Positions 1 to 64,000 of a DNA stretch of 64,000 nt are shown here, piece by piece. The position numbers were made by a program, and so were the translations under genes. The stretch comes from an uncultured Methylocystaceae bacterium (GTDB lineage Bacteria > Pseudomonadota > Alphaproteobacteria > Rhizobiales > Beijerinckiaceae), in the NCBI GenBank assembly GCA_937870755.1, contig CALMZV010000050.1:1-64000 (forward strand), written 5' to 3'. Under the pieces are notes generated by a model. It ran no database searches. It was not told the origin of the DNA and saw only the letters and a list, made by a program, of their open reading frames with translations. Every line of letters starts with the position of its first letter. Positions within the stretch are counted from its first letter, which is position 1.

Positions 1-121
1 CTGCTGTTGCTGCTGTTGCTGCTGGATCGCGCGCTGCTGTTGCAACTGCTGCTGCTGGAGCGCGCGCTGCTGTTGCTGCTGTTGCTGCTGGATCGCGCGC
101 TGCTGTTGCAACTGCTGCTGC
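1..121. repeat. Gln-codon repeat, 66-bp period
   Basis: About 1.8 copies of a 66-base unit made mostly of ctg/ttg triplets, broken by gatcgcgcg at 25 and again at 91. On the minus strand it encodes Gln runs separated by RAI/RAL. It continues past the left edge, so the copy number is unknown. Confidence 0.85.
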
Positions 122-2259
122 GCGCCTAGCGGCGCTGTCGGGCGCGCAGCGTTCGGAGCGGCGATCGGCGGTTGACCGACGACCGGCGGTCCCAGGGGAC
201 GCACGCCGGTCGCAGGCGGCGCAACCACGGCCGGCCCGACAGGGCGCACGCCGGGGGCGGCGGGCAGGCCGCCGACGCCGGGCGCCGGCAACGGGCCCCG
301 CGCCCCGGTCGGGGGCTGGACGCCGGGCGGCTGGCCCACGACGCCGGGGCCGACAGGACGCATGCCCGGCCCGACAGGACGCACGCCGGGGGCGGCGGGC
401 AGGCCGCCGACGCCGGGCGCCGGCAACGGGCCCCGCGCCCCGGTCGGGGGCTGGACGCCGGGCGGCTGGCCCACGACGCCGGGGCCGACAGGACGCATGC
501 CGGGGCCGACAGGACGCACGCCGGGAGCGGCCGGCAGGCCGCCGACGCCGGGCGCCGGCAACGGGCCCCGCGCCCCGGTCGGAGGCTGGACGCCGGGCGG
601 CTGGCCCACGACGCCGGGGCCGACAGGACGCACGCCGGGCGGCAGGCCGGTGGGAAGGCCTTGGGCCGGTCCGACCGGCGGACGCACGCCCGGCGGCAGG
701 CCGATGGGAAGGCCTTGCCCCGGTCCGACCGGCGGACGCACGCCGGGCGGCAGTCCGACCGGCATGCCCGGCCCCGGCCCGACCGGCGGCCGGACGCCCG
801 GCTGCGCGCCGACGAAGCCCGGCCCCGGCGGCAGGGCGACCGGCGGGCGGATTCGCCCGCCGCCGAACTGACGGTTGAGGGGAATGGGGATGGGGATCGG
901 CGCCAGCGCGGGCAATGCGAAGCCTGCGGGCGGGGGCGGCGGCGGCAGCGCGATCAGATCGGGCGGCGGCGGCGGCAGCAGCGCCAGCGGCAAGGGCGGC
1001 GGCGGCGCATCCACGAAATCGTCGACGATCACCACGGGCCGGTCGACGAAGAACACATCTTCCTCCGGCGGGGGCGGCGGCACGTCGTAGACGATCATGT
1101 CGAATTCGGACGGCGGTTCGAGCGCCGCCTGCAGAAGCGACAGGCGACGGCGCGCATCCGCCGCGTGCGGCCCGCGCGGATAGCGCTTGAGATAGGTCCA
1201 GTAAGCGTTCGGGGTGTTGCGGACGACCGTGCGACGCCAGATCAGCGCCTCGCGCCGCTGGGCCGCCATCGCGCGCACCCGGCGCGCCTGCGGGTCGTTG
1301 GGGTAGAGGGTCAGAAATTCCTCGTAGCCCTCGATCGTATCGCGCTGGAGCGCCGCGCCGTAAGCTTCGCCGGCGGACAATTCGCGCATGGGCTTGCCGA
1401 GCATGTCCCGGCGCGCCTCCACCGCCTTCTGCTGCTCCGGCGCTTCCTGCGCCTCGGGCGCAGGCGCAAACAGCGTCACGTCCGGCGCAAGGCGACTTGC
1501 GCTCCACGGCGTCTGCGCGCCTTGCGTTTCGGCCGCCACGCGCAACCGCGCCTCGGCGAAAGCCTCGGCGACCGGCATGCCCGGCTTGCGCAGCATTTCG
1601 GCGAGCGCACGCGCATAGACTCCGTATGGCCCCTGCCCTTCGACCGCCACCGCGCCGGGCGCGGCGTTGAAGGCGTATAGGACGTTGTCCTCCGGCTCGA
1701 TCAACGCCAGGCCGCCGGCGACCGGCTGGCCCTGGGCGGCGAAGGAATTCGGCCGCTCGAGATCGAGCGCGAAGATGCGCGCGCGGGCCGGCAGGCTCGC
1801 CAGCGGACGCAGGAAATCAGACAACCGCACGGTTTCGACCGGAATCGCCACGGCGCTGGCGACGGTCGCCTCGACCGGGGCGAAATAGTTCTCGCCCTCG
1901 TATTGCAGGCCACGGCCGGCGAGATAGACGAAGATTTCCGCCTGAGGCCCGGCGGCGATCGCGCGTTCGAGAAACTCGCGGAAGACGGCGCGCATCTGTT
2001 CCTGCGAGAGGTTGGCGGCGCCGGTCACCTCGTAGCCTGCCTGCCGCAGCACATCGGCGATCAGCCCGGCGTCGTTGGCGGCGGTGACGAGCGCGCCGGA
2101 CGCATATTGCGCATTGCCGACGACAAGCGCGACGCGGGACGCCGGCGGCGCCGGCTGCGATGCGCCGGACTCCTGCGCGCGCGCGCCGATCCCCACCAGA
2201 CCGAGCGCGGCCAGACCCATGGCGAGACCGCGCGCGAGAAACCGCAACCGACGATGCAT
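1..2259 (-). CDS. Caspase-fold (peptidase C14-like) exported protein with repeat-rich tail, partial
   Basis: The reading frame opens at an ATG at 2259 and runs off the left edge after 753 codons, so the C-terminus is missing. Residues 1-27 form a signal peptide ending near ARAQ. The next part, about 230 residues, follows the caspase/metacaspase p20 pattern: a VALVVGNAQY strand, an AANDA turn, and strands ending in VYLAGRG and FALDLERP. In active family members these last two places read SGHG and LDACR; here His is replaced by Arg and Cys by Glu, so protease activity is unlikely. After a middle region with YEEFLTLYP-type helices come a proline-rich stretch, Gly/Pro/Val repeats and a glutamine-rich end. 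A scaffold or sensing role is inference. No gene lies within 138 bases upstream. Confidence 0.8.
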   Translation of the reverse strand, partial: MHRRLRFLARGLAMGLAALGLVGIGARAQESGASQPAPPASRVALVVGNAQYASGALVTAANDAGLIADVLRQAGYEVTGAANLSQEQMRAVFREFLERAIAAGPQAEIFVYLAGRGLQYEGENYFAPVEATVASAVAIPVETVRLSDFLRPLASLPARARIFALDLERPNSFAAQGQPVAGGLALIEPEDNVLYAFNAAPGAVAVEGQGPYGVYARALAEMLRKPGMPVAEAFAEARLRVAAETQGAQTPWSASRLAPDVTLFAPAPEAQEAPEQQKAVEARRDMLGKPMRELSAGEAYGAALQRDTIEGYEEFLTLYPNDPQARRVRAMAAQRREALIWRRTVVRNTPNAYWTYLKRYPRGPHAADARRRLSLLQAALEPPSEFDMIVYDVPPPPPEEDVFFVDRPVVIVDDFVDAPPPPLPLALLPPPPPDLIALPPPPPPAGFALPALAPIPIPIPLNRQFGGGRIRPPVALPPGPGFVGAQPGVRPPVGPGPGMPVGLPPGVRPPVGPGQGLPIGLPPGVRPPVGPAQGLPTGLPPGVRPVGPGVVGQPPGVQPPTGARGPLPAPGVGGLPAAPGVRPVGPGMRPVGPGVVGQPPGVQPPTGARGPLPAPGVGGLPAAPGVRPVGPGMRPVGPGVVGQPPGVQPPTGARGPLPAPGVGGLPAAPGVRPVGPAVVAPPATGVRPLGPPVVGQPPIAAPNAARPTAPLGAQQQLQQQRAIQQQQQQQQRALQQQQLQQQRAIQQQQQQQQ
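246..650. repeat. Three near-identical 135-bp tandem coding repeats
   Basis: Units begin at 246, 381 and 516, each marked by gcacgccggg. Each encodes 45 residues rich in Gly, Pro and Val (motifs GVRPVGPG, VVGQPPGVQPPTG, LPAPGVGGLPAAP) of the caspase-like protein. The near identity at DNA level suggests recent duplication or conversion. Confidence 0.9.
631..792. repeat. Three 54-bp tandem coding repeats
   Basis: The cacgcc landmark recurs at 631, 685 and 739, a 54-base (18-residue) period. It encodes variants of GLPPGVRPPVGPGQ and lies directly next to the 135-base units, from which it seems to be derived. Confidence 0.8.
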
Positions 2260-2397
2260 TTGCGCCTCCAACCCCGCGCCATCGCCGGACATGACGACCG
2301 CGCGCCTGAACCACCCGTGAACGGACGGCCGCAATGTGTTCTTTGCAGAAAACCTTCGCGCGGGCCTTGCGCGGGCGCAATGCCGGGCGCGGTCCGG

Positions 2398-3036
2398 TCA
2401 GGCGATGGCGGCGGCGACCGCGCGTCGCAGGTCCGGCAGCAGGTCGGTTTCGAACCACGGGTTGCGCTTCAGCCAGCCGGCGTTGCGCCACGACGGATGC
2501 GGCAGCGGAAACAGGCGCGGCGCGGCGGCCTCCATCTCCCGCCACGCGCGCACGATCGTATCGACCTTCGCCGGCTTGGGAAGCGCCCGGCCGAGCCGTG
2601 CGAAATGGTAGCGCTGCGCGTGGCCGCCTATGGCCAGCACGATTTCGATCCGCGGCATGAGCGCGAACAATCCGTCGTGCCACAGCGCGCGGCACTCGGG
2701 GCGCGGCGGCAGATCGCCGCCGGCCGCGTCGAGACCCGGAAAGCAGAATCCCATCGGCGCGATGGCGATGCGGCGCGTGTCGTAGAACGTGTCGCGATCG
2801 ACGCCCATCCAGGCGCGCAGCCGCTCGCCGGAGGCGTCGTCGAACGGCAGGCCGGAGCGATGCACGCGCACGCCCGGCGCCTGGCTGGCGACGAGCAGGC
2901 GCGCGGTTTGCGATACGCGCAGCACGGGGCGCGGCTCGTGCGGCAGGCGCGCGCTGGCCGGCGCCTCCACGCAGCGGCGGCAGGCGCGGATCCGCGCGGC
3001 GTAGCGGTCGAGATCAGAGATCGAGGATGAGGCCAT
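2398..3036 (-). CDS. Uracil-DNA glycosylase family protein
   Basis: A 212-residue protein resembling the bacterial branch of the uracil-DNA glycosylase superfamily. Near the N-terminus it has the pair RACRRC, then LLVASQAPG, which matches the loop that carries the catalytic region in this family, and near the C-terminus LPHPSWRN, matching the conserved HPS-type motif. Only one Cys pair is evident, so I do not claim the four-Cys iron-sulfur cluster of family 4/5 enzymes. The expected role is base-excision repair or a related activity in the cytoplasm. It overlaps the end of the upstream metallo-hydrolase gene by 23 bases, so both are probably in one transcript. Exact substrate is not decidable from sequence. 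Confidence 0.8.
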   Translation of the reverse strand: MASSSISDLDRYAARIRACRRCVEAPASARLPHEPRPVLRVSQTARLLVASQAPGVRVHRSGLPFDDASGERLRAWMGVDRDTFYDTRRIAIAPMGFCFPGLDAAGGDLPPRPECRALWHDGLFALMPRIEIVLAIGGHAQRYHFARLGRALPKPAKVDTIVRAWREMEAAAPRLFPLPHPSWRNAGWLKRNPWFETDLLPDLRRAVAAAIA

Positions 3037-3757
3037 CTTCCGCCAGATCGACGCCGGCGGCGCGCATCTCGTCGGCGAGCGCGAGCGCGGCGGCGCTCAA
3101 ATGGGTCAGCCGGACCCGCCTTGCGGTCAGGCGCGGCAATTGCGGCTTGAGCGTCGCCCAGTCGATATGGCCTGGCGCGACCGGCGTCGCGCCGTAGCAT
3201 TCGCAGACGAACAGGTCGGCCTCGTGCGACAGTTCGATCAGCTCGTCCGTCCAGGATGTGTCGCCGCTGTAGACGAAGGTCTTGCCGCCCGCCGTCAGGC
3301 GCAGCGCGGTCGCCGGCGCGCCGGCGGCATGGCGCACCTGGGTGGATCGGCCGACGAAGCCGGCGGCCTCGAAATCCGCGCCCGGCCCCAGTTCGCGCAC
3401 AGTCCACTGGAAACGCCACTGCGCGCCGGTGGAGCCGGGGAAGAACGCCTCCATCGCCATGGCCAGACGCGCGCGCAGTCCCGGCGGGCCGAATATCTCC
3501 AGCGGCTTGCTGCGGCCGGACACGTATTGCGATTCCAGAAACAGGAACGGCAGCGCGCCGAAATGGTCGCCATGAAGATGCGAGACGACGATGGCGTCGA
3601 CGTCGTTGTAGGAAAAGCCGAGCCGGCGCCAGCTCACGATCGAGGATGCGCCGATGTCGACGAGGATCGTGCGGCCGCCCGCGTCGAGCCGAAAACAGGT
3701 ATGGGCGCGCGCGCCCGTTCCGAAAGCGTCTCCGGTGCCGACGAAAACGACGCGCAC
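3014..3757 (-). CDS. MBL-fold metallo-hydrolase
   Basis: Metallo-beta-lactamase fold protein of 247 residues from a GTG at 3757. The metal-binding motif HLHGDH is present after the strand VDAIVVSH, and a later Asp in VYSGDTSWTDEL and the final His in LTHLSA fit the remaining ligands. The pattern is close to RNase Z/arylsulfatase-like phosphodiesterases that act in the cytoplasm, but the substrate cannot be named. The GTG start lies 8 bases after the GST stop and has gagg a few bases before it; an in-frame ATG at 3814 would add 19 Arg-rich residues and overlap the GST gene, so I prefer GTG. Co-transcription with GST and the glycosylase-like gene is likely. Confidence 0.8.
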   Translation of the reverse strand: MRVVFVGTGDAFGTGARAHTCFRLDAGGRTILVDIGASSIVSWRRLGFSYNDVDAIVVSHLHGDHFGALPFLFLESQYVSGRSKPLEIFGPPGLRARLAMAMEAFFPGSTGAQWRFQWTVRELGPGADFEAAGFVGRSTQVRHAAGAPATALRLTAGGKTFVYSGDTSWTDELIELSHEADLFVCECYGATPVAPGHIDWATLKPQLPRLTARRVRLTHLSAAALALADEMRAAGVDLAEDGLILDL

Positions 3758-3764
3758 GGCCGCC

Positions 3765-4376
3765 TCAGGCCGCCGCGCTCGGGCGCGCGGACACTTCCGC
3801 ATACCACCGCGCAAGGTTTTTCAGATCCTCGGGCGCCTTGATCTTGGCGGGACGCATGAAATCCATCGCCACGAGGCCGGTGATGTCGGCGATCGAATAT
3901 TCGTCGCCGGCGATGAAGCGCGTTTCGGCGAGCCGCGCGTCCAGCAGTTTCAGAAACTCCATCACGCGCGGGCGACTGGTTTCGGCCACCTGCGGAATTT
4001 GCGGGATCTCCATGGCCGCCATCGCGGGGTGGGAATGGCGGAAGGCCATCGCCACGGGCAGGAGGAAGCTCAGCTCCATGCGGCGCTGCCACATTTCGGT
4101 CAGCGCGCGGCCGACCGCGCCGCGGCCGAACAGCGGCGGCTCGGGCTGGGTTTCCTCGAAATAGCGGCAGATGGCCACCGATTCGGCGATCCTCGTTCCG
4201 TCGTCGAGCACCAGCGTGGGGGTGCGCTGCAACTCGTTGACTTCCGCGTAGTCCGGGTTCTTGTGCTCCATCTTCCCGAGATCGATCTCGCGGGTGGGCA
4301 CGGAAATCCTCTTCTCGGCGAGAAAAATCCGCACGCGCCGGGGATTGGGCGCGACCTTGGTGTCGTAGAGCAGCAT
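3765..4376 (-). CDS. Glutathione S-transferase family protein
   Basis: A 203-residue cytosolic glutathione transferase. The N-terminal thioredoxin-fold half shows MLLYDTKVAPNPRRVRIFLAEK, the cis-Pro loop QRTPTLVLDDG and the glutathione-binding IAESVAI; the C-terminal helical half carries FIAGDEYSIADI, with the conserved Asp of the N-capping box. The family conjugates glutathione to electrophiles or reduces disulfides; the first-strand Ser/Tyr/Cys that would define the class is not evident in VAPNPRR, so class is left open. It is the first gene of a three-gene minus-strand run with the metallo-hydrolase and the glycosylase-like gene. Confidence 0.88.
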   Translation of the reverse strand: MLLYDTKVAPNPRRVRIFLAEKRISVPTREIDLGKMEHKNPDYAEVNELQRTPTLVLDDGTRIAESVAICRYFEETQPEPPLFGRGAVGRALTEMWQRRMELSFLLPVAMAFRHSHPAMAAMEIPQIPQVAETSRPRVMEFLKLLDARLAETRFIAGDEYSIADITGLVAMDFMRPAKIKAPEDLKNLARWYAEVSARPSAAA

Positions 4377-4685
4377 GCGGCGTTCTCTCCCTGAATTGCG
4401 CCCGGTTTGAGCGCGCCGGGCGTCGCTTGCGCTCTAACTACCATCGGCCGCGCCGCCGGCAAATGGCCGTCGAAAAACAAGAAGGGCGCGCACCGCGCGC
4501 CCTGAAGTCTGGGGGTCAATAGATAAGTAGGTAGCGCGCCGGGCGGGCGCCAGAGGTGCGCGGGCGCACAGACCGCATTTGCAGAACGCGCCGGGGCGTG
4601 GCCGCGCCCTGCCGGAAGCACCTCCTTAACCTCTTTGTCCCAAAGTAGGCGGGCCGTCAGCCGGCTGGTCTCGAGTTTGCGTCCA
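4377..4685. other. Intergenic region between divergent GST and sensor kinase genes
   Basis: These 309 bases separate two diverging genes and must hold their promoters. The region contains a minus-strand terminator-like hairpin (4473-4502) that belongs to neither gene, and on the minus strand a perfect Shine-Dalgarno string (aaggaggtg, 4627 down to 4619) with no start codon at normal spacing. No tRNA or protein-coding signal was recognised. Confidence 0.5.
4473..4502 (-). terminator. Orphan intrinsic terminator on the minus strand
   Basis: A perfect 8-bp stem (gggcgcgc at 4484-4491 with gcgcgccc at 4495-4502) and 3-base loop, followed on the minus strand by ttcttgttttt. It lies upstream of GST, so it would end a minus-strand RNA that begins around 4550-4700 and has no annotated gene. 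Confidence 0.6.
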
Positions 4686-6230
<1,545 letters not shown>

Positions 6231-6293
6231 TTGCGGCGCGCCCCCGCGCGCTGCATGATGCCCGCGGCGATGCGGAAGGTCGCGGGAGGGAAC

Positions 6294-7250
6294 ATGGTCT
6301 GGTCCACAAGGACGGTCAAAGCCAACGGAATCGACATCGCCTTCGCCGAACGGGGTTCGGGACCGCTCGTCGTTCTGTGCCACGGGTGGCCGGAGCTTTC
6401 CTATTCGTGGCGCCATCAGCTGCCGGCGCTGGCGGCGGCCGGCTACCGCGTCGTCGCGCCCGACATGCGCGGCTACGGCGGCACGAGCGCGCCGCAGGAG
6501 ATCGACGCCTATACGATCTTCCACAATGTCGGCGACATGACCGCGCTGGTCGAAGCGCTCGGCGAGAAACAGGCCATCGTGGTCGGTCACGACTGGGGCG
6601 CGCCCGTCGCGTGGCATTGCGCGATGTTCCGCCCTGACGTGTTCCGCGCGGTGGCGGCGCTGTCGGTGCCGCACGGCTGGCGCGGCAAGGCGCGGCCGCT
6701 CGAAACGCTGTCGAAGAAGGGCATCGAGAATTTCTACTGGCAGTATTTCCAGAAGCCCGGCGTGGTGGAGGCGGAATTCGCGCGCGACTGGAACCACGCC
6801 GTTCGCGCCGTTCTCTACGGCAGCGGCCTGCGGCTCGACCTGCAACCGGGACGCGGGATGGTGGAGGACGCGCGCGTGCCGGACCGGCCGCCGGCCTGGA
6901 TCAGCGAGGAGGAAATCGCGTTCTACGTTGAAACTTTCCAGCGCACGGGCCTGCGCGGCGGCTTCAACTGGTATCGCAATCTCGACCGCAACTGGGATCT
7001 GACGGCGGCCTGGCAGAGCGCGCGCATCGCGCAACCGGCCCTGTTCATCGCGGGATCGAAAGACCCGGTCATCACCGGCATCATCGGCGAGGGGCGCCTG
7101 CGCGACATGGAGACGACCGTGCCCGGCCTGCGCGGCAAGATCATCATCGAGGGCGCGGGCCACTGGATTCAGCAGGAGAAGCCGGCCGAGGTGAACGCGG
7201 CGCTGATCCATTTCCTGCGCGGGATCGACGGCGACCTGACGAAGGCGTGA
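6294..7250 (+). CDS. Alpha/beta hydrolase, epoxide hydrolase-like
   Basis: A 318-residue alpha/beta hydrolase of the epoxide hydrolase branch. The oxyanion motif HGWPELSYSW, the nucleophile elbow GHDWGAP (Asp100), cap-domain Tyr in FNWYRNL, a charge-relay Asp in GSKDPV and the catalytic His in GAGHWIQQEKP are all present. Such enzymes open epoxides through an alkyl-enzyme ester with Asp; fluoroacetate and haloalkane dehalogenases share the same layout, but the HGWP motif and the WYRN cap Tyr favour epoxide hydrolase. The ATG at 6294 has gggaggga just upstream and is preferred to the TTG at 6231. It ends 3 bases from cobT, with which it converges. Confidence 0.85.
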   Translation: MVWSTRTVKANGIDIAFAERGSGPLVVLCHGWPELSYSWRHQLPALAAAGYRVVAPDMRGYGGTSAPQEIDAYTIFHNVGDMTALVEALGEKQAIVVGHDWGAPVAWHCAMFRPDVFRAVAALSVPHGWRGKARPLETLSKKGIENFYWQYFQKPGVVEAEFARDWNHAVRAVLYGSGLRLDLQPGRGMVEDARVPDRPPAWISEEEIAFYVETFQRTGLRGGFNWYRNLDRNWDLTAAWQSARIAQPALFIAGSKDPVITGIIGEGRLRDMETTVPGLRGKIIIEGAGHWIQQEKPAEVNAALIHFLRGIDGDLTKA

Positions 7251-7253
7251 TCG

Positions 7254-8267
7254 TCAGGCGGCGCCGCCGGACACGCCCGCGCTTTCGAACGTCGCCATGT
7301 CGCGCCAGCAGGCGAGCGCGGCCTGCGCGACGCCGATAGCGAGACCCGCCCCGGACCCCTCGCCCAGACGCATGCCGAGATCGAGCAGCGGCTTCTTGCC
7401 CAGCCGACGCAGCACATCGCCATGCGCGCCCTCCGCCGACAGATGCGCGGCCATGCAATGGTCGAGGGTCGCGGGATCGAGCGCCTGCAGCACGGCGGCG
7501 GCGGCGCAGACGACGTATCCGTCGAGCAGCACCGGCACCCGCTCCATGCGGGCGGCCAGAATGGCGCCGGCGAGGGCGGCGATCTCGCGTCCGCCGAGCC
7601 GGCGCAACAGTTCGAGCGGGTCGTCGCGATGGGCGCCATGCAGCGCCACCGCGCGTTCGACCGCCGCGATCTTGCGCGCCAGCCCCGCATCGTCCACGCC
7701 GGCGCCGCGCCCGACCCAGTCCTGCGCCCGCCCGCCATACAGCGCGCAATAGAGGGCTGCGGCGGACGTGGTGTTGGCGACGCCCATCTCGCCCAGGCCG
7801 AGCAGATCGGCGCCCGAAATCGCCTCCATGCCGAAGGCGATGGTGGCGGCGCATTCGGCCTCCGTCATCGCCGGCTCCTGCGTGATGTCCCTGGTGGGAA
7901 TGTCGAGCGCGAGTTCGAACACTTTCAGCCCCGCGCCGTAGGCGCCGCAGATCTGGTTGATGGCCGCGCCGCCCGCGCCGAAATTCGTCACCATCTGGCG
8001 CGTGACCGAGGACGGCCAGGCCGACACGCCCTGCGCGGCCACGCCGTGGTTGGCGGCGAACACCGCCACCGTCGGCCGCTCGACGGTCGGCTGCGCCTTC
8101 GCCTGCCAGGCGGCGAGAAACTCCACGATCTCCTCCAGCCGTCCGAGCGAACCGGCCGGCTTGGTCAACCGGGCGTCGCGCGCGCGCACGGCGGCGACGG
8201 AGACCTCGGAGGCCTCGGGCAGGAGCGGCAGCAGCGCGCGGAAATCGTCGAAGGGGCGAGCGGTCAT
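7254..8267 (-). CDS. cobT: Nicotinate-nucleotide:dimethylbenzimidazole phosphoribosyltransferase
   Basis: A 337-residue cytosolic enzyme that makes alpha-ribazole phosphate from dimethylbenzimidazole and nicotinate mononucleotide, for the lower ligand of cobalamin. Recognisable family features are TKPAGSLGRLEEI near residue 38, FAANHGVAAQGVSAWP, FGAGGAAINQI, the GEMGVANTTSAAAL segment, and GRGAGVDD; the general-base Glu of the C-terminal part fits the segment LGEGSGAGLAI. Length is normal. It diverges from cobS over 165 bases, so both last-stage cobalamin genes could share a control region. The same protein is called CobU in the Pseudomonas denitrificans naming system. Confidence 0.95.
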   Translation of the reverse strand: MTARPFDDFRALLPLLPEASEVSVAAVRARDARLTKPAGSLGRLEEIVEFLAAWQAKAQPTVERPTVAVFAANHGVAAQGVSAWPSSVTRQMVTNFGAGGAAINQICGAYGAGLKVFELALDIPTRDITQEPAMTEAECAATIAFGMEAISGADLLGLGEMGVANTTSAAALYCALYGGRAQDWVGRGAGVDDAGLARKIAAVERAVALHGAHRDDPLELLRRLGGREIAALAGAILAARMERVPVLLDGYVVCAAAAVLQALDPATLDHCMAAHLSAEGAHGDVLRRLGKKPLLDLGMRLGEGSGAGLAIGVAQAALACWRDMATFESAGVSGGAA

Positions 8268-8321
8268 GGTCGGGTTCCGGTGGATGGCCGGTTGGATAGA
8301 GGGCCGGGGCGCGGTTGGGAA

Positions 8322-8345
8322 GCGGCGATTTCCCGGAATCGCCGC
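8322..8345. promoter_or_regulatory. Perfect inverted repeat between cobT and cobS
   Basis: A 9-bp stem (gcggcgatt, 8322-8330, with aatcgccgc, 8337-8345) and a 6-base spacer lie between two divergent cobalamin genes. It could be an operator or an RNA hairpin. No T-run follows on either strand, and no cobalamin-riboswitch B12 box was seen near it. Confidence 0.35.
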
Positions 8346-8432
8346 CGTGGCGGTCCGCGCCGGCCCCGCCCGCGCCGCGCATCGCCAGCGCCGCGCATTG
8401 CCAGCGCCATCGCGAGCGGCAATAAAGCGCCG

Positions 8433-9209
8433 ATGTCCGCCCCCAAGACTTTCACCGACGATCTGTGCGCGTGCCTGCGCTTCTGGTCGCGGCTTCCCGT
8501 TCCGATGTGCGGACAGGACTACGGCCTGCCCGACTTCGCGCGCGTGGTGCGCGCGCTGCCGCTCGCCGGACTGATCATCGCCGCGCCGGGCGCGATCGTC
8601 CTGGTCCTTGCCCACGCGCTCGGCCTGCCGCCGCTGGTGTGCGCGGGGCTCGCGCTGGTGGCGCTGGTCGCCACGACCGGCGGCTTCCACGAGGACGGAC
8701 TGGCCGATTGCGCCGACGCGCTGGGCGGCTACACCGTCGAACGGCGGCTCGACATCATGAAGGATTCGCGCGTCGGGGCGTTCGGCGCGCTGGCGCTGGC
8801 CTTCACGGTCCTGTTGCGGGCCGGCGCGCTCGCGGCCCTGCTGAACGTATCGGCGGAGGCGGCCCTGCTCGCCTTTATCGGGGCGGCGGGGCTGGCGCGC
8901 GTGGCGGGGCTGCTGCCGCTCGCGCTTCTGCCGCCGGCGCGCGCCGACGGGTTCGGCCCGCTGGCCCAGCAACGCGGCCCGGCGTTCGCCGCCGCCTGGG
9001 TCGGGGCGGGACTGTGCGCGCTCGTCCCCGCGCTCGGCGACGCCACCCTCGCCCGCGCGATGGTCGCCGGCGCGCTCGGCGTCGGCGCGGCCGCTCTGAC
9101 CATTCCGTTCGCGCGCGCGCGGTTCGGCGGGGCGACCGGCGACGTGGCGGGCGCGGCCGAACAGATTTGCGAGATCATGTTTCTTCTCACGCTCGCCGCG
9201 AGGCCTTGA
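8433..9209 (+). CDS. cobS: Adenosylcobinamide-GDP ribazoletransferase (cobalamin synthase)
   Basis: A 258-residue integral membrane enzyme that joins alpha-ribazole (or its phosphate) to adenosylcobinamide-GDP, the last condensation in cobalamin synthesis. The family signature GGFHEDGLADCADALGG, with its metal-binding acidic residues, lies near residues 86-102, followed by KDSRVGAFGALAL and several hydrophobic helices, as expected. The ATG at 8433 gives the usual FWSRLPVP motif near residue 17. Called CobV in the P. denitrificans system. The small DUF1289 gene follows after 2 bases and is likely co-transcribed. Confidence 0.95.
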   Translation: MSAPKTFTDDLCACLRFWSRLPVPMCGQDYGLPDFARVVRALPLAGLIIAAPGAIVLVLAHALGLPPLVCAGLALVALVATTGGFHEDGLADCADALGGYTVERRLDIMKDSRVGAFGALALAFTVLLRAGALAALLNVSAEAALLAFIGAAGLARVAGLLPLALLPPARADGFGPLAQQRGPAFAAAWVGAGLCALVPALGDATLARAMVAGALGVGAAALTIPFARARFGGATGDVAGAAEQICEIMFLLTLAARP

Positions 9210-9211
9210 CC

Positions 9212-9436
9212 ATGATCCAGACCGCCCGCTTCCGGCCCGCCCTGTCGCCGTGCGTCGGAACCTGCCGGATGGACGAGGCGAGCGGCCTGTGCGTCGGCTG
9301 CGGGCGCAAGCTCGACGAGATCGCCGACTGGGGCGCGATGGACGAGGCGCGGCGCGCGGCGATCATGCAGAGCCTGCCGGCGCGACTCGAAGCGCTCAAA
9401 TCTCGTAGATCAGCGACACCACGAAGCGACCGATGA
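9212..9436 (+). CDS. DUF1289 domain protein
   Basis: A 74-residue small protein with the cysteine pattern SPCVGTCRMDEASGLCVGCG followed by KLDEIADW, which is the DUF1289 signature; four Cys could bind zinc or iron, though no function is established for the family. It starts 2 bases after cobS and such genes often follow metabolic genes in proteobacteria. The last 41 bases overlap the end of the converging TSUP gene on the other strand. Its C-terminus (KSRRSATPRSDR) past the DUF1289 core is therefore encoded opposite the permease C-terminus. Confidence 0.85.
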   Translation: MIQTARFRPALSPCVGTCRMDEASGLCVGCGRKLDEIADWGAMDEARRAAIMQSLPARLEALKSRRSATPRSDR

Positions 9437-10232
9437 TGAGCACCAGAAACGCGCCGAACGCGCGTTCGAGCATGCGCTTGCTCCAGGAATGGGCGATCTT
9501 CGCGCCATAGGGCGCGCACAGCGTCGCCATCGGCGCGATCAGCGCGAAGCCGACGAGCGACACGAAGCCGACCGACCCCGGCGGCAGACCCGCCTTGCCC
9601 GCCCCGGCCAGCATGAAGCCGATGGCGCCGGGCGCGGCCACCAGCGTGCCGACCGCCGCCGCCGTGCCGACCGCGCGATGGATGGAGGCGCCGTACAGCG
9701 TCATGTAAAGATTGACGAGCTGGCCGCCGCCAACCCCCATCAGCGAGCACAACAGGCCGATGGCCCAGCCCACCGTCCATTCGATGGGGCCGCGCGGACG
9801 CTGGTCGCCCAGCGACCAGTTGGTGTAGCCGCCCAGCATCCGCACCGCCGTGAAGGCGCAGATGCCGATGAAAACGATCTTGAACAGCGCGGCCGGCGCA
9901 TACCGCGCGATGAGCGCGCCCGTCGCGACCCCCGCCACCACCGGCAGCGCCCACGCCTTCACCAGATCCATCTCGACCGAGCCGCGCTGCAAATGCGCGC
10001 GCGCCGAATTGATGGACGTCGGCACGATGACGGCGAGCGAGGTGCCGACCGAAATGGGCATGGCGACGGCGTCCGCCACGCCCGCGAACCGCAACGTCTG
10101 ATACAGAACCGGCACGATGATCCCGCCGCCGCCGATGCCGAACAGGCCGGCCAGCACGCCGGTGACCACCCCGGCCGCCGCCAGGAGCGGCGCGAGCCAC
10201 AGCAGATCGGACGCGCCGAGCGCAGCGCCCAT
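9396..10232 (-). CDS. TSUP (TauE/SafE) family membrane permease
   Basis: A 278-residue inner-membrane protein of the sulfite exporter TauE/SafE family. It shows about eight hydrophobic helices in two repeats, each beginning with a glycine-rich segment: GVLAGLFGIGGGGIIVPVLY near residue 22 and CSLMGVGGGQLVNLYMTLYG in the second half. Members move sulfite, sulfoacetate or other organic sulfur anions, or have unknown cargo; the neighbours here (thioesterase, dusA) do not point to a substrate. Its ATG overlaps the TGA of the upstream thioesterase gene (ATGA), so translation is probably coupled. Confidence 0.9.
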   Translation of the reverse strand: MGAALGASDLLWLAPLLAAAGVVTGVLAGLFGIGGGGIIVPVLYQTLRFAGVADAVAMPISVGTSLAVIVPTSINSARAHLQRGSVEMDLVKAWALPVVAGVATGALIARYAPAALFKIVFIGICAFTAVRMLGGYTNWSLGDQRPRGPIEWTVGWAIGLLCSLMGVGGGQLVNLYMTLYGASIHRAVGTAAAVGTLVAAPGAIGFMLAGAGKAGLPPGSVGFVSLVGFALIAPMATLCAPYGAKIAHSWSKRMLERAFGAFLVLIIGRFVVSLIYEI

Positions 10233-10672
10233 CAGAGGGCGACGCCCATCATCGTCGCCAGCATGGCGACGACGGGCTTGCGCGCGCCGTCGGCGGCCAC
10301 GCCGAACACCTCGCCTTCAACCACGAAAATCTGCTGGCCCGGACGTTTCACGCGGCCGCGCGCGAGAAAGGACGGCGTGCGCGCCGGCGCGAGAAAATTC
10401 GCCTTGAATTCGACCGTCAGCACCTCGCGGTCGGGCGGCATCAGCGTTTGCGCCGCAAATCCGCAGGCGCTGTCGACGATCGCCGTGAGCGCCGCGGCGT
10501 GGACGAAGCCGTGATGCTGATGCAGCGCGTCGCTCTGCCGCAGCGCGATCTCCACCTCGCCCGCCCGCACGCAGACGAGCGAGGCGCCGATGGTCCGCAT
10601 GAACGGCTGGCGCGCAAAGGCGGTTTCGACGCGCCGGGCGAAATCGGGATCGAGGGTGGCCAGTTGGCTCAT
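10232..10672 (-). CDS. PaaI-type hotdog thioesterase
   Basis: A 146-residue hotdog-fold protein. The central helix motif HHGFVHAAALTAIVDSACGFAA holds the His and Asp positions that mark the PaaI/YbgC thioesterase branch, and the strand VLTVEFKANFLAPA follows as usual. The expected activity is hydrolysis of an acyl- or aryl-CoA thioester in the cytoplasm, but the substrate is unknown. The start at 10672 overlaps the dusA stop by 4 bases and the stop overlaps the permease start, so dusA, thioesterase and permease form a tightly coupled operon. Confidence 0.88.
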   Translation of the reverse strand: MSQLATLDPDFARRVETAFARQPFMRTIGASLVCVRAGEVEIALRQSDALHQHHGFVHAAALTAIVDSACGFAAQTLMPPDREVLTVEFKANFLAPARTPSFLARGRVKRPGQQIFVVEGEVFGVAADGARKPVVAMLATMMGVAL

Positions 10673-11661
10673 GCCGCCGCTCGTTGCGTCTCGAAATCCA
10701 CATGCGCGACCGCCGCGCGCAGCACCGACAGATCCGCGCCCGGCCTGACCGCCTCGGTCGCCAGATGGCGGCGGAAGCCGCGCGCCCCGCGCCGCCCGGC
10801 GAACAGCCCCAGCATGTGGCGCGTGAACGAGGACAGGCGCACGCCGCGCGCCAGCTGCCCCTCGATATGCGCAAACAGCGATTCCAGCGCCGCGCGCGCG
10901 TCCTCGTGCGGCGCCGCCACGCCGAACAGGTCGCCGTCCACGCGCAGCAGCAGTTCCGGATTCTGGTAGGCGGCGCGGCCGACCATGACGCCGTCGACAT
11001 GCGCCAGATGCGCGCGCGCGTCGGCCAGCGAGACGACGCCGCCGTTGATGGCGACCGACACATGCGGCAGGGCCCGCTTCAGTTCGTACACCAGCGGATA
11101 GTCGAGCGGGGGAATGTCGCGATTCTCGCGCGGCGAAAGCCCCTGCAGCCACGCCTTGCGCGCATGCACGATCAGCCCGTCGGCCCCCGCGGCCACCACT
11201 TTCTCGGCAAGGTCGAACAAGGCCGCGCGCGGCTCCTGATCGTCGACGCCGATGCGACACTTGACGGTGACGGGAACGGCGACCGCCGCCTTCATCGCAG
11301 CCACGCAGTCGGCCACCAACTGCGGCCGCAACATGAGACAGGCGCCGAAGCGCCCGTCCTGCACGCGGTCGGACGGACATCCGACATTGAGATTGATTTC
11401 GTCGTAGCCGTAGCCCGCCGCAATGCGGGCGGCGGCGGCGAGTTCGCGCGGATCGGCGCCGCCCAGTTGCACGGCCACCGGATGTTCGATGTCGTCAAAT
11501 CCGAGAAGACGGTCGCGGTCGCCGTGGGCGATGGCGGCGGAGGTGACCATTTCCGTGTATAGCCGCGCGCGGCGCGTGAGCGCGCGATGGAACACGCGGC
11601 AATGCCGGTCGGTCCAGTCCATCATCGGGGCCACCGAGAATGTTTTTCCCTCTAGATTCAA
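10669..11661 (-). CDS. dusA: tRNA-dihydrouridine(20/20a) synthase
   Basis: About 330 residues. An FMN enzyme that reduces U20/U20a in the D-loop of tRNA with NADPH. The DusA-type features are VAPMMDWTDRHCRVFHRAL at the start of the barrel, NLNVGCPSDRVQDGRFGACLM with the catalytic Cys, VTVKCRIGVDD, HARKAWLQGLSPRENR and the flavin phosphate-binding INGGV and VMVGRAAYQNP. No ATG exists near the expected N-terminus: the best start is a TTG at 11661, which gives LNLEGKTFSVAP; further in-frame upstream sequence (to 11895) looks non-coding. First gene of a coupled run with the thioesterase and TSUP permease. Confidence 0.92.
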   Translation of the reverse strand: MNLEGKTFSVAPMMDWTDRHCRVFHRALTRRARLYTEMVTSAAIAHGDRDRLLGFDDIEHPVAVQLGGADPRELAAAARIAAGYGYDEINLNVGCPSDRVQDGRFGACLMLRPQLVADCVAAMKAAVAVPVTVKCRIGVDDQEPRAALFDLAEKVVAAGADGLIVHARKAWLQGLSPRENRDIPPLDYPLVYELKRALPHVSVAINGGVVSLADARAHLAHVDGVMVGRAAYQNPELLLRVDGDLFGVAAPHEDARAALESLFAHIEGQLARGVRLSSFTRHMLGLFAGRRGARGFRRHLATEAVRPGADLSVLRAAVAHVDFETQRAAA

Positions 11662-12217
11662 TAGTTTGCCCTTATGATGGACTGGGAGGAGACCATGCGG
11701 GGATTTGCACACGAATACCCGGTTGTTGGCGCTGAATAGTTCTGTCACCGCACACGAAATGCACCCGTAATAGGGGCGCGCACGCATCGTCGCAATCGTG
11801 AAGTTAACCCAGGGAAGCTGGCGCGCCCAGGTGCGGCGGAAAGGCGGACATGTCGCTTGCAGCCTCACCTCAGGCGCAAGGACACCGGAACACAAGGCGC
11901 ATGCACCCAGACTGTCGACTTAAAGTCGATCTCGTGTGAGCGCACCCGCCGCCTTTTTTGCGTATCGGTTCACCGAAACCGACATGCGTAACCTTAAGAT
12001 GGCAAATGCGCCGCGCCTTCAACAGGTCCGCACAAGTCGGAGGCGGCCGCGTGCGAGCATATTCAAATAAATAGCCGAAAATTCACCTTAAACACGCGTA
12101 AACGGCCAGCCGTCTCGCAAAACAACTGGTTTTAGCGCAGATTTACCGGTGAAGGCATAGTTTGCCGGCGCCTATCGCGCGCTCTTCCAGCGCGCCCGCC
12201 GCGTGATGGAGCGCCTT
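11662..12217. other. Long intergenic region between dusA and the carrier-protein operon
   Basis: About 556 bases between divergent genes and richer in A/T than the surroundings. It holds a 6-bp hairpin (tcgact-taa-agtcga, 11915-11929), an imperfect hairpin around 11961-11988, and gccgcctttttt before it. These could be parts of a regulatory RNA or leader, but I cannot assign one. No tRNA, riboswitch consensus or further ORF is convincing. The promoter of the carrier-protein operon should lie at its right end. Confidence 0.45.
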
Positions 12218-12466
12218 ATGGACCGCATTCGACAGATCATCGACAAACACGGCCGGCTGCCGGCGAAGGCGGAGACGCTCAGGCCGCAACAGGACCTCTA
12301 CGCCGCGGGCCTGACCTCGTTCGCCGCCGTGCAGCTGATGCTGGCTCTCGAAGAGGCGTTCGACATCGAGTTTCCGGAGCGCATGCTCAACCGCCGCAGC
12401 TTCTCGACGATCGAGCAGATCGCCGCGTGCATCAACGAACTCTCGCCGAAGGCGCTTGCATCGTGA
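12218..12466 (+). CDS. Acyl carrier protein-like (aminoacyl carrier) protein
   Basis: An 82-residue carrier protein. The phosphopantetheine site is in DLYAAGLTSFAAVQLMLALE; the Ser is preceded by Thr instead of the usual Asp of DSL. The helix after it and FPERMLNRRSFSTIEQI match the carrier fold. By analogy with Bradyrhizobium, where small carriers are loaded by a stand-alone amino acid ligase, this is probably the acceptor of the ligase encoded two genes downstream. The ATG at 12218 has ggag 6 bases upstream; in-frame GTG/ATG at 12203/12206 are alternatives. Its TGA overlaps the GTG of the next gene. Confidence 0.88.
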   Translation: MDRIRQIIDKHGRLPAKAETLRPQQDLYAAGLTSFAAVQLMLALEEAFDIEFPERMLNRRSFSTIEQIAACINELSPKALAS

Positions 12467-13623
12467 CCAGCCTCCAGGATCGTGCGGCGCTCGTCGCCGC
12501 TGTCGCCGCCCAATACACAGAGCAGGTGGACCGCGACGGTCGCTTCCCGACCGAAGCGCTGCGCGCCATGAAGGAACACCGCCTTCTGTCCGCCTTCATC
12601 CCGAAGGAATTCGGCGGCGAAGGCGCCGCCCTGGCCGACATCGCGGATGTCGTGTCGATTCTTTCGCAGAGCTGCGGCTCGACCGGCATGGTCTACGCCA
12701 TGCACCAGATCAAGACGTCGAGTCTCGTCACGCACGGCGGCGCGAGCGCCTGGCATCGCGCCTTCATGGAGCGCATTTGCGACGAACAGTTGCTGCTCGG
12801 CTCCGCGACGACGGAAGGCGGCGGCATCGGCGGCAACCTGCGCAACTCCATCTGCGCCGTCGAACGCAAGGGCGAGCGTTTCTCGCTCGAGAAGGTCGGC
12901 GCGCTCATCTCCTACGGCATCCAGTCGGACGCCATTCTCATCACCGCGCGCTCGGGGCCGGATGCGCCGCCCTCCGACCAGGTGATGGCCGTCTTCACCA
13001 AGGACCAGTATACGCTCGAACAGACGATGAAGTGGGACGCGCTGGGCATGCGCGGCACCTGTTCCGACGGGTTCACCTTCCGCGGCGAAGGCGACGCGGC
13101 GCAGATCTTTCCGAACGATTTCGGCGATATCGCCGCCAAATCCATGCTGCCGATCTGCCACATATTGTGGAGCGCGGTCTGGTATGGCGTGGCCTACGCC
13201 GCGTTTGCGCGCGCGCAGAATTTCGTGCGCGCCGAAGCCCGCCGCACGCCAAACGTCGTTCCGCCCGGCGCCCTGCGCGTGGCGGAGGCGGCCAACATGC
13301 TGCAATTGATGAAATCCAACACGACCGCCGCCATTCACCGGTTCGAAAAGGCCGAACAGGGCGGCGAGGATCTCGGCTCGGTCGGCTTCATCGTGGCGAT
13401 GAACAACGTGAAGATCGGCGCATCGCGCATGGCGTGCGACGTCATCAACCACGCGATGCTGATCACCGGCATCAACGGCTATCGCAACGACACGCCCTAC
13501 AGCGTCGGCCGTCACATGCGCGACGCCATGTCCGCGCCGATCATGATTTCGAACGACCGCATATTCGGCAACATGTCGAACCTGCTGCTGATGCACCGCA
13601 TCGAACCCTCGCTGGTGGCCTGA
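12463..13623 (+). CDS. Acyl-CoA dehydrogenase family flavoprotein
   Basis: A 386-residue acyl-CoA dehydrogenase homologue, expected to bind FAD. The N-terminal helical domain (FPTEALRAMKEHRLLSAFIP, FGGEG), the middle beta domain (LLGSATTEGGGIGGNLR, then MKWDALGMRGTCSDG) and the C-terminal helical domain are in order. Where typical members have EGT with the catalytic Glu, this one reads ISNDRIFGNMSN, so the usual alpha-proton base seems absent or moved. It begins with GTG overlapping the carrier-protein stop by 4 bases, which points to tight co-expression and to a substrate carried on that protein. Which bond it oxidises is unknown; dehydrogenation of a carrier-bound aminoacyl group is inference. 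Confidence 0.85.
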   Translation: MTSLQDRAALVAAVAAQYTEQVDRDGRFPTEALRAMKEHRLLSAFIPKEFGGEGAALADIADVVSILSQSCGSTGMVYAMHQIKTSSLVTHGGASAWHRAFMERICDEQLLLGSATTEGGGIGGNLRNSICAVERKGERFSLEKVGALISYGIQSDAILITARSGPDAPPSDQVMAVFTKDQYTLEQTMKWDALGMRGTCSDGFTFRGEGDAAQIFPNDFGDIAAKSMLPICHILWSAVWYGVAYAAFARAQNFVRAEARRTPNVVPPGALRVAEAANMLQLMKSNTTAAIHRFEKAEQGGEDLGSVGFIVAMNNVKIGASRMACDVINHAMLITGINGYRNDTPYSVGRHMRDAMSAPIMISNDRIFGNMSNLLLMHRIEPSLVA

Positions 13624-13624
13624 C

Positions 13625-14536
13625 ATGTGCGAAGCCTGCCCGACGCTGCTCGACAAGCTCATCCGCGCCGGTCTGCTGATTGAAACCGGCGTCGACGGCC
13701 TCTACGGACGCTCCGGCGAATTCGAGCGGATCGTCGACGGGTTCGACCGGCTCGTCAGCCGCCTCGGCCAGGGAGACGGCGCGGAAGTGGTGCGCTTTCC
13801 GCCGGGCATGAATCGCGCGCTGTTCGAAAAGAGCGGCTATCTGAAAAGCTTTCCCCAGCTTGCCGGCACGGTCCATGCGTTTTCGGGCGACGACCGGCGC
13901 CACGCCGCGCTCGTCGCGCATCTGGAGGCGGGAGAGGACTGGTCGGGCGATCAGAAGATGACCGACGTCGTCCTCACCCCGGCCGCCTGCTATCCCCTCT
14001 ATCCGACAGTCGCGCGGCGCGGGCCTTTGCCCGCCGACGGGCTGGTGTTCGATCTCAACTCGTATTGCTTCCGCCACGAACCATCCAGGGAACCGACGCG
14101 AATGCAGATGTTCCGCATGCGCGAATATGTGCGCATCGGCGCGCCCGACCAGGTCGTCGCATTCCGCGCGATGTGGCTGGAGCGCGGCAAGAAGATGATC
14201 GAAACCCTGCGCCTGCCCTGTCACGTCGATCTCGCCAACGATCCGTTCTTCGGCCGCGCGGGGCGCGTGATGGCTTCGAGCCAGCGCGATCTGGGTCTGA
14301 AATTCGAACTGCTCGTGCCGGTCAACAGCGACGAAAACCCCACCGCCTGCCTCAGCTTCAACTATCATCAGGAACATTTCGGCGCGCTGTGGGGCATTCG
14401 CACCGCGTCCGGCGAAACCGCGCATACGGCCTGCGTGGGCTTCGGCATGGAGCGCGTGACGATCGCGCTGCTGAAACACCATGGCCTCGACATCGCGGCC
14501 TGGCCGCGCGAGGTGCGCGATGCCCTCGCCCTCTAG
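13625..14536 (+). CDS. Amino acid:[carrier protein] ligase (class II synthetase-like)
   Basis: A 303-residue protein related to the catalytic core of atypical seryl-tRNA synthetases but lacking a tRNA-binding arm. Members activate a small amino acid (Gly or Ala in Bradyrhizobium) with ATP and transfer it to the phosphopantetheine thiol of a carrier protein. Motif 2 is seen in SYCFRHEPSREPTRMQMFRMREY and motif 3 in GFGMERVTIALL. The zinc ligands appear as Cys122 (AACYPLYP), Glu167 (FRMREYVR) and Cys270 (HTACVGF); their spacing equals that I recall for the Bradyrhizobium enzyme (131/176/279). The start is one base after the dehydrogenase stop. The carrier protein is encoded upstream in the same operon. 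Confidence 0.92.
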   Translation: MCEACPTLLDKLIRAGLLIETGVDGLYGRSGEFERIVDGFDRLVSRLGQGDGAEVVRFPPGMNRALFEKSGYLKSFPQLAGTVHAFSGDDRRHAALVAHLEAGEDWSGDQKMTDVVLTPAACYPLYPTVARRGPLPADGLVFDLNSYCFRHEPSREPTRMQMFRMREYVRIGAPDQVVAFRAMWLERGKKMIETLRLPCHVDLANDPFFGRAGRVMASSQRDLGLKFELLVPVNSDENPTACLSFNYHQEHFGALWGIRTASGETAHTACVGFGMERVTIALLKHHGLDIAAWPREVRDALAL

Positions 14537-15509
14537 CGCCTTCGCGCCCGGGATCGATCCGGCGACCTACGTGACGCATGCGTTGCACGACGCCGCACGC
14601 GACTGGCCGCAGACCAATTGCTACGCCGATCTGTGGATCGAAGCCGTGGCCGCGCGCGGCGGCGACCCGCGCGCGATGTTCGGCTTTACCGCGGCGCTCG
14701 ATTTCGAAGGCGACCAGTTCACATTCTTCAAACCGTCGCTCGACGAAATCGAGACGCTCTACGGTCTCGGCGTGTTCGAACTGTCGGTCTACGACAATTT
14801 GCCGGCGCACATCGCCGCGCAATGCGCGCGCGGGCGCCTCGTCATGGTGGAGGTGGACGCGTTCCATCTCCCCGACACGCGCGGCGTCTCCTATCGGATC
14901 GAACATTCCAAGACGACGATCGGCGTCAACGCGTTCGATCCCGCCGCCCGGCGCGCGGACTTCTTTCACAACGAGGGTTATTTCCGCGCGGACGGGGAGG
15001 ATTTCGTCCGCCTGTTCCGACTTGCGCCGGAGCCCGAAGAGGCGCTCCCGCCCTATGCGGAAATCGTCAAGCCGCTCGGCGCGGCCCTCGCGCCGGATGC
15101 GGCGCGCGACGCCGCGCGCGCGATGCTGCAACGGCATCTGGCGCGCCGGCCAGCGCGCAACCCGATCCTTGCGTTCGCGGATGCGGCGCCGTCGCTGATC
15201 GAAGCGGCGCGCGCGCGCGATCCCGGTTTCTTTCACAAGCTGGCGTTCAACACGCTTCGCCAGCTGGGCGCGAATTTCGAACTGCTGGCCGACCATCTCG
15301 TCTGGCTCGACGCCGCGCCATTCGCGCAGGCGAGCGAACTCTCGCGGTCCGTTTCGGCCGGCGCCAAGGCGCAGCAGTTCGTGCTCGCACGCGCGATGAT
15401 GCGCAACAAGCCTTTCGACGACAGCGCGCTGCGCGAGCTGGCCCGGATCTACGACGATCTGTTCGACGCTCTCGCCGGCGCACGCGCGTGGCGCCTGCGC
15501 GCGTCCTGA
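14520..15509 (+). CDS. DUF1839 family protein
   Basis: A 329-residue protein of DUF1839, a family that I associate with amino acid:[carrier protein] ligases. Its first 17 bases overlap the ligase gene. The N-terminal half has Cys34 in QTNCYADLW, Asp113/His116 in VEVDAFHLPD and His129 in YRIEHSKTTIGVNAFD, an order that recalls papain-like acyltransferases such as the BtrH N-terminal domain, which move an acyl chain from a carrier protein to an amine. The C-terminal half (from about 190) is helical. A role as the transferase that unloads the aminoacyl carrier is inference; no biochemical function is known to me. Confidence 0.85.
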   Translation: MPSPSSAFAPGIDPATYVTHALHDAARDWPQTNCYADLWIEAVAARGGDPRAMFGFTAALDFEGDQFTFFKPSLDEIETLYGLGVFELSVYDNLPAHIAAQCARGRLVMVEVDAFHLPDTRGVSYRIEHSKTTIGVNAFDPAARRADFFHNEGYFRADGEDFVRLFRLAPEPEEALPPYAEIVKPLGAALAPDAARDAARAMLQRHLARRPARNPILAFADAAPSLIEAARARDPGFFHKLAFNTLRQLGANFELLADHLVWLDAAPFAQASELSRSVSAGAKAQQFVLARAMMRNKPFDDSALRELARIYDDLFDALAGARAWRLRAS

Positions 15510-15511
15510 CC

Positions 15512-17932
15512 ATGGCGGGCGCCGACATCGTTCCGGAAAACTGGGCGTTTGCGCTCTGCGACGCCGACAGCGCCGCCGACCCGGCCGGCGCCGCGCGTCT
15601 CGCCTTTCGCCCCGCGCCTGTTCCCGGCACGGTCGCGCAGGCGCTCATCGCTTGCGGCGACTGGAATCCGGATGCGCCGCCGCCGCTCGATGCGATGGAC
15701 GTCTGGTATCGCGCGCCCGTTTCCGGCGACGGCCCGTTTCGCCTCGTATGCGATGGGCTCGCGACATTCGCCGACATATTTCTCGACAATGCGCTCGTCG
15801 GAGGAACGCAGTCGATGTTCACGCCGGCGCATTTCGACATTGCGCTTGGCGGCGACCATACGCTGTGGTTCCGGTTTCGCGCGCTGTCCACCGCGGTGGC
15901 GGACCAGAAAGGCCGTGCGCGCTGGCGTCCGCGCATGATCCAGCCAGGCGCGCTGCGCTTCGCGCGCACGAGCGCGCTGGGACATATGCCGGGTTTCGCC
16001 CCGCCCGCGCCGCCGGTCGGCCCGTGGCGCGGCGTGCGCCTCCTCCATCGCGCACGTCCGCGCATGATCGAACGCAGCGTGCGCGCGCGGCTCGACGGCG
16101 CCGACGGCGCGCTGGACATTCAGCTGGTTTTCGATCGCGCGCCCGACCATGCGCCGCGCGCCGCATGCGAGGGCGCCAGCATTCTCCTGCATGCGGAAAC
16201 GCCGACGCGCTACTTCGGCCGCCTGACCATTCCGAACGTCGAGCCCTGGTTTCCGCATACGCACGGCGCGCCGCGGCTCTACGATGTGATCGTGCACGAC
16301 GCAGACGCGCGCGAAACCATTCGCACGGGATTTCGCACGATCGACGTCGCCGACGACGAGCGGTTCGCGCTGGCGATCAACGGCGTTCCTGTGTTCTGCC
16401 GGGGCGCGGTGTGGACGCCGCTCGACGTCATCTCGCTCCAGAACGAACCGAGCGCGCTGGCCGGGCAGATCGCGCTCGCGCGGGCGGCGGGCGTCAACAT
16501 GTTCCGTGTCGCCGGGCCGTTCGTCTACGAGGACGAGGATTTTCATCGCGCCTGCGACGAGGCCGGCATTCTTGTCTGGCAGGATTTCATGTTCGCCAAT
16601 TTCGACTATCCGGCGACGGACGAAACGTTCGTCGCGCTGGTCGAACAGGAGGCGCATGCGTTCCTGCGGCGCACGGCATTCTCGCCTTCTCTGGCGGTTG
16701 TGTGCGGCGGCAGCGAAGTCTATCAGCAGGCCGCGATGTTCGGCCTCGCGCCGGACACATGGCGATCCGCGCTGTTCGAGGACATTCTGCCGCGCGCGGT
16801 CCGACGCCTGCGCGAGGACGTCGCCTATGTCGTCAATTCGCCTTCCGGCGGCGCGCTGCCGTTCCATGCGGATACGGGCGTCGCGCACTACTATGGCGTC
16901 GGCGCCTATCGGCGACACCTCGACGACGCGCGGCGCGCCGATGTGCGTTTCGCGTCCGAATGCCTGGGCTTCGCCAACGTGCCTGAAACGCGCACGCTGC
17001 GCGAGGATTTCGGCGCCGCCCCGCTCGCCGCCCCACTGTGGCGCGCGCGCATTCCGCGCGATCAGGGCGCGATGCAGGATTTCGAGGACGTGCGCGATCA
17101 CTATGTCGGCCTTCTCTACGATGTGGATGCGCGCGCGCTGAAGAAGGACGATCCCGAGGCTTATCTCGATCTGTCGCGCGCGGCGGTCGCGGAAACGATC
17201 GAGGCGACTATCGCCGAATGGCGGCGCGCGGGATCGACCTGCGCCGGCGCGCTCGTCTGGTTCTGGAAAGACCTGTGGCCGTCGAGCGGCTGGGGCATGG
17301 TGGACTGGAGAGGCAGGCCGAAATCGGCCTGGCATGCGGCGCGGCGCGCGTTCCGCCCGGTGCAGGTCGCGCTGATCGACGAAGGCGTCAACGGGCTGCA
17401 CGTGCATTGCCTCAACGAGCGCGCGGCGCCGTTCGAGGGCGCAATCGCGCTTTGCTGCTACAAGGACGGCGCCACCGTAGTCATGCATGGCGAGCGCGCG
17501 ATTTCGATCGGCCCGCGCGCGCGGCTTGTCGTGAAGGATTGCGACGTGTGGGGTGCGTTCTTCGATACGCCTTACGCCTATCGCTTCGGCCCGCCGTCGC
17601 ACGAGGCGACGCATGTCGTGCTGCGCGATGCGGACGGCGCGCACGTCGCCGAAAGCTGGCATTTTCCGCTCGGCCGCAAGGCGGCGTCGTTTCAAGCGCA
17701 ATTGCAGGCGACGGCCTTCCGCGATGCGCAGGGGTGGGGCCTTCGGATCTCGACCGATGCGGTCGCGCAATCGGTCAAGATAGAAGACGCCTGCGCGACG
17801 CCGTTCGACAACTGGTTCCATCTTGCGCCGGGTCAACCGCGCGTCGTGCGCTTTCCCGACGCCGGCGAACCCATTGCGGGGAAGGTTGCGGCCCTCGGCC
17901 GCCCGCCTCTATCCTATCGCGGCGAAGAATGA
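15512..17932 (+). CDS. Glycoside hydrolase family 2 protein, beta-mannosidase-like
   Basis: An 806-residue protein with the GH2 plan: an N-terminal jelly-roll sugar-binding domain (VWYRAPVSG, FADIFLDNALVGGTQSMFTP), an immunoglobulin-like domain, a TIM barrel (LAINGVPVFCRGAVWTPLD, LARAAGVNMFRVAGPFVYED, ILVWQDFMFANFDYP) and C-terminal beta domains. Candidate acid/base Glu402 is in CGGSEVYQQ and nucleophile Glu483 in FASECLGF, so it is probably active. No signal peptide is seen, so it would act in the cytoplasm, unusual for polymer-degrading enzymes and more fitting for a small glycoside or glycosyl transfer. It starts 2 bases after DUF1839 and precedes the thioesterase by 9 bases. Confidence 0.85.
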   Translation: MAGADIVPENWAFALCDADSAADPAGAARLAFRPAPVPGTVAQALIACGDWNPDAPPPLDAMDVWYRAPVSGDGPFRLVCDGLATFADIFLDNALVGGTQSMFTPAHFDIALGGDHTLWFRFRALSTAVADQKGRARWRPRMIQPGALRFARTSALGHMPGFAPPAPPVGPWRGVRLLHRARPRMIERSVRARLDGADGALDIQLVFDRAPDHAPRAACEGASILLHAETPTRYFGRLTIPNVEPWFPHTHGAPRLYDVIVHDADARETIRTGFRTIDVADDERFALAINGVPVFCRGAVWTPLDVISLQNEPSALAGQIALARAAGVNMFRVAGPFVYEDEDFHRACDEAGILVWQDFMFANFDYPATDETFVALVEQEAHAFLRRTAFSPSLAVVCGGSEVYQQAAMFGLAPDTWRSALFEDILPRAVRRLREDVAYVVNSPSGGALPFHADTGVAHYYGVGAYRRHLDDARRADVRFASECLGFANVPETRTLREDFGAAPLAAPLWRARIPRDQGAMQDFEDVRDHYVGLLYDVDARALKKDDPEAYLDLSRAAVAETIEATIAEWRRAGSTCAGALVWFWKDLWPSSGWGMVDWRGRPKSAWHAARRAFRPVQVALIDEGVNGLHVHCLNERAAPFEGAIALCCYKDGATVVMHGERAISIGPRARLVVKDCDVWGAFFDTPYAYRFGPPSHEATHVVLRDADGAHVAESWHFPLGRKAASFQAQLQATAFRDAQGWGLRISTDAVAQSVKIEDACATPFDNWFHLAPGQPRVVRFPDAGEPIAGKVAALGRPPLSYRGEE

Positions 17933-17941
17933 GGACGCCCG

Positions 17942-18433
17942 ATGGGAACGCCCGTGCTGCCGAACCCGCTCAACACGATGCCGGTGCAGAAAGACTGGAT
18001 CGACTACAACGGCCATATGAACGACGCCTATTACGCGCTCGTCTTCAGCCGCAGTCTCGACAGGATGATGGAGGCGCTCGGCCTCGATACGCACGACCGC
18101 ACGCGCGATTCGCTGACCATCTACACGCTCACGCTCACCGTCCACTATCTGCGCGAGGCGCACGAGGGCGAGACGTTGTTCGTGGAAGGGCGCGTGCTCG
18201 ATCACGACGAGAAGCGCGTGCGCGTGTGGATGTCGATGCGGCGTGAGAACGGCGAGGAATGCGCGCAGAGCGAACAGGTTCTGCTGTGCGTGGATCAATC
18301 CGGCGACAAGCCGCGCGGCGCGCCATTTCCGCCGGCCGTGCTGGCGCGGTTGCGGGAAGCCCATCGCGCGCAGCAGCACGAGCCGACGCCGGCCGCCGCC
18401 GGGCGCGGCATCAGCCTGCAGAAACGTTCGTAA
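17942..18433 (+). CDS. Hotdog acyl-CoA thioesterase family protein
   Basis: A 163-residue hotdog protein of the 4-hydroxybenzoyl-CoA thioesterase type, with the motif WIDYNGHMNDAYYALVFS (Asp and the NGHMN turn) and the strand LTLTVHYLREAHEGETL. The closest family I recognise is the thioesterase found alone or fused to carnitine dehydrogenase, which cleaves betainyl-CoA. Nine bases after the GH2 gene, it is probably the last gene of the carrier-protein operon and might release a product from a thioester or proofread the carrier. Its last 23 bases overlap the end of the converging glycosyltransferase gene. Confidence 0.85.
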   Translation: MGTPVLPNPLNTMPVQKDWIDYNGHMNDAYYALVFSRSLDRMMEALGLDTHDRTRDSLTIYTLTLTVHYLREAHEGETLFVEGRVLDHDEKRVRVWMSMRRENGEECAQSEQVLLCVDQSGDKPRGAPFPPAVLARLREAHRAQQHEPTPAAAGRGISLQKRS

Positions 18434-19038
18434 GCAGGCCGGACCGCTCCAGCCGGTCGACGTCCTGCGGGCGGTCGACATCCCAGACCGTCGCCGGCTC
18501 CGCCAGCGCAAGACCGAGGGCGCGCGCGCGCGCGGGTTTGCGCCATCACATCTGCGCCTCCCCATTGCAGGGGCGCGAACAGCGCAGGGTGCGGCGCGTT
18601 CAGCCCGACGAGGCCGTAGCCGCCATCCTCCGCCGGCAGAAACACGGCGTCCGCGTGCTGCAGCGCCTGCGCGCAACGCAGCAGCAAGGCGGCGTCGACG
18701 ATCGGGCAGTCGGTTCCCACCAGCAGCGTCGGCGCCTGCATGGCCGCGAACGCATGCGCCATCCGCGCGCCGATGTCGCCTGCGCATTGGGCGGCGCACG
18801 CCACGCCGAAATCGCGCGCGGCCTCCTCGAAGAACGGATGATCGCAATCGGGCGAGCACCAGAGCGTGACGGTAAGGCCGCTCGCGCGCGCCTGCGTGAG
18901 CGTATGACGCACGAGGCGCGCGTGCAGGCGCGCGGCCCCGTCCGCACCGAGACGGGGCGCCAGCCGCGTCTTGGCCTCGCCCGCGACCGGCGCGCGCGCC
19001 AGCACGGCGATCTCAGTCGGTCTGCGGTCTGTAGCCAT
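18411..19038 (-). pseudogene. TIGR04282-type small glycosyltransferase, frameshifted at a CG repeat
   Basis: A gene for an about 210-residue nucleotide-diphospho-sugar transferase-like protein (VLARAPVAGEAKTRLAPRLG, LLVGTDCPIVDAALL, FLPAEDGGYGLVGL). The frame breaks at (CG)7, 18521-18534: before it the protein reads MAQTRARAR, and only a 2-base shift restores the family C-terminus (LGLALAEPATVWDVDRPQDV) ending at the TGA at 18411. Eight CG units would keep the frame. Unrepaired, translation continues to 18295, through the antisense of the thioesterase, giving an unrelated tail. It may be a sequencing slip, a recent mutation or a phase-variable site. ATG at 19038 is preferred; it overlaps the TIGR04283 gene by 26 bases. 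The family name mentions arsenosugars, but the true product is unknown. Confidence 0.75.
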
Positions 19039-19723
19039 AGCGTCGCGCAAGGTCGTTGGGATCGGCGCCGAAGAAATACGAAAGCCGCAGGCGCCACATC
19101 AACATGATCGTGCGCAGCGCGCCGTTGTCGTCCCAGCGCCGTCCGGACGTTCGCGCGCGCGCGGAAAGGCAGAGCGGCGCGGCATGTCGCTTCAGGCGCC
19201 TCGACAGCGCGACGTCCTCCATCAGCGCGATGTCGGGAAAGCCGCCAACGTCTTCGAAGACATCGCGGCGCACAAAGATCGCCTGATCGCCGGTGGCGAC
19301 GCCCGTGAGGCGCGAGCGCGCGTTCATGAGCGCGGCGACGAGCGGCAGCAGCCGGCTGCGGCCGACGATCACGATATCGAACCGCCCCCAGACGGCGCCC
19401 GCGCGCACGCCTTCGCGCACGAGCGCCAATGCATCGCCCGGCAGGCGCGTGTCGACATGGAGAAAGAGCAACGTTTCGCCCCGCGCCGCGCGCGCCCCGG
19501 CGTTCATCTGGCGCGCCCTGCCTCGCGCGGCGACGATCATCCGGTCGGCGAACGGCGCGGCGCGAGCGGCGCTGTCGTCCGCGCTTGCGCCGTCGACCAC
19601 TATGATTTCGGCGCCGGCCGCACGCAGCGGCGCGAGCGCCGCGAGATTTTCGGCGATGGTCGTCGCCTCGTTCAGCACGGGCACGACGATCGACACGCAG
19701 GGTCGCCGTTCGCAGGAGATCAA
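19013..19723 (-). CDS. TIGR04283-type family 2 glycosyltransferase
   Basis: A 236-residue GT2 glycosyltransferase with the GT-A core: VSIVVPVLNEATTIAENL, IIVVDGASADDS, the DXD-like HVDTRLP, GDQAIFVRRDVFEDVGGFP and LMEDVALSRRLKR. The C-terminal hydrophobic stretch MLMWRLRLSYFFGADPNDLARRYG may touch the membrane. It forms a pair with the TIGR04282-type gene, an arrangement common in bacteria and linked by name only to arsenosugar or other glycolipid synthesis. The start at 19723 is TTG; an internal GTG at 19696 (VSIVVPV) is an alternative. Since its partner is broken here, the pair may not work as a unit. Confidence 0.85.
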   Translation of the reverse strand: MISCERRPCVSIVVPVLNEATTIAENLAALAPLRAAGAEIIVVDGASADDSAARAAPFADRMIVAARGRARQMNAGARAARGETLLFLHVDTRLPGDALALVREGVRAGAVWGRFDIVIVGRSRLLPLVAALMNARSRLTGVATGDQAIFVRRDVFEDVGGFPDIALMEDVALSRRLKRHAAPLCLSARARTSGRRWDDNGALRTIMLMWRLRLSYFFGADPNDLARRYGYRPQTD

Positions 19724-19849
19724 AATTCTCGCTCCCGTTGCGGACCATGGAGAAACCGTCTCCCGACTCGCCGCAAATGGAAAGTACAGCCCCGCTGGCG
19801 CGATGCTACCACAAGCGTGGATTTAGCAGCCCACGAGGATTGATCGCAC

Positions 19850-20851
19850 ATGGTCCGCACAGCGTTTCTCGCGCTCGCCGCCGCTCTCGCCACCGCGCCC
19901 GCCGCCGCCCAGACACCGGCGCGCGTCGGCTACATACCGGTCATCGGCGCCTCGCAGATTTTCGTCGCCGACAAGGAAGGGCTGACGAAGGCCGCCGGGC
20001 TCGACGTGAAATTCATCGTGTTCGAATCCGGCCCCGCCATGATCCAGGCGCTCGCCTCGGGCACGCTCGACGTCTATGTGGCGGGCGTCGCGCCGCTGGC
20101 CGTCGCACGTTCCAAGGGCGTGGACGTGAAGGTGATTTCGGCCACCGCCATCGACGAGATGACCACCATCGCGGGCGTGAAGCTCGCGCCGTTCTTCAAG
20201 GACGGCGTGGCGCCCGCGCAGGCCTTGAAGGATTTCAGGGCCGCCAACGGCAAGCCCGCGCGGTTCGCCACGCAGCCGCCGGGATCGGTGCCGCATACGA
20301 CGCTCGTCCACTGGCTTTCGGAGGTCGCCAGGGCCGACAGGGCCGATTACGAGATCGTGACGATGGGGATCGACGCCACGCAGCAGGCGCTGCTGGCCGG
20401 CGCGGTCGACGGGTCGACGCTGCGCGAGCCGGCGCTGACCGTCTCCATGCAGCGCGAGCCGCGGCTGAAGCTGGTGGCCACCGGCAGTCAGATGTTCCCC
20501 AACCAGCCCGGCACGGTCGTGGCGGTCGCCGGCGCGTTCGCCGCGAAAAATCCGGATGCGGTGCAGAAGCTGGTGACGGGACTCGTCGAGGCGACGCGCA
20601 TCATCGAGAAAGAGCCGAAACGCGCCGCCGCCCCCGTGGAGGCCGCGCTCGGCAAGGGACTCGTCGACCGCGCCACCATCGAAAAGGCGCTGGCCTCGCC
20701 CGCCTCCAAATTCGTGAGCGACCCGCGCACGATCGTCGACTCCTTCAAGGCCATGCAGGCCTATCAGGTGAAGATCGGCTCGCTGGAAAAGGAACTGCCG
20801 CTCGATGGGCTGTTCGACGCTTCCTATTACACGAAAGCGACCGGGAAATAA
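19850..20851 (+). CDS. ABC transporter substrate-binding protein (NMT1/SsuA-like)
   Basis: A 333-residue periplasmic binding protein. A signal peptide ends at PAAAQ near residue 21. The mature part begins VGYIPVIGASQIFVADKEG, has FIVFESGPAMIQALASGTLDVYVAGVAP (the typical ligand loop of NMT1/SsuA proteins) and ends as expected. Such proteins bind nitrate, sulfonates, taurine or pyrimidine-like compounds; the ligand cannot be told here. The permease and ATPase genes follow at once. A gaggatt string upstream of the ATG serves as ribosome site; the 126-base gap to the diverging glycosyltransferase should contain the promoter. Confidence 0.9.
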   Translation: MVRTAFLALAAALATAPAAAQTPARVGYIPVIGASQIFVADKEGLTKAAGLDVKFIVFESGPAMIQALASGTLDVYVAGVAPLAVARSKGVDVKVISATAIDEMTTIAGVKLAPFFKDGVAPAQALKDFRAANGKPARFATQPPGSVPHTTLVHWLSEVARADRADYEIVTMGIDATQQALLAGAVDGSTLREPALTVSMQREPRLKLVATGSQMFPNQPGTVVAVAGAFAAKNPDAVQKLVTGLVEATRIIEKEPKRAAAPVEAALGKGLVDRATIEKALASPASKFVSDPRTIVDSFKAMQAYQVKIGSLEKELPLDGLFDASYYTKATGK

Positions 20852-20855
20852 TGCA

Positions 20856-21617
20856 TTGACGAAGGTCTCCGCCGCACGGCCGCTGGCGCTCGGCGCGCTC
20901 GGCCTTGCGCTCTTCCTGGGCCTGTGGGAACTCGTCCCGCGGCTCGGCCTTGCGCCGCCGACGCTCCTGCCGATGCCCAGCCTGCTGCCGGCGGCGTTCC
21001 TGCGCGAAGTGCAAAACGGCATCTGGCCGACGGCTGTCGCGCAGAGCCTCGGGCACTATCTCATCGGCCTGGCTTGCGGCGTGGCCGCCGGCGTGGCGCT
21101 CGGCGTGGCGACCGGCCTCTGGCGGCCGCTCGAAGAAGCGCTCGCCTGGGTGGTGCGTGTGTTGCGGCCCATTCCCGGCCTCGCCTGGGTGCCGTTCGCG
21201 ATCCTGTGGTTCGGCGTGGATCAGGCCGCCGCCGTCTTCATCATCGCGGTCGGCGTGTTCTGGATCGTGTTCTTCGCCGCGCAGGGCGCGATCCGGTCGG
21301 TCGACCGCGACCTGATCGAAGTGGCGGAGGCGTTCGGCTTTTCCGGCGCGTGGGACAAATTGCGCAAGGTGCTGCTGCCGGCCGCCCTGCCGGGCGTGCT
21401 GGTGGGCGTGCGCACCGCGCTCGGGCAGGCGTGGATGGCCGTGGTGGCGGCCGAACTGTTCGGCGTGCCGGGCCTCGGCCAGCGCATGAACCAGGCGTCC
21501 AGCCTGCTCGCCACCGATATCGTGGTCGTTTACATGCTGACGATGGCCGCCCTCTACGGGCTGATCGACACGCTGTTCGTCGGCATACAGTCGCGAGCGC
21601 TCGCATGGAAAAAGTGA
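20856..21617 (+). CDS. ABC transporter permease (SsuC/TauC-like)
   Basis: A membrane permease of about 253 residues with some six helices. The binding-protein-dependent transport signature (EAA loop) appears in DLIEVAEAFGFSGAWDKLRKVLLPAALPGVLVGVRTAL, which contacts the ATPase. There is no suitable ATG at the N-terminus: TTG at 20856, 4 bases after the binding-protein stop, is the likely start and gives LTKVSAARPLAL. An in-frame ATG at 20805 lies within the upstream gene. The stop overlaps the ATPase start (ATGA). Confidence 0.88.
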   Translation: MTKVSAARPLALGALGLALFLGLWELVPRLGLAPPTLLPMPSLLPAAFLREVQNGIWPTAVAQSLGHYLIGLACGVAAGVALGVATGLWRPLEEALAWVVRVLRPIPGLAWVPFAILWFGVDQAAAVFIIAVGVFWIVFFAAQGAIRSVDRDLIEVAEAFGFSGAWDKLRKVLLPAALPGVLVGVRTALGQAWMAVVAAELFGVPGLGQRMNQASSLLATDIVVVYMLTMAALYGLIDTLFVGIQSRALAWKK

Positions 21618-22402
21618 TGAATGCGGCGAACGGCGACACGGTGATCGAGATCGCCGATCTCGGCATTTCGTTCGGCGCGGGGGCTGAGCGCGCGGAAGTG
21701 CTGAAACGGCTGGATCTGACGGTTCACCGCGGCGAATTCGTCGCGATCGTGGGCGCCTCCGGCGTCGGAAAATCCACCCTGCTGCGGGTTCTGATGGGGC
21801 TCGCCGCGCCTTCGCACGGCACGGTGCGGATGACGCGGGCGCAGGGATTCGACCGCGACATGGCGCTGGTCTTTCAGGACGCGCGCCTGCTGCCGTGGCG
21901 GCGCATTCTGGGCAATGTGGCGCTCGGCCTCGAGAAACTGCCGCTGTCGCGCGCGCAAAGGCTGGAACGGGCGCAGGCGGCGCTGGCGCTGGTGGGGCTG
22001 CGCGACCTCGCCCGGCGATATCCACACCAATTGTCGGGCGGACAGCGCCAGCGCGTCGCCCTCGCACGGGCGCTGGCGGTGCGGCCCGCCATTCTGCTGA
22101 TGGACGAACCGTTCAGCGCGCTCGACGTCGCCACGCGCGAGGGTTTGCAGGACGAAATCGCCCGCATTCACGGCGAAACCCGCAAAACCGTGCTGTTCGT
22201 GACGCACGACATCGACGAGGCGGTCTATCTCGCCGACCGGGTGGTTGCGCTCGGCGGACGGCCGGGAGAGGTGCGTTCGTCCGTCGCGATCGACGCGCCG
22301 CGGCCGCGCGGCCGCAACAATCAGCGCTTGATCGCGCAAGCCGCTTCGATCAAACAGGCGATCGCGGCCGAGGCCGCCGCCCGGGACGACTGGGTGATCT
22401 GA
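21617..22402 (+). CDS. ABC transporter ATP-binding protein (SsuB/TauB-like)
   Basis: A 261-residue nucleotide-binding subunit with Walker A GASGVGKST, Q-loop LVFQDARLLPW, signature LSGGQRQRVALARAL, Walker B ILLMDEPFSALD and the switch His in VTHDIDEAV. LLPWRR is typical of the nitrate/sulfonate/taurine importers. The ATG at 21617 overlaps the permease stop; an ATG at 21605 would add four residues. With the two genes before it, it forms a complete importer operon. No terminator is obvious after it, and the liv-type operon starts 124 bases further on. Confidence 0.92.
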   Translation: MNAANGDTVIEIADLGISFGAGAERAEVLKRLDLTVHRGEFVAIVGASGVGKSTLLRVLMGLAAPSHGTVRMTRAQGFDRDMALVFQDARLLPWRRILGNVALGLEKLPLSRAQRLERAQAALALVGLRDLARRYPHQLSGGQRQRVALARALAVRPAILLMDEPFSALDVATREGLQDEIARIHGETRKTVLFVTHDIDEAVYLADRVVALGGRPGEVRSSVAIDAPRPRGRNNQRLIAQAASIKQAIAAEAAARDDWVI

Positions 22403-22526
22403 TGGGGGGACGGAGCGCACGCGCGGCGCGATCGGCGCGCGGATGTTTCAACGCCCCTTGATTCTGGCGGTTCTGCCGCTAAGGTCCGGTCCAACGAAGG
22501 CGAAGGCCTCGTGGGGAGGTGAAAGC

Positions 22527-23274
22527 GTGAACGACGATTGCGTTCTCGAAACGAGTGGTCTGACCAAGGAATTCGCGGGATTCACGGCGGTCAAGGACGT
22601 CAGCCTGCGCGTGAGGCGCGGCACGATCCATGCGCTCATCGGCCCCAACGGCGCCGGCAAGACGACCTGTTTCAATCTTCTGACCAAGTTCCTCGAGCCC
22701 ACTACGGGTTCGATCAAATATAACGGCCGCGACATCACCTCGATGAAGCCGGCGGACGTGGCGCGGCTGGGGCTGGTGCGTTCGTTCCAGATTTCGGCGG
22801 TGTTTCCGCACCTGACCGCGATGGAGAACGTGCGCGTGGCGCTGCAACGCCAGCGCGGCGACAATTTCGATTTCTGGCGCTCGAAAAAGGCGCTCGACGT
22901 GTTCAACGGCCGCGCGCGCGAACTGCTCGACGACGTGGGCCTGACCGAATACGCCGACACGGTGGCGGTCGAGATGCCCTACGGACGCAAGCGCGCGCTC
23001 GAAATCGCCACCACGCTCGCGCTGGAACCGGACATGATGCTGCTCGACGAGCCGATGGCGGGCATGGGCCACGAGGACATCGACAAGATCTCCGCGCTCA
23101 TCAAGCGCGTTTCGGCCAATCGCACCATTCTCATGGTGGAGCACAATCTCAACGTGGTCTCGCATCTGTCGGACACCATCACGGTGCTGACGCGCGGCCA
23201 GGTTCTTGCCGAAGGCGACTACGACACCGTGTCCAAGAATCCAGAAGTGCAGCAGGCCTACATGGGAGCAAGCC

Positions 23275-23282
<8 letters not shown>
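22527..23282 (+). CDS. livG: Branched-chain amino acid-type ABC transporter ATP-binding protein LivG
   Basis: A 251-residue ATPase of the HAAT family: Walker A GPNGAGKTT, FNLLTKFLEPTTGSI, FQISAVFPHLTAMENVRVALQ (LivG-type Q-loop), a diverged signature MPYGRKRALEIATTLA and Walker B MMLLDEPMAGM. The signature lacks the usual LSxGQ and reads PYGRKR, as is often seen in LivG. The GTG at 22527 has ggggaggtg upstream. It provides one of two ATPases for the permease encoded by livH and livM. Substrate may be an amino acid, an amide or urea, and is not fixed by sequence. Confidence 0.88.
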
Positions 23283-23991
<709 letters not shown>

Positions 23992-24078
23992 CCATGAACA
24001 CGCCCGCCCACCCCCTTCTCACCCTCGGCCATAAGGCCCGCGCGCGGTCCCGCGCCTGAAGCCCCCGCCGGAGAAAAG

Positions 24079-24966
24079 ATGATCCAGATTCTAGGCATCT
24101 CGTCGCAGGCCCTGTTCGGACAATTGCTGCTCGGCCTCATCAACGGCGCGTTCTACGCGCTGCTGTCGCTCGGCCTCGCCGTCATTTTCGGCATGCTGAA
24201 CATCGTCAATTTCGCACACGGCGCGCTCTACATGGTGGGCGCCTTCTGCGCGTATTTCCTTCTGAACTGGTTCGGCATCGGCTACTGGCCGGCGCTGCTG
24301 ATCGCGCCGCTGGTGGTGGGCCTGTTTGGCGTCATCATCGAGCGCACGATGCTCCAGCGGCTGGCGGGGCTCGACCACCTCTACGGCCTGCTGCTGACGT
24401 TCGGCGTGGCGCTGATCGTGCAGGGCGTGTTCCAGTATCAATACGGCTCCTCGGGCCTGCCCTACGAGATTCCGGATTCGCTGAAGGGCGGCCGCAATCT
24501 GGGCTTCATGTATCTGCCGAACTACCGGGCCTGGGTGGTCATCTTCTCGCTCGTGGTGTGCCTGGCCACCTGGTATGTGATCGAGAAGACGAAGCTCGGC
24601 GCCTATCTGCGCGCGGCGACCGAGAACCCGACCATCGTGCGGGCCTTCGGCGTGAACGTGCCCCTGATGATCACGCTCACCTACGGGTTCGGCGTGGCGC
24701 TGGCGGCGCTCGCGGGCGTGCTGGCCGCGCCGATCAATCAGGTTCGGCCGCTGATGGGCGCCGACTTCATCATCGTGGTGTTCGCGGTGGTCGTCATCGG
24801 CGGCATGGGCTCGATCATGGGATCGATCCTCACCGGCTTCTTGCTCGGCCTGATCGAGGGCCTGACGAAGGTTTTCTATCCCGAAGCCTCCAACACCGTC
24901 GTTTTCGTCATCATGGCCATCGTGCTGCTGATCAAGCCGGCAGGCCTCTTTGGAAGGACCGCCTGA
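24079..24966 (+). CDS. livH: Branched-chain amino acid-type ABC transporter permease LivH
   Basis: A 295-residue membrane protein with about eight helices. LivH hallmarks are LINGAFYALLSLGLAVIFGMLNIVNFAHGA near the N-terminus, RAATENPTIVRAFGVNV and VVFAVVVIGGMGSIMGSILTG. The ribosome site ggaga precedes the ATG. An 87-base gap separates it from livF and contains a 21-codon open frame (23994-24059) without a ribosome site. It forms the channel with LivM. Confidence 0.92.
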   Translation: MIQILGISSQALFGQLLLGLINGAFYALLSLGLAVIFGMLNIVNFAHGALYMVGAFCAYFLLNWFGIGYWPALLIAPLVVGLFGVIIERTMLQRLAGLDHLYGLLLTFGVALIVQGVFQYQYGSSGLPYEIPDSLKGGRNLGFMYLPNYRAWVVIFSLVVCLATWYVIEKTKLGAYLRAATENPTIVRAFGVNVPLMITLTYGFGVALAALAGVLAAPINQVRPLMGADFIIVVFAVVVIGGMGSIMGSILTGFLLGLIEGLTKVFYPEASNTVVFVIMAIVLLIKPAGLFGRTA

Positions 24967-24967
24967 C

Positions 24968-25936
24968 ATGGCCGCGGTTGCTCATTCTCCGTCCGCCGCG
25001 CGCGACGCCAGCCATCGCCGCGACGAAATGATCGCATTCGCGATCATGGCGATCCTGCTGGCGATCGCTCCGCTTTTCGCCTATCCCGTGTTTCTCATGC
25101 AGGCGATCTGCTTCGCGCTCTATGCCTGCGCATTCAATTTGCTGCTGGGCTACGTGGGCCTGCTCTCGTTCGGCCACGCGATGTTCATGGGTTCGGCGAG
25201 CTATTTCAGCGCGCACATCGCCAAGGTGTGGGGATGGCCGCCGGAACTCGCGATCATCGCCGCCACGCTCGGCGCGGCGGCGATCGGCGTGGTGACCGGC
25301 GCGCTGTCGATCCGTCGTCAGGGCATCTATTTCGCCATGGTGACGCTCGCCCTGTCGCAGATGATCTATTTCTTCTGCCTCCAGGCACCGTTCACCCACG
25401 GCGAGGACGGCATTCAGGGCGTGCCGCAGGGGAGGATGTTCGGCCTGTTCGACCTGTCGCACCAGATGACGCTGTATTTCGTGGTGCTGGGGATATTCCT
25501 GCTGGCGTTCCTGTTCATCCACCGCATCATCAACTCGCCGTTCGGCGACGTGCTGAAGGCGATCCGCGAGAACGAACCGCGCGCCATTTCGCTTGGCTAC
25601 AAGGCGGACCAGTACAAGCTCGCCGCGTTCGTGCTGTCGGCCGCGCTCGCGGGGCTCGCGGGCGCGACCAAGGCGCTCGTCTCGCAGAACGCGTCGCTGA
25701 CCGACGTGCACTGGTCGATGTCGGGCGAGGCCGTGCTGATGGTGCTGGTCGGCGGCCTGGGCACGATTTTCGGCCCCGTGGTGGGCGCCTTCGTCATCAT
25801 CGCCATGCAGAACTATCTGGCGAGCTACGGCCAGCTCGTGACGATCATGCAGGGGTTGATCTTCGTGGTCTGCGTGCTGGTGTTCCGTCGCGGCATCGTC
25901 GGCGAGATCGCCCACCGCTTCAACAAGTCGCTGTAG
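24968..25936 (+). CDS. livM: Branched-chain amino acid-type ABC transporter permease LivM
   Basis: A 322-residue membrane protein. Features of the LivM branch are ACAFNLLLGYVGLLSFGHAMFMGSASY, RRQGIYFAMVTLALSQM, IRENEPRAISLGY and LVGGLGTIFGPVVGAFVII. The ATG at 24968 follows the livH stop by one base. It is the last gene of the operon and is followed by a strong intrinsic terminator. No periplasmic binding protein gene is present in this four-gene set. Confidence 0.92.
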   Translation: MAAVAHSPSAARDASHRRDEMIAFAIMAILLAIAPLFAYPVFLMQAICFALYACAFNLLLGYVGLLSFGHAMFMGSASYFSAHIAKVWGWPPELAIIAATLGAAAIGVVTGALSIRRQGIYFAMVTLALSQMIYFFCLQAPFTHGEDGIQGVPQGRMFGLFDLSHQMTLYFVVLGIFLLAFLFIHRIINSPFGDVLKAIRENEPRAISLGYKADQYKLAAFVLSAALAGLAGATKALVSQNASLTDVHWSMSGEAVLMVLVGGLGTIFGPVVGAFVIIAMQNYLASYGQLVTIMQGLIFVVCVLVFRRGIVGEIAHRFNKSL

Positions 25937-25963
25937 AAGCGTCATCGCCTGGCGCATGAAGTG

Positions 25964-25992
25964 CGGCCGCCGGTCCCCGGCGGCCGTTTTTT
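25964..25992 (+). terminator. Intrinsic terminator of the liv-type operon
   Basis: A perfect 10-bp GC stem (cggccgccgg, 25964-25973, with ccggcggccg, 25977-25986), a 3-base loop and six T residues (25987-25992), 27 bases after livM. It also abuts the stop codon of the converging DedA gene. Confidence 0.93.
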
Positions 25993-26654
25993 CATGCCTG
26001 CGGATCACGGGGCCGGGATGCGCCGCGTTTCTGCGCTTCGAGTTCCGCGATCGCGCGATCCTCGAACAGGCGCTCCTGCCGGCGCATGATCCACCAGCCG
26101 CCGATCAGGCCGGCGACCGCGAAGGCGAGCGCGATCATGCCGGCGGGTCCGGCCACGCGATGCACGGCATCGCCGAAGAAATACCCGCCGACGCCGAAAA
26201 TCAGCGCCCAGCAGACGCCGCCGGCCGCGTTGTAGAAGAGGAAGGCGCGCCAGCCGAAATTGTTCACGCCCGCCAGCAGCGCAGCGAATATCCGCAGCAC
26301 CGCGATGAACCGGCCGAAGAACACGATCTTGGCGCCGTGGCGGGCGAACAGGTATTGCCCGAACGCGAGCCGCTTTGCGTCGAGGCCCACGCGCGCCCCG
26401 TAGCGTTCGATGAGCGGCAGGCCGTAATGGCGCCCGACCAGAAAGCCGATGTTGTCGCCGATGATCGCCGCCGCCGCGGCGGTTGCGATCACCCAGCGGA
26501 TGTCGAGGTTTCCGGTCAGACCCGCATAGATGGAGGCCAGCACCAGCGCCGTTTCGCCGGGCAACGGCACCCCGGCGCTCTCCAGCATGACGATCAGAAA
26601 TACCGCGTAGAGCCCGTACTGCACGACGAGCGGCTGAATCCATTCGTGAAACAT
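25992..26654 (-). CDS. DedA family membrane protein
   Basis: A 220-residue inner-membrane protein of the DedA (VTT/SNARE-associated) family. It has VMLESAGVPLPGETALVLASIYAG, the family motif region GAKIVFFGRFIAVLRIFAALLAGVNNF with two conserved Arg, and a C-terminal helix followed by a charged tail. Members take part in lipid flipping and in envelope homeostasis, including undecaprenyl phosphate recycling in some cases. A second DedA gene is located 14 bases upstream, so this is a tandem duplicate. The stop overlaps the final T of the liv terminator. Confidence 0.9.
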   Translation of the reverse strand: MFHEWIQPLVVQYGLYAVFLIVMLESAGVPLPGETALVLASIYAGLTGNLDIRWVIATAAAAAIIGDNIGFLVGRHYGLPLIERYGARVGLDAKRLAFGQYLFARHGAKIVFFGRFIAVLRIFAALLAGVNNFGWRAFLFYNAAGGVCWALIFGVGGYFFGDAVHRVAGPAGMIALAFAVAGLIGGWWIMRRQERLFEDRAIAELEAQKRGASRPRDPQA

Positions 26655-26668
26655 GCATCTCCCCGGAA

Positions 26669-27310
26669 CTAGCCCTCGCCCGCCTGCATGGCTTGTTCGG
26701 CGCGGGCCAGCAAACGTTCTTCGTTTTTCTTATAAAATCGCCAAAGCAGAATAGCCGCCGCCGCCCCCAACGTCAGCAGCGCCCAACCGAGCGGTCCGGA
26801 AATTTCGCGCACGCGCGCGCCGGCCAGAAAGGCGGAAAAGCCGAAAAGGCTGGCCCAGGCGAGGCCACCCGCCGCGTTGAAGAGGAAAAACCGCCAAGGC
26901 GCCAGGCCGTTGACGCCGGCGAGCAGCGCCGCGAACGCGCGCAGCACCGCGACGAACCGGCCGAAGAAGACGATCTTGCCGCCATGCTTGCGGAACAGAA
27001 ACCGGCCCAGTCGCAGTCGGCGTTCGTCGAGCCCGAGCGCGCTCCCGTAGCGCGCCAGCAACGGGCCGCCGGCGCGACGCCCGACCCAATAGCCGATATT
27101 GTCGCCCAGGATCGCGCCCGCGGCCGCCGCCAGCACCACATAACCAATGTCGAGATCGTGCGTTGCTCCCGCATAGATCGCGGCGCTGACCAGCGTGGTT
27201 TCGCCCGGCGCGGGAAGACCCGCGCTCTCGACCGCGACGGCCAGGACGATGAGCCAATAGCCGTATTGCGCAATCCAGTGCGAAACAGTCGCGGGATCGA
27301 ACAGGTGCAC
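26669..27310 (-). CDS. DedA family membrane protein (tandem paralogue)
   Basis: A 213-residue paralogue of the next gene with the same plan: VAVESAGLPAPGETTLVSAAIYAG, GKIVFFGRFVAVLRAFAALLAGVNGL and a C-terminal helix with YKKNEERLLARAEQ. The two copies share many short blocks but differ enough to be old duplicates. Only 4 bases separate its start from the stop of the small upstream gene, so co-transcription is likely. Confidence 0.9.
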   Translation of the reverse strand: MHLFDPATVSHWIAQYGYWLIVLAVAVESAGLPAPGETTLVSAAIYAGATHDLDIGYVVLAAAAGAILGDNIGYWVGRRAGGPLLARYGSALGLDERRLRLGRFLFRKHGGKIVFFGRFVAVLRAFAALLAGVNGLAPWRFFLFNAAGGLAWASLFGFSAFLAGARVREISGPLGWALLTLGAAAAILLWRFYKKNEERLLARAEQAMQAGEG

Positions 27311-27314
27311 GCGC

Positions 27315-27608
27315 TCAGCAGGCCGCGCAGCGCGCCTCCTGCGCCAGCCGCCGTTCGAGAATGAGGCGCAAGCCCTTCAGAACAGGCTGGTCCGCGCCGC
27401 GAATGGCGCTGTGCAGTTCGGCGTAGTCGTTCAGCTGGGCGCGCGAGCGGAACTGCGAAACGGACGCCGCCGCATAGGCGCCGGGGCTCTGCGATTTGCA
27501 GCGGGCGGCCGCGCGCACATCGGCCAGAAACTGCGTGCCGATCGAGGCGAGCGCCGCCTCCGCGACTTTCTCGTGCGCGCAGGAATTGACGATGTCGTTC
27601 ACGACCAT
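27315..27608 (-). CDS. Hypothetical 97-residue protein
   Basis: A short, mostly helical protein starting MVVNDIVNSC, with gaggagg placed well before the ATG. It has Cys residues at four sites, including a C-terminal RCAAC, and no signal peptide or membrane segment. The sequence (IGTQFLADVRAAARCKSQSPGAYAAASV) is not one I recognise. It is 4 bases upstream of two DedA genes and so may be expressed with them. Confidence 0.6.
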   Translation of the reverse strand: MVVNDIVNSCAHEKVAEAALASIGTQFLADVRAAARCKSQSPGAYAAASVSQFRSRAQLNDYAELHSAIRGADQPVLKGLRLILERRLAQEARCAAC

Positions 27609-27790
27609 ACCCGTTCCTCCTCGCGTCTGATTGTTTGCGGCCCACGTGTCGTGCAAGCTCATGGCGTGCCGTATAGCGGCCAAAAGCGACGACAAATTGA
27701 CAAAGGCAATCTGACGCAAAGAGCGCGATGCGCCGGTGCGGTGGCGCACAACGCGATTTGTGCGGCGCGAAAACGACGAAAGCGGCGCGA

Positions 27791-28639
27791 TCAGTTGGCG
27801 CCGACGCTCATCGTCGTGCGACCCTGGCCGTTTTCGCTCCACGTTTCCACGCCGCCATTGGCGCGCTTGCCGGCGATGGAAAACGGACCGGAATCGAACA
27901 GGGGCGAGACGGCGCGAATAGCAGCCTCCCTCAGCGGCGCGCCTTTGATCTCGGCCGCCAGGCGCAGCAGGAAGGTCGCCTGCAACGGTCCGTGCACCAC
28001 AAGGCCCGGGTAGCGCTCGGTCTCCATCGTGTATTTGCGATCGTAGTGGATGCGATGGGCGTTGAACGTGAGCGCGGAGTAGCGAAAGAGCAGCGCGGCG
28101 GTCGGCTCGATGGCGCGCCGCACATCGGCCGCCGATGGCGCCCCGGCTCCCTTCTCCTGCGGCGCGGCGCTTGCGGCCGGCGCCTCCAGCGCGCGATAGA
28201 CGGCGTCCAGCTCCTCGCGCACGGCGATTCCGCGCGCGGTCTCGTATTCGTGCGAAACCTGCACGAACACCAGTTCGCCGGTGCGCCCCTGCTTGTAGTC
28301 GACCTTTTCGACGCGTGAGCGGCGCGCGACGCGATCGCCGACGCGCAGGTCGCCGCGGAAATCGATGCGCGATCCGGCCCACATGCGGCGCGGCAAAGGA
28401 ACAGGCGGCAGAAAACCGCCCTTGCCCGCGTGTCCGTCGCTTGCGATTTCCGACTGGCGCGCGGCCGAGGGCGCAAGGCACCAGTGGATCGCCTGCGGCG
28501 CGGGCTCGCCGTCGCGGGCGGGCGGCGCACCTTCGTCCATCGTCGCGCGGAACCGGTCGACGAGACCGGCGGAGAGCACGTCCTCGGCGACATCCGTATT
28601 GCCGATCCATGTGCGCAGATGGTCGATATCGATCGTCAT
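27791..28639 (-). CDS. MaoC/FAS1-like hydratase (mesaconyl-C4-CoA hydratase type)
   Basis: A 282-residue double-hotdog protein. The N-terminal half (RMWAGSRIDFRGDLRVGDRVARRSRVEKVDYK) is a FAS1-like dehydratase fold, and the C-terminal half has FRYSALTFNAHRIHYDRKYT, the Asn/His hydratase motif, then YPGLVVHGPLQATFLLRL. This matches mesaconyl-C4-CoA and itaconyl-CoA hydratases and HTD2-type proteins. The neighbouring CoA transferase starts 24 bases upstream, and the pair resembles the hydratase and intramolecular CoA transferase of C5-dicarboxylate metabolism; the true substrate is unverified. Confidence 0.82.
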   Translation of the reverse strand: MTIDIDHLRTWIGNTDVAEDVLSAGLVDRFRATMDEGAPPARDGEPAPQAIHWCLAPSAARQSEIASDGHAGKGGFLPPVPLPRRMWAGSRIDFRGDLRVGDRVARRSRVEKVDYKQGRTGELVFVQVSHEYETARGIAVREELDAVYRALEAPAASAAPQEKGAGAPSAADVRRAIEPTAALLFRYSALTFNAHRIHYDRKYTMETERYPGLVVHGPLQATFLLRLAAEIKGAPLREAAIRAVSPLFDSGPFSIAGKRANGGVETWSENGQGRTTMSVGAN

Positions 28640-28663
28640 TGTTCCCTGCCTCCCAAACGCGGC

Positions 28664-29797
28664 TTATTTCGCCAGAAATTCCCTGCGCACGGCCGCATCG
28701 TCCGCGCCGAGCGCGGGGACGTGGCCATAGGCGCGTTGCGCGCCGACGAACGTGGCGCCGGGCGCGGGCATGCGCACCGGTCCGCCTTCGGTCGCGACCT
28801 CGATCGCCTTCAATTCGGGATGCGCAAGCAAATCCGTCACCTCGTTGACGAAGGCGAACGCAATGTCGGCCGCGTTCAGCCGCCGCGCCAGTTCCGCGCT
28901 GTCGCGCCGCGCGAAGTGCGAGGCCACGCGCGCGTCCGTTTCCGCACGATGGCGCACGCGCTCGACATTGACGACGAATTTGGGGTCACTCTTGAAATCG
29001 GGATCCTCCAGCACGCGGTCGCACAGGATCGCCCATTCGCGTTCGTTCTGGATGGAGATCAGCATGGGCCGGCCATCGGCCGCCGCAAACACGCCGTAAG
29101 GCGCAATGGAGGGATGGGCGAGGCCGATGCGCCGTGGCGGTTTGCCGGCTGCGGCGTGCAGGAACGGCACGGCCATCCAGTCCGCCGTCACGTCGAACAT
29201 CGAGACGCGAATGTCGGCGCCCTGCCCCGTCCGCTCGCGCGCGAACAGCGCCTCCATGATCGCCTGCAACGCGGCGCCGCCGGTCGCGATATCGACAATC
29301 GACACGCCCACGCGCGCCGGCGCCTCCGGCCCGCCGGTCACAGCCGCAAGCCCCGCCTCCGCCTGAATGAGCAGATCGTACGCCTTGCGCTTTTCGTTCG
29401 GCCCGCCTTCCGCGAAACCGGAAATCGAACACACGACGAGTCGCGGGTGGCGCCTGCGCAATTCGTCCGGCGCGCGGCCGAATTTGGCGAGCACGCCCGG
29501 TTTGAGGTTTTGCACGAACACGTCCGCGCGCGCGACGAGCGCGTCGAACAACGCAAGGTCCTCGGCGCGCGCCAGATCGCACAGAACGGATTGCTTACCG
29601 CGATTGAGCCAGACGAAATAGGACGACTGGCCGGCCGCGACCGTGTCGTAACCGCGGCCGAAATCGCCTTCGGGCCGCTCGAGCTTGATCACGCGCGCGC
29701 CGGCGTCGGCGAGCCGCGACGTGCACCACGGCGCCGCCACCGCCTGTTCCATGGCGACAACCAGAAGTCCGGACAACGGCTGCGGCGCGGCGCTCAA
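28664..29797 (-). CDS. CaiB/BaiF family CoA transferase
   Basis: A 377-residue class III CoA transferase. Evident features are GLLVVAMEQAVAAPWCTSRLADAGARVIKLERPEGD at the N-terminus, VWLNRGKQSVLCDL, FVQNLKPGVLAKFG and the catalytic Asp in RKAYDLLIQAEAGL. The form with MEQAVAAP is close to mesaconyl-CoA and citramalate/succinyl-CoA transferases. Followed by the hydratase gene, it may shift CoA between carboxyl groups of a dicarboxylic acid. It starts 161 bases from the diverging Tat-substrate gene. Confidence 0.85.
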   Translation of the reverse strand: MSAAPQPLSGLLVVAMEQAVAAPWCTSRLADAGARVIKLERPEGDFGRGYDTVAAGQSSYFVWLNRGKQSVLCDLARAEDLALFDALVARADVFVQNLKPGVLAKFGRAPDELRRRHPRLVVCSISGFAEGGPNEKRKAYDLLIQAEAGLAAVTGGPEAPARVGVSIVDIATGGAALQAIMEALFARERTGQGADIRVSMFDVTADWMAVPFLHAAAGKPPRRIGLAHPSIAPYGVFAAADGRPMLISIQNEREWAILCDRVLEDPDFKSDPKFVVNVERVRHRAETDARVASHFARRDSAELARRLNAADIAFAFVNEVTDLLAHPELKAIEVATEGGPVRMPAPGATFVGAQRAYGHVPALGADDAAVRREFLAK

Positions 29798-29958
29798 ACG
29801 ACCCCCCTATTGCGAAAAACCCGCCAGAAAAACTCGCACTGCCCTTCTAGAGGTTTTTCGCGGCGGCTGGAATCCGGCGCCCGACTTTTCGCTTGCCAGC
29901 CGGCGACCCGGAGTCGAGACTGGCCATACGGGGCAGAAACCGGCCAAAGGAGGCGTTT

Positions 29959-30255
29959 ATGGATAGACGCGGATTTCTGGCATTTGCTCTCGGCGCGTTC
30001 GGCGCGGCCGCGGTCGTGGCGACCTCGCCCGCCGCGGCGCTGCCCGTCGCGCCGCCACCCGCGCCACCGGCCGGGCGCACCGGTCCGGCGGTCGCAACCG
30101 ACAAGGATTTGAACAGCGCGGTCATCGAGCCCGTGCATTGGCGCCGGCGGCGCTGGCGGCGGCGTCGCTATTATCGCCGGCACTATTATCGGCCGCGCTA
30201 CTACCGCCGGCGCTACTACTACCGGCCGCGGTACTATTATCGGTCGTGGTGGTAG
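29959..30255 (+). CDS. Tat-exported Arg/Tyr-rich small protein
   Basis: A 98-residue protein. MDRRGFLAFALGAFGAAAVVA is a twin-arginine signal (RRGFL followed by a hydrophobic stretch) with likely cleavage after PAAA. The middle is Pro/Ala-rich and ends VIEPVHW; the last 38 residues are almost only Arg and Tyr with a few His, Pro, Trp and Ser (RRRYYRRHYYRPRYYRRRYY type). The tail is very basic and aromatic, and could bind heme, nucleic acid, or polyanionic lipids or peptidoglycan; none is shown. The ATG at 29959 has aaaggaggcg well placed upstream. Confidence 0.75.
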   Translation: MDRRGFLAFALGAFGAAAVVATSPAAALPVAPPPAPPAGRTGPAVATDKDLNSAVIEPVHWRRRRWRRRRYYRRHYYRPRYYRRRYYYRPRYYYRSWW

Positions 30256-30261
30256 CGAACG

Positions 30262-30304
30262 GGCAGGCGGTCGCCGCCCGGCCATGGCTCCGGGCGGCGC
30301 TGCC
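30262..30304. other. Long hairpin between converging genes
   Basis: An inverted repeat with a perfect 10-bp core (cgccgcccgg, 30272-30281, and ccgggcggcg, 30290-30299) and an outer ggcag/ctgcc pair, lying between the Tat-substrate and glyoxalase genes. There is no T-run on either side, so if it stops transcription it would do so as a pause hairpin. Confidence 0.4.
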
Positions 30305-30318
30305 TGATCTGCGCTCGC

Positions 30319-30759
30319 TCACCAGGTTCCGGCATTCGGCATCGACGCCCACGGTTCGGCCGGCGCCTTTGGCGCGCCGTTTTGCAGCAGTTCGATGGAA
30401 ATGCCGTCGGGCGTGCGGATGAACGCCATGTATCCGTCGCGCGGCGGACGGTTGATGACGACGCCACTCTTCTGCAGCCGGTCGCAGAGGGCGTAGATGT
30501 CATCCACCCGATAGGCGAGATGGCCGAAATTGCGGCCGCCGGAATAAACCTCCGGATCCCAGTTGTACGTGAGTTCGATCAGCGGCGCGTTGCGCTCCTG
30601 CGCCAGCGCCAGGTCGTCGGGGGCGGCCAGAAACACCAGCGTGAAGCGCCCCTTGTCGTTCGAAACGCGACGCGTTTCGACCAACCCCAGCTTGTTGCAG
30701 AAGAAGTCGAGCGCGGCGTCGAGATCGGCCACGCGGATCATGGTGTGGAGATATTGCAA
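30319..30759 (-). CDS. gloA: Lactoylglutathione lyase (glyoxalase I)
   Basis: A 146-residue VOC-fold enzyme that turns the methylglyoxal-glutathione hemithioacetal into S-lactoylglutathione. The metal ligands are all visible: His in QYLHTMIRV, Glu in LIELTYNW, His in FGHLAYRV and Glu in ISIELLQ. The start is a TTG at 30759, which gives QYLHTMIRVADL, has aaggag 5 bases upstream and fits other glyoxalases; ATG at Met7 (30741) would remove the first metal ligand. It shares a 189-base intergenic zone with the diverging CDF gene and converges with the Tat-substrate gene. Confidence 0.9.
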   Translation of the reverse strand: MQYLHTMIRVADLDAALDFFCNKLGLVETRRVSNDKGRFTLVFLAAPDDLALAQERNAPLIELTYNWDPEVYSGGRNFGHLAYRVDDIYALCDRLQKSGVVINRPPRDGYMAFIRTPDGISIELLQNGAPKAPAEPWASMPNAGTW

Positions 30760-30948
30760 AGCCTGCTCCTTCACGGCGGTTGCGTCGGGCGGAGCATTGC
30801 GCCGGCGCGCGCGAAAGGAAAGCGCCGGCTTGCGCCCGGGGGCGCGATTGCTTAGAGCTTCGCCTCGCGAACGGGCCGGCCCCTGCAACGCTTGATGGAC
30901 GCCGCGATCCGGACGGAGCGTGGGCGCTGGCGCGGCATCGGGGTTTTC

Positions 30949-32337
30949 ATGTCCGAATTGCACGATCGCAAGGAGCAGGCTGCGCTTGCATCCATCCTCG
31001 CCAGCGCGCTCATCACGATCGGCAAGCTCGCCGCGGGGCTGATGTCGGGATCGCTGGCGCTGATCTCGGAAGCCGGACACGCGCTGGTCGACACGGGCGC
31101 GACCATCATGACCTGGTTCGCGGTGCGCGTCTCCGGTCGTCCGGCCGACGAGGAGCACCATTACGGGCACGGCAAGTTCGAATCGCTGGCGGCGCTGGTC
31201 GAAACGGGCCTGCTGTTCGCGCTGACGGCCGTCGTCGTGTTCGAAGCCGTGCGCCGGCTGGCGACGCAGGACTTCGATGTCGAAGCCAAGCCCATCGCCT
31301 TTGCAGTGCTGATCGCCTCGATCGTCATCGACGCGGTGCGCTGGCGCTCGCTGAAGAAAATCGCCGCCGAAACGCGCAGCGAGGCGCTGGCCGCCGACGC
31401 GCTGCATTTTTCCAGCGATCTGATCGCCTCCGTGCTCGTGCTCGCCGCGCTTGTCGCCACGCTCTACGGCTTTCCCCAGGCCGACGCCTACGCCGCATTC
31501 GGCGTCGCGGCCTTCGTCGCGATCGCGGGATACAGGCTCGGCCGGCGCACCATCGACACGTTGCTGGACGCAGCGCCACGGGGGCTTGCGGAGCGGCTGC
31601 GGGAAGCCATCGGCGCCACGCCCGGCGTGGCGCATATCGATTTCATTCGCGTGCGGCCCGCGGGCCACCAGGTGTTCGGGGAAGTCGGCATTGCGGTCGC
31701 ACGCACGCTGCCGATGGAGCGCGTGGCGCGCATCGCGGAAAAAACGCGCCTGGCGATCGCCGACGTCTCGCCCGAAGCGGACCTGACGCTGACGACACGA
31801 CCGTGCGCCGTCGACGACGAGACCGCGCTCGAACGCACGTTGCTCGCCGCTTCCCGGCTGCGGCTGGCGGTGCATCACGTGACGGTGCAGGAGGTGGCCG
31901 GCCGGCTGTCGGTCTCGCTCGATCTCGAGATCGACGGGCGCATGAAGCTCGGCGCCGCGCACGAAACCGCAAGCGCGCTGGAAGCCGCCATCCGCGAGGA
32001 ACTGGGCGACGACGTCGAAGTGGAGACGCACATCGAACCGCTGGAGGCGCGCGAGCTTTCGGGCGCCGACGCAAGTTCGCGGACGGTGGACGAGATCGCC
32101 CGCGCGCTGAGCGCGCACGCGCGCGCCGGCGGCGTGGTGCAGGACGTGCACAGCGTGCGCGCCCGCGCCACCAACGCCGGCCTCGTGGTCAACTACCATT
32201 GCCGCGTCGACCCGGATCTGTCGGTCGACGCCGCGCACGAAGCGGTCGACGCCATCGACCGCCTGTTTCGCCTTGAGCGGGTCGACGCCATCCGTGTCGT
32301 CGGCCATGCGGAGCCGCTGCGCGCAGCGCCGCATTAA
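30949..32337 (+). CDS. Cation diffusion facilitator with extended triple C-terminal domain
   Basis: A 462-residue CDF transporter. The membrane part (to about residue 200) has SGSLALISEAGHALVDTGATIMTW with the metal-binding His/Asp, GHGKFES after helix 2, and EALAADALHFSSDLIASV for the second HxxxD site. It is followed by three ferredoxin-like segments (near GVAHIDFIRVRPAG, LAVHHVTVQEVAGRL and GVVQDVHSVRARAT) instead of the single one in most members, so the protein is about 160 residues longer than usual. It should export a divalent metal such as Zn, Mn or Fe. Start uncertain: ATG 30949 or 30895. Confidence 0.88.
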   Translation: MSELHDRKEQAALASILASALITIGKLAAGLMSGSLALISEAGHALVDTGATIMTWFAVRVSGRPADEEHHYGHGKFESLAALVETGLLFALTAVVVFEAVRRLATQDFDVEAKPIAFAVLIASIVIDAVRWRSLKKIAAETRSEALAADALHFSSDLIASVLVLAALVATLYGFPQADAYAAFGVAAFVAIAGYRLGRRTIDTLLDAAPRGLAERLREAIGATPGVAHIDFIRVRPAGHQVFGEVGIAVARTLPMERVARIAEKTRLAIADVSPEADLTLTTRPCAVDDETALERTLLAASRLRLAVHHVTVQEVAGRLSVSLDLEIDGRMKLGAAHETASALEAAIREELGDDVEVETHIEPLEARELSGADASSRTVDEIARALSAHARAGGVVQDVHSVRARATNAGLVVNYHCRVDPDLSVDAAHEAVDAIDRLFRLERVDAIRVVGHAEPLRAAPH

Positions 32338-32348
32338 CCAATCGTTCA
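32334..32348. promoter_or_regulatory. CtrA-like box (TTAA-N7-TTCA) upstream of the pleC-like gene
   Basis: ttaa, seven bases, ttca; one base from the CtrA consensus TTAA-N7-TTAA. The first half overlaps the CDF stop codon. Found about 190 bases before the kinase start codon. Confidence 0.35.
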
Positions 32349-32422
32349 ACTTCCGTTCGCGCCTGTTCCCGCCTTGGATTCGTTGCGGGCGCAGCCTGCG
32401 CCATTTGCGCAAAAAAGTTTGA

Positions 32423-32437
32423 TTCATGTTTCGTTAA
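32423..32437. promoter_or_regulatory. Second CtrA-like box (TTCA-N7-TTAA) upstream of the pleC-like gene
   Basis: ttca, seven bases, ttaa, again one mismatch from TTAA-N7-TTAA and 98 bases before the ATG. Two such sites in a 200-base gap before a cell-cycle kinase gene is suggestive; each alone is weak. Confidence 0.4.
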
Positions 32438-32534
32438 TGGTCTGGACAAAAGCGCGGCTGCAGATTCAGATGGTCGTGATTCGGAGAGATGCGGCACATA
32501 GCTCCGATCGCAAAAAAATTCCGAGGGGGCCACC

Positions 32535-34835
32535 ATGGCGCGCATCTCCGCCGCCAGCGCGTTTTTGTGCGCGCGTTCCGCCGCGTCCGATCCGGACCGG
32601 CCTGCATCTCTAGTAACGCCCGAGCTTCTTTATCGCATCGAACCGTGGTTTCGGCGCGGCGTGCTATTGATGGCGCTGATTTTTCTCGGCGCCCTGGCTG
32701 TCGTGGCCACGATCATGTTCGCGCGCGCCCAACAAGAGGCGCTGAGCGATGCAAGCTCGGACGTGGAAATCGTCGCCTCGGCCATCGAACACGCAGTCGT
32801 CACCGCCCTCGCACGGGTGCAAGGCGCCGACAGGATGCCGCCTCTCGCCGAACTCGTGCCGGGTCGCGCGCTCGCGCGCGGACGCCGCGTGGTGCTGGCG
32901 GACGGCGAAGGCAAGATCATCGCCGCCCTGCCGGAGGCGGGACGCGCCGCCTCCATTCAGGACCTGGTCGGCGCCGGTCATCCCATTCTCGTGTTCGGAG
33001 CAAAAGCCGGCGTGATGCAGGTCGCGCTGCCGGACGGCGCGGAGGCGTTCGCGGCGCTGCGCGCGCTGCCGGCCGGGATCGGCCAATCGCTCGTCTTGCA
33101 GCCGGTCGACGCCGCGCTGTCGGACCTGCGCGCAACGGCCTGGCGCACGAACATCCTGCTCGCCTCCACCGGCTCGCTGCTCGCGCTCGTGGTGGGAGCC
33201 TATTATTGGCAAGCGGGCCGCACGCGCGACACGGAAGAGCGCAGCGAGCGCCTGCGCATGCGCATGGGGACGGCGCTGAGCCGCGGCCGCTGCGGCCTGT
33301 GGGACTGGGATATCGCACGCGGGCGCATCTACTGGACCCCGAGCATGTACGAAATTCTCGGGCTGGAGCCGCAGGAGCGTTATCTGTCGTTCGGCGAACT
33401 GAACGCGATGGTGCATCCCGCCGATGGCGATCTCGCCGAGATCGCCGAAACGCTCGCGGCGTCCGCAACGCGATCGTTCGACATGGCGTTCCGCATGCGC
33501 AACGCGCGGGGCGATTGGGTTTGGTTGCGTGCGCGCGCCGAGATCGTCGACGGACACCCCGGCGAGGGTCCGCGCCTTATCGGCATAGCCGTCGACATCA
33601 CCGAGCAGAAGCTGCTGGCCGAACATACGCGGCGCCACGACGCGCGGTTGCGCGACGCCATCGAATCCATTTCCGAAGCGTTCGTACTGTGGGACGCCGA
33701 CAATCGCCTCGTGATGTGCAATTCCAAGTTCCGTTCGCTGCACGGTTTGACGAACGACGTCGCGACCGTGGGGCGTCCCTACGCGCATGTGATGGCCGCC
33801 GGCTCGCCGCCGTTGATCCAGTCGCAAATCCCGCTTGGCGAACGCGTTGACACGAATCCGCGCACGTATGAGGCGCAACTGGTCGACGGGCGCTGGCTGC
33901 AGGTTAACGAGCGGCGAACGCGCGACGGTGGGTATGTTTCGATCGGAACGGACATCACCGAGCTCAAGTCGAACGAAGAGAAGCTGCTCGATTCCGAACG
34001 CCGCCTGACGGCGACCGTCATCGACCTTCGCAAGTCGCGCCATGCACTGGAGAAACAGGCGCGCGATCTAGCCGAACTCGCCGAAAAATATCTCGAACAG
34101 AAAGCCGGCGCCGAGAGCGCCAACCGCGCCAAGACCGAATTCCTCGCCAACATGAGCCACGAACTGCGCACGCCGCTCAACGCCATCCTGGGCTTTTCGG
34201 AGATGATGGAGGCGCAGGTGTTCGGGGCGCTGGGATCGGAAAAGTATCTCGACTACTGCACGCATATCCGCGAGAGCGGCCAGTATCTGCTTTCGGTTAT
34301 CTCGGACGTGCTCGAAATGTCGAGCCTCGACACGGGTCGCGTGCAGATCGATCACGAACCGTTCGATCTTTCGGCGGCGATCGACAATTCGGTCAAGCGC
34401 CTGCGCGAAATTTCCGGAGAACGGCGCATTCCCATCGTCGCCGTCGCGCCGTCGCGCGCGCCTTGCATCGGCGATCGCAAGGCGATCGAAAAGTCGCTGG
34501 GCCTCATTCTGCACAACGCCCTGAAGTTCAACTGCGACGAAGGCGTCGTCTCCATTCGGCTGCGCGCGGCGTCCCATGGATACAACGTTTTCGTCGCGGA
34601 CACCGGCTGCGGCATTCCGAAGGAATTCGCCGCGCGCATCGGCCGGCCGTTCGAGCAATGGTCGCCTGCCATCGACAACGGAATGAAGGGCTCGGGGCTG
34701 GGGCTTGCGATCGCGCACTCGCTGGTGCGACTGCATGGCGGAAGCATCCGCTTCCGGTCCACGGAAGGGCGCGGCACCATCGTGCAGATTCATCTGCCGG
34801 CGCCCCAACCGCAAACCGCGCGACCGGCGGCCTGA
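32535..34835 (+). CDS. pleC: PleC-like PAS sensor histidine kinase
   Basis: A 766-residue membrane kinase: a helix at about 40-62, a periplasmic sensor region of about 150 residues, a second helix (ILLASTGSLLALVVGAYYW), PAS domains near 245-360 (LWDWDIARGRIYWTP) and 375-480 (AFVLWDADNRLVMCNSKF), a coiled coil, HisKA with FLANMSHELRTPLNAILGFS and an ATPase domain (ILHNALKF, DTGCGIP, GSGLGLAIAHSLV). PleC acts on DivK and controls CtrA in alphaproteobacteria; the H box, the two-helix plus PAS plan and the adjacent glnE, as I recall from other Rhizobiales, support this. The ATG at 32535 follows gaggggg. It converges with glnE. Confidence 0.8.
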   Translation: MARISAASAFLCARSAASDPDRPASLVTPELLYRIEPWFRRGVLLMALIFLGALAVVATIMFARAQQEALSDASSDVEIVASAIEHAVVTALARVQGADRMPPLAELVPGRALARGRRVVLADGEGKIIAALPEAGRAASIQDLVGAGHPILVFGAKAGVMQVALPDGAEAFAALRALPAGIGQSLVLQPVDAALSDLRATAWRTNILLASTGSLLALVVGAYYWQAGRTRDTEERSERLRMRMGTALSRGRCGLWDWDIARGRIYWTPSMYEILGLEPQERYLSFGELNAMVHPADGDLAEIAETLAASATRSFDMAFRMRNARGDWVWLRARAEIVDGHPGEGPRLIGIAVDITEQKLLAEHTRRHDARLRDAIESISEAFVLWDADNRLVMCNSKFRSLHGLTNDVATVGRPYAHVMAAGSPPLIQSQIPLGERVDTNPRTYEAQLVDGRWLQVNERRTRDGGYVSIGTDITELKSNEEKLLDSERRLTATVIDLRKSRHALEKQARDLAELAEKYLEQKAGAESANRAKTEFLANMSHELRTPLNAILGFSEMMEAQVFGALGSEKYLDYCTHIRESGQYLLSVISDVLEMSSLDTGRVQIDHEPFDLSAAIDNSVKRLREISGERRIPIVAVAPSRAPCIGDRKAIEKSLGLILHNALKFNCDEGVVSIRLRAASHGYNVFVADTGCGIPKEFAARIGRPFEQWSPAIDNGMKGSGLGLAIAHSLVRLHGGSIRFRSTEGRGTIVQIHLPAPQPQTARPAA

Positions 34836-34852
34836 CGACGAACCGTTGTGGA

Positions 34853-37834
34853 TCAGGCGGCCATGATGCGCGCCCATGCGGCCCGCACCGTTTCGGCCGT
34901 ATCGACGATCTGCTGTTTGAGCCGCCGGGCGTCCGGCAATCCTGCGCCGGCCGCTATCCGCGCGACCGCCGCGCGCGGCGCCGCCTCCAGCTTGACGCCG
35001 GGCGGGAGGATCGCGCGCTGCATCTGCAGAATGTCGGTGTAGAAGCGGTGCGCGCCGCGCAGCAGTTCCGCGTCGCCTGACGAGATGAGGCCGTTGCCGC
35101 CCGCCGCCGCCAGCGCCTCGGCCGTAGGCGTCACAAGAATACCGGGATGGCGCGACGCATGCGCCAGGACCAGATATTGCGCGATGAATTCGATATCGAT
35201 GAGGCCGCCGCGCAGAATCTTCAGATCGTTGAAATCGGAATCGCCCTTTTCCTGCGCGATCAACTCGCGCATTTCGCCGATGGATCTGGCGGTCGCCGCA
35301 TGGTCGCGCGGACGCGCCAGAACCGCATGGATCGTCTCCCGCGCCTGTTCTATGAGCGAGATGTCGCCGCACACGGGCCGCGCGCGCGTCAGCGCCATGT
35401 GCTCCCAGGTCTCCGCTTCGCGCATCTGATAGTCGACGAAGGTCGACATCTGCACCGCAAGCGGTCCCTTCTTGCCGGACGGCCGCAGCCGCATGTCGAC
35501 TTCATACAACACGCCGCGGCTGGTGGAGACGGTGAGCGCGGAGATGAGTCGCTGCGTCAGGCGCGTGTAGTACTGAACCGCATGCAGCGACCGCGCGCCG
35601 TCCGAGTCCGGATTGGCGGCGTCGAAATCGTAGAGAATGACGAGATCAAGATCGGAAGCCGCCGTCATTTCCAGCGACCCGAGCTTGCCCATCGCGATGA
35701 CCGCGATTCGGCCGCCCGGAACATCGCCATGGTCGGCGCGGAACGCGCGCATCACGTGATCGAGCGTCGCCTGCAACAAGCAATCCGCGAGCGCCGAAAA
35801 CGCAGGCCCCGCCTCCATGGGATCGATCGCCGCCGAGAGCACGCGAATACCAATCGCAAAGTGATCTTCCTGCGCCATCAGGCGGGCAGCGTCGAGAAAG
35901 TCTTCCGTCACGTCGAGGCCGCCGAGCCGGGCCGCATGCTCGTCGAAAAACTTTCGGTCGAGCGCGGAGCCGAAGAAGGCGGGATCGATAACGGCGTCGA
36001 GCACGTTGGGGCGTTTGGCGACGATCGCCGCCAGCCGCGGCGCCGCGCCCAGAACGTCGCCGAATAGATCCCGCAGTTTCTTGTTCGACTTGAGGATGGA
36101 GAAGAGCTGGATGGCCGCAGGCAACTGGTTGAGCGTCGCGTCGAAAGCGGCCAGCGCGGCGTCCGGATCGCCGGAGCCGGCGAGCGATTCCAGAAGTTCC
36201 GGCACGAGTTCCGTCAACACTTCGCGCGCGCGCGCGCTCTGCACTGCGGCGCGCCGGCCGAAATGCCAGCCGCGCACAGTTTCGGCGGCGCGCGGCGAAT
36301 CCTTGAAGCCCATGCGCTTGAGCGTTTCGAGGGTTTCGGGATCGTCGGACACGCCGGTGAAGACCAGCGAGCCCTTGTCCGCATCGAGCCCTGGCGCATG
36401 CTCGAACAGGCGCGCGTAATGGCGTTCGACCGCGCGGAAATGTCGGGTGAGCCAGGTTTCGAATTTCCTGAAGGTGGAGTGGCCGCAAAATTTCGCGAAT
36501 TTTTTCAGGTCGTCCGCGTCCGATGGCAGGCGCTGCGTCTGCTCGTCCGCGATCATCTGGAGGCGATGTTCCACGGTTCGCAACACATCGTATGCCGCGG
36601 AAAGTTCGGTGCGGGCGAGTTCGGTCACCCATCCGTCGGCCTCCAGCGCCGCAAGCATGTCGAGCGTGCGGCGACCGCGCAGTTCGGGCCGGCGGCCGCC
36701 AAAAATCAGTTGCTGCGTCTGGACGAAGAATTCGATCTCGCGAATGCCGCCGCGTCCGAGCTTGACGTCATGCCCCTCCACGACCACTTCGGCATGGCCG
36801 CGCACGGCATGAATCTGCCGCTTCATCGCGTGAATGTCGGCGATGGCGGCGTAATCGAAGTAGCGCCGCCAGATGAAGGGCCGCATTTCGACGATGAACT
36901 GCTCGCCGAGTTCGATGTCGCCGGCGATCGGGCGCGCCTTGATCATCGCGGCGCGCTCCCAGTTCTGTCCCAGCGTTTCGTAGTAAGTCAGCGCGGCCGG
37001 CAGCGACACCGCGACGGAGGTCGAACCGGGATCCGGTCGCAACCGAAGATCGACGCGCAGGACGTAGCCGTCGCCTGTGCGCTCGGACAGAATGCGCGAC
37101 AGCGCCTTGGTGAGGCGAACATAGAACGGCCCCGGTTCCACATTCTCGGCAAATCCGGCGCGGGCGGCGTCGTAGAAGACGACGAGATCGACGTCGCTCG
37201 AATAATTGAGCTCGCGAGCGCCGTGTTTGCCGAGCGCGAGCACCATCAGGCCGCTTTCGGCCTGCGCCTTCGCAGGGTCGCTGACACGCAGCTTGCCGTC
37301 CGCGATCGCGGCCCGCAGCAGGAAGTCGAGCGCGGCGGAGACATAGGCGTCGGCGGCGTCGCTCAACGCGCCGGTGACGTCGGGCAACGACCACACCCCG
37401 CCCGTATCGGCGAGCGCGATCAGCAGCGCCATACGCGCGCGCGTCTTGCGAAGCTTCTTCATCAATTCAGCTTCATCGGAAAAAGTGGCGCAGACGACGC
37501 GCAGTTCGTCCAGCGTGCGGCGCGATTCAGTCGTCGGGTCGTTCAGGAGGATGCGCTTCAGACCTTCGACATCCGCGCAGGCGATGCGCCAGAGGAACGG
37601 CGAATGGTCGGCCATCGCCTCGAGCAGCGCCCGCGTGTTCTCTTTCGCCAGAAGCGCGACAAACTCCGGATCGCCGCCGACGCGCGCGGCGAGATCGCCG
37701 AACTTCGCCGCCGCGTCTTTTCGGTTGGCGACCAGAATGCGCGGCGCCAGGCGCTGCGCCAAGGCTCCGCCAATTTCGCTGTCCACGTGCGCGCTCCGCT
37801 TCATCGACGCCGCGCGGCGTCGTTTGCGGCTCAT
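34853..37834 (-). CDS. glnE: Bifunctional glutamine synthetase adenylyltransferase/deadenylase
   Basis: A 993-residue cytosolic enzyme that adds AMP to and removes AMP from glutamine synthetase in answer to PII. The N-terminal deadenylase domain carries the nucleotidyltransferase motif MVLALGKHGARELNYSSDVDLVVFYD and the C-terminal adenylyltransferase domain IAVIAMGKLGSLEMTAASDLDLVILYD; each is followed by an RXDXRLRPxG-type motif (VLRVDLRLRPDPG; YEVDMRLRPSGKKG) and a helical part. Length is typical. Start may instead be Met11 (37804). It lies between the pleC-like kinase and a two-component pair. Confidence 0.96.
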   Translation of the reverse strand: MSRKRRRAASMKRSAHVDSEIGGALAQRLAPRILVANRKDAAAKFGDLAARVGGDPEFVALLAKENTRALLEAMADHSPFLWRIACADVEGLKRILLNDPTTESRRTLDELRVVCATFSDEAELMKKLRKTRARMALLIALADTGGVWSLPDVTGALSDAADAYVSAALDFLLRAAIADGKLRVSDPAKAQAESGLMVLALGKHGARELNYSSDVDLVVFYDAARAGFAENVEPGPFYVRLTKALSRILSERTGDGYVLRVDLRLRPDPGSTSVAVSLPAALTYYETLGQNWERAAMIKARPIAGDIELGEQFIVEMRPFIWRRYFDYAAIADIHAMKRQIHAVRGHAEVVVEGHDVKLGRGGIREIEFFVQTQQLIFGGRRPELRGRRTLDMLAALEADGWVTELARTELSAAYDVLRTVEHRLQMIADEQTQRLPSDADDLKKFAKFCGHSTFRKFETWLTRHFRAVERHYARLFEHAPGLDADKGSLVFTGVSDDPETLETLKRMGFKDSPRAAETVRGWHFGRRAAVQSARAREVLTELVPELLESLAGSGDPDAALAAFDATLNQLPAAIQLFSILKSNKKLRDLFGDVLGAAPRLAAIVAKRPNVLDAVIDPAFFGSALDRKFFDEHAARLGGLDVTEDFLDAARLMAQEDHFAIGIRVLSAAIDPMEAGPAFSALADCLLQATLDHVMRAFRADHGDVPGGRIAVIAMGKLGSLEMTAASDLDLVILYDFDAANPDSDGARSLHAVQYYTRLTQRLISALTVSTSRGVLYEVDMRLRPSGKKGPLAVQMSTFVDYQMREAETWEHMALTRARPVCGDISLIEQARETIHAVLARPRDHAATARSIGEMRELIAQEKGDSDFNDLKILRGGLIDIEFIAQYLVLAHASRHPGILVTPTAEALAAAGGNGLISSGDAELLRGAHRFYTDILQMQRAILPPGVKLEAAPRAAVARIAAGAGLPDARRLKQQIVDTAETVRAAWARIMAA

Positions 37835-37891
37835 ACCTAGAGCATTTCGACCTTTGATTGCACGTGTTTTCTCGCGTCAAACCGTTGAGGC

Positions 37892-39295
37892 TCAGCGCAT
37901 CGCGCTCTGCGTCGGATCGTCGGCGGCCGGCAGATCGAGAACCGCCCGCAGGCCGGGCGCATTGTCCTCCAGTTTCAACTCGCCGCCAAGCAGTCGGGCG
38001 ATCGCGGCGACGAGCGAAAGGCCGAGACCGGAACCCGGCTGCGACCGCGATTGTTCGAGCCGGACGAATCGCTCCAGCACCCGCGCGCGGTCTTCCGGCG
38101 GCACGCCGGGGCCGCGATCGGATACGACAAGGCGAATGCGCCTGCCTTCCCTGCGCGCTTCCAGCGCGAGGTCTGGCGCGCCATCGGGAACGGCTACGCC
38201 ATGTTTCAAGGCGTTGTCGACGAGGTTCGACAGAGCCTGCGCGAGGAGTTCGCGATTGGCCCGAACGAACAGGCGGTCGTCGACCGCGACCGTCAGACGA
38301 CCGCCCTGCTCTTCCGCAGATACGTCGTACAGTTCGCCCACGTCGCGCGCGACGGCCGCAGCGTCGAGCCGCTCCATCAGCGGGCCGGCGCCGGATTCGG
38401 CGCGCGCAATCAAGAGCAGTGCGTCGAAAATGCGGATGAGTTCATCAGATTCCGCGATCACCTCCTGCAGCGCAGACCTTTGCTCGTCCGGCGCAGACGC
38501 GCCGGAAAGCGCGGCCTCCGCCTTGTTGCGCAGGCGCGTGAGCGGCGTGCGCAGGTCGTGCGCGATGTTATCCGATACTTCCTTCACGCCTTTCATCAGC
38601 GCTTCGATGCGCCCAAGCATCGCGTTGAGGTTGCCCGCAAGCCGGTCCAGTTCGTCGCCGCTGCCATCGGTCGGCAGGCGCCGCGAGAGATCACCGGCCA
38701 TGATGGATCGCGAAGTGTCCGACATGGCGTCGACACGCATCAACACGCGTCGCGCGACGAAGAGGCCGCCCACGGCGCCGATCAGGATCAGCCAGCCGAG
38801 CGACGACGTGAGAGAGCGACCCATCACGCGGCGCAGTTTCTCGCGCTCCTCGATGTCCTGGCCCACCAGCAGCCGAAATCCGCCGGGCATGGTGTAGATC
38901 CGCAGCATGGCGCGCCGCACCGCCGCTTTGTCGCCCGGGCGTTCATAGGGCGTCTCGACAAGGCCGCTTTGGTCGAGCGCGGCAGGCGGCAGCGCGGCGA
39001 TGTTGCCGACAATTGGATCGCCGTTGAACGTGGTGACGAGATAGATGTCGGAACCGGGGTTCTTCACGCGTCGCTCGACCGCCTCCATCACGCGACGGAC
39101 GCCGCCCTGCGCGTAGAGATCGACGAGGCCGCGAATGTCGGCGTCGACGGTCTCGGCGATCTGGTCTTCCAGAACCTGCCGCACGTTGCGCGCGACATTG
39201 GCGACGACGATCCAGGCGGCCGCCGCGAAGACGAGCGAATAGACCAGCGCCAGCTTGAAGGCGGTTGTGCGAAAGAGCTTACCTAGCGCCATCAC
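37892..39295 (-). CDS. Two-component sensor histidine kinase (EnvZ/CzcS-like)
   Basis: A 467-residue inner-membrane kinase: helix 1 (FKLALVYSLVFAAAAWIVV), a periplasmic domain of about 120 residues, helix 2 (LGWLILIGAVGGLFVA), HAMP (MRVDAMSDTSRSIMAGDLSRRLP), HisKA with DNIAHDLRTPLTRLRNKAE, then LSNLVDNALKHG, SDRGPGVP and GSGLGLSLVAAIARLLGG. Its first 17 bases overlap the end of the response regulator gene. The location next to degP suggests a part in envelope stress control, which is inference. Confidence 0.9.
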   Translation of the reverse strand: MMALGKLFRTTAFKLALVYSLVFAAAAWIVVANVARNVRQVLEDQIAETVDADIRGLVDLYAQGGVRRVMEAVERRVKNPGSDIYLVTTFNGDPIVGNIAALPPAALDQSGLVETPYERPGDKAAVRRAMLRIYTMPGGFRLLVGQDIEEREKLRRVMGRSLTSSLGWLILIGAVGGLFVARRVLMRVDAMSDTSRSIMAGDLSRRLPTDGSGDELDRLAGNLNAMLGRIEALMKGVKEVSDNIAHDLRTPLTRLRNKAEAALSGASAPDEQRSALQEVIAESDELIRIFDALLLIARAESGAGPLMERLDAAAVARDVGELYDVSAEEQGGRLTVAVDDRLFVRANRELLAQALSNLVDNALKHGVAVPDGAPDLALEARREGRRIRLVVSDRGPGVPPEDRARVLERFVRLEQSRSQPGSGLGLSLVAAIARLLGGELKLEDNAPGLRAVLDLPAADDPTQSAMR

Positions 39296-39962
39296 GGATC
39301 ATGTATCCGGCGCCGCGAATTGTGTGCAGGAGCGGCGTGTCCTGTCCCTTGTCGATCTTCGAGCGCAGGCGAGAGATATGCACGTCGATGACGTTGGTCT
39401 GCGGATCGAAGTGATAGTCCCAGACGTGTTCCAGCAGCATGGTGCGCGTGACGACCTTGCCGGCGTTGCGCATGAGGTATTCGAGCAGTCGGAATTCACG
39501 CGGCTGCAAGGGTATCTCCTTGCCCGCGCGCGTCAGCTTGTGGGAGAGGCGGTCGAGTTCGAGGTCGGCGATGCGGTAGACCGTCTGCTCTGCCGCGCCC
39601 GCGTTCCGGCGCCGCGAGAGCACTTCGACACGCGCGAGCAGTTCGGAGAAGGCGTAGGGCTTCGGCAAATAGTCGTCGCCGCCGGCGCGCAGGCCCTTCA
39701 CCCGGTCGTCCACCTGCCCGAGCGCGGAAAGAATGAGCGCGGGCGTTTCCACGTTCTGCGCACGCAGGCTCGAAATCAGCGACAAGCCATCGAGTTTGGG
39801 CAACATCCGATCGACGATCAACACATCGTAATCGCCAGCTTCGGCGCGCGCATACCCATCGACGCCGTCGGTCGCGTGATCGGCGATATGGCCCTGTTCG
39901 CGAAACGCCTTGACGAGATAGGTCGCCGCCTCGGCGTCGTCTTCGATGATGAGAAGTCTCAT
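39279..39962 (-). CDS. OmpR-family response regulator
   Basis: A 227-residue regulator. The receiver domain begins MRLLIIEDDAEAATYL, phospho-acceptor Asp in DVLIVDRMLPKLDG, conserved Thr/Ser replaced by Ser in LILSALG and Lys in YLPKPYAF. The C-terminal winged helix (LQPREFRLLEYLMRNAGKVVTRTML, FDPQTNVIDVHISRLRSKID) is of the OmpR type. ATG at 39962 is chosen because the receiver starts there; upstream in-frame starts at 39971 and 39986 exist. It is co-transcribed with the kinase gene. Confidence 0.92.
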   Translation of the reverse strand: MRLLIIEDDAEAATYLVKAFREQGHIADHATDGVDGYARAEAGDYDVLIVDRMLPKLDGLSLISSLRAQNVETPALILSALGQVDDRVKGLRAGGDDYLPKPYAFSELLARVEVLSRRRNAGAAEQTVYRIADLELDRLSHKLTRAGKEIPLQPREFRLLEYLMRNAGKVVTRTMLLEHVWDYHFDPQTNVIDVHISRLRSKIDKGQDTPLLHTIRGAGYMIRDGAR

Positions 39963-39984
39963 GCCCGACATATAACCGTTCCAC

Positions 39985-40022
39985 AAAAAAAGCGGCAGGC
40001 CGGGATGAAACCGACCTGCCGC
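39985..40022 (-). terminator. Intrinsic terminator after degP
   Basis: An 8-bp stem (gcggcagg, 39992-39999, with cctgccgc, 40015-40022) with a partly paired loop, followed on the minus strand by seven T residues (A at 39985-39991). It lies 60 bases after the degP stop and ahead of the response regulator, whose own promoter must follow. Confidence 0.88.
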
Positions 40023-40024
40023 CG

Positions 40025-40058
40025 CTCCGGCGCCGAAAGGGGGGCGGCGGCGCCGGAG
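40025..40058 (-). other. Second hairpin just upstream of the degP terminator
   Basis: A perfect 10-bp inverted repeat (ctccggcgcc, 40025-40034, with ggcgccggag, 40049-40058), adjacent to the terminator stem. Together the two form a tandem hairpin at the degP mRNA end, which could protect the message or slow polymerase. Confidence 0.55.
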
Positions 40059-40081
40059 AACTACTCGTCGCGCGGGCCGGC

Positions 40082-41620
40082 TCAGCCGGCGGCGCTGGGG
40101 GCGATGGCGACGAAACGCACGCCATCGGCCGATTTCACGCGCAACAGCACAGCCCTGGCGCCTTCCTGCCGCGCGGCGCGAAGCGCGTCGGCGACGTCGG
40201 AGGGGCCGGAGACCGGCTTGCCGCCGGCTTCCACGATCACATCGCCGGCGCGCAGTCCCTTGGCGGCGGCCACGCCATCGGGGTCGATGTCGGCCACCAC
40301 CGCGCCGGTCTTGCCGGCGCCCGGAACGGCGGCGGCGGGCGCCAGTTCAAGGCCGAGGCCCGCGAGCGGGCGGCCCTCGTCGGCGCGCGGCTCGGCGCGC
40401 GCCTGCTTGCCGACGGGCAACTTGCCGAGTTTCACGTCGGCAGTCTTTTCGGCGCCGCCGCGCAGGTACGTCAGTTTGACGGTCCTGTCGGGACCGAGCG
40501 CCGCGATCTTGCGGGCAAGGTCGCGCGGCGTGTCGATGCGGTCGCCGTTGACGGCCACGATCACGTCGCCGGACTGCACGCCCGCCTCCGCCGCCGGCCC
40601 GTTCCTGGCTTCGGCCACAAGCGCGCCGCGCGCTTCCTTCAGGCCGAGGCTGTCGGCGATGTCCTGCGTGACCGGCTGGATCTGCACGCCGATATAACCG
40701 CGCGCCACCGTGCCCTTGTCCTTCAGGGCGGCGATCACGTCCTTCGCCACTTCGGAGGGAATAGCGAAGCCGATGCCGACCGACCCGCCCGAGGGCGAGT
40801 AGATGGCGGTGTTGACGCCCACGACCTGGCCGCTGGCGTCGAACGTCGGACCGCCCGAATTGCCGCGATTCACTGGCGCATCGATCTGGAGATAGTCGTC
40901 GTAGGGACCGGAGCCGATATCGCGGCCGCGCGCCGAGACGATGCCCGCCGTGACGGTGCCGCCGAGGCCGAACGGATTGCCGACCGCGATGACCCAGTCG
41001 CCGACGCGCGGCGCCTTGTCGCCGAACTGCACGAAGGGATAGGTCCCCGGCTCGTCGATCTTGAGGAGCGCGAGGTCGGTCTTCTCGTCCACGCCAACCA
41101 CCTTGGCGCGCACGGTGCGACCGCCGTCGAGGCCGATCTCGACATCCGACGCCTTGTCGATGACGTGGTTGTTGGTGACGACATAGCCGTCGGCCGAAAT
41201 GATGAAGCCCGAGCCCATCGACATGCCGCCGCGCGGCTTGTGCGGGCCGGGTCGGCCGCCGAACTGCTTGAAGAAGCGCTCCATGGGATCGCCGCGGCCG
41301 AGGCCGGGGCCGAACATGTCGTCGTCGTCCGCGGAGACGCTGGCGGCCTGTTTCACCTTAACGGAAACGACCGCGCCCTTCACGCGCTGGACCAGATCGG
41401 CGAACGAGGCGGGTCCCACGGGGGCGATCTGCTGGTTGAGCGGCGCCTGCGCGTGGGCGGGAACGGACAGCATCGCCACATTGCCGGCGGCGGCGCCGAG
41501 CGCGAGCGCCGCAACGGCGCCCATCATTACGATGCGCGTGCGCACGCGCGGGGCGGGCGCGGTGAATCGATGTTCGTTGTCGAGGGGGGAATTGGTCGGC
41601 GTCATGCCCGAAATCTCCAT
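40082..41620 (-). CDS. degP: Do-family serine protease/chaperone DegP
   Basis: A 512-residue periplasmic protease. An N-terminal signal anchor (VMMGAVAALALGAAAGNVAML) ends near AHAQ. The catalytic triad is His in VVTNNHVIDK, Asp in EKTDLALLKI and Ser in NRGNSGGPTF. Two PDZ domains follow (GYIGVQIQPV, VQSGDVIVAVNG; then LGLELAP, LRAGDVIVEAGG). It removes misfolded envelope proteins. An internal ATG at 41605 (MTPTNSP) is an alternative start. Its neighbours, a two-component pair and cytochrome c maturation genes, form a block I recall from other Rhizobiales. Confidence 0.95.
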   Translation of the reverse strand: MEISGMTPTNSPLDNEHRFTAPAPRVRTRIVMMGAVAALALGAAAGNVAMLSVPAHAQAPLNQQIAPVGPASFADLVQRVKGAVVSVKVKQAASVSADDDDMFGPGLGRGDPMERFFKQFGGRPGPHKPRGGMSMGSGFIISADGYVVTNNHVIDKASDVEIGLDGGRTVRAKVVGVDEKTDLALLKIDEPGTYPFVQFGDKAPRVGDWVIAVGNPFGLGGTVTAGIVSARGRDIGSGPYDDYLQIDAPVNRGNSGGPTFDASGQVVGVNTAIYSPSGGSVGIGFAIPSEVAKDVIAALKDKGTVARGYIGVQIQPVTQDIADSLGLKEARGALVAEARNGPAAEAGVQSGDVIVAVNGDRIDTPRDLARKIAALGPDRTVKLTYLRGGAEKTADVKLGKLPVGKQARAEPRADEGRPLAGLGLELAPAAAVPGAGKTGAVVADIDPDGVAAAKGLRAGDVIVEAGGKPVSGPSDVADALRAARQEGARAVLLRVKSADGVRFVAIAPSAAG

Positions 41621-41709
41621 CGCTGCGGGGGCCGCCCGCTCTGCGAAGGAAGATGGGGATTGTCGGCTTACGACGCCGTGGCGACGAGATTAAGAGTTGG
41701 AAAGGTAGA

Positions 41710-42177
41710 TCAGTCCCTGTACCTGTCGTCCACGATGCGGGCGAGCGCGGCGCGCTCCTCCTCGCTCAGCGGGGCCGGCGCCGCTTTGGCCCGGGCGCGC
41801 AGCACAGCGCGGGCGAGCAATCCGCCGATCAGCAGCACGACCACGGGCGTCGCCCAGAGCAGCGCCGTTCCAGGCCGCACCGGCGGCTTCAACAGAATGA
41901 AATCGCCGTAGCGCGACACCAGAAACTCGCGCACCTTGTCGTCGCTGTCGCCTTCCTTCAGCCGTTCGCGCACCAGCAGACGCAGATCGCGGGCGAGCGG
42001 AGCATCGGAATCGTCGATCGACTGGTTCTGACAGACCATGCAGCGCAGCCCCGCGGAAAGATCGCGCGCCCGCTGCTCCAGTTTGGGGTCTGGCAACACC
42101 TCATCCGGCTGGACGGCGCGGGCCGCCTGCGGGGCCGCGACCGCCAGGGCGAGGAGGAGGAGAGCGAAATTTTTCAT
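41710..42177 (-). CDS. ccmH: Cytochrome c maturation protein CcmH/CycL
   Basis: A 155-residue exported, membrane-anchored protein. Signal peptide [21 protein letters not shown]; thioredox motif in GLRCMVCQNQSIDDSDAPLARDLR, where the CxxC Cys pair reduces apocytochrome; one C-terminal helix (LLWATPVVVLLIGGLLA). This is the short, alphaproteobacterial CycL form without a fused CcmI part. The ATG overlaps the ccmF stop by 4 bases, so it is the last gene of the ccmIEFH operon. Confidence 0.95.
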   Translation of the reverse strand: MKNFALLLLALAVAAPQAARAVQPDEVLPDPKLEQRARDLSAGLRCMVCQNQSIDDSDAPLARDLRLLVRERLKEGDSDDKVREFLVSRYGDFILLKPPVRPGTALLWATPVVVLLIGGLLARAVLRARAKAAPAPLSEEERAALARIVDDRYRD

Positions 42178-44159
42178 TCGGCCGGCAGCGCTCCCGCCAT
42201 TTCTTTGCGCCGCGGCGCACGCCGCGCAACGCCAATGCGCAATCTGCGGTCGGCCAGCGAGACCAGGCCGCCGAACGACATGATCAAGGCGCCGATCCAG
42301 ATGAGCGTGACCAGCGGCTTCCAGTAGAGCCGCGCGTCGATCGCGCCGCCCTCGACCTGGTCGCCGAGCGCGACATAAATCTGCCCGAGCCCCATGGTCG
42401 CGATGCCGGCTTCGGTGCGCGACATGCGCCGCGCCTGGAACGCGCGTTTCGATGGTTCAATGACGGCGACGAGCCTGCCGTCCTCGCGCACATCCATGCG
42501 AGCGACCGTCTCTGTGTAGTTCGGCCCCGTGCGCGGCGCGACCTCCGTGACCACCACGCGATACGGGCCGATGTCGAATTGCTGACCGATCTTGAGCGTC
42601 GCCACTTTTTCGTCGCCCCAACCGATGGCCGCGATGCCGATGAGCGTCACGCCCAGACCGGCATGGGCGAACGCCGTGCCCCACGCCGACAGCGGCAGGC
42701 CGCGCGCGCGCGCCAGCATGACCGACAATTGCGTGCGACGCGGCGCGATGCGCTGCGCGATTTCAGCAAAGCCGCCAAAGAATACGAAAGCTGCGAGCCC
42801 CGCCAGCAGAATGGAGAGCGCCGGCCCGCCGCGCAGCGCGAGCGCGGCCAGCGCCACCGCCAGCGACAGGCCGACCGCGACCACCAGCCGCTGCGCCGCG
42901 CCCAGCAGATCGCCGCGCTTCCACGCAAGCTGCTGGCCGAACGGCATGGCGAGGAACAACGGCGCCGCGATCGGCAGGATCGTCATATTGAAGAACGGTG
43001 CGCCAACCGAAATCTTCTCGCCGGTGAACGCTTCGAGCGCGAGGGGATAGAGCGTGCCCACGAGCACGGTGGCGCAGGCCGCGGTCAGCAGCAGGTTGTT
43101 GAGAACGAGCGCGCCCTCGCGCGAAACCGGCGCAAACAATCCGCCGCCCGCCAGCGCGCCAGCGCGCGAGGCGAACAGCGCCAGCGCGCCGCCGATGAAG
43201 ACGACGAGAATGGCGAGAATGAACACGCCGCGCGTCGGATCGCTCGCAAAGGAATGGACCGACGTCAGAACGCCCGAGCGCACGAGGAATGTGCCGAGCA
43301 ACGAGAGCGAGAAGGCGAGAATTGCGAGAAAGATCGTCCAGATCTTCAGCGCCTCGCGCTTTTCCATGACCGAGGCCGAATGCAACAGCGCCGTACCCGC
43401 GAGCCATGGCATGAGGGATGCGTTCTCGACCGGGTCCCAGAACCAGAAACCGCCCCAGCCCAGCGTATAATAGGCCCAGTACGAACCCATCGCGATGCCA
43501 AGGGTGAGGAAGATCCAGGCGATCAACGTCCAGGGACGCACGAACCGCGCCCATGCGGCGTCGATACGGCCGCCGATCAATGCAGCCGCGGCAAACGAAA
43601 AGGCGACCGAATAGCCAACGTAACCCACGTATAGCAGCGGCGGATGAATCGCGAGACCGGGGTCCTGAAGAATCGGATTGAGATCGGCGCCTTCCAGCGG
43701 CGGATTGGCGAGCCGTGCGAAGGGGTTCGACGTAAACAGAATGAAGGCGAGGAATGCGACCGAAATCAGCCCCTGCACGCCCAGCACATTGGCGCGCAGG
43801 TCGCGCGGCAGATTTGCGCTGAAAGCCACCACCGCGGCGCCGCACAGGGCAAGGATCAGATCCCACAGGAGCATTGAGCCCTCGTGGTTGCCCCACACGC
43901 CGGAGATCTTGTAGATCAGCGGCTTCAGCGTATGCGAATGCTCCACCACGTTGACGACGGAAAAATCCGAAACCAGATGCGCATATGTCAGCGCGCCATA
44001 GGCGAAGGTCACCAGGGCGAACTGGCCGAGCGCAGCCGACGCGCCGGTCGCCATCAACGCCTCGTCGCCGCGGCGCGCGCCCACGATCGGCGCCACGAAC
44101 TGCACCAGCGCCAGCGCCAGCGCCAGAACGAGTGCGTAATGGCCGAGTTCGACGATCAT
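42174..44159 (-). CDS. ccmF: Heme lyase CcmF/CycK
   Basis: A 661-residue inner-membrane protein with about 13-15 helices that attaches heme to apocytochrome c together with CcmH and CcmI. The WWD heme-handling motif is seen in [26 protein letters not shown]; earlier, [16 protein letters not shown] carries another conserved signature. The start is the ATG at 44159 ([13 protein letters not shown]) that overlaps the ccmE TGA; a longer frame from 44183 would run into ccmE. CcmABCD and CcmG are not in this window. Confidence 0.96.
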
Positions 44160-44602
44160 TTCTTTTCGCCCTCGCCCTGCCACACGCCCTGCTTCTTCAA
44201 CGCGTCGGCCACTTCGCGCGGCATGTATTTCTCGTCGTGTTTGGCGAGCACGTTGTCGGCGCGCAGCACGCCGTCCGCGCTCATCGGACCTTCCGCGACC
44301 ACGCCCTGCCCCTCGCGGAACAGATCGGGCAGAATGCCGTCGTAGGCGACCTTCACGTCCTTGGCCGTATCGGTCACCGCGAAAGCCACCGCCCTGCCCT
44401 GCCCTTTCACGAGCGAACCTTCCTTCACCAGACCGCCGATGCGCACACGCACGCCGGGCTTGATCTCTTTCGCAGCGAGTTCGGTGGGCGAATAGAAGAA
44501 CACGATGTTGTCGCGCAGGGCGAACATCGAGAGACCGACGGCCGCGCCGATGGCGGCGAGCGCGCCGACGACGAAAGCAAGTCTGCGCTGTTTGCGCGTC
44601 AT
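44156..44602 (-). CDS. ccmE: Heme chaperone CcmE/CycJ
   Basis: A 148-residue periplasmic heme chaperone anchored by an N-terminal helix ([22 protein letters not shown]). The beta-barrel part has [23 protein letters not shown] and the heme-binding His in [11 protein letters not shown], with the Tyr four residues on. The ATG at 44602 starts MTRKQRRL, the usual N-terminus, 4 bases after the ccmI stop. It hands heme to CcmF. Confidence 0.96.
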
Positions 44603-44606
44603 TTCA

Positions 44607-45704
44607 TCATCCTTCCAGACCAAGTTCGCGCGCGAGCGCGTCGAGCCGCTCGGATGTCCTGGCGTCGGCGCCAAACGCCTTGCGCGCTTCGGCGAGCGCG
44701 GCGCGCGCCTTGTCCTGCTCCTTCAGCACGGTCCATGCGCGCACAAGACGCATCCAGCTTTCAGCGTCGCCACCCTCCTTGCCGAGCCGGTCGGCGAGGC
44801 CGTGGACCATTTCGCGAATGGAGGCGTCACGCGCCTCTGGCGGCAGATTGGCGACGTCGGCGGCCGAAGGCTTGCCTTCAAGCCGCGCGACGCGCTCGCG
44901 CAGCGCCTGCGCCAGCGGAGAGCCGGGCGGCTGGTCGGCCGCAAGCTTCGACCAGATCTCGGCCGCCTTCGCCGCGTCGCCGGCCTTGTCGGCAGCCAGC
45001 CCCAGATAATAGCGCGGTTTGCTCGCCTTCGGGTCCAGCGCGACCGCGCGCGCCAGCGCGTCGCGCGCGTCGGCGCCGACTTCGCCGTTGGCCGCGAAAA
45101 TCAGCGCCTCGGCGTAGTCGGCCAGGCGTTCGGCGCTCTCGCCGTTCAGACGCAGCGACTGGCGGAAAGCGTTCACGGCTTCCGGCATGCGACCGAGCTT
45201 GAGATAGACCGGCGCCAGAACCTGCCAGCCTCGTCCGTCGTCGGGGTTGACCGCCAGATGCTTTTCGATGTTGCGGACGGCATCGACGACCTGGGTCTCG
45301 GCCTTCGTCTCCTCCACGCGGGCGGCGCGCGGCAGATCCGGCAGATCGGGCCGCCCGATGACGGCGTAGACGCCGAGCGAAAACGCCGGCACGAGCAGCG
45401 CCAGCACAACGGCGATGGCGCGCAGCGGCGTCTGGCGGGCGGGCTGAGCCGTCGCGCCGGCCGCGCGTTCGGCGGTCAGCAGCCGACGGCCAGCCTCGGC
45501 GCGCGCAGCTTCCGCCTCGTCCGCGCCCATCAGGCCGGCGCCGGCGTCGCGCTCGATTTCGGATAGCTGGCTCTTGTAGAATTCGATCGCAGCCTGCCGC
45601 GAATCCGGCGCGGCGCCGTCGTCGGCGATGCGGCGCGCGAACAAAGGCGCAACCGCCGCCAGAATCGCGAAAAGTGAGAATCCCGCCAGGGCAGCCCAGA
45701 TCAT
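44607..45704 (-). CDS. ccmI: Cytochrome c maturation protein CcmI/CycH
   Basis: A 365-residue membrane protein with two N-terminal helices ([20 protein letters not shown] and [22 protein letters not shown]) separated by a cytosolic leucine-rich loop ([18 protein letters not shown]), followed by a periplasmic part of TPR-like repeats ([39 protein letters not shown]). It presents apocytochrome to CcmFH. The ATG at 45704 is preferred to an upstream in-frame start at 45731. First gene of the ccm operon here. Confidence 0.93.
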
Positions 45705-45803
45705 GCGCTCGTTTAGACCTTTCGTCGCCACGAGTGGAAGAGGCCAATTGTCTCAGTTGGCCACATAGTCCCGGAAAACGGTTTCCGCGCGGCGACGCAA
45801 CAG

Positions 45804-45828
45804 AAAAAGGCCACCCGTGGGCGGCCTT
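45804..45828 (-). terminator. Intrinsic terminator after the glycine-zipper lipoprotein gene
   Basis: aaggcc (45807-45812) and ggcctt (45823-45828) pair around an inner ccc/ggg stem; on the minus strand the stem is followed by tttttc. It lies 27 bases after the stop at 45855 and separates that gene from ccmI. Confidence 0.8.
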
Positions 45829-45854
45829 CCTTGACGGAGATCAAGCGCTGGGCG

Positions 45855-46322
45855 TTACGAGACAATCCGCCACGCACCATCGGCGCCGCGGCAGGCGACG
45901 CCCTGAGCCAAACGGGGCCGGCCGTCGATATAGACGCGCTGCGTATAGTCGCGGCATTGGCCGCGCGTATCCGTATACACCGGGCCCGGCTCGACGTAGC
46001 CATACGCGCGGCGGCCACGCCAGGGGCGGCGCTGGCCGTTTTCGAAAGCGTAGGCTTCCGCGTCCGCCATCGCGATGCGGTCCTGTTCGTCCAGGTCGCG
46101 GCCGATGGCGTTGCCCACCACGCCGCCGACGGCCGCGCCAGTGAGCGCCCCGACGACCGTGCCGCGCGAGCCGCCGACGGCGCCGCCGATCAGGCCGCCC
46201 GCCACGGCGCCGGCGCCCGCTCCCACGACCGTGCCCGCCCCTTCCTTCGGGCCCGCGCTCGCGCAGGCGGCCAGCGAAAGTCCCGCCATTCCGACGACCG
46301 CCAGTTTCGACAATGAATTCAC
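45855..46322 (-). CDS. Glycine-zipper outer-membrane lipoprotein (17 kDa antigen-like)
   Basis: A 155-residue lipoprotein: signal MNSLSKLAVVGMAGLSLAAC with the lipobox Cys20, then a glycine-zipper region (GTVVGAGAGAVAGGLIGGAVGG, GALTGAAVGGVVGNAIGRDLDEQDR) that should form a membrane-active hairpin. The C-terminal part (GQCRDYTQRVYIDGRPRLAQGVACRGADGAWRIV) matches the surface antigen domain common to rickettsial 17 kDa antigen relatives. The GTG at 46322 is preceded by aaggag. It has its own terminator, so it is likely a single-gene transcript. Confidence 0.9.
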   Translation of the reverse strand: MNSLSKLAVVGMAGLSLAACASAGPKEGAGTVVGAGAGAVAGGLIGGAVGGSRGTVVGALTGAAVGGVVGNAIGRDLDEQDRIAMADAEAYAFENGQRRPWRGRRAYGYVEPGPVYTDTRGQCRDYTQRVYIDGRPRLAQGVACRGADGAWRIVS

Positions 46323-46407
46323 GAATGCGCTCCTTGGTGGAAAATGCGTTCGAGCCGCAATCGCGCCGGCCGGCGCCCTTACAACCCGGCAATCGGGCGA
46401 AAATCCG

Positions 46408-47790
46408 TCAAACCGCCGGCAGGCGCAAGAGGGCGCGCAAACCGTCGGCCGCGCTCGCCTCCAGCGTGAGCGCGCCGCCATAGGCGCCGGCGAGATCCGA
46501 AACGATCGACAGACCCAGCCCCGAGCCGGGTTTGGATTCGTCGAGCCTTCTTCCGCGCCGCACCGCCTCCGCGCGCAGGTTTTCCGCAAGACCGGGACCG
46601 TCGTCGTCGATGGAAATGATCAGCGCCGACCGACCGGCGGCCGCGGGTTCGACCACGCAGGCGATCTCGACCCGTCGCGTCGCCCATTTGCAGGCGTTGT
46701 CCAGCAGATTGCCGACCATTTCGTCGAAATCCTGCGCTTCGCCGAGAAAGCGGGCGCCCTCGGGCGGCGCGGCGATGACGATCTCGCGCTCGCGATAGAT
46801 TTTCTGAAACGTGCGCACCAACGCTTCCAGCGCGGGCGCCGCGTCGGTGGCGGCGCCGATCGCGCCGGCCCGCGCCGCCGCGCGGGCGCGCTCCAGATAA
46901 TAGGAGACCTGATCGCGCATGATGGTCGTCTGTTCCCGGATCTTGTCCGAAACCGGGCCGGGCGCCTCGGCGATTTCGTTTTGAATGACGCTCAGCGGCG
47001 TCTTGAGCGCGTGCGCCAGATTGCCGACCTGCGTGCGGGCGCGTTCTGCGACATCGCGGCTTGCGGAGATCATCAGGTTGAGTTCGTCGGCGACGGGCGC
47101 GATCTCTGACGGATAGGCGCCGGCGATCCGATCGGCCTCGCCGCGACGCACGCCTGCGATGGCCGCTTCCAGCCGGCGCAGCGGCAGGAGGCCGAAGGCG
47201 ACCTGAAACGCGGTCGAGGCAAGCAGCCCCGCGGCCAGCAGCGCGAACGTCACCGCCAGCGCGATTTCAAATCGCGCGATCTGCGCGTCGAGTTCGACGG
47301 TCGCTGCGGCCACCTGCACAAGATAAAGTCCCTGATCGCCGACCGCGATGCTGCGCTCCACAATGCGCAACATGCGGCCGTCCGGGCCCAGAGCGGAGCC
47401 GGAGCGCGCGCCGCCGACGCCCGGCGGCACACCGAGGTCCGCGAGTTTCGGCAGACGGGCGGCGAACAGCGAGCGCGAGGCGCGAATGTCGGGCTTTTCG
47501 CTGTCGAGGCGCGTGATCTGCCAGTACCAGCCGGACAGAACCAGCTCGAACTGCGGATCGCCGAGCGCGCCGGGGTCGGAGCCCTGATCGTCGCCGGTGG
47601 TCGCCACATCGGCCACGAGCGCACGCAGATAAACGCCCAGACGGTCGTCGAACGATCGCTCCGCCGTGGCGCGATAGTAAGCGGACAAAAGAACGCCCGC
47701 GCTGGACAGAACCAGAATGATCCACGCGGCCGCCGACAGAAACAGACGCCGCGCGATCGACCTTTCGGCGAAATATGCGCGCAGCCTCAC
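46408..47790 (-). CDS. Sensor histidine kinase, PhoQ/FeuQ-like
   Basis: A 460-residue membrane kinase: helix 1 (LFLSAAAWIILVLSSAGVLLS), an acidic periplasmic sensor domain of about 140 residues, helix 2 (ALAVTFALLAAGLLASTAFQVAF), an H box of the PhoQ form GNLAHALKTPLSVIQNEI, then VGNLLDNACKWA, DDDGPGLAENLR and GSGLGLSIVSDLAGAYGG. The AHALKTPL box and the partner genes make FeuQ, the osmosensing kinase of Rhizobiales, a good guess. The GTG start overlaps the regulator stop by 4 bases (GTGA). Confidence 0.87.
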   Translation of the reverse strand: MRLRAYFAERSIARRLFLSAAAWIILVLSSAGVLLSAYYRATAERSFDDRLGVYLRALVADVATTGDDQGSDPGALGDPQFELVLSGWYWQITRLDSEKPDIRASRSLFAARLPKLADLGVPPGVGGARSGSALGPDGRMLRIVERSIAVGDQGLYLVQVAAATVELDAQIARFEIALAVTFALLAAGLLASTAFQVAFGLLPLRRLEAAIAGVRRGEADRIAGAYPSEIAPVADELNLMISASRDVAERARTQVGNLAHALKTPLSVIQNEIAEAPGPVSDKIREQTTIMRDQVSYYLERARAAARAGAIGAATDAAPALEALVRTFQKIYREREIVIAAPPEGARFLGEAQDFDEMVGNLLDNACKWATRRVEIACVVEPAAAGRSALIISIDDDGPGLAENLRAEAVRRGRRLDESKPGSGLGLSIVSDLAGAYGGALTLEASAADGLRALLRLPAV

Positions 47791-48488
47791 CGCGCCGGTC
47801 CGGTGACTTTGCCCGCCTGTTCGCCATCCGCCGCAGGCGCGACGAGATAGCCCATGCCGCGCACGGTCTGAATGATTTCGCCACCGAGCTTCTTGCGCAA
47901 CCGTCCGACGAAAACCTCGACCGTGTTGGAGTCGCGGTCGAAATCCTGATCGTAGAGATGCTCGACGATCTCGGTGCGCGAGACAACGCGACCCATGTGA
48001 TGCATGAGATAGGCGAGCAGACGGTATTCGTGCGAGGTCAGCTTGATCGTCTGACCGTTGACAGCGACGCGACCTGCTTTGGTGTCGAGCCGCACCGGCC
48101 CGCAGACGAGATCGGAGGTCGCGTGGCCGGTCGAGCGGCGCACCAGCGCACGCAGCCGCGCCAGCAATTCCTCCATATGGAACGGTTTGGTCACGTAATC
48201 GTCGGCGCCGGCGTCGAACGCCTGCACCTTTTCGCTCCACCGGTCGCGCGCGGTGAGAATGAGGACCGGCGTCGCGCGACCGGCCTTGCGCAACCCTTCC
48301 AGCACCGCCACGCCGTCCAGTTTTGGCAGGCCGAGGTCGAGGACGATGGCGTCGTAGGATTCCGTCTCGCCGAGAAACAGGCCCTCCTCGCCGTCGAACG
48401 CGCGGTCGACCACATAGCCCGCGCCATTGAGCGCGGCCACGATCTGTCGGTTGAGATCCTTGTCGTCCTCGACAACCAGCAGTCGCAC
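47787..48488 (-). CDS. OmpR-family response regulator, PhoP/FeuP-like
   Basis: A 233-residue regulator: MRLLVVEDDKDLNRQIVAAL, phospho-acceptor Asp in AIVLDLGLPKLDG, LTARDRWSEKVQAFDAGADDYVTKPFHMEEL, and a winged helix (LTSHEYRLLAYLMHHMGRVVSRTEI, DSNTVEVFVGRLRKKLG). The RDRWSEKV stretch is typical for the PhoP/FeuP group. It is followed by its kinase and preceded 14 bases upstream by the PepSY-like gene. Confidence 0.92.
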   Translation of the reverse strand: MRLLVVEDDKDLNRQIVAALNGAGYVVDRAFDGEEGLFLGETESYDAIVLDLGLPKLDGVAVLEGLRKAGRATPVLILTARDRWSEKVQAFDAGADDYVTKPFHMEELLARLRALVRRSTGHATSDLVCGPVRLDTKAGRVAVNGQTIKLTSHEYRLLAYLMHHMGRVVSRTEIVEHLYDQDFDRDSNTVEVFVGRLRKKLGGEIIQTVRGMGYLVAPAADGEQAGKVTGPAR

Positions 48489-48502
48489 GGCGCCCTCCCG
48501 GC

Positions 48503-48865
48503 CTAGTTTGCTGTCTTTTCGGACCGCGCCGACCAGGACTTACCGCTGGAGGCCTCGAAATAGGCATGTAGCAGACGCCCGTCGGGACGCAAGAAATCGA
48601 TCTCGTATACGAGCGCCGGGCCGATCTGGCAAAGCCGCACGGAAATCGCCTCCGCCCGCAATTCGCGGGACTTCGCGCGCATGATGCCAAAAGGATCGGC
48701 AAGGCCGCCGCCGACGATGCGATTGCGCGATTCGGCGGCCGAGAAACAGGTTCGTTCCTTTTCCGCGCGCGCGGCCGGCGCGGCCGGCGTCGCATTGTCC
48801 GCCGCCCCTGCGGCCGTTACGCCCAGCGCAAGGACCAGAAGGACCAAAGGACGGAGACATCGCAT
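48503..48865 (-). CDS. PepSY-like periplasmic protein, candidate FeuN-type kinase modulator
   Basis: A 120-residue exported protein with signal MRCLRPLVLLVLALGVTAAGAA. The C-terminal half has the PepSY pattern: a helix with repeated Arg (CFSAAESRNRIVGGGL, AKSRELRAEAISV) and the strand pair ALVYEIDFLRPDGRLLHAYFEASSGKS. In Sinorhizobium the feuNPQ operon encodes a small periplasmic PepSY-type protein that restrains the FeuQ kinase. The position here, 14 bases before the regulator gene, fits the same design, though this protein is longer and homology is judged by pattern only. ATG 48865 is chosen for its signal peptide. Confidence 0.75.
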   Translation of the reverse strand: MRCLRPLVLLVLALGVTAAGAADNATPAAPAARAEKERTCFSAAESRNRIVGGGLADPFGIMRAKSRELRAEAISVRLCQIGPALVYEIDFLRPDGRLLHAYFEASSGKSWSARSEKTAN

Positions 48866-48954
48866 TGTTCTATCCTGCCGGGTCGGCCATGAACCGCGCC
48901 TGAACGGCCGGATGCGCAGTCTACACATTCGACGCCCGATTGTGAGGGCCCGGC

Positions 48955-49236
48955 TCAACCCCGGCACAACCGCGCCTCCCGGTCCATGCGGTCCAGCCGG
49001 CCGACGACGCGCGTGACATCACGGTCGGCCGCATGGCGTAGCGCGACCGTGGCGGCGCGATCGAGATCGGCCGGCGACAACGGCGTCGGGCACGCGGCCG
49101 CGATCTGGCGCTGAATTTCAGCCCGCCGGCCCTTGATCGCCGCGGCCGGCGGCGCGGTCGCTTGCGGCGCGCTCGCGCAGCCTGCGAGCAAGATCGCCAG
49201 CATCATCGGGGGCAGGATCGAGAGCGGCGCGTTCAT
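48955..49236 (-). CDS. Small lipoprotein, candidate outer-membrane spanin (Rz1-like)
   Basis: A 93-residue protein with signal MNAPLSILPPMMLAILLAGC (lipobox LAGC) followed by a Pro/Ala-rich stretch and a helical C-terminal part. It begins inside the preceding gene (49118-49417) in another frame, overlapping it by 119 bases, which is the classic layout of phage Rz/Rz1 spanin genes. Assignment rests on that layout, the lipobox and proximity to a holin-like and an endolysin gene, not on sequence identity. Confidence 0.6.
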   Translation of the reverse strand: MNAPLSILPPMMLAILLAGCASAPQATAPPAAAIKGRRAEIQRQIAAACPTPLSPADLDRAATVALRHAADRDVTRVVGRLDRMDREARLCRG

Positions 49237-49417
49237 CGGCGATTTCCGTGATGACCAGTTGCGTTTCGTTGGCGGCCTCGGCGGCTGCGGCGCGTTCGTG
49301 CGCTGCCGCGGAATCGGCGCGCGCCCTCGCTTCGTCGCGCGCCGACAGCCAGGCCCCTGCGATTCTCCCGAGCGCGGCCGCCATCACACTCAGAACCGCC
49401 GAAAGCAGCGCGCTCAC
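49118..49417 (-). CDS. Membrane-anchored coiled-coil protein, candidate inner-membrane spanin (Rz-like)
   Basis: A 99-residue protein beginning at GTG 49417, whose first bases overlap the stop of the holin-like gene (GTGA). It has a short N-terminal hydrophobic segment (LLSAVLSVMAAALGRIAGAWL) followed by a long Ala/Glu/Arg helix (ARDEARARADSAAAHERAAA) that would form a coiled coil in the periplasm, the plan of an i-spanin. The lipoprotein gene is embedded in its 3' part. Together with the endolysin and holin-like gene this reads as a lysis cassette of the GTA. Confidence 0.6.
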   Translation of the reverse strand: MSALLSAVLSVMAAALGRIAGAWLSARDEARARADSAAAHERAAAAEAANETQLVITEIADERAALDPAPDDAGDLARRLRERAASDRAAGRGDQGPAG

Positions 49418-49587
49418 AGCGCGGGCGGCGTGGTGGTGATCTTGCGCATGAACGCCATCAGCACGCCGGAGCCGATAGCGACGGCGCCCGCCTTGGGATC
49501 GGCGAGGAACGACACCCAGTCGGTGGCAGCCAGGACGCCGAAGGCGACCATGAGAAACGCGGCGATATAGGTGCGGAAACCCTGCAT
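49414..49587 (-). CDS. Holin-like 57-residue membrane protein
   Basis: A very small protein, MQGFRTYIAAFLMVAFGVLA then ATDWVSFLADPKAGAV and a second hydrophobic helix (AIGSGVLMAFMRKITTT). Two short helices and a basic C-terminus fit small phage holins or the membrane proteins found beside GH108 endolysins. It is 42 bases downstream of the endolysin gene and overlaps the coiled-coil gene by 4 bases. Confidence 0.7.
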   Translation of the reverse strand: MQGFRTYIAAFLMVAFGVLAATDWVSFLADPKAGAVAIGSGVLMAFMRKITTTPPAL

Positions 49588-49629
49588 GATTGAGCCCTCT
49601 TTGTTGACCGGAGACCGTCCGGCGCGGTT

Positions 49630-50112
49630 TCAGGCCTGCAGCCTGGGCTGCAGGGCGAGTTGATTGGCCGCCATCACGCAGGCGCGCCCGCGCGCCGACC
49701 ATCCGCGGCCGAATACGCTCCACGTGCGCAGGCGCCGCCAGAACGACAGCCGTCTTGCCGAAAGCGAATCCAGCCTGGCGCGCGGCGCCAGGTTTTGCGT
49801 CGCCGCGAGCCAGGCCTTCGCGCGCCCCACGCCCATGTTGACGGCGATGTCGAAGGCAATCAGATCGACGCCCGCCGGCAGCGCGTCGGCGCCGATCGGA
49901 TTCCAGTAGTTCGCCCTGTAGATGGCTGCGGCCTCCACGCGTGAGAGCGCGCGCACCTCCGCGACGGAAACCGGCCGCTTGCGCCAGGCGGAGAGCGTGG
50001 CGCGCGTGATTCCCAGATTGGTCGCCCCGCCGGGATCGCGGGGATGATCGACGAAGCCGCCCTCGTACTGAAGCACGAACCGCAGACAGGTTTCGAAGTT
50101 GATTCTGGCCAT
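49630..50112 (-). CDS. GH108 endolysin (N-acetylmuramidase)
   Basis: A 160-residue peptidoglycan hydrolase. The GH108 catalytic motif is FVLQYEGGFVDHPRDPGGATNLGIT, with Glu as the likely acid, and the C-terminal two-thirds has YRANYWNPIGADALPAGVDLIAFDIAVNMG, the adjoining part of the family fold. No signal peptide is seen, so export would need a holin. The ATG at 50112 is preceded by ggagaag; an ATG at 50124 would add MEKA. It belongs to the right-to-left GTA transcript and begins the lysis module. Confidence 0.9.
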   Translation of the reverse strand: MARINFETCLRFVLQYEGGFVDHPRDPGGATNLGITRATLSAWRKRPVSVAEVRALSRVEAAAIYRANYWNPIGADALPAGVDLIAFDIAVNMGVGRAKAWLAATQNLAPRARLDSLSARRLSFWRRLRTWSVFGRGWSARGRACVMAANQLALQPRLQA

Positions 50113-50195
50113 GGCCTTCTCCATGCAGCGCGCAAGCGCGCGCGTGCACGCGTCGCGTCGATTGCTTTGTTGGCTCGGAATTTTCGGGTTGCGCG

Positions 50196-50663
50196 TCAGG
50201 CCTGAGCGCAAGCGGCGATGAAGCTTTCGGCGCCCTCGGGCAAAGCGGGCCAGCGCGCGTCGGCGAACGTCGCGCCCGCGAGATCGGCGAGACGGTCGCG
50301 CTCGGCGAACATGGCGCCCTCCCAAGCGTTGAGCAGCGGCGTCATCGCGGCGCAGACACGATCGTCCGCATTGTGGTCGGCCGGCGGGGTGAGCGCGACG
50401 CTGGCGGCCCAGATGCTCATGCTCGCACGCACCGACACGCCGGCGACCTCGAACGCCGCGGCTATCCTTCGATCGCACTCGACGGTCCAGTCGACCGCAA
50501 CGGGCGGAGGCGGCGTGGGCGCATTGCCGTCCGCGCGCCAGATTTCGTATGCGCGCCAGTCGGCGTTGTTGGAATCCGCAGGAATGATGGCGCCGTCGAC
50601 GCGACGCACGCATTCCACGGAATGCAGACCGGTCGCCGGATCGATAACGAACTCATAGGTCAT
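50196..50663 (-). CDS. Hypothetical 155-residue GTA-associated protein
   Basis: Starts MTYEFVIDPATGLHSVECV and contains DGAIIPADSNNADWRAYEIW, then a Pro stretch and a helical C-terminal half (PLLNAWEGAMFAERDRLADLAG). The first part resembles the small proteins that often follow phage tail-fibre genes. It starts only 2 bases after the DUF2793 stop, so it is likely a tail accessory protein. I do not recognise a defined family. Confidence 0.6.
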   Translation of the reverse strand: MTYEFVIDPATGLHSVECVRRVDGAIIPADSNNADWRAYEIWRADGNAPTPPPPVAVDWTVECDRRIAAAFEVAGVSVRASMSIWAASVALTPPADHNADDRVCAAMTPLLNAWEGAMFAERDRLADLAGATFADARWPALPEGAESFIAACAQA

Positions 50664-50665
50664 GT

Positions 50666-52144
50666 TCAGATCTCCGCGCTGGCGGTTGCGTGGACGTAAT
50701 AGATATTGGCGCCGGTCATCGGATTTCCGCCGTTGACGTAAAGCGCCACGCTGGCGTCGCCGATGCCGATGGTCGCGACGGGGGAACTCGCCGTATCGGA
50801 CCCGTTGCGCCATTGGCCGGCGACGCCATTCGCCGACGTCGAATGAAAGACGAAGGTCGGCGCCGCGCGCATGACGGTGGCGAACCTCCAAAGCGCGCCG
50901 TAGTAGCCGGTCACGTTGTAGATGTTGACGGCGATCGCGCCGGCAAACCCCGCTCCATCCGCAGGCATGACGCCTTGCGGGCATGTCTTCTGAAAGTATC
51001 GCTGGCAGAACGGCAATTCGAACGCATGCGTCCTGCGCTCGAAAGCCGTGGCGACCGCGCCGGGTTCGAATTGCGGACGCAGGACGGTTCCGGCGGAGAA
51101 CTCGACATTGGTGCGCGTATTGGCGCTCAGACCGAGCGCTACGAGGCCTGCGGTCGGCACGTTCGCGTAGGCGCCGGCGCCGCTCGTCCCTTGCCAGATT
51201 CGCGCCTGGGCGGAGCCTGCATGCGTGAGCACATATGCGCCGCCCTCGATGAGCGCCGGCTCGATGGGCATGATGATGGAGCCGGCCGTCACCGTGATCG
51301 CCGTGTCGGCGCCATTCGCCGCGAATGTATAGGTCACGCCGGCGGCGCCGGCTTTCACGCCGTCGTGGCCATAGGCGCCCGCCGCCAGCGTCACCGTGCC
51401 GGAAACGCAGCGCTGATTGACCCCGAAATTCGCGTTGCGCAGCCGGTTGCGGAACGACAGGGGCGCGCCCTCGCCGACGCCACTGGGAAAATTCGGTTTT
51501 CCGGTCGCGGCGTCGACCACCATCGCCTCTTTCCAGGCCGCGCCGTCGGCCGACACCTTCACGTGAAAATTGTCGTCGCCGGTCAGCCCCGTTTCCGCGC
51601 GACCGGACCAGTTGGACTGGTAGAGTTGCGATACGGTCCTGGTCGCGCTCTCCTTGTTGAGCGTGAACCGCAAATGACCCGTGCCGCCCTCGCCCGCCTC
51701 GAGCGCCGCGAACAATGCGCCATTCGCTTTCACGCTCAGCGGATTGGTCGAATCGGCCGTTGCGCCCAGACCCAGCAATTCGAGATGTGCGAGCCGCCGC
51801 AGCGCAAGCCCGGCGTCGATCCAGCTTTCGCCATCGAAAACGACAAGCGCGTTCTCGCCTTCGACATATGCGCGCCATCCCTTGCGCGGCATGCGGAAAT
51901 CCCAGCCGCCGCCATGGAACATCGCGACAGCGCCGGCGTGCCCGACGAAGGCGCCGGACGGAGCGGCGGCGACGAGATAGACATCGCCCTCGGCAGGCGC
52001 CGGCGGCGGCGCCGCCTGATTGCGCGACCTGACCGAAAGATGTGCGAGCGCATCCAGCGCAATCAGCGCCTCGTTGTGCGTGACGTGTTTTTGCGCCTGC
52101 GCGGCTTCCAGAAGCGGCAGGGCGAGACGGATCGTATCGGTCAT
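50666..52144 (-). CDS. DUF2793 tail-fibre-like protein
   Basis: A 492-residue protein. The N-terminal DUF2793 block (LPLLEAAQAQKHVTHNEALIALD, VYLVAAAPSGAFVGHAGAVAMFHGGGWDFRMPRKGWRAYV) is the one seen at the end of alphaproteobacterial GTA clusters. The remainder (LGLGATADSTNPLSVKANGALF, then Gly/Ala/Thr-rich beta segments such as LRNANFGVNQRCVSG) is like phage fibre domains and may bind surface glycans. It starts 7 bases after the baseplate protein. Confidence 0.85.
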   Translation of the reverse strand: MTDTIRLALPLLEAAQAQKHVTHNEALIALDALAHLSVRSRNQAAPPPAPAEGDVYLVAAAPSGAFVGHAGAVAMFHGGGWDFRMPRKGWRAYVEGENALVVFDGESWIDAGLALRRLAHLELLGLGATADSTNPLSVKANGALFAALEAGEGGTGHLRFTLNKESATRTVSQLYQSNWSGRAETGLTGDDNFHVKVSADGAAWKEAMVVDAATGKPNFPSGVGEGAPLSFRNRLRNANFGVNQRCVSGTVTLAAGAYGHDGVKAGAAGVTYTFAANGADTAITVTAGSIIMPIEPALIEGGAYVLTHAGSAQARIWQGTSGAGAYANVPTAGLVALGLSANTRTNVEFSAGTVLRPQFEPGAVATAFERRTHAFELPFCQRYFQKTCPQGVMPADGAGFAGAIAVNIYNVTGYYGALWRFATVMRAAPTFVFHSTSANGVAGQWRNGSDTASSPVATIGIGDASVALYVNGGNPMTGANIYYVHATASAEI

Positions 52145-52151
52145 GAAGAAC

Positions 52152-55100
52152 TCACTCTATCGGGACATTGACGACGAGCGGAAACCCCGCGCCGACGCTC
52201 GCGCTGATCTGCCTTATGGTCAGATCGAATGTCGTCGGCGCCACGGGAAAGTCGGACGCCATGTCGGCCTCCGCGTAGACGACGGTTGTCGAGGACGCGA
52301 CGATGACGCGCGGCGCGCCCGAAGGCCGGGCGATCGCGATCTCGTATCGTTCGATATCCTCACCGAGCGGAATTTCGATCGCGCTCCAGGCGTCGGAATC
52401 GACGCGCCCGCGCCGCATGAACGAAATCTCGACGCCCGTCGTCACGCGCCGTGCGCGCGCATGGACCGGCGCGTATGGCATGAAAGCCTTCGCGGTCGGC
52501 GACGACGCCGCATCGATGAACGCGACGTCGGCCAGATCGGCGCCCGAGGGGCCGACGCGCAACGTCTGATCCGCCCCGATCGACGAGAGGCCCGCCGTCA
52601 CCGGCGACACCGTCTTGTCCATCAGCACCACGGTCGCGCCGGCCGGAACGGTTCGCCGTGCGAGATGTTCCTCGCCGCCGAGACCTCGCACCAGCCGAGA
52701 CAATCGGTACGTTGCGGGCGCGATCAACTCCGCGCGCACGAATGCGAACAATTCCCAGCCGCCGTCCGGCCCGCGGATCGCCATTGTGGAGCGACCGTCG
52801 AGCGCCTGTCCGTCGGTGACGGACGCGAGCGCGCCTGAATTCAGCCTGATCGTCAGCGCGGCGCCGCGATCGAACCGCGCGACCGGCCCCGGAGGCAGTT
52901 CGTCGAGCGTCTCGCCGATCGTCGCGGGGGCTGTCAGCGTGAGCAACGGCTCCAGCGTGGCGCCCGCATTGCGCAAGACCGTCAACGGCCCTGGCCACGG
53001 ATCGGCGCAAGCGGCGATGTACTGGGTCGTGGTCGGTTCGCCGCGCGCGATCGCAAGATCGATCACGACGACAAGCGGCGGCCCGGCGGTCCGCGGGCGA
53101 GGCTTGGCGCGAAGCGGAACGTCCGGCGGCGTACGATCAAAAATCGCGGGATCGACGCCCCGCGCGATCACATGGCGCGCCGCGCCCTCGCTGATGCGCT
53201 GCACCAAGAACAATCGTCGCGCCCCGTTCGCCTCCAGCGACACCAGGTCGCCCGGCTCGAGCCCGCACAGCGTGGGACGCAGCTGGAATTCCGCGGTCTC
53301 GCGCCCGACCCAGAGATCCTCCAGAATGATGTCGGCCTGCGCTTGCGCGAGATCGCGCCGCGTGATGAGCGCGGTCGACGATTCCGCGCGACGGCGCGAC
53401 CACCCTTCGAGGCGACGCGACAGAACGGTCGCGGTTTCGTAATCATTCTCCGAGTCGCAGAACGTGATCGCACATTCGTGCGGTAGTTCGCTTTCCTGTC
53501 CACGCGTCAGGCGCACCAGCGCGCCATCGCGGAACGGAACGAGATCGTCCGCGTCGAGCGGCGTCACGGCGCGGCGCGAGCGGCGCACGAACCGCACGCC
53601 GCCGCCCGAGAACAGCGGATCGAACGCAAACAGCACGCCAAGCTGCTCAATGGCGGCGCGCGAAGACATGGCGCGGTCGAGCACATAACCGTCAAGGAAA
53701 CCTTCGACATCCGGCCGTGGCGTCGCCACGCCCTGCGCGCCGGCGTCGCCTGCGAGTTCACGCAACAGGAAGTCCAGCGGGGCGCCTTCGAGCCTTCCAT
53801 TGAGCCAATGGCCCTTGCGCCAGTTTTCGGCGTCCGCCCACAGCGCCCCCAGTTGCGGAAAAGCAGGGAACGGGCGCGCGTCCCAGGCCCAGAAGTGAAT
53901 GCGCGACGGATCGACCATGCGCCCGCCGTACAGCGGCGACACGGGATTGGCCGCATCGTCGAAATCGACATGCGCAGGGTCGAAGCGGCGGACCGTCGCC
54001 TCAACGAAACGCGCCTGGATAAGATCGTCGCGGAAACCGCGCGAGAAATGCGGCGCGCCGCCTTCGCTCGATTTGGCGTCCGGGAACACATTTGGCGCAT
54101 TCGCGCCGCGATCGATCGCCGCGCACCCCGTCTCGATCAGCCAGATGGGCTTGGCCCGCGCGCTCCAGGCCGTGGGGTGTTGCTGTTTGACGCCGCCCAC
54201 ACGCTCGTGATGGACGTGCGACCACCAGCCGGCGATATCCTTCTGGCGAAAAGTCCAGTGATCGCCATAGGCGCCGTCCGCAATCGGGCTGCGCGTTTGG
54301 GCCGCGCGCGCCGCATCGTTCGCATAGAACCAGTCGTAGGCCTCTCCTGCCGCGAAGCGACGCGTCAGATAGTCGAGGTCGTAGATCGTGTCGGCTTCCT
54401 GCGCGTCGAGGTGATCGCCGTCGCGCCAATCGGACAGCGGCCAGTAGGCGTCAATGCCGACGAAATCGACCGCGGGCGATCCCCAGACGACATCGAGCGG
54501 AAAGCGGACCTCGCCGCCGGCGAGCGCATGTGCGCCGTATTCGGTCCAGTCGGCTGCGTAGGAAATCTTCGTCGCGGGGCCGAGCAGCGCCTTCGCATCC
54601 GCGGCCAGCGCGGCAAGCGCCTGCGCAGCCGGATAGACGCCCGGCGCCGCGCGCAGGCGCGTGAGCGCGACGAGTTCCGATCCGACGAGAAAGGCGTCGA
54701 CGCCGCCGGCGGCCACGCACAACTGGGCGCAATGCAAAACGAAACGGCGATACGACCATTCGGCCGGACCCGGCGCGGACGAACCAAAGAACGTCGCGAT
54801 CTGCGTCGCCGCAATGTTCGTCGCGTCAACGCTGCCCGGCTGTCCTGGCGCGGGATCGCACGAAATGCGTCCGCGCCACGGATATGCCGGCTGACTGTCC
54901 GCATCGCTCCAGGGATCTGGGAGCGCGTTGTCCGCCGGAATGTCCATCATCACGAACGGGTAGAGGACGACCGACAGACCGCGCGCTTTCAGATCGCGAA
55001 TGGCGGCGACGACGCTGTCGTCGGACGGCGAGCCGCCGTAGGCCGCACGACCCTCGACCTGACTGACGAGACGCGCCGCGGCGCGCGGCAAGCCGGCGAC

Positions 55101-56039
55101 CGACCAATCGCCGGCGCCGAGCATGAACCACATCATCTTGTTGTGAAGGTCGACACGCGGGGCGATCGTGCAATGACCCGCGCGCAAGTCGTCGCCGAAC
55201 CAGACAACGATCAACGCCACGCTTTCGAGATTGGGACAGAGCGCCTGCAAAGCGTCGAGCGAGGCCGCCCAGTCGGTCGCCGCCCACGACTGATTTCGGT
55301 TTTCCTTCACGCTCGCGCCGGGCCCCGGAAATGTCATGCGCAGCGTCGGCTGGTAGCCGAATTCGGTCGCGCCGGGAATGATGTCGACGCCACGGATCAT
55401 ATCGCCGATCCCTTCGACGGGTCGCACGACCTCGAACGTCAGCTGGGGAACGCGATTGCCGAAACTGGCGAGGGGGAGGCGCTCGAACACGACATACGCG
55501 AGCCCGCGATAGGCGGGCACGGTTCCCGGTTCTTCCGTGGCGACAATCAGCGGGTCTGGCGCCTGATCCTCATCGCCGCGATACACGCGCATCGTGACCG
55601 TGGTGAGGTCAAGCTCCTGTCCGTCCGCCCATACGCGACGCACGAAGGCGATAGGCCCTTCGCACAGGCCGATCGCAAAACTTGCATAATACGAATACGA
55701 AATCTCGAACGACGGCGCCTTGCGCGGCGCGCTCGACTTGCCGCCCGAACCTGGCGTGAACGCAACGTTCGCCTGTTCGAGAAAGCGCGTGGCCCATATC
55801 ATCTGGCCGCCGACGCGCGCGCGCCCGTAGACGCGCGGCACGGGCGCCCCCTCCATCGAGCTCACGCCCGAGATGGCGGTGAGGCGCGGGCCGACGCGAT
55901 AACGCATCTCCGGCGCGCCCGACGATTGCAGAAGCGCGCCGCCCAGCACACCGGCCATCTGTCCGACGACAGCGCCGATAGGCCCGCCGACGATCTGGCC
56001 GACAGCGGCGCCGGCGGCTTCGAGAACAAGGGTCGCCAT
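52152..56039 (-). CDS. GTA baseplate multidomain protein (orfg15-like)
   Basis: A 1295-residue tail-tip protein, the largest GTA product. The N-terminal part begins ATLVLEAAGAAVGQIVGGPIGAVVGQMAGVLGG and continues with a baseplate hub-like region (VYGRARVGGQMIWATRFLE, YYASFAIGLCEGPIAFVRRVWADGQELD). A central TIM-barrel-like glycoside hydrolase domain runs from about residue 430 (VGIDAYWPLSDWRDGDH, PIWLIETGCAAIDRGANAPN). The C-terminal part is beta-rich (phage tail protein). Such proteins form the tip and may cut cell-wall glycans when DNA enters a recipient. Confidence 0.94.
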   Translation of the reverse strand: MATLVLEAAGAAVGQIVGGPIGAVVGQMAGVLGGALLQSSGAPEMRYRVGPRLTAISGVSSMEGAPVPRVYGRARVGGQMIWATRFLEQANVAFTPGSGGKSSAPRKAPSFEISYSYYASFAIGLCEGPIAFVRRVWADGQELDLTTVTMRVYRGDEDQAPDPLIVATEEPGTVPAYRGLAYVVFERLPLASFGNRVPQLTFEVVRPVEGIGDMIRGVDIIPGATEFGYQPTLRMTFPGPGASVKENRNQSWAATDWAASLDALQALCPNLESVALIVVWFGDDLRAGHCTIAPRVDLHNKMMWFMLGAGDWSVAGLPRAAARLVSQVEGRAAYGGSPSDDSVVAAIRDLKARGLSVVLYPFVMMDIPADNALPDPWSDADSQPAYPWRGRISCDPAPGQPGSVDATNIAATQIATFFGSSAPGPAEWSYRRFVLHCAQLCVAAGGVDAFLVGSELVALTRLRAAPGVYPAAQALAALAADAKALLGPATKISYAADWTEYGAHALAGGEVRFPLDVVWGSPAVDFVGIDAYWPLSDWRDGDHLDAQEADTIYDLDYLTRRFAAGEAYDWFYANDAARAAQTRSPIADGAYGDHWTFRQKDIAGWWSHVHHERVGGVKQQHPTAWSARAKPIWLIETGCAAIDRGANAPNVFPDAKSSEGGAPHFSRGFRDDLIQARFVEATVRRFDPAHVDFDDAANPVSPLYGGRMVDPSRIHFWAWDARPFPAFPQLGALWADAENWRKGHWLNGRLEGAPLDFLLRELAGDAGAQGVATPRPDVEGFLDGYVLDRAMSSRAAIEQLGVLFAFDPLFSGGGVRFVRRSRRAVTPLDADDLVPFRDGALVRLTRGQESELPHECAITFCDSENDYETATVLSRRLEGWSRRRAESSTALITRRDLAQAQADIILEDLWVGRETAEFQLRPTLCGLEPGDLVSLEANGARRLFLVQRISEGAARHVIARGVDPAIFDRTPPDVPLRAKPRPRTAGPPLVVVIDLAIARGEPTTTQYIAACADPWPGPLTVLRNAGATLEPLLTLTAPATIGETLDELPPGPVARFDRGAALTIRLNSGALASVTDGQALDGRSTMAIRGPDGGWELFAFVRAELIAPATYRLSRLVRGLGGEEHLARRTVPAGATVVLMDKTVSPVTAGLSSIGADQTLRVGPSGADLADVAFIDAASSPTAKAFMPYAPVHARARRVTTGVEISFMRRGRVDSDAWSAIEIPLGEDIERYEIAIARPSGAPRVIVASSTTVVYAEADMASDFPVAPTTFDLTIRQISASVGAGFPLVVNVPIE

Positions 56040-56074
56040 GAAGATGCCTCAGCGCGGGCTGGAGCCGCTGTGGG

Positions 56075-56503
56075 TCAGCCGGGAAAGGAAAAAGCCCGCA
56101 CGATGCGGCGCCGCCAGAACGAAACAATCGGAACCTCGACCACGCGCGCGCCGTCGTGCGCGTGGATCATGCGGTCGTCTCCGGTCGCGATGCCAACATG
56201 TTTGGCTGGCGCGCCGTCGCGAAAGCGAAACACCAGCACATCGCCGGCGCCCCAGTCGTCGAGCGCAACTGGCGTAAAGTACCGCTCGCCGAGCTCGATC
56301 AGCGACTCATTGCCGCCCGCTTCCGCCCAGTCGGGCGTATAGGGGCGCATCGGCTCCGGCTCGGGGCCGATCACCTCGCGCCACACGCCGCGCACCAGGC
56401 CGAGACAATCGCAACCGACGCCTGCCAGAGACGCCTGATGCGCGTATGGCGTTCCGATCCAGCGACGCGCAGCGGCGACGATGACGTCGCGCGAAGGGTT
56501 CAT
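56075..56503 (-). CDS. GTA NlpC/P60 peptidase (orfg14-like)
   Basis: A 142-residue cysteine peptidase: WIGTPYAHQASLAGVGCDCLGLVRGVW holds the catalytic Cys33, AKHVGIA the His, and IHAHDGARVVE the further polar residue. It lies between DUF2163 and the baseplate protein as in other GTAs and is thought to act on peptide crosslinks at the tail tip. Its ATG overlaps the stop of the upstream gene by 4 bases. Confidence 0.93.
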   Translation of the reverse strand: MNPSRDVIVAAARRWIGTPYAHQASLAGVGCDCLGLVRGVWREVIGPEPEPMRPYTPDWAEAGGNESLIELGERYFTPVALDDWGAGDVLVFRFRDGAPAKHVGIATGDDRMIHAHDGARVVEVPIVSFWRRRIVRAFSFPG

Positions 56504-57393
56504 CGATAAAGACTCCCGCCATCCATCGGGGCGCCGTTCGCCTTGGGATAAGCGACGACCACGTCGTTGCCGGGCATGTGCGGAAAGCCGCGAAAGTTGA
56601 CGATATTGCCGAACTTGCCGCGACAGGCTTCCGGACTCTTGTCACAGCCGGCGAACAGTTTCGCCTGCGCGCCCGCCGCAATCGAGGTCGTCGGCGCGCC
56701 CCACAGGACGATGCGGTCGTGCTCGCCGATCCTGTCGTGGGTCTTGATCGCGAGGCGCGGACCAGGCGCCGCGCCGTCGAGCAGCGCCAGCGCGCCGCGC
56801 GTGAAATAGCCGGTCTCGAACGGGCTCGCCGTTTCGACGCGCAGGACACCGTCGCTTTCGACGGCGAGTACGGCGCAAAGCGTCGTGTATTGCGGCGTAT
56901 CCATCGCCACGCCGCAACTGGCGTCGCCGAGATCGGCGCTGCAGCCACGCTGAAACTGGCGTCCACGCTCCTGATCGAACCGATGCGCGATGGAGCGCAG
57001 TTCCGCCGCGAAGGAAAACTCGGTACGCCGCACCTCGCCGATCGTCGCGACATCGAGCAACATGCGACGCGCGACGTTCGACCAATCGACCATCCAGATT
57101 TCGACGGACGCATCGTCATAGAGCCCGGCGTTCAGATCGGCGTCGACAAGGCCTCCGTCCAGCAGAGCTCCCTGCACATCGCCGCCGCCGACCGAAAATC
57201 CGAGCGAGGATTCCGCCTGCGCCGCATCCAGACCGGTCGCCGCCTTGTATGTCACGCCGCCGAAGGCGAGATCGCGGTCGTGATCGGTGAAACCCATCGT
57301 CGCGCCGTCGCGGCGCACGAGGCGCCAGCAACGGCACAGGGTCGTGGCGTCGCCTTGTAGCGCGGCGGCGAATTCTGGCGAAACGGTACGCAT
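56500..57393 (-). CDS. GTA DUF2163 tail protein (orfg13-like)
   Basis: A 297-residue tail protein: CRCWRLVRRDGATMGFTDHDRDLAFGGVTY near the start and FAGCDKSPEACRGKFGNIVNFRGFPHMPGND at the end, the second with three Cys and a zinc-like pattern. These are the hallmarks of GTA orfg13. The ATG at 57393 is 7 bases after the preceding gene; a frame from 57459 would overlap it. Confidence 0.93.
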   Translation of the reverse strand: MRTVSPEFAAALQGDATTLCRCWRLVRRDGATMGFTDHDRDLAFGGVTYKAATGLDAAQAESSLGFSVGGGDVQGALLDGGLVDADLNAGLYDDASVEIWMVDWSNVARRMLLDVATIGEVRRTEFSFAAELRSIAHRFDQERGRQFQRGCSADLGDASCGVAMDTPQYTTLCAVLAVESDGVLRVETASPFETGYFTRGALALLDGAAPGPRLAIKTHDRIGEHDRIVLWGAPTTSIAAGAQAKLFAGCDKSPEACRGKFGNIVNFRGFPHMPGNDVVVAYPKANGAPMDGGSLYR

Positions 57394-57400
57394 GGGACTC

Positions 57401-58036
57401 TCACGGAATGATTTCGACCACAGGAATTTCGGGAATTTCGCCAGCGCCGAACCGCGCATGATCGATTTCGAGGAAGTCGGCGTCGAAACGCACCGGCGTG
57501 TCGAACAGGAAGCCCGCCGTCACTCCGGCGCCTGCCGGCGGCGCGACAGCCAGGGTCACAACGCCGGTCGTCGCATCCACGGCAAAGCCCGCGCCCGGCG
57601 CGACCTCGACGCCGTCGACCGCAATCCGCACGCTGCCCGCGACGGGTTTCGAAATCTCGCGGCGATAAGGCGAAAACGCGCCGCCATATGTCTTGACGAG
57701 TTGAAAGGCGTTACGCGCGCCGTCGCCCGCGCCGATGTCCTGATCCGTCGCGCGCACCGTGTTCCCAGGCGCCGCGGAGGCGCAGTCGAGACGGTCCCGC
57801 CAGCGGAACCCATGGAGCCTGCCTCTGCGCTCCTCGAAGAAGGCGAGAACATTCGCGAGATCGGCGAAAGATTTGACGCCATAACCCGCCTGCCACTTGC
57901 GTCGGGAATGCGCCCAGCGCGCATTCCGGCTTTCGCGACCGGAACCCAGAACCACCACGTCCGTGCGCCGCTCAGGCCCGCCGCGCGCGCCGAGCGCGAT
58001 ATCCGGCGGGAACAGAATTTCGTGAAATCCGCTCAT
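57401..58036 (-). CDS. GTA DUF2460 tail protein (orfg12-like)
   Basis: A 211-residue protein: MSGFHEILFPPDIALGARGGPERRTDVV at the start, RRKWQAGYGVKSFADLANVLAFFEERRGRLHGFRWRD in the middle, and FDTPVRFDADFLEIDHARFGAGEIPEIPVVEI at the end. This is the distal tail-type protein of GTAs. ATG 58036 is used because the family begins at this MSGF. The divergent YdcH-type gene begins 72 bases away on the other strand. Confidence 0.92.
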   Translation of the reverse strand: MSGFHEILFPPDIALGARGGPERRTDVVVLGSGRESRNARWAHSRRKWQAGYGVKSFADLANVLAFFEERRGRLHGFRWRDRLDCASAAPGNTVRATDQDIGAGDGARNAFQLVKTYGGAFSPYRREISKPVAGSVRIAVDGVEVAPGAGFAVDATTGVVTLAVAPPAGAGVTAGFLFDTPVRFDADFLEIDHARFGAGEIPEIPVVEIIP

Positions 58037-58107
58037 TGTTTTGATCCAACTCAAGAGCATCGGCGCTCTCGGCCCCTAGACTTGCTCCGTCGAATTCCGA
58101 GAGGAGC

Positions 58108-58350
58108 ATGATGAGCCACGTACCGCACGAACTGACGGAAGAATTTCCCGGCAAGGCAGACGCCATTCATAAACTGCGCGGCCAGAACGCACATTTCGCG
58201 CGGCTCGCGGAGGAGTATCACGAGATCAACCGCACGATTCATCGCATGGAAGCCAATGTGGAGCCGGTCGACGACTTCACCGTTGAAGAATTCAAGAAGC
58301 GTCGGCTGAAACTGATCGACGAACTCTCCGGCATGTTGCAGGACGTATGA
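58108..58350 (+). CDS. YdcH family (DUF465) protein inside the GTA cluster
   Basis: An 80-residue helical protein, MMSHVPHELTEEFPGKADAI, with the DUF465 pattern HELxxEFP, HFARLAEEYHEINRTIHRME and FKKRRLKLIDELSGML. It is encoded on the opposite strand to all GTA structural genes around it, between the DUF2460 and tape-measure genes, and is read from its own start with gagagga before it. Function of the family is not established; it is mostly a housekeeping-type small protein. ATG 58111 is an alternative start. Confidence 0.87.
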   Translation: MMSHVPHELTEEFPGKADAIHKLRGQNAHFARLAEEYHEINRTIHRMEANVEPVDDFTVEEFKKRRLKLIDELSGMLQDV

Positions 58351-58360
58351 ACGGACGCAG

Positions 58361-58957
58361 CTAGAGCGCGCGTCGCCCGCGCGAAATTGCGCGGGCGAGC
58401 GCGGCGCCCACCTGTGTTTCGGAGCGGCGAAAACTTTCGATGTCCTGGGTCGCGATATTGACGGTCACGTTCATGGGGCGCACCGCGCCGTTGGCGGCCA
58501 GGCCAAGCTGACCGTTCGGGCCACGCGCCAGCGGCACGATCGCCTCCGCGCCGCGTTCGCCCATCAGACCCACAGAACCGCCGGCGCCAAAAAAGGTGGG
58601 ACTGGCGACGATGCCGCCGTCCGCAAACGGCGCGACGCTGACGCCGCCGCCCCCGCCAAACAGGGAGCCGGCGATCGACGACAGCCCGTTGCTCAACATG
58701 CTTGCGCCGAGACCGACGAGCAGGTTGGATAACGAATTGGCCACGCCCGCCAGCGACGTTTGAAACAGTCGCGCGTTGCTCGAGGCGCCGGTAAACGCCT
58801 TGTTGAGCGAAACCGAAACGTTGCCCGCCGAGGCGCTGATGCCGTCGAGCGTCGCGCGGATCGCCGTCAGATCCTGCAAGGCGAACGCCGTTCCCATTCC
58901 AGAGAACGGCGATGTCTGCGTTTCCTGCGGGGTCGAATACACATGCTCGGTCGCCAT
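58361..58957 (-). CDS. GTA tape-measure-like protein (orfg11-like)
   Basis: A 198-residue protein, short for a phage tape measure but normal for a GTA with a compact tail. It has FALQDLTAIRATLDGISASAGNVSVSLNKAF, Ser/Leu-rich helices (LSNLLVGLGASMLSNGLSSIAGSLFGGGGG) and the conserved FADGGIVASPTFFGAGGSVGLMGERGAEAIVPLARG, which recurs at the end of phage tape measures. It starts 3 bases after the chaperone-like gene ends. Confidence 0.9.
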   Translation of the reverse strand: MATEHVYSTPQETQTSPFSGMGTAFALQDLTAIRATLDGISASAGNVSVSLNKAFTGASSNARLFQTSLAGVANSLSNLLVGLGASMLSNGLSSIAGSLFGGGGGVSVAPFADGGIVASPTFFGAGGSVGLMGERGAEAIVPLARGPNGQLGLAANGAVRPMNVTVNIATQDIESFRRSETQVGAALARAISRGRRAL

Positions 58958-58960
58958 CTT

Positions 58961-59176
58961 CTACCTCGGTGCGTCGGGAAAAAGCTGCATCAGTTCATCG
59001 AACCGCGCGCGCAGCGGCGCGGCTGTGGCCGGGCCGAACAGACCTTCGCAGGCCGCCTGCAGTTCGCGCGGGCTCATCGACCAGAAAGCTGCGGGCGAGA
59101 GCCGCAGAACGCCAAGCCCGATGCGCATGGCTTCGGTCCAGGGAAAACGCGCGCGCGCCGGGGCGGCTGCGTTCAA
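58961..59176 (-). CDS. GTA tail assembly chaperone (orfg10.1-like)
   Basis: A 71-residue helical protein: FPWTEAMRIGLGVLRLSPAAFWSMSPRELQAACEGL, the signature of the small protein between orfg10 and orfg11. It begins with TTG at 59176, overlapping the TGA of the preceding gene (TTGA), the only start that keeps the FPW block. It is too short for many gene finders. Confidence 0.85.
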   Translation of the reverse strand: MNAAAPARARFPWTEAMRIGLGVLRLSPAAFWSMSPRELQAACEGLFGPATAAPLRARFDELMQLFPDAPR

Positions 59177-59517
59177 GCGCTCTGCGGCGTCGGAGGGTTT
59201 GCGGGGGCGGCCTCGCCGAAGGCGGCCGCGACCAGTTCGGCCGCCACGCACGCAAGGCCGGGCGCGCCGTGGGGATGGCGCAACGCGGCGACTTCCGCGT
59301 CGCTGATCGTTTCGCCGGCGCCGCGCAATCCAGCGCCGAGGATCTTCACCAGATCGCCGGCCGAGAGTCGGCCCTTCTGAAAGCGCTCGGCAAGCGCCAC
59401 GAGATCGCCCACGCCAAATGCGGTTTCGAGCTCGGCCAGCGCGCCAAGCGTGAGACACGCGACGCGCGTGCGCCCCTCGATCTCGAACGCGACTTCGCCC
59501 CTGAACATGTTCGCCAT
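59173..59517 (-). CDS. GTA tail tube chaperone-like protein (orfg10-like)
   Basis: A 114-residue protein: MFRGEVAFEIEGRTRVACLTLGALAELETAFG, LSAGDLVKILGAGLRGAGETISDAEVAAL. These match the gene transfer agent family protein orfg10, probably a chaperone-type partner of the tail tube. The stop overlaps the start of the following small gene. Confidence 0.9.
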   Translation of the reverse strand: MANMFRGEVAFEIEGRTRVACLTLGALAELETAFGVGDLVALAERFQKGRLSAGDLVKILGAGLRGAGETISDAEVAALRHPHGAPGLACVAAELVAAAFGEAAPANPPTPQSA

Positions 59518-59526
59518 ACCGCGCCC

Positions 59527-59937
59527 CTAGATTGCGACAAAGGCCAACGGCCCAGCGGATTCGAGCGCGATGTCGAAGGTGATCTCGCCCGAATGCTCGC
59601 CGCGCCAGTCGAGACTCGAAATCTGGAACAGTCCCGAAATGACGCCGAAATCCGGCACGACGATCTGCCAGGGGCGAATGACGCCGTCGAAAAACACCTG
59701 GCGGATGAGCGCGTCGGACGCCGCGTCCTTGAACACGCCGTTGCCGGCCAGACTTGCGCGACGCGCGCCCGCGCCGGCCAGCAACTCGCGCCAACGTCCC
59801 ACGGATTCGGAATCGGTGGCGTCGACCGTGTCGGCGTTGAACGACAAGCGGCGGGTGCGCAAGCCCGCGACCGTGATGAAATTTCCGGTTCCGTCGTCGA
59901 TCTTGACGAGCAGATCCTTGCCTCTCTGAGCGGCCAT
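59527..59937 (-). CDS. GTA major tail protein (orfg9-like)
   Basis: A 136-residue tail-tube protein of the TP901-1 family: QRGKDLLVKIDDGTGNFITVAGLRTRRLSFNADTVDATDSES and GVFKDAASDALIRQVFFDGVIRPWQIVVPDFG. It forms the stacked rings of the tail. It is 9 bases after its neighbour in transcript order and 12 bases after the DUF3168 gene. Confidence 0.94.
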   Translation of the reverse strand: MAAQRGKDLLVKIDDGTGNFITVAGLRTRRLSFNADTVDATDSESVGRWRELLAGAGARRASLAGNGVFKDAASDALIRQVFFDGVIRPWQIVVPDFGVISGLFQISSLDWRGEHSGEITFDIALESAGPLAFVAI

Positions 59938-59949
59938 GATGAACTCCGG

Positions 59950-60360
59950 TTAAAGAACTTCGGTCGTTGCGCGAAAGCGTATGTCGGCGCGCGCGAAACG
60001 TCCGTTCTGCTCGCGCCGCGTAGCGGTCGCGACATAGGACAGGTCAATGAGCCTGTGCCCGGCGAGAACGAGCGCGGCGTCCGACAACAGGGCCACGATC
60101 CGCGCTGCGATCTCGAGCGCCTCGCGCACGCCGCGCTCGCCGGACCAGACGGTCAAGACGAACACTTGTTCGTCGCCACTCGAAAGCGAGACCGACCAGT
60201 CGCGCGCCGAAGCGTCGCCGAATGCGACGTAGGGGCGCTTCTGGCGCGGCGGCGCCTCGTCGAACACATGCGGTCCGCCGAGCGCGGCCACGAGGCCTGG
60301 ATCGGCTACAAGCGCGGCGCGGACCGCACGCCGCAAGGCCAGGACGGGAGAAGCGCTCAT
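59950..60360 (-). CDS. GTA DUF3168 tail terminator-like protein (orfg8-like)
   Basis: A 136-residue protein: LALRRAVRAALVADPGLVAALGGPHVFDEAPPRQKRPYVAFG and VFVLTVWSGERGVREALEIAARIVALL. DUF3168 members close the head-facing end of phage tails. The ATG at 60360 overlaps the stop of the adaptor gene (ATGA); a longer frame to 60423 runs into that gene. Confidence 0.92.
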   Translation of the reverse strand: MSASPVLALRRAVRAALVADPGLVAALGGPHVFDEAPPRQKRPYVAFGDASARDWSVSLSSGDEQVFVLTVWSGERGVREALEIAARIVALLSDAALVLAGHRLIDLSYVATATRREQNGRFARADIRFRATTEVL

Positions 60361-60692
60361 GGCGTGGTCGTCTCCTCGCAGCGACAGACGAGAACGCGAC
60401 GCGTCGCATCGGGATCGAAACACGCGCGGATCGCAAGCACGCGGTCGGCAGCACGAAAGCGCATCGGCGCGACAACATCGCCCCGCCAGCGGATGGAGAC
60501 GTCCCAGGTCACCGCCGGACTTTCACTGTCGGCCGCGAATTCGCCGGTCGCCGTGCGCGCGGCCAGGTGCGCCCATATGTTGGCGACGAGCGTCCACGTG
60601 CGCACGATGGCGCCGGCGTCGTCGATTGCATCCACCGGCTTCTCAAGCGACAGACGCGCGCGCATGGCGCCGATATTGGGCCGAGCGCTCAT
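60357..60692 (-). CDS. GTA head-tail adaptor (orfg7-like)
   Basis: A 111-residue protein beginning MSARPNIGAMRARLSLEKPVDAIDDAGAIVRTWTLVANIWAHLAARTATGE, the usual stopper/adaptor fold start. It joins the connector to the tail. The ATG at 60692 overlaps the connector stop by 4 bases. Confidence 0.9.
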   Translation of the reverse strand: MSARPNIGAMRARLSLEKPVDAIDDAGAIVRTWTLVANIWAHLAARTATGEFAADSESPAVTWDVSIRWRGDVVAPMRFRAADRVLAIRACFDPDATRRVLVCRCEETTTP

Positions 60693-61264
60693 ATCAGCCT
60701 CGCGCGGCGATACGGCGCGATCAACGCCCGTACGGTTTCCGGAAGCGCGCGCGCATCTGTCGCGTCGCCGCGTTGCTGAAACCACTGCGCGACGAGTTCC
60801 ACGACCGCCTGACGCAATGAGGCGGGAACAGCGGATGGCGCACCGTAGCCGGCGACGCATTCGATTTCTATGCCGCCGACCGCCCTGCCCGGCGCGGCAG
60901 GCGCGCTCTTGAACAGGAGGCGCGCGGCGTCCGCCGGGCCCACCAGCTGATAGGCGGCGGCGGCGATCGTTTGCGCCGCGCCTGCTTGGTCGAAGACGCG
61001 AACGGCCGCAATATTCTGGACTGGCGCAAGCGGCAGCGCCATGACCGTCAGATCGCCCGTCGGGGCGGGCCACGCATCCAGACTGAGGCGCCATGTTTGA
61101 GTCGCCATCAGTCGGCCGGTTGCGCGCTCGAGCGCTTCCCGCGCGCTTGCGACCAACCGCGAGATGGCTGCATCCTCGTCGGCGCCATCCACGCGCAACC
61201 ACTCCTTCGCCTCGGCCAGCGTGACGGGCTCGGCGGCCGGCGCAGTGATCAGCTCAGCCTTCAT
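60689..61264 (-). CDS. GTA head-tail connector (orfg6-like, gp6 family)
   Basis: A 191-residue helical protein: EPVTLAEAKEWLRVDGADEDAAISRLVASAREALERATGR at the N-terminus and AVVELVAQWFQQRGDATDARALPETVRALIAPYRRARLI at the C-terminus, matching phage gp6-type connectors. It binds under the portal. The ATG at 61264 lies 47 bases from the start of the oppositely oriented serine protease gene. Confidence 0.92.
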   Translation of the reverse strand: MKAELITAPAAEPVTLAEAKEWLRVDGADEDAAISRLVASAREALERATGRLMATQTWRLSLDAWPAPTGDLTVMALPLAPVQNIAAVRVFDQAGAAQTIAAAAYQLVGPADAARLLFKSAPAAPGRAVGGIEIECVAGYGAPSAVPASLRQAVVELVAQWFQQRGDATDARALPETVRALIAPYRRARLI

Positions 61265-61311
61265 GTGATCGTCCTTCTTTGCGGCAAGCGCGGGATGTGG
61301 CATCAAAGGCC

Positions 61312-62028
61312 ATGGCCCGCGCCTGCCTCGTTCCCATCGCGTTTTTCGCCCTCGTGTCCATGCACGCGCCGGCGCACGCCATCGTCGGCGCGAGCGAACC
61401 GGCCGCACGCGCCGGCGGCGTTATGGTGCTGGCGGCGGGGCGCGGCCGCGGCGGTTTCTGTTCCGGCGTGGCGCTTGCGCCACGCATCGTTCTCACAGCC
61501 GCCCATTGCGTGGGCGCCCCGCAGGCGACGCGCGTGCACTACCGCAATGGCGCGGGCGCGCCGGTGCTGATCGAAGTCGCGCGCATCGAACGCCATGCCG
61601 GATATCGCGCGAATGCGGTCTCCGCCCGCGCGCCCTCTGTCGATCTTGCGATGATCGAAACGCGCGACGCCTTGCCGGATGCAATGGCGCCGTCGGCGAT
61701 CGGCGAAGCGCCGCGCACGATCGGCGCGACGCTCGAGATCGCCGGTTTCGGCGTCATGCGCGAGGGTATGCCTGACACGTCCGGACAGTTCCGCAGCGCG
61801 ACGCTGCGTCTGCGCGGCCCACTCTCCAATTTGCTGCTGTGGCTGGAGGGCGAGGCGGGGGCCTGCACCGGCGACTCCGGCGGACCGGTGTTCGCCGGCG
61901 GCGCGCTTGTCGCGATCACGGCTTTCGCGGAGGGCGGCGGCGGAAAGGCGTGCGGCAAGCTCACGCAAGCCGTTCGTCTGGCCCCACACCGCGCCTGGAT
62001 CGAAAGCGTGATCGCGCGCTGGCGCTGA
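61312..62028 (+). CDS. Trypsin-fold serine protease inside the GTA cluster
   Basis: A 238-residue secreted protease of the chymotrypsin/trypsin clan. Signal peptide MARACLVPIAFFALVSMHAPAHA; mature N-terminus IVGASEPAA, as in trypsins after activation. The triad is complete: His in VLTAAHC, Asp in SVDLAMI and Ser in CTGDSGGPVF, with Cys pairs around the His and the Ser. It lies on the plus strand between the capsid and connector genes and ends 5 bases from the converging capsid gene. Whether it belongs to the GTA or is a host gene placed there is open. Confidence 0.88.
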   Translation: MARACLVPIAFFALVSMHAPAHAIVGASEPAARAGGVMVLAAGRGRGGFCSGVALAPRIVLTAAHCVGAPQATRVHYRNGAGAPVLIEVARIERHAGYRANAVSARAPSVDLAMIETRDALPDAMAPSAIGEAPRTIGATLEIAGFGVMREGMPDTSGQFRSATLRLRGPLSNLLLWLEGEAGACTGDSGGPVFAGGALVAITAFAEGGGGKACGKLTQAVRLAPHRAWIESVIARWR

Positions 62029-62033
62029 ACGGC

Positions 62034-63281
62034 TTACGCCGTGCCGAACTTCATGAGCTTGATGGCGTCGTAGTCCTGCACGCCGCCGCCCACGCGCTTG
62101 GTGGTGTAGAACAGCACATAGGGCTTTGCGGAATAGGGATCGCGCAGAACGCGCACGCCGACACGGTCGACCACGACATAGCCGCGCTGGAAATCGCCGA
62201 ACGCAATCGAATAGGAGTCGGCCGCGATGTCCGGCATGTCCTCGGCTTCGACGACGGGAAAATTCATCAGCGTGGCTTCTCCGCCGAGCGTCGCGGGCGG
62301 CGCCCAGAGATACTCGCCGGTGGTCGCCTTGAACTTGCGAATGGCGGCCTGCGTCTTGCGATTCATCACGAACCGCGCGTTCTGCCGGTAACCGGCCTTC
62401 AACGCATACGCGAGATCAACCAGCGCATCGGACGGGTTGGACGCGGCGAACGCGCCCGCGGCGCCGGAGACGACGTAGGCGATCTTGCCGTGCGACCAGG
62501 CGGCCTGCGTGGACTTGGTGTACGAAAGGAAGCCGGTCGGCTTGTTGACGCCGTTTCCGTTGATGAAAGCGGCGGCCTCCTGTTCGGCGAACACCACGCT
62601 CACCTCGTCGGCGATCCACTGTTCGATGTCGACCACCGCGTCGTCGAGCAGCGTTTGCGTCGCCGCCGGCATGGCGTACAGCTCCATCGCGGGGAACGTC
62701 ATGTCGGCGATCTGCTGGTTGCCGGTCTGGGGCCGCGGGTCGGTTTCAGCCACCCAGCCGGACGCCGGCCCGCCGGTCGAAAACGCGCGGCGCAGCGATG
62801 CGCCGGAAATTTCGCGCACGCTGGCGATGGCGCGGATGGGCGACATGGTTGACATGCGGCGCAGAATTTCGCGCTCCGCCGGCACCGGCACGAGATAGCC
62901 GCCGTCGGGACCGGAGCCGGCGGACATCGCCTTCTGCTCCATCGCCTTCAGACCGGCGGCTTCGCCGGCGCGCATGTAGAGGCCGAACGCGCCCTTGTGT
63001 TGCAGGCCGATCGCATCGCTTTCGACGCCGCCGCCCAGTCGCGGGCGCGCGGAGTTGAGCGCGAAACGATCGAGTTTCGATTTTGTCTCGTCGAGCGCGC
63101 GGTCGATGCGCGCGAGCTTCTCCTCGGTCACGACATCCGACGACATACGGCTCTCGAGCTGGGCGAGCCGTTCGTCGTTGGTCTCGCGAAAGGCGGCGAA
63201 GGCGCGGTGCAGTTCATCGAACGCCGCGTCTGGATTGGCGATGGACTTGTTTTCGAGCTTACCGGTTTCAAGCGCCGTCAT
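62034..63281 (-). CDS. GTA major capsid protein (orfg5-like, HK97 fold)
   Basis: A 415-residue HK97-type capsid protein. The N-terminal scaffold-like coiled coil (FDELHRAFAAFRETNDERLAQLESRMSSDVVTEEKLARIDRAL) should be removed by the prohead protease, probably before the mature part starting near GLKAMEQKAMSAGSGPDGGYLVPVP. The mature part has GWVAETDPRPQT, FPAMELYAMPAATQTLLDDAVVDIEQWIADEV and FINGNGVNKPTGFL, as in other GTAs. The ATG at 63281 begins MTALETGKLE; an upstream start at 63326 is less likely. Confidence 0.95.
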   Translation of the reverse strand: MTALETGKLENKSIANPDAAFDELHRAFAAFRETNDERLAQLESRMSSDVVTEEKLARIDRALDETKSKLDRFALNSARPRLGGGVESDAIGLQHKGAFGLYMRAGEAAGLKAMEQKAMSAGSGPDGGYLVPVPAEREILRRMSTMSPIRAIASVREISGASLRRAFSTGGPASGWVAETDPRPQTGNQQIADMTFPAMELYAMPAATQTLLDDAVVDIEQWIADEVSVVFAEQEAAAFINGNGVNKPTGFLSYTKSTQAAWSHGKIAYVVSGAAGAFAASNPSDALVDLAYALKAGYRQNARFVMNRKTQAAIRKFKATTGEYLWAPPATLGGEATLMNFPVVEAEDMPDIAADSYSIAFGDFQRGYVVVDRVGVRVLRDPYSAKPYVLFYTTKRVGGGVQDYDAIKLMKFGTA

Positions 63282-63404
63282 GGCGAACCTCTCGGTTGGA
63301 GTTTTGGGTGTGTTGCGCCGTCGCATGGGTCGAGCCCCGCGTTCGACGGCTGCGACGCGGGCGCGCGCATCGGGACGATGCGTGCGGAACTGGCGAGGGC
63401 GACG

Positions 63405-63992
63405 CTAACGCGCGTCGTCGACCCTCGAAATCTCCGACAGAACGTCGCACGCCGCCTGGTTCCAGCGGGCGCGCAATGCGCCAGGCGCGCGCGCCTTGGC
63501 GTATTCGGCGGCGATCACCCGCGCCTGCGGCAGCATGGGAAAGGTGACGAGCGAGATCTCCCACAGGTCGAGCTTGTGGAGTTTGCGCAATCCTGTCTTC
63601 GGATCGCGCACGGACCGTTGCGTTCGGAAACCGATGGAAAGGCCGTCGACGGCGCTCTCCTTCATCAGCGCGAGAATTTCGCGCGCGCGGGCGACCGCCA
63701 GATTGAGGCGTCCGCGCACCTTCAGGCCGCGCGCATCCTCGACGATCGACTGCCAGGCGCCGACCGGCTCGCGCGGGTCGTGCTGCCACAGCAGCCTGAC
63801 GCCGGCCGCGCCGCGCCGCGCGAGGCTTTCGGCGAAGGCGCCCGGCATCACAACGTCGCGGCCAAGGTCGGCGACGTTGAAGAGGCTCGCATAGCCTTCG
63901 AACAGGCCGGTCGGCGACACTTTGGCCAGCGTCAACGGCGCGCGTTTGATCTCCGGCGCGACATACGTCGCCCGGTCGAGCAGGATCTGCAT
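63405..63992 (-). CDS. GTA prohead protease (orfg4-like, HK97 family)
   Basis: A 195-residue serine protease of HK97 prohead maturation: FEGYASLFNVADLGRDVVMPGAFAESL, LLWQHDPREPVGAWQSIVEDARGLKVRGRLNL (His), KESAVDGLSIGFRTQ (Ser). It cuts the capsid scaffold. The start at 63992 is close to the window edge and follows ggacatcc; a start further upstream outside the window cannot be excluded. Confidence 0.9.
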   Translation of the reverse strand: MQILLDRATYVAPEIKRAPLTLAKVSPTGLFEGYASLFNVADLGRDVVMPGAFAESLARRGAAGVRLLWQHDPREPVGAWQSIVEDARGLKVRGRLNLAVARAREILALMKESAVDGLSIGFRTQRSVRDPKTGLRKLHKLDLWEISLVTFPMLPQARVIAAEYAKARAPGALRARWNQAACDVLSEISRVDDAR

Positions 63993-64000
63993 GGATGTCC

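Follow-up and report, generated by a model that had tools for sequence, protein, structure and literature searches.

Why bacteria charge carrier proteins with amino acids by means of a relative of the aminoacyl-tRNA synthetases (aaRS) has been a question since 2010. ATP-dependent amino acid loading of the carrier has been shown for homologues of the ligase considered here (PNAS 2010, as described in PMC2922099 and PMC9437257), and according to a 2022 review the purpose of carrier aminoacylation is still not known (PMC9437257). An initial annotation of the present DNA took the end product of such clusters to be not yet established. A note in proof from 2010 gives further information. It reports linkage of the ligase gene with genes for a carrier protein, an oxidoreductase and a glycosidase, with the conserved, uncharacterised open reading frame Atu2574 and with liposaccharide genes; Atu2574 is predicted to make an amide between the amino acid and the amino group of a cell-surface sugar, and the aminoacyl group is predicted to be modified beforehand, probably by monooxygenation (PMC2922099). 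The Atu2573/Atu2574 operons of Agrobacterium, as outlined in that text, share with the locus described below the ligase, carrier, oxidoreductase, conserved open reading frame and glycosidase as well as the predicted chemistry. The initial annotation presented the pathway as undescribed, but the note in proof already lists these genes and makes almost the same prediction (PMC2922099). Thus the linkage and the outline were already predicted in 2010, and the present operon is one member of a cluster family noted in print. The note in proof offers no fold for the conserved open reading frame and no co-occurrence test, and its passage on these genes does not mention a tandem hydrolase (PMC2922099). 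No functional study of Atu2573, Atu2574, Bll0957 or DUF1839 was found in the literature searched. What is new here is a fold match for DUF1839, a tandem hydrolase partner, and a separation of this operon from the Bll0957 type of cluster.

A second related system is the lincosamide synthetase (celesticetin, lincomycin), where a free-standing cysteine-protease-like enzyme, CcbD or LmbD, joins an amino acid to an amino sugar by an amide. CcbD takes a carrier-tethered proline on its Cys and transfers it to the amine of the amino sugar with a Cys-His-Glu triad (PMC12945683). For the locus described here a carrier-bound amino acid is likewise proposed, and DUF1839 has a predicted full-length fold match to CcbD. 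The lincosamide synthetase differs in having a non-ribosomal peptide synthetase (NRPS) A-domain where this locus has an aaRS-like ligase, and its product is a small antibiotic.

The window, i.e. the whole stretch of 64,000 nucleotides that was analysed, from an uncultured Methylocystaceae bacterium, carries an operon of six genes. The carrier protein gene (12218..12466) is followed by genes for an acyl-CoA dehydrogenase (ACAD)-fold flavoprotein (12463..13623, start GTG 12463; Acyl-CoA_dh_N E = 3e-11), a class II aaRS-like amino acid:[carrier protein] ligase (13625..14536), a DUF1839 protein (14481..15509, start ATG 14481 or ATG 14520; PF08893 E = 2e-104), a GH2 protein of the beta-mannosidase type (15512..17932, ATG 15512; Glyco_hydro_2_N2 and Ig_mannosidase domains) and a hotdog thioesterase (17942..18433; 4HBT_2, PF13279, E = 9e-28). 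Carrier and ACAD genes overlap by 4 bases, the ligase and DUF1839 genes also overlap, and gaps of 1, 2 and 9 bases separate ACAD from ligase, DUF1839 from GH2 and GH2 from thioesterase, respectively. The six tightly joined plus-strand genes of the initial annotation were all recovered on the plus strand and HMM scans agree with each identity. The same scans showed no condensation or adenylation domains in the six proteins, which places the operon outside the NRPS systems. The host genome has a single ligase copy and a single DUF1839 copy.

The carrier protein scores 100.5 bits against NF005480 (cut-off 72; PP-binding E = 1.5e-9), and its phosphopantetheine site, read from the sequence, is Ser34 in GLTSF. 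The ligase scores 504.6 bits against NF005479/PRK07080, where the curated cut-off is 357. It is a 303 aa protein whose residues 16–303 align with positions 46–332 of the Bll0957 chain, a Bradyrhizobium ligase of known structure (E = 4e-100), and it consists of the catalytic core alone, with no tRNA-binding domain, the carrier gene being in the same operon. The zinc ligands Cys122, Glu167 and Cys270 are at the positions initially annotated; they line up with the Bll0957 ligands and show no variation among 31 ligases. By analogy, the ligase would load a small amino acid on the carrier phosphopantetheine with ATP.

The ACAD homologue has no Glu at the positions of MCAD Glu376 or IVD Glu254, according to a manually read alignment; an invariant Ile is found at the former and Cys, Ser, Ala and similar residues at the latter. 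Because the canonical catalytic Glu of both dehydrogenase classes is missing, the sequence favours a monooxygenase-like role. The fold comparison separates neither function, as the model matches dehydrogenases with Z of approximately 39–41 and monooxygenases equally well. One of its fold matches is ColB1, which dehydrogenates a carrier-tethered cysteine. The GH2 protein matches a beta-mannosidase structure with E = 1.6e-50. Its Glu402 and Glu483 (acid/base and nucleophile) align with the catalytic Glu residues of a Bacteroides beta-mannosidase and are invariant in 22 homologues. No signal peptide was seen by eye and GH2 therefore probably acts in the cytoplasm. The Ser that precedes the acid/base residue, a position occupied by Asn in beta-mannosidases, was examined as a possible sign of a 2-substituted sugar. 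It was dropped as proof because, although Ser is present in 21 of 22 sequences, the sister genome has Asn, and no paper supporting such a sign was found.

The ligase was found in 104 and DUF1839 in 69 of 397 genomes of an order sample. In all 69 DUF1839 genomes the DUF1839 gene lies directly 3′ of the ligase gene on the same strand, with a median gap between HMM matches of 42 bases and a maximum of 455. The linkage of ligase, DUF1839 and GH2 proposed in the initial annotation is thus essentially perfect across homologues where ligase and DUF1839 are concerned (69/69). A comparison of 60 ligase loci of up to 20 kb each gave three types. Type A, to which the window belongs, has the co-directional order carrier-ACAD-ligase-DUF1839-GH2 (36 loci including the window). 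Type B loci (18) combine ACAD and ligase with a divergently oriented carrier gene and have no DUF1839 or GH2, and in type C (6 loci counted) the ligases are distant and both ACAD and DUF1839 are absent. Ligase, DUF1839 and GH2 also occur together in 84 of 85 further loci, 80 of which come from named genomes (Rhizobium, Agrobacterium, Neorhizobium, Bosea, Methylosinus, Methylocystis, Rhodoblastus and others). The remaining locus holds a second, stand-alone DUF1839 copy and comes from a genome that does not belong to the order. A phylum sample outside the order added one family only, a distant proteobacterial one, which has the same five-gene unit in four genomes. Thus carrier protein, ACAD homologue, ligase, DUF1839 and GH2 form a rigidly conserved five-gene operon.

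The thioesterase is outside this conserved unit. The Atu2573/Atu2574 operons do not have it, and among the loci compared it is restricted to one clade, where the window, its sister genome and two other loci have it. It was initially annotated as a member of the operon's set; it is instead a clade-specific accessory, and may possibly be an editing enzyme.

One genus from outside the order has two genomes in which a second DUF1839 gene stands alone, with no ligase of its own (L192:12232-13197 and L195:91-1065). The L192 copy is situated near ManC, Wzc and the tandem hydrolase.

In the ligase tree, Bll0957 groups with the type B sequences (support 0.90), whereas the type A sequences fall in one group with weak support (0.44). 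From its grouping with type B, Bll0957 belongs to a sister cluster type. The Bradyrhizobium biochemistry cited in the initial annotation therefore concerns the same ligase family, but a cluster that has no DUF1839 or GH2. Bll0957 type clusters share with the window a carrier protein, an ACAD homologue and a ligase of the same families, and differ from it in the divergent carrier gene, in the absence of DUF1839, GH2 and the tandem hydrolase, and in their neighbours. These form a second conserved cluster around the Bll0957-clade ligase (loci L035, L037, L046, L058, L063-L066, L075, L087 and similar) and include, in varying sets, homoserine O-succinyltransferase (HTS), a Cys/Met PLP enzyme, a TPP enzyme, a class IV aminotransferase and AMP-forming ligases, as well as an SDR, an EutQ-like cupin and an alpha/beta hydrolase. 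Type B looks like a distinct small-molecule pathway, perhaps acting on a homoserine-derived amino acid. The ligase homologues of type C (loci L067, L077-L082) score approximately 160 bits or fewer, under the family cut-off. They adjoin an MBOAT acyltransferase and an 826 aa open reading frame with no Pfam match, at times with a carrier protein, and show no ACAD, DUF1839 or GH2.

DUF1839 was modelled with AlphaFold2 from 32 sequences (mean pLDDT 89). A Foldseek search with the model ranked AziU3 (top), CcbD and CtaG first, each with a probability of 1.00. VIA-align gave Z = 18.9 for CcbD (rmsd 3.7 over 288 residues, 11% identity), 18.2 for AziU3 and 17.8 for CtaG, and the next match, an unrelated protein, was at 7.1. 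The match to these three proteins is full length, spanning both the papain-like half and the helical half. Cys35 and His151 are invariant in the 32 sequences, and Cys35 is situated at a helix start in the model; the comparison with CcbD, AziU3 and CtaG was made at the level of the fold. A DUF1839 profile search of all PDB chains showed no match to CcbD, CtaG or AziU3 at E ≤ 10. Because the sequence search finds no link, common descent of DUF1839 and CcbD is not claimed, and the likeness is one of fold and context. According to a 2023 survey of papain-like enzymes, DUF1839 has the papain-like fold and a swapped C(T/S)H site, and a role in acyl-CoA-dependent glycan processing is offered there as a guess (PMC10318531). 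The active site would then depart from the usual triad order, a proposed difference from the Cys-His-Glu triad of CcbD that adds to the absence of detectable sequence similarity (PMC10318531). From the model, DUF1839 is predicted to be a carrier-dependent, amide-forming acyltransferase. A common fold alone gives no proof of a common reaction for DUF1839 and CcbD, and AziU3 is not, to our knowledge, a sugar acyltransferase.

Type A operons are found near genes for Wzx flippases, Wzz/Wzc, glycosyltransferases, GH5, an initiating sugar transferase (Bac_transf), ManC, Wzy-like proteins and export. In Methylocystis (L179) the gene order is Wzx-Wzz-membrane protein-tandem hydrolase-operon. Several families, and among them the window's genus, have operons that are not flanked by exopolysaccharide genes. 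General exopolysaccharide neighbours of any kind were rejected as a type A discriminator, being present at 26/36 type A loci and at 9/18 type B loci (Wzz, Wzx and GT4 in the latter). Because they discriminate weakly, the case for an exopolysaccharide rests on the tandem alpha/beta-hydrolase. This gene occurs within 20 kb at 23/36 type A loci and at none of the 18 type B or 6 type C loci (Fisher p = 3e-6 for A against B, relatedness of loci ignored). Genome-wide, a full-length copy is present in all 73 DUF1839 genomes (16/16 and 57/57), even when unlinked, and in none of 61 genomes that have no DUF1839 (0/38 and 0/23). Its presence thus tracks the operon perfectly in 134 genomes, which gives the operon a named partner gene. 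The window's own family shows the same contrast, and so do single genera (G240 against G064, G096, G123 and G189; G194, G211 and G330 against G031). By co-occurrence the tandem hydrolase is an obligate partner of the DUF1839 cassette. In the window's genome it is unlinked to the operon and found on another contig (C26:141640-143325), next to a Wzy-like membrane protein, Wzz, a WecG-type enzyme and two further glycosyltransferases. The Wzy-like protein, so called by eye as it has no Pfam match, is 56% identical to its L179 counterpart. The gene set initially annotated is correct for the five operon genes and lacked the obligate partner, which lay outside the window in an exopolysaccharide locus.

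The closest described relatives of the tandem protein are in the exopolysaccharide loci of the exosortase A (PEP-CTERM) systems, which also contain a carrier protein and an AMP-forming ligase. The two domains find their best matches in hydrolase 2 and hydrolase 1 of these loci. The tandem protein differs in that the two domains are fused and the scores are under the curated cut-offs (TIGR03100, hydrolase 1, 61–109 bits against 168; TIGR03101, hydrolase 2, 54–81 against 203). In an alignment of 103 sequences, Gly or Arg stands in place of the nucleophile of the first domain. The second domain has a GxCxG motif whose nucleophile is Cys in 102 of them, and conserved Asp and His residues come after it. 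Polyhydroxyalkanoate synthases have Cys at the same nucleophile position. The Cys nucleophile would suit acyl transfer over simple hydrolysis. In R. johnstonii 3841 a Wzx-type flippase and the tandem hydrolase are fused in one 1103 aa open reading frame (L183:14782-18093), which hints at a role of the hydrolase in the export or assembly of the polymer.

The reading preferred here, with a probability of roughly 0.55, is that the operon provides a carrier route for N-aminoacylation of an amino sugar of a Wzx/Wzy-type exopolysaccharide, the amino acid probably being oxidised first. The aaRS-like ligase would activate a small amino acid with ATP and load it on the carrier phosphopantetheine, and the ACAD-fold flavoprotein would oxidise the tethered aminoacyl group, by dehydrogenation or monooxygenation. 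The DUF1839 Cys would then accept the acyl group and pass it to the amine of the amino sugar, in the manner of CcbD during celesticetin formation, a step suggested by the fold, the invariant Cys and His and the context. Cytoplasmic GH2 may trim or remodel the glycan bearing the aminoacylated sugar, and the tandem hydrolase would act in the same exopolysaccharide assembly, probably transferring or removing acyl groups. The logic of the initial annotation, loading, oxidation, DUF1839 transfer and a role for GH2, fits everything found, while its novelty, its use of the Bll0957 type and the role given to the thioesterase needed correction. The acceptor and the nature of the oxidation are the weakest points, and an assembly pathway would not be expected to include a cytoplasmic glycosidase, which counts against the proposal.

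The evidence narrows the question raised in 2010 to one reaction, that of a CcbD-like DUF1839, and one acceptor class, an exopolysaccharide amino sugar. If true, an aaRS-derived enzyme feeds polymer modification and not peptide synthesis. The cassette is carried by Rhizobium, Agrobacterium, Methylosinus, Methylocystis and their relatives and may therefore help to shape the surface polymers that serve in attachment and symbiosis. The wider proposal, that cassette and tandem hydrolase together are a dedicated, widespread machine which adds an oxidised aminoacyl group to exopolysaccharide by way of an aaRS-derived enzyme, is put forward tentatively and at somewhat less than even odds; no description of such a decoration was found in the literature searched.

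The same chemistry could instead build a secreted, soluble aminoacylated amino-sugar metabolite, as in the lincosamides and butirosin. The nearest fold relatives of DUF1839 do work in antibiotic pathways, GH2 appears cytoplasmic by eye and the operon is away from polysaccharide genes in several genomes, but this product is unlikely given the strict co-occurrence with a tandem hydrolase sited among Wzx, Wzz and glycosyltransferase genes, its fusion to a Wzx-type flippase in R. johnstonii, and the lack of a recurrent exporter or resistance gene in the annotated type A flanks. An acceptor in lipopolysaccharide or another lipid-linked glycan, in place of exopolysaccharide, would agree with the liposaccharide genes which the 2010 note in proof places near the ligase (PMC2922099) and with an O-antigen-ligase-like Wzy_C protein at one locus. 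The genes around the operon are, however, of the capsule/exopolysaccharide type (Wzc, Poly_export, Bac_transf) and the tandem hydrolase is accompanied by Wzz, Wzx and glycosyltransferases, making such an acceptor quite improbable. That DUF1839 is a carrier-dependent hydrolase or an AziU3-like ring-forming enzyme, freeing an oxidised amino acid that could serve as a signal or nitrogen compound, with GH2 a co-regulated passenger, would accommodate the top Foldseek rank of AziU3, the unusual swapped active site (PMC10318531) and the added thioesterase of the window operon, but is very unlikely because CcbD and CtaG score as well as AziU3 and GH2, unlike a passenger, is inseparable from DUF1839 across families.

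Two observations concern the surroundings of these operons. Downstream of the window operon are two minus-strand open reading frames (window 18295-19723) that by eye resemble the paired transferase 1 and 2 families (TIGR04282/TIGR04283). Just upstream of the R. johnstonii operon (L183:5316-7384) are genes for EpmA (EF-P lysine aminoacylase) and a lysine-2,3-aminomutase-like protein, another aaRS-derived modification system situated side by side with the cassette.
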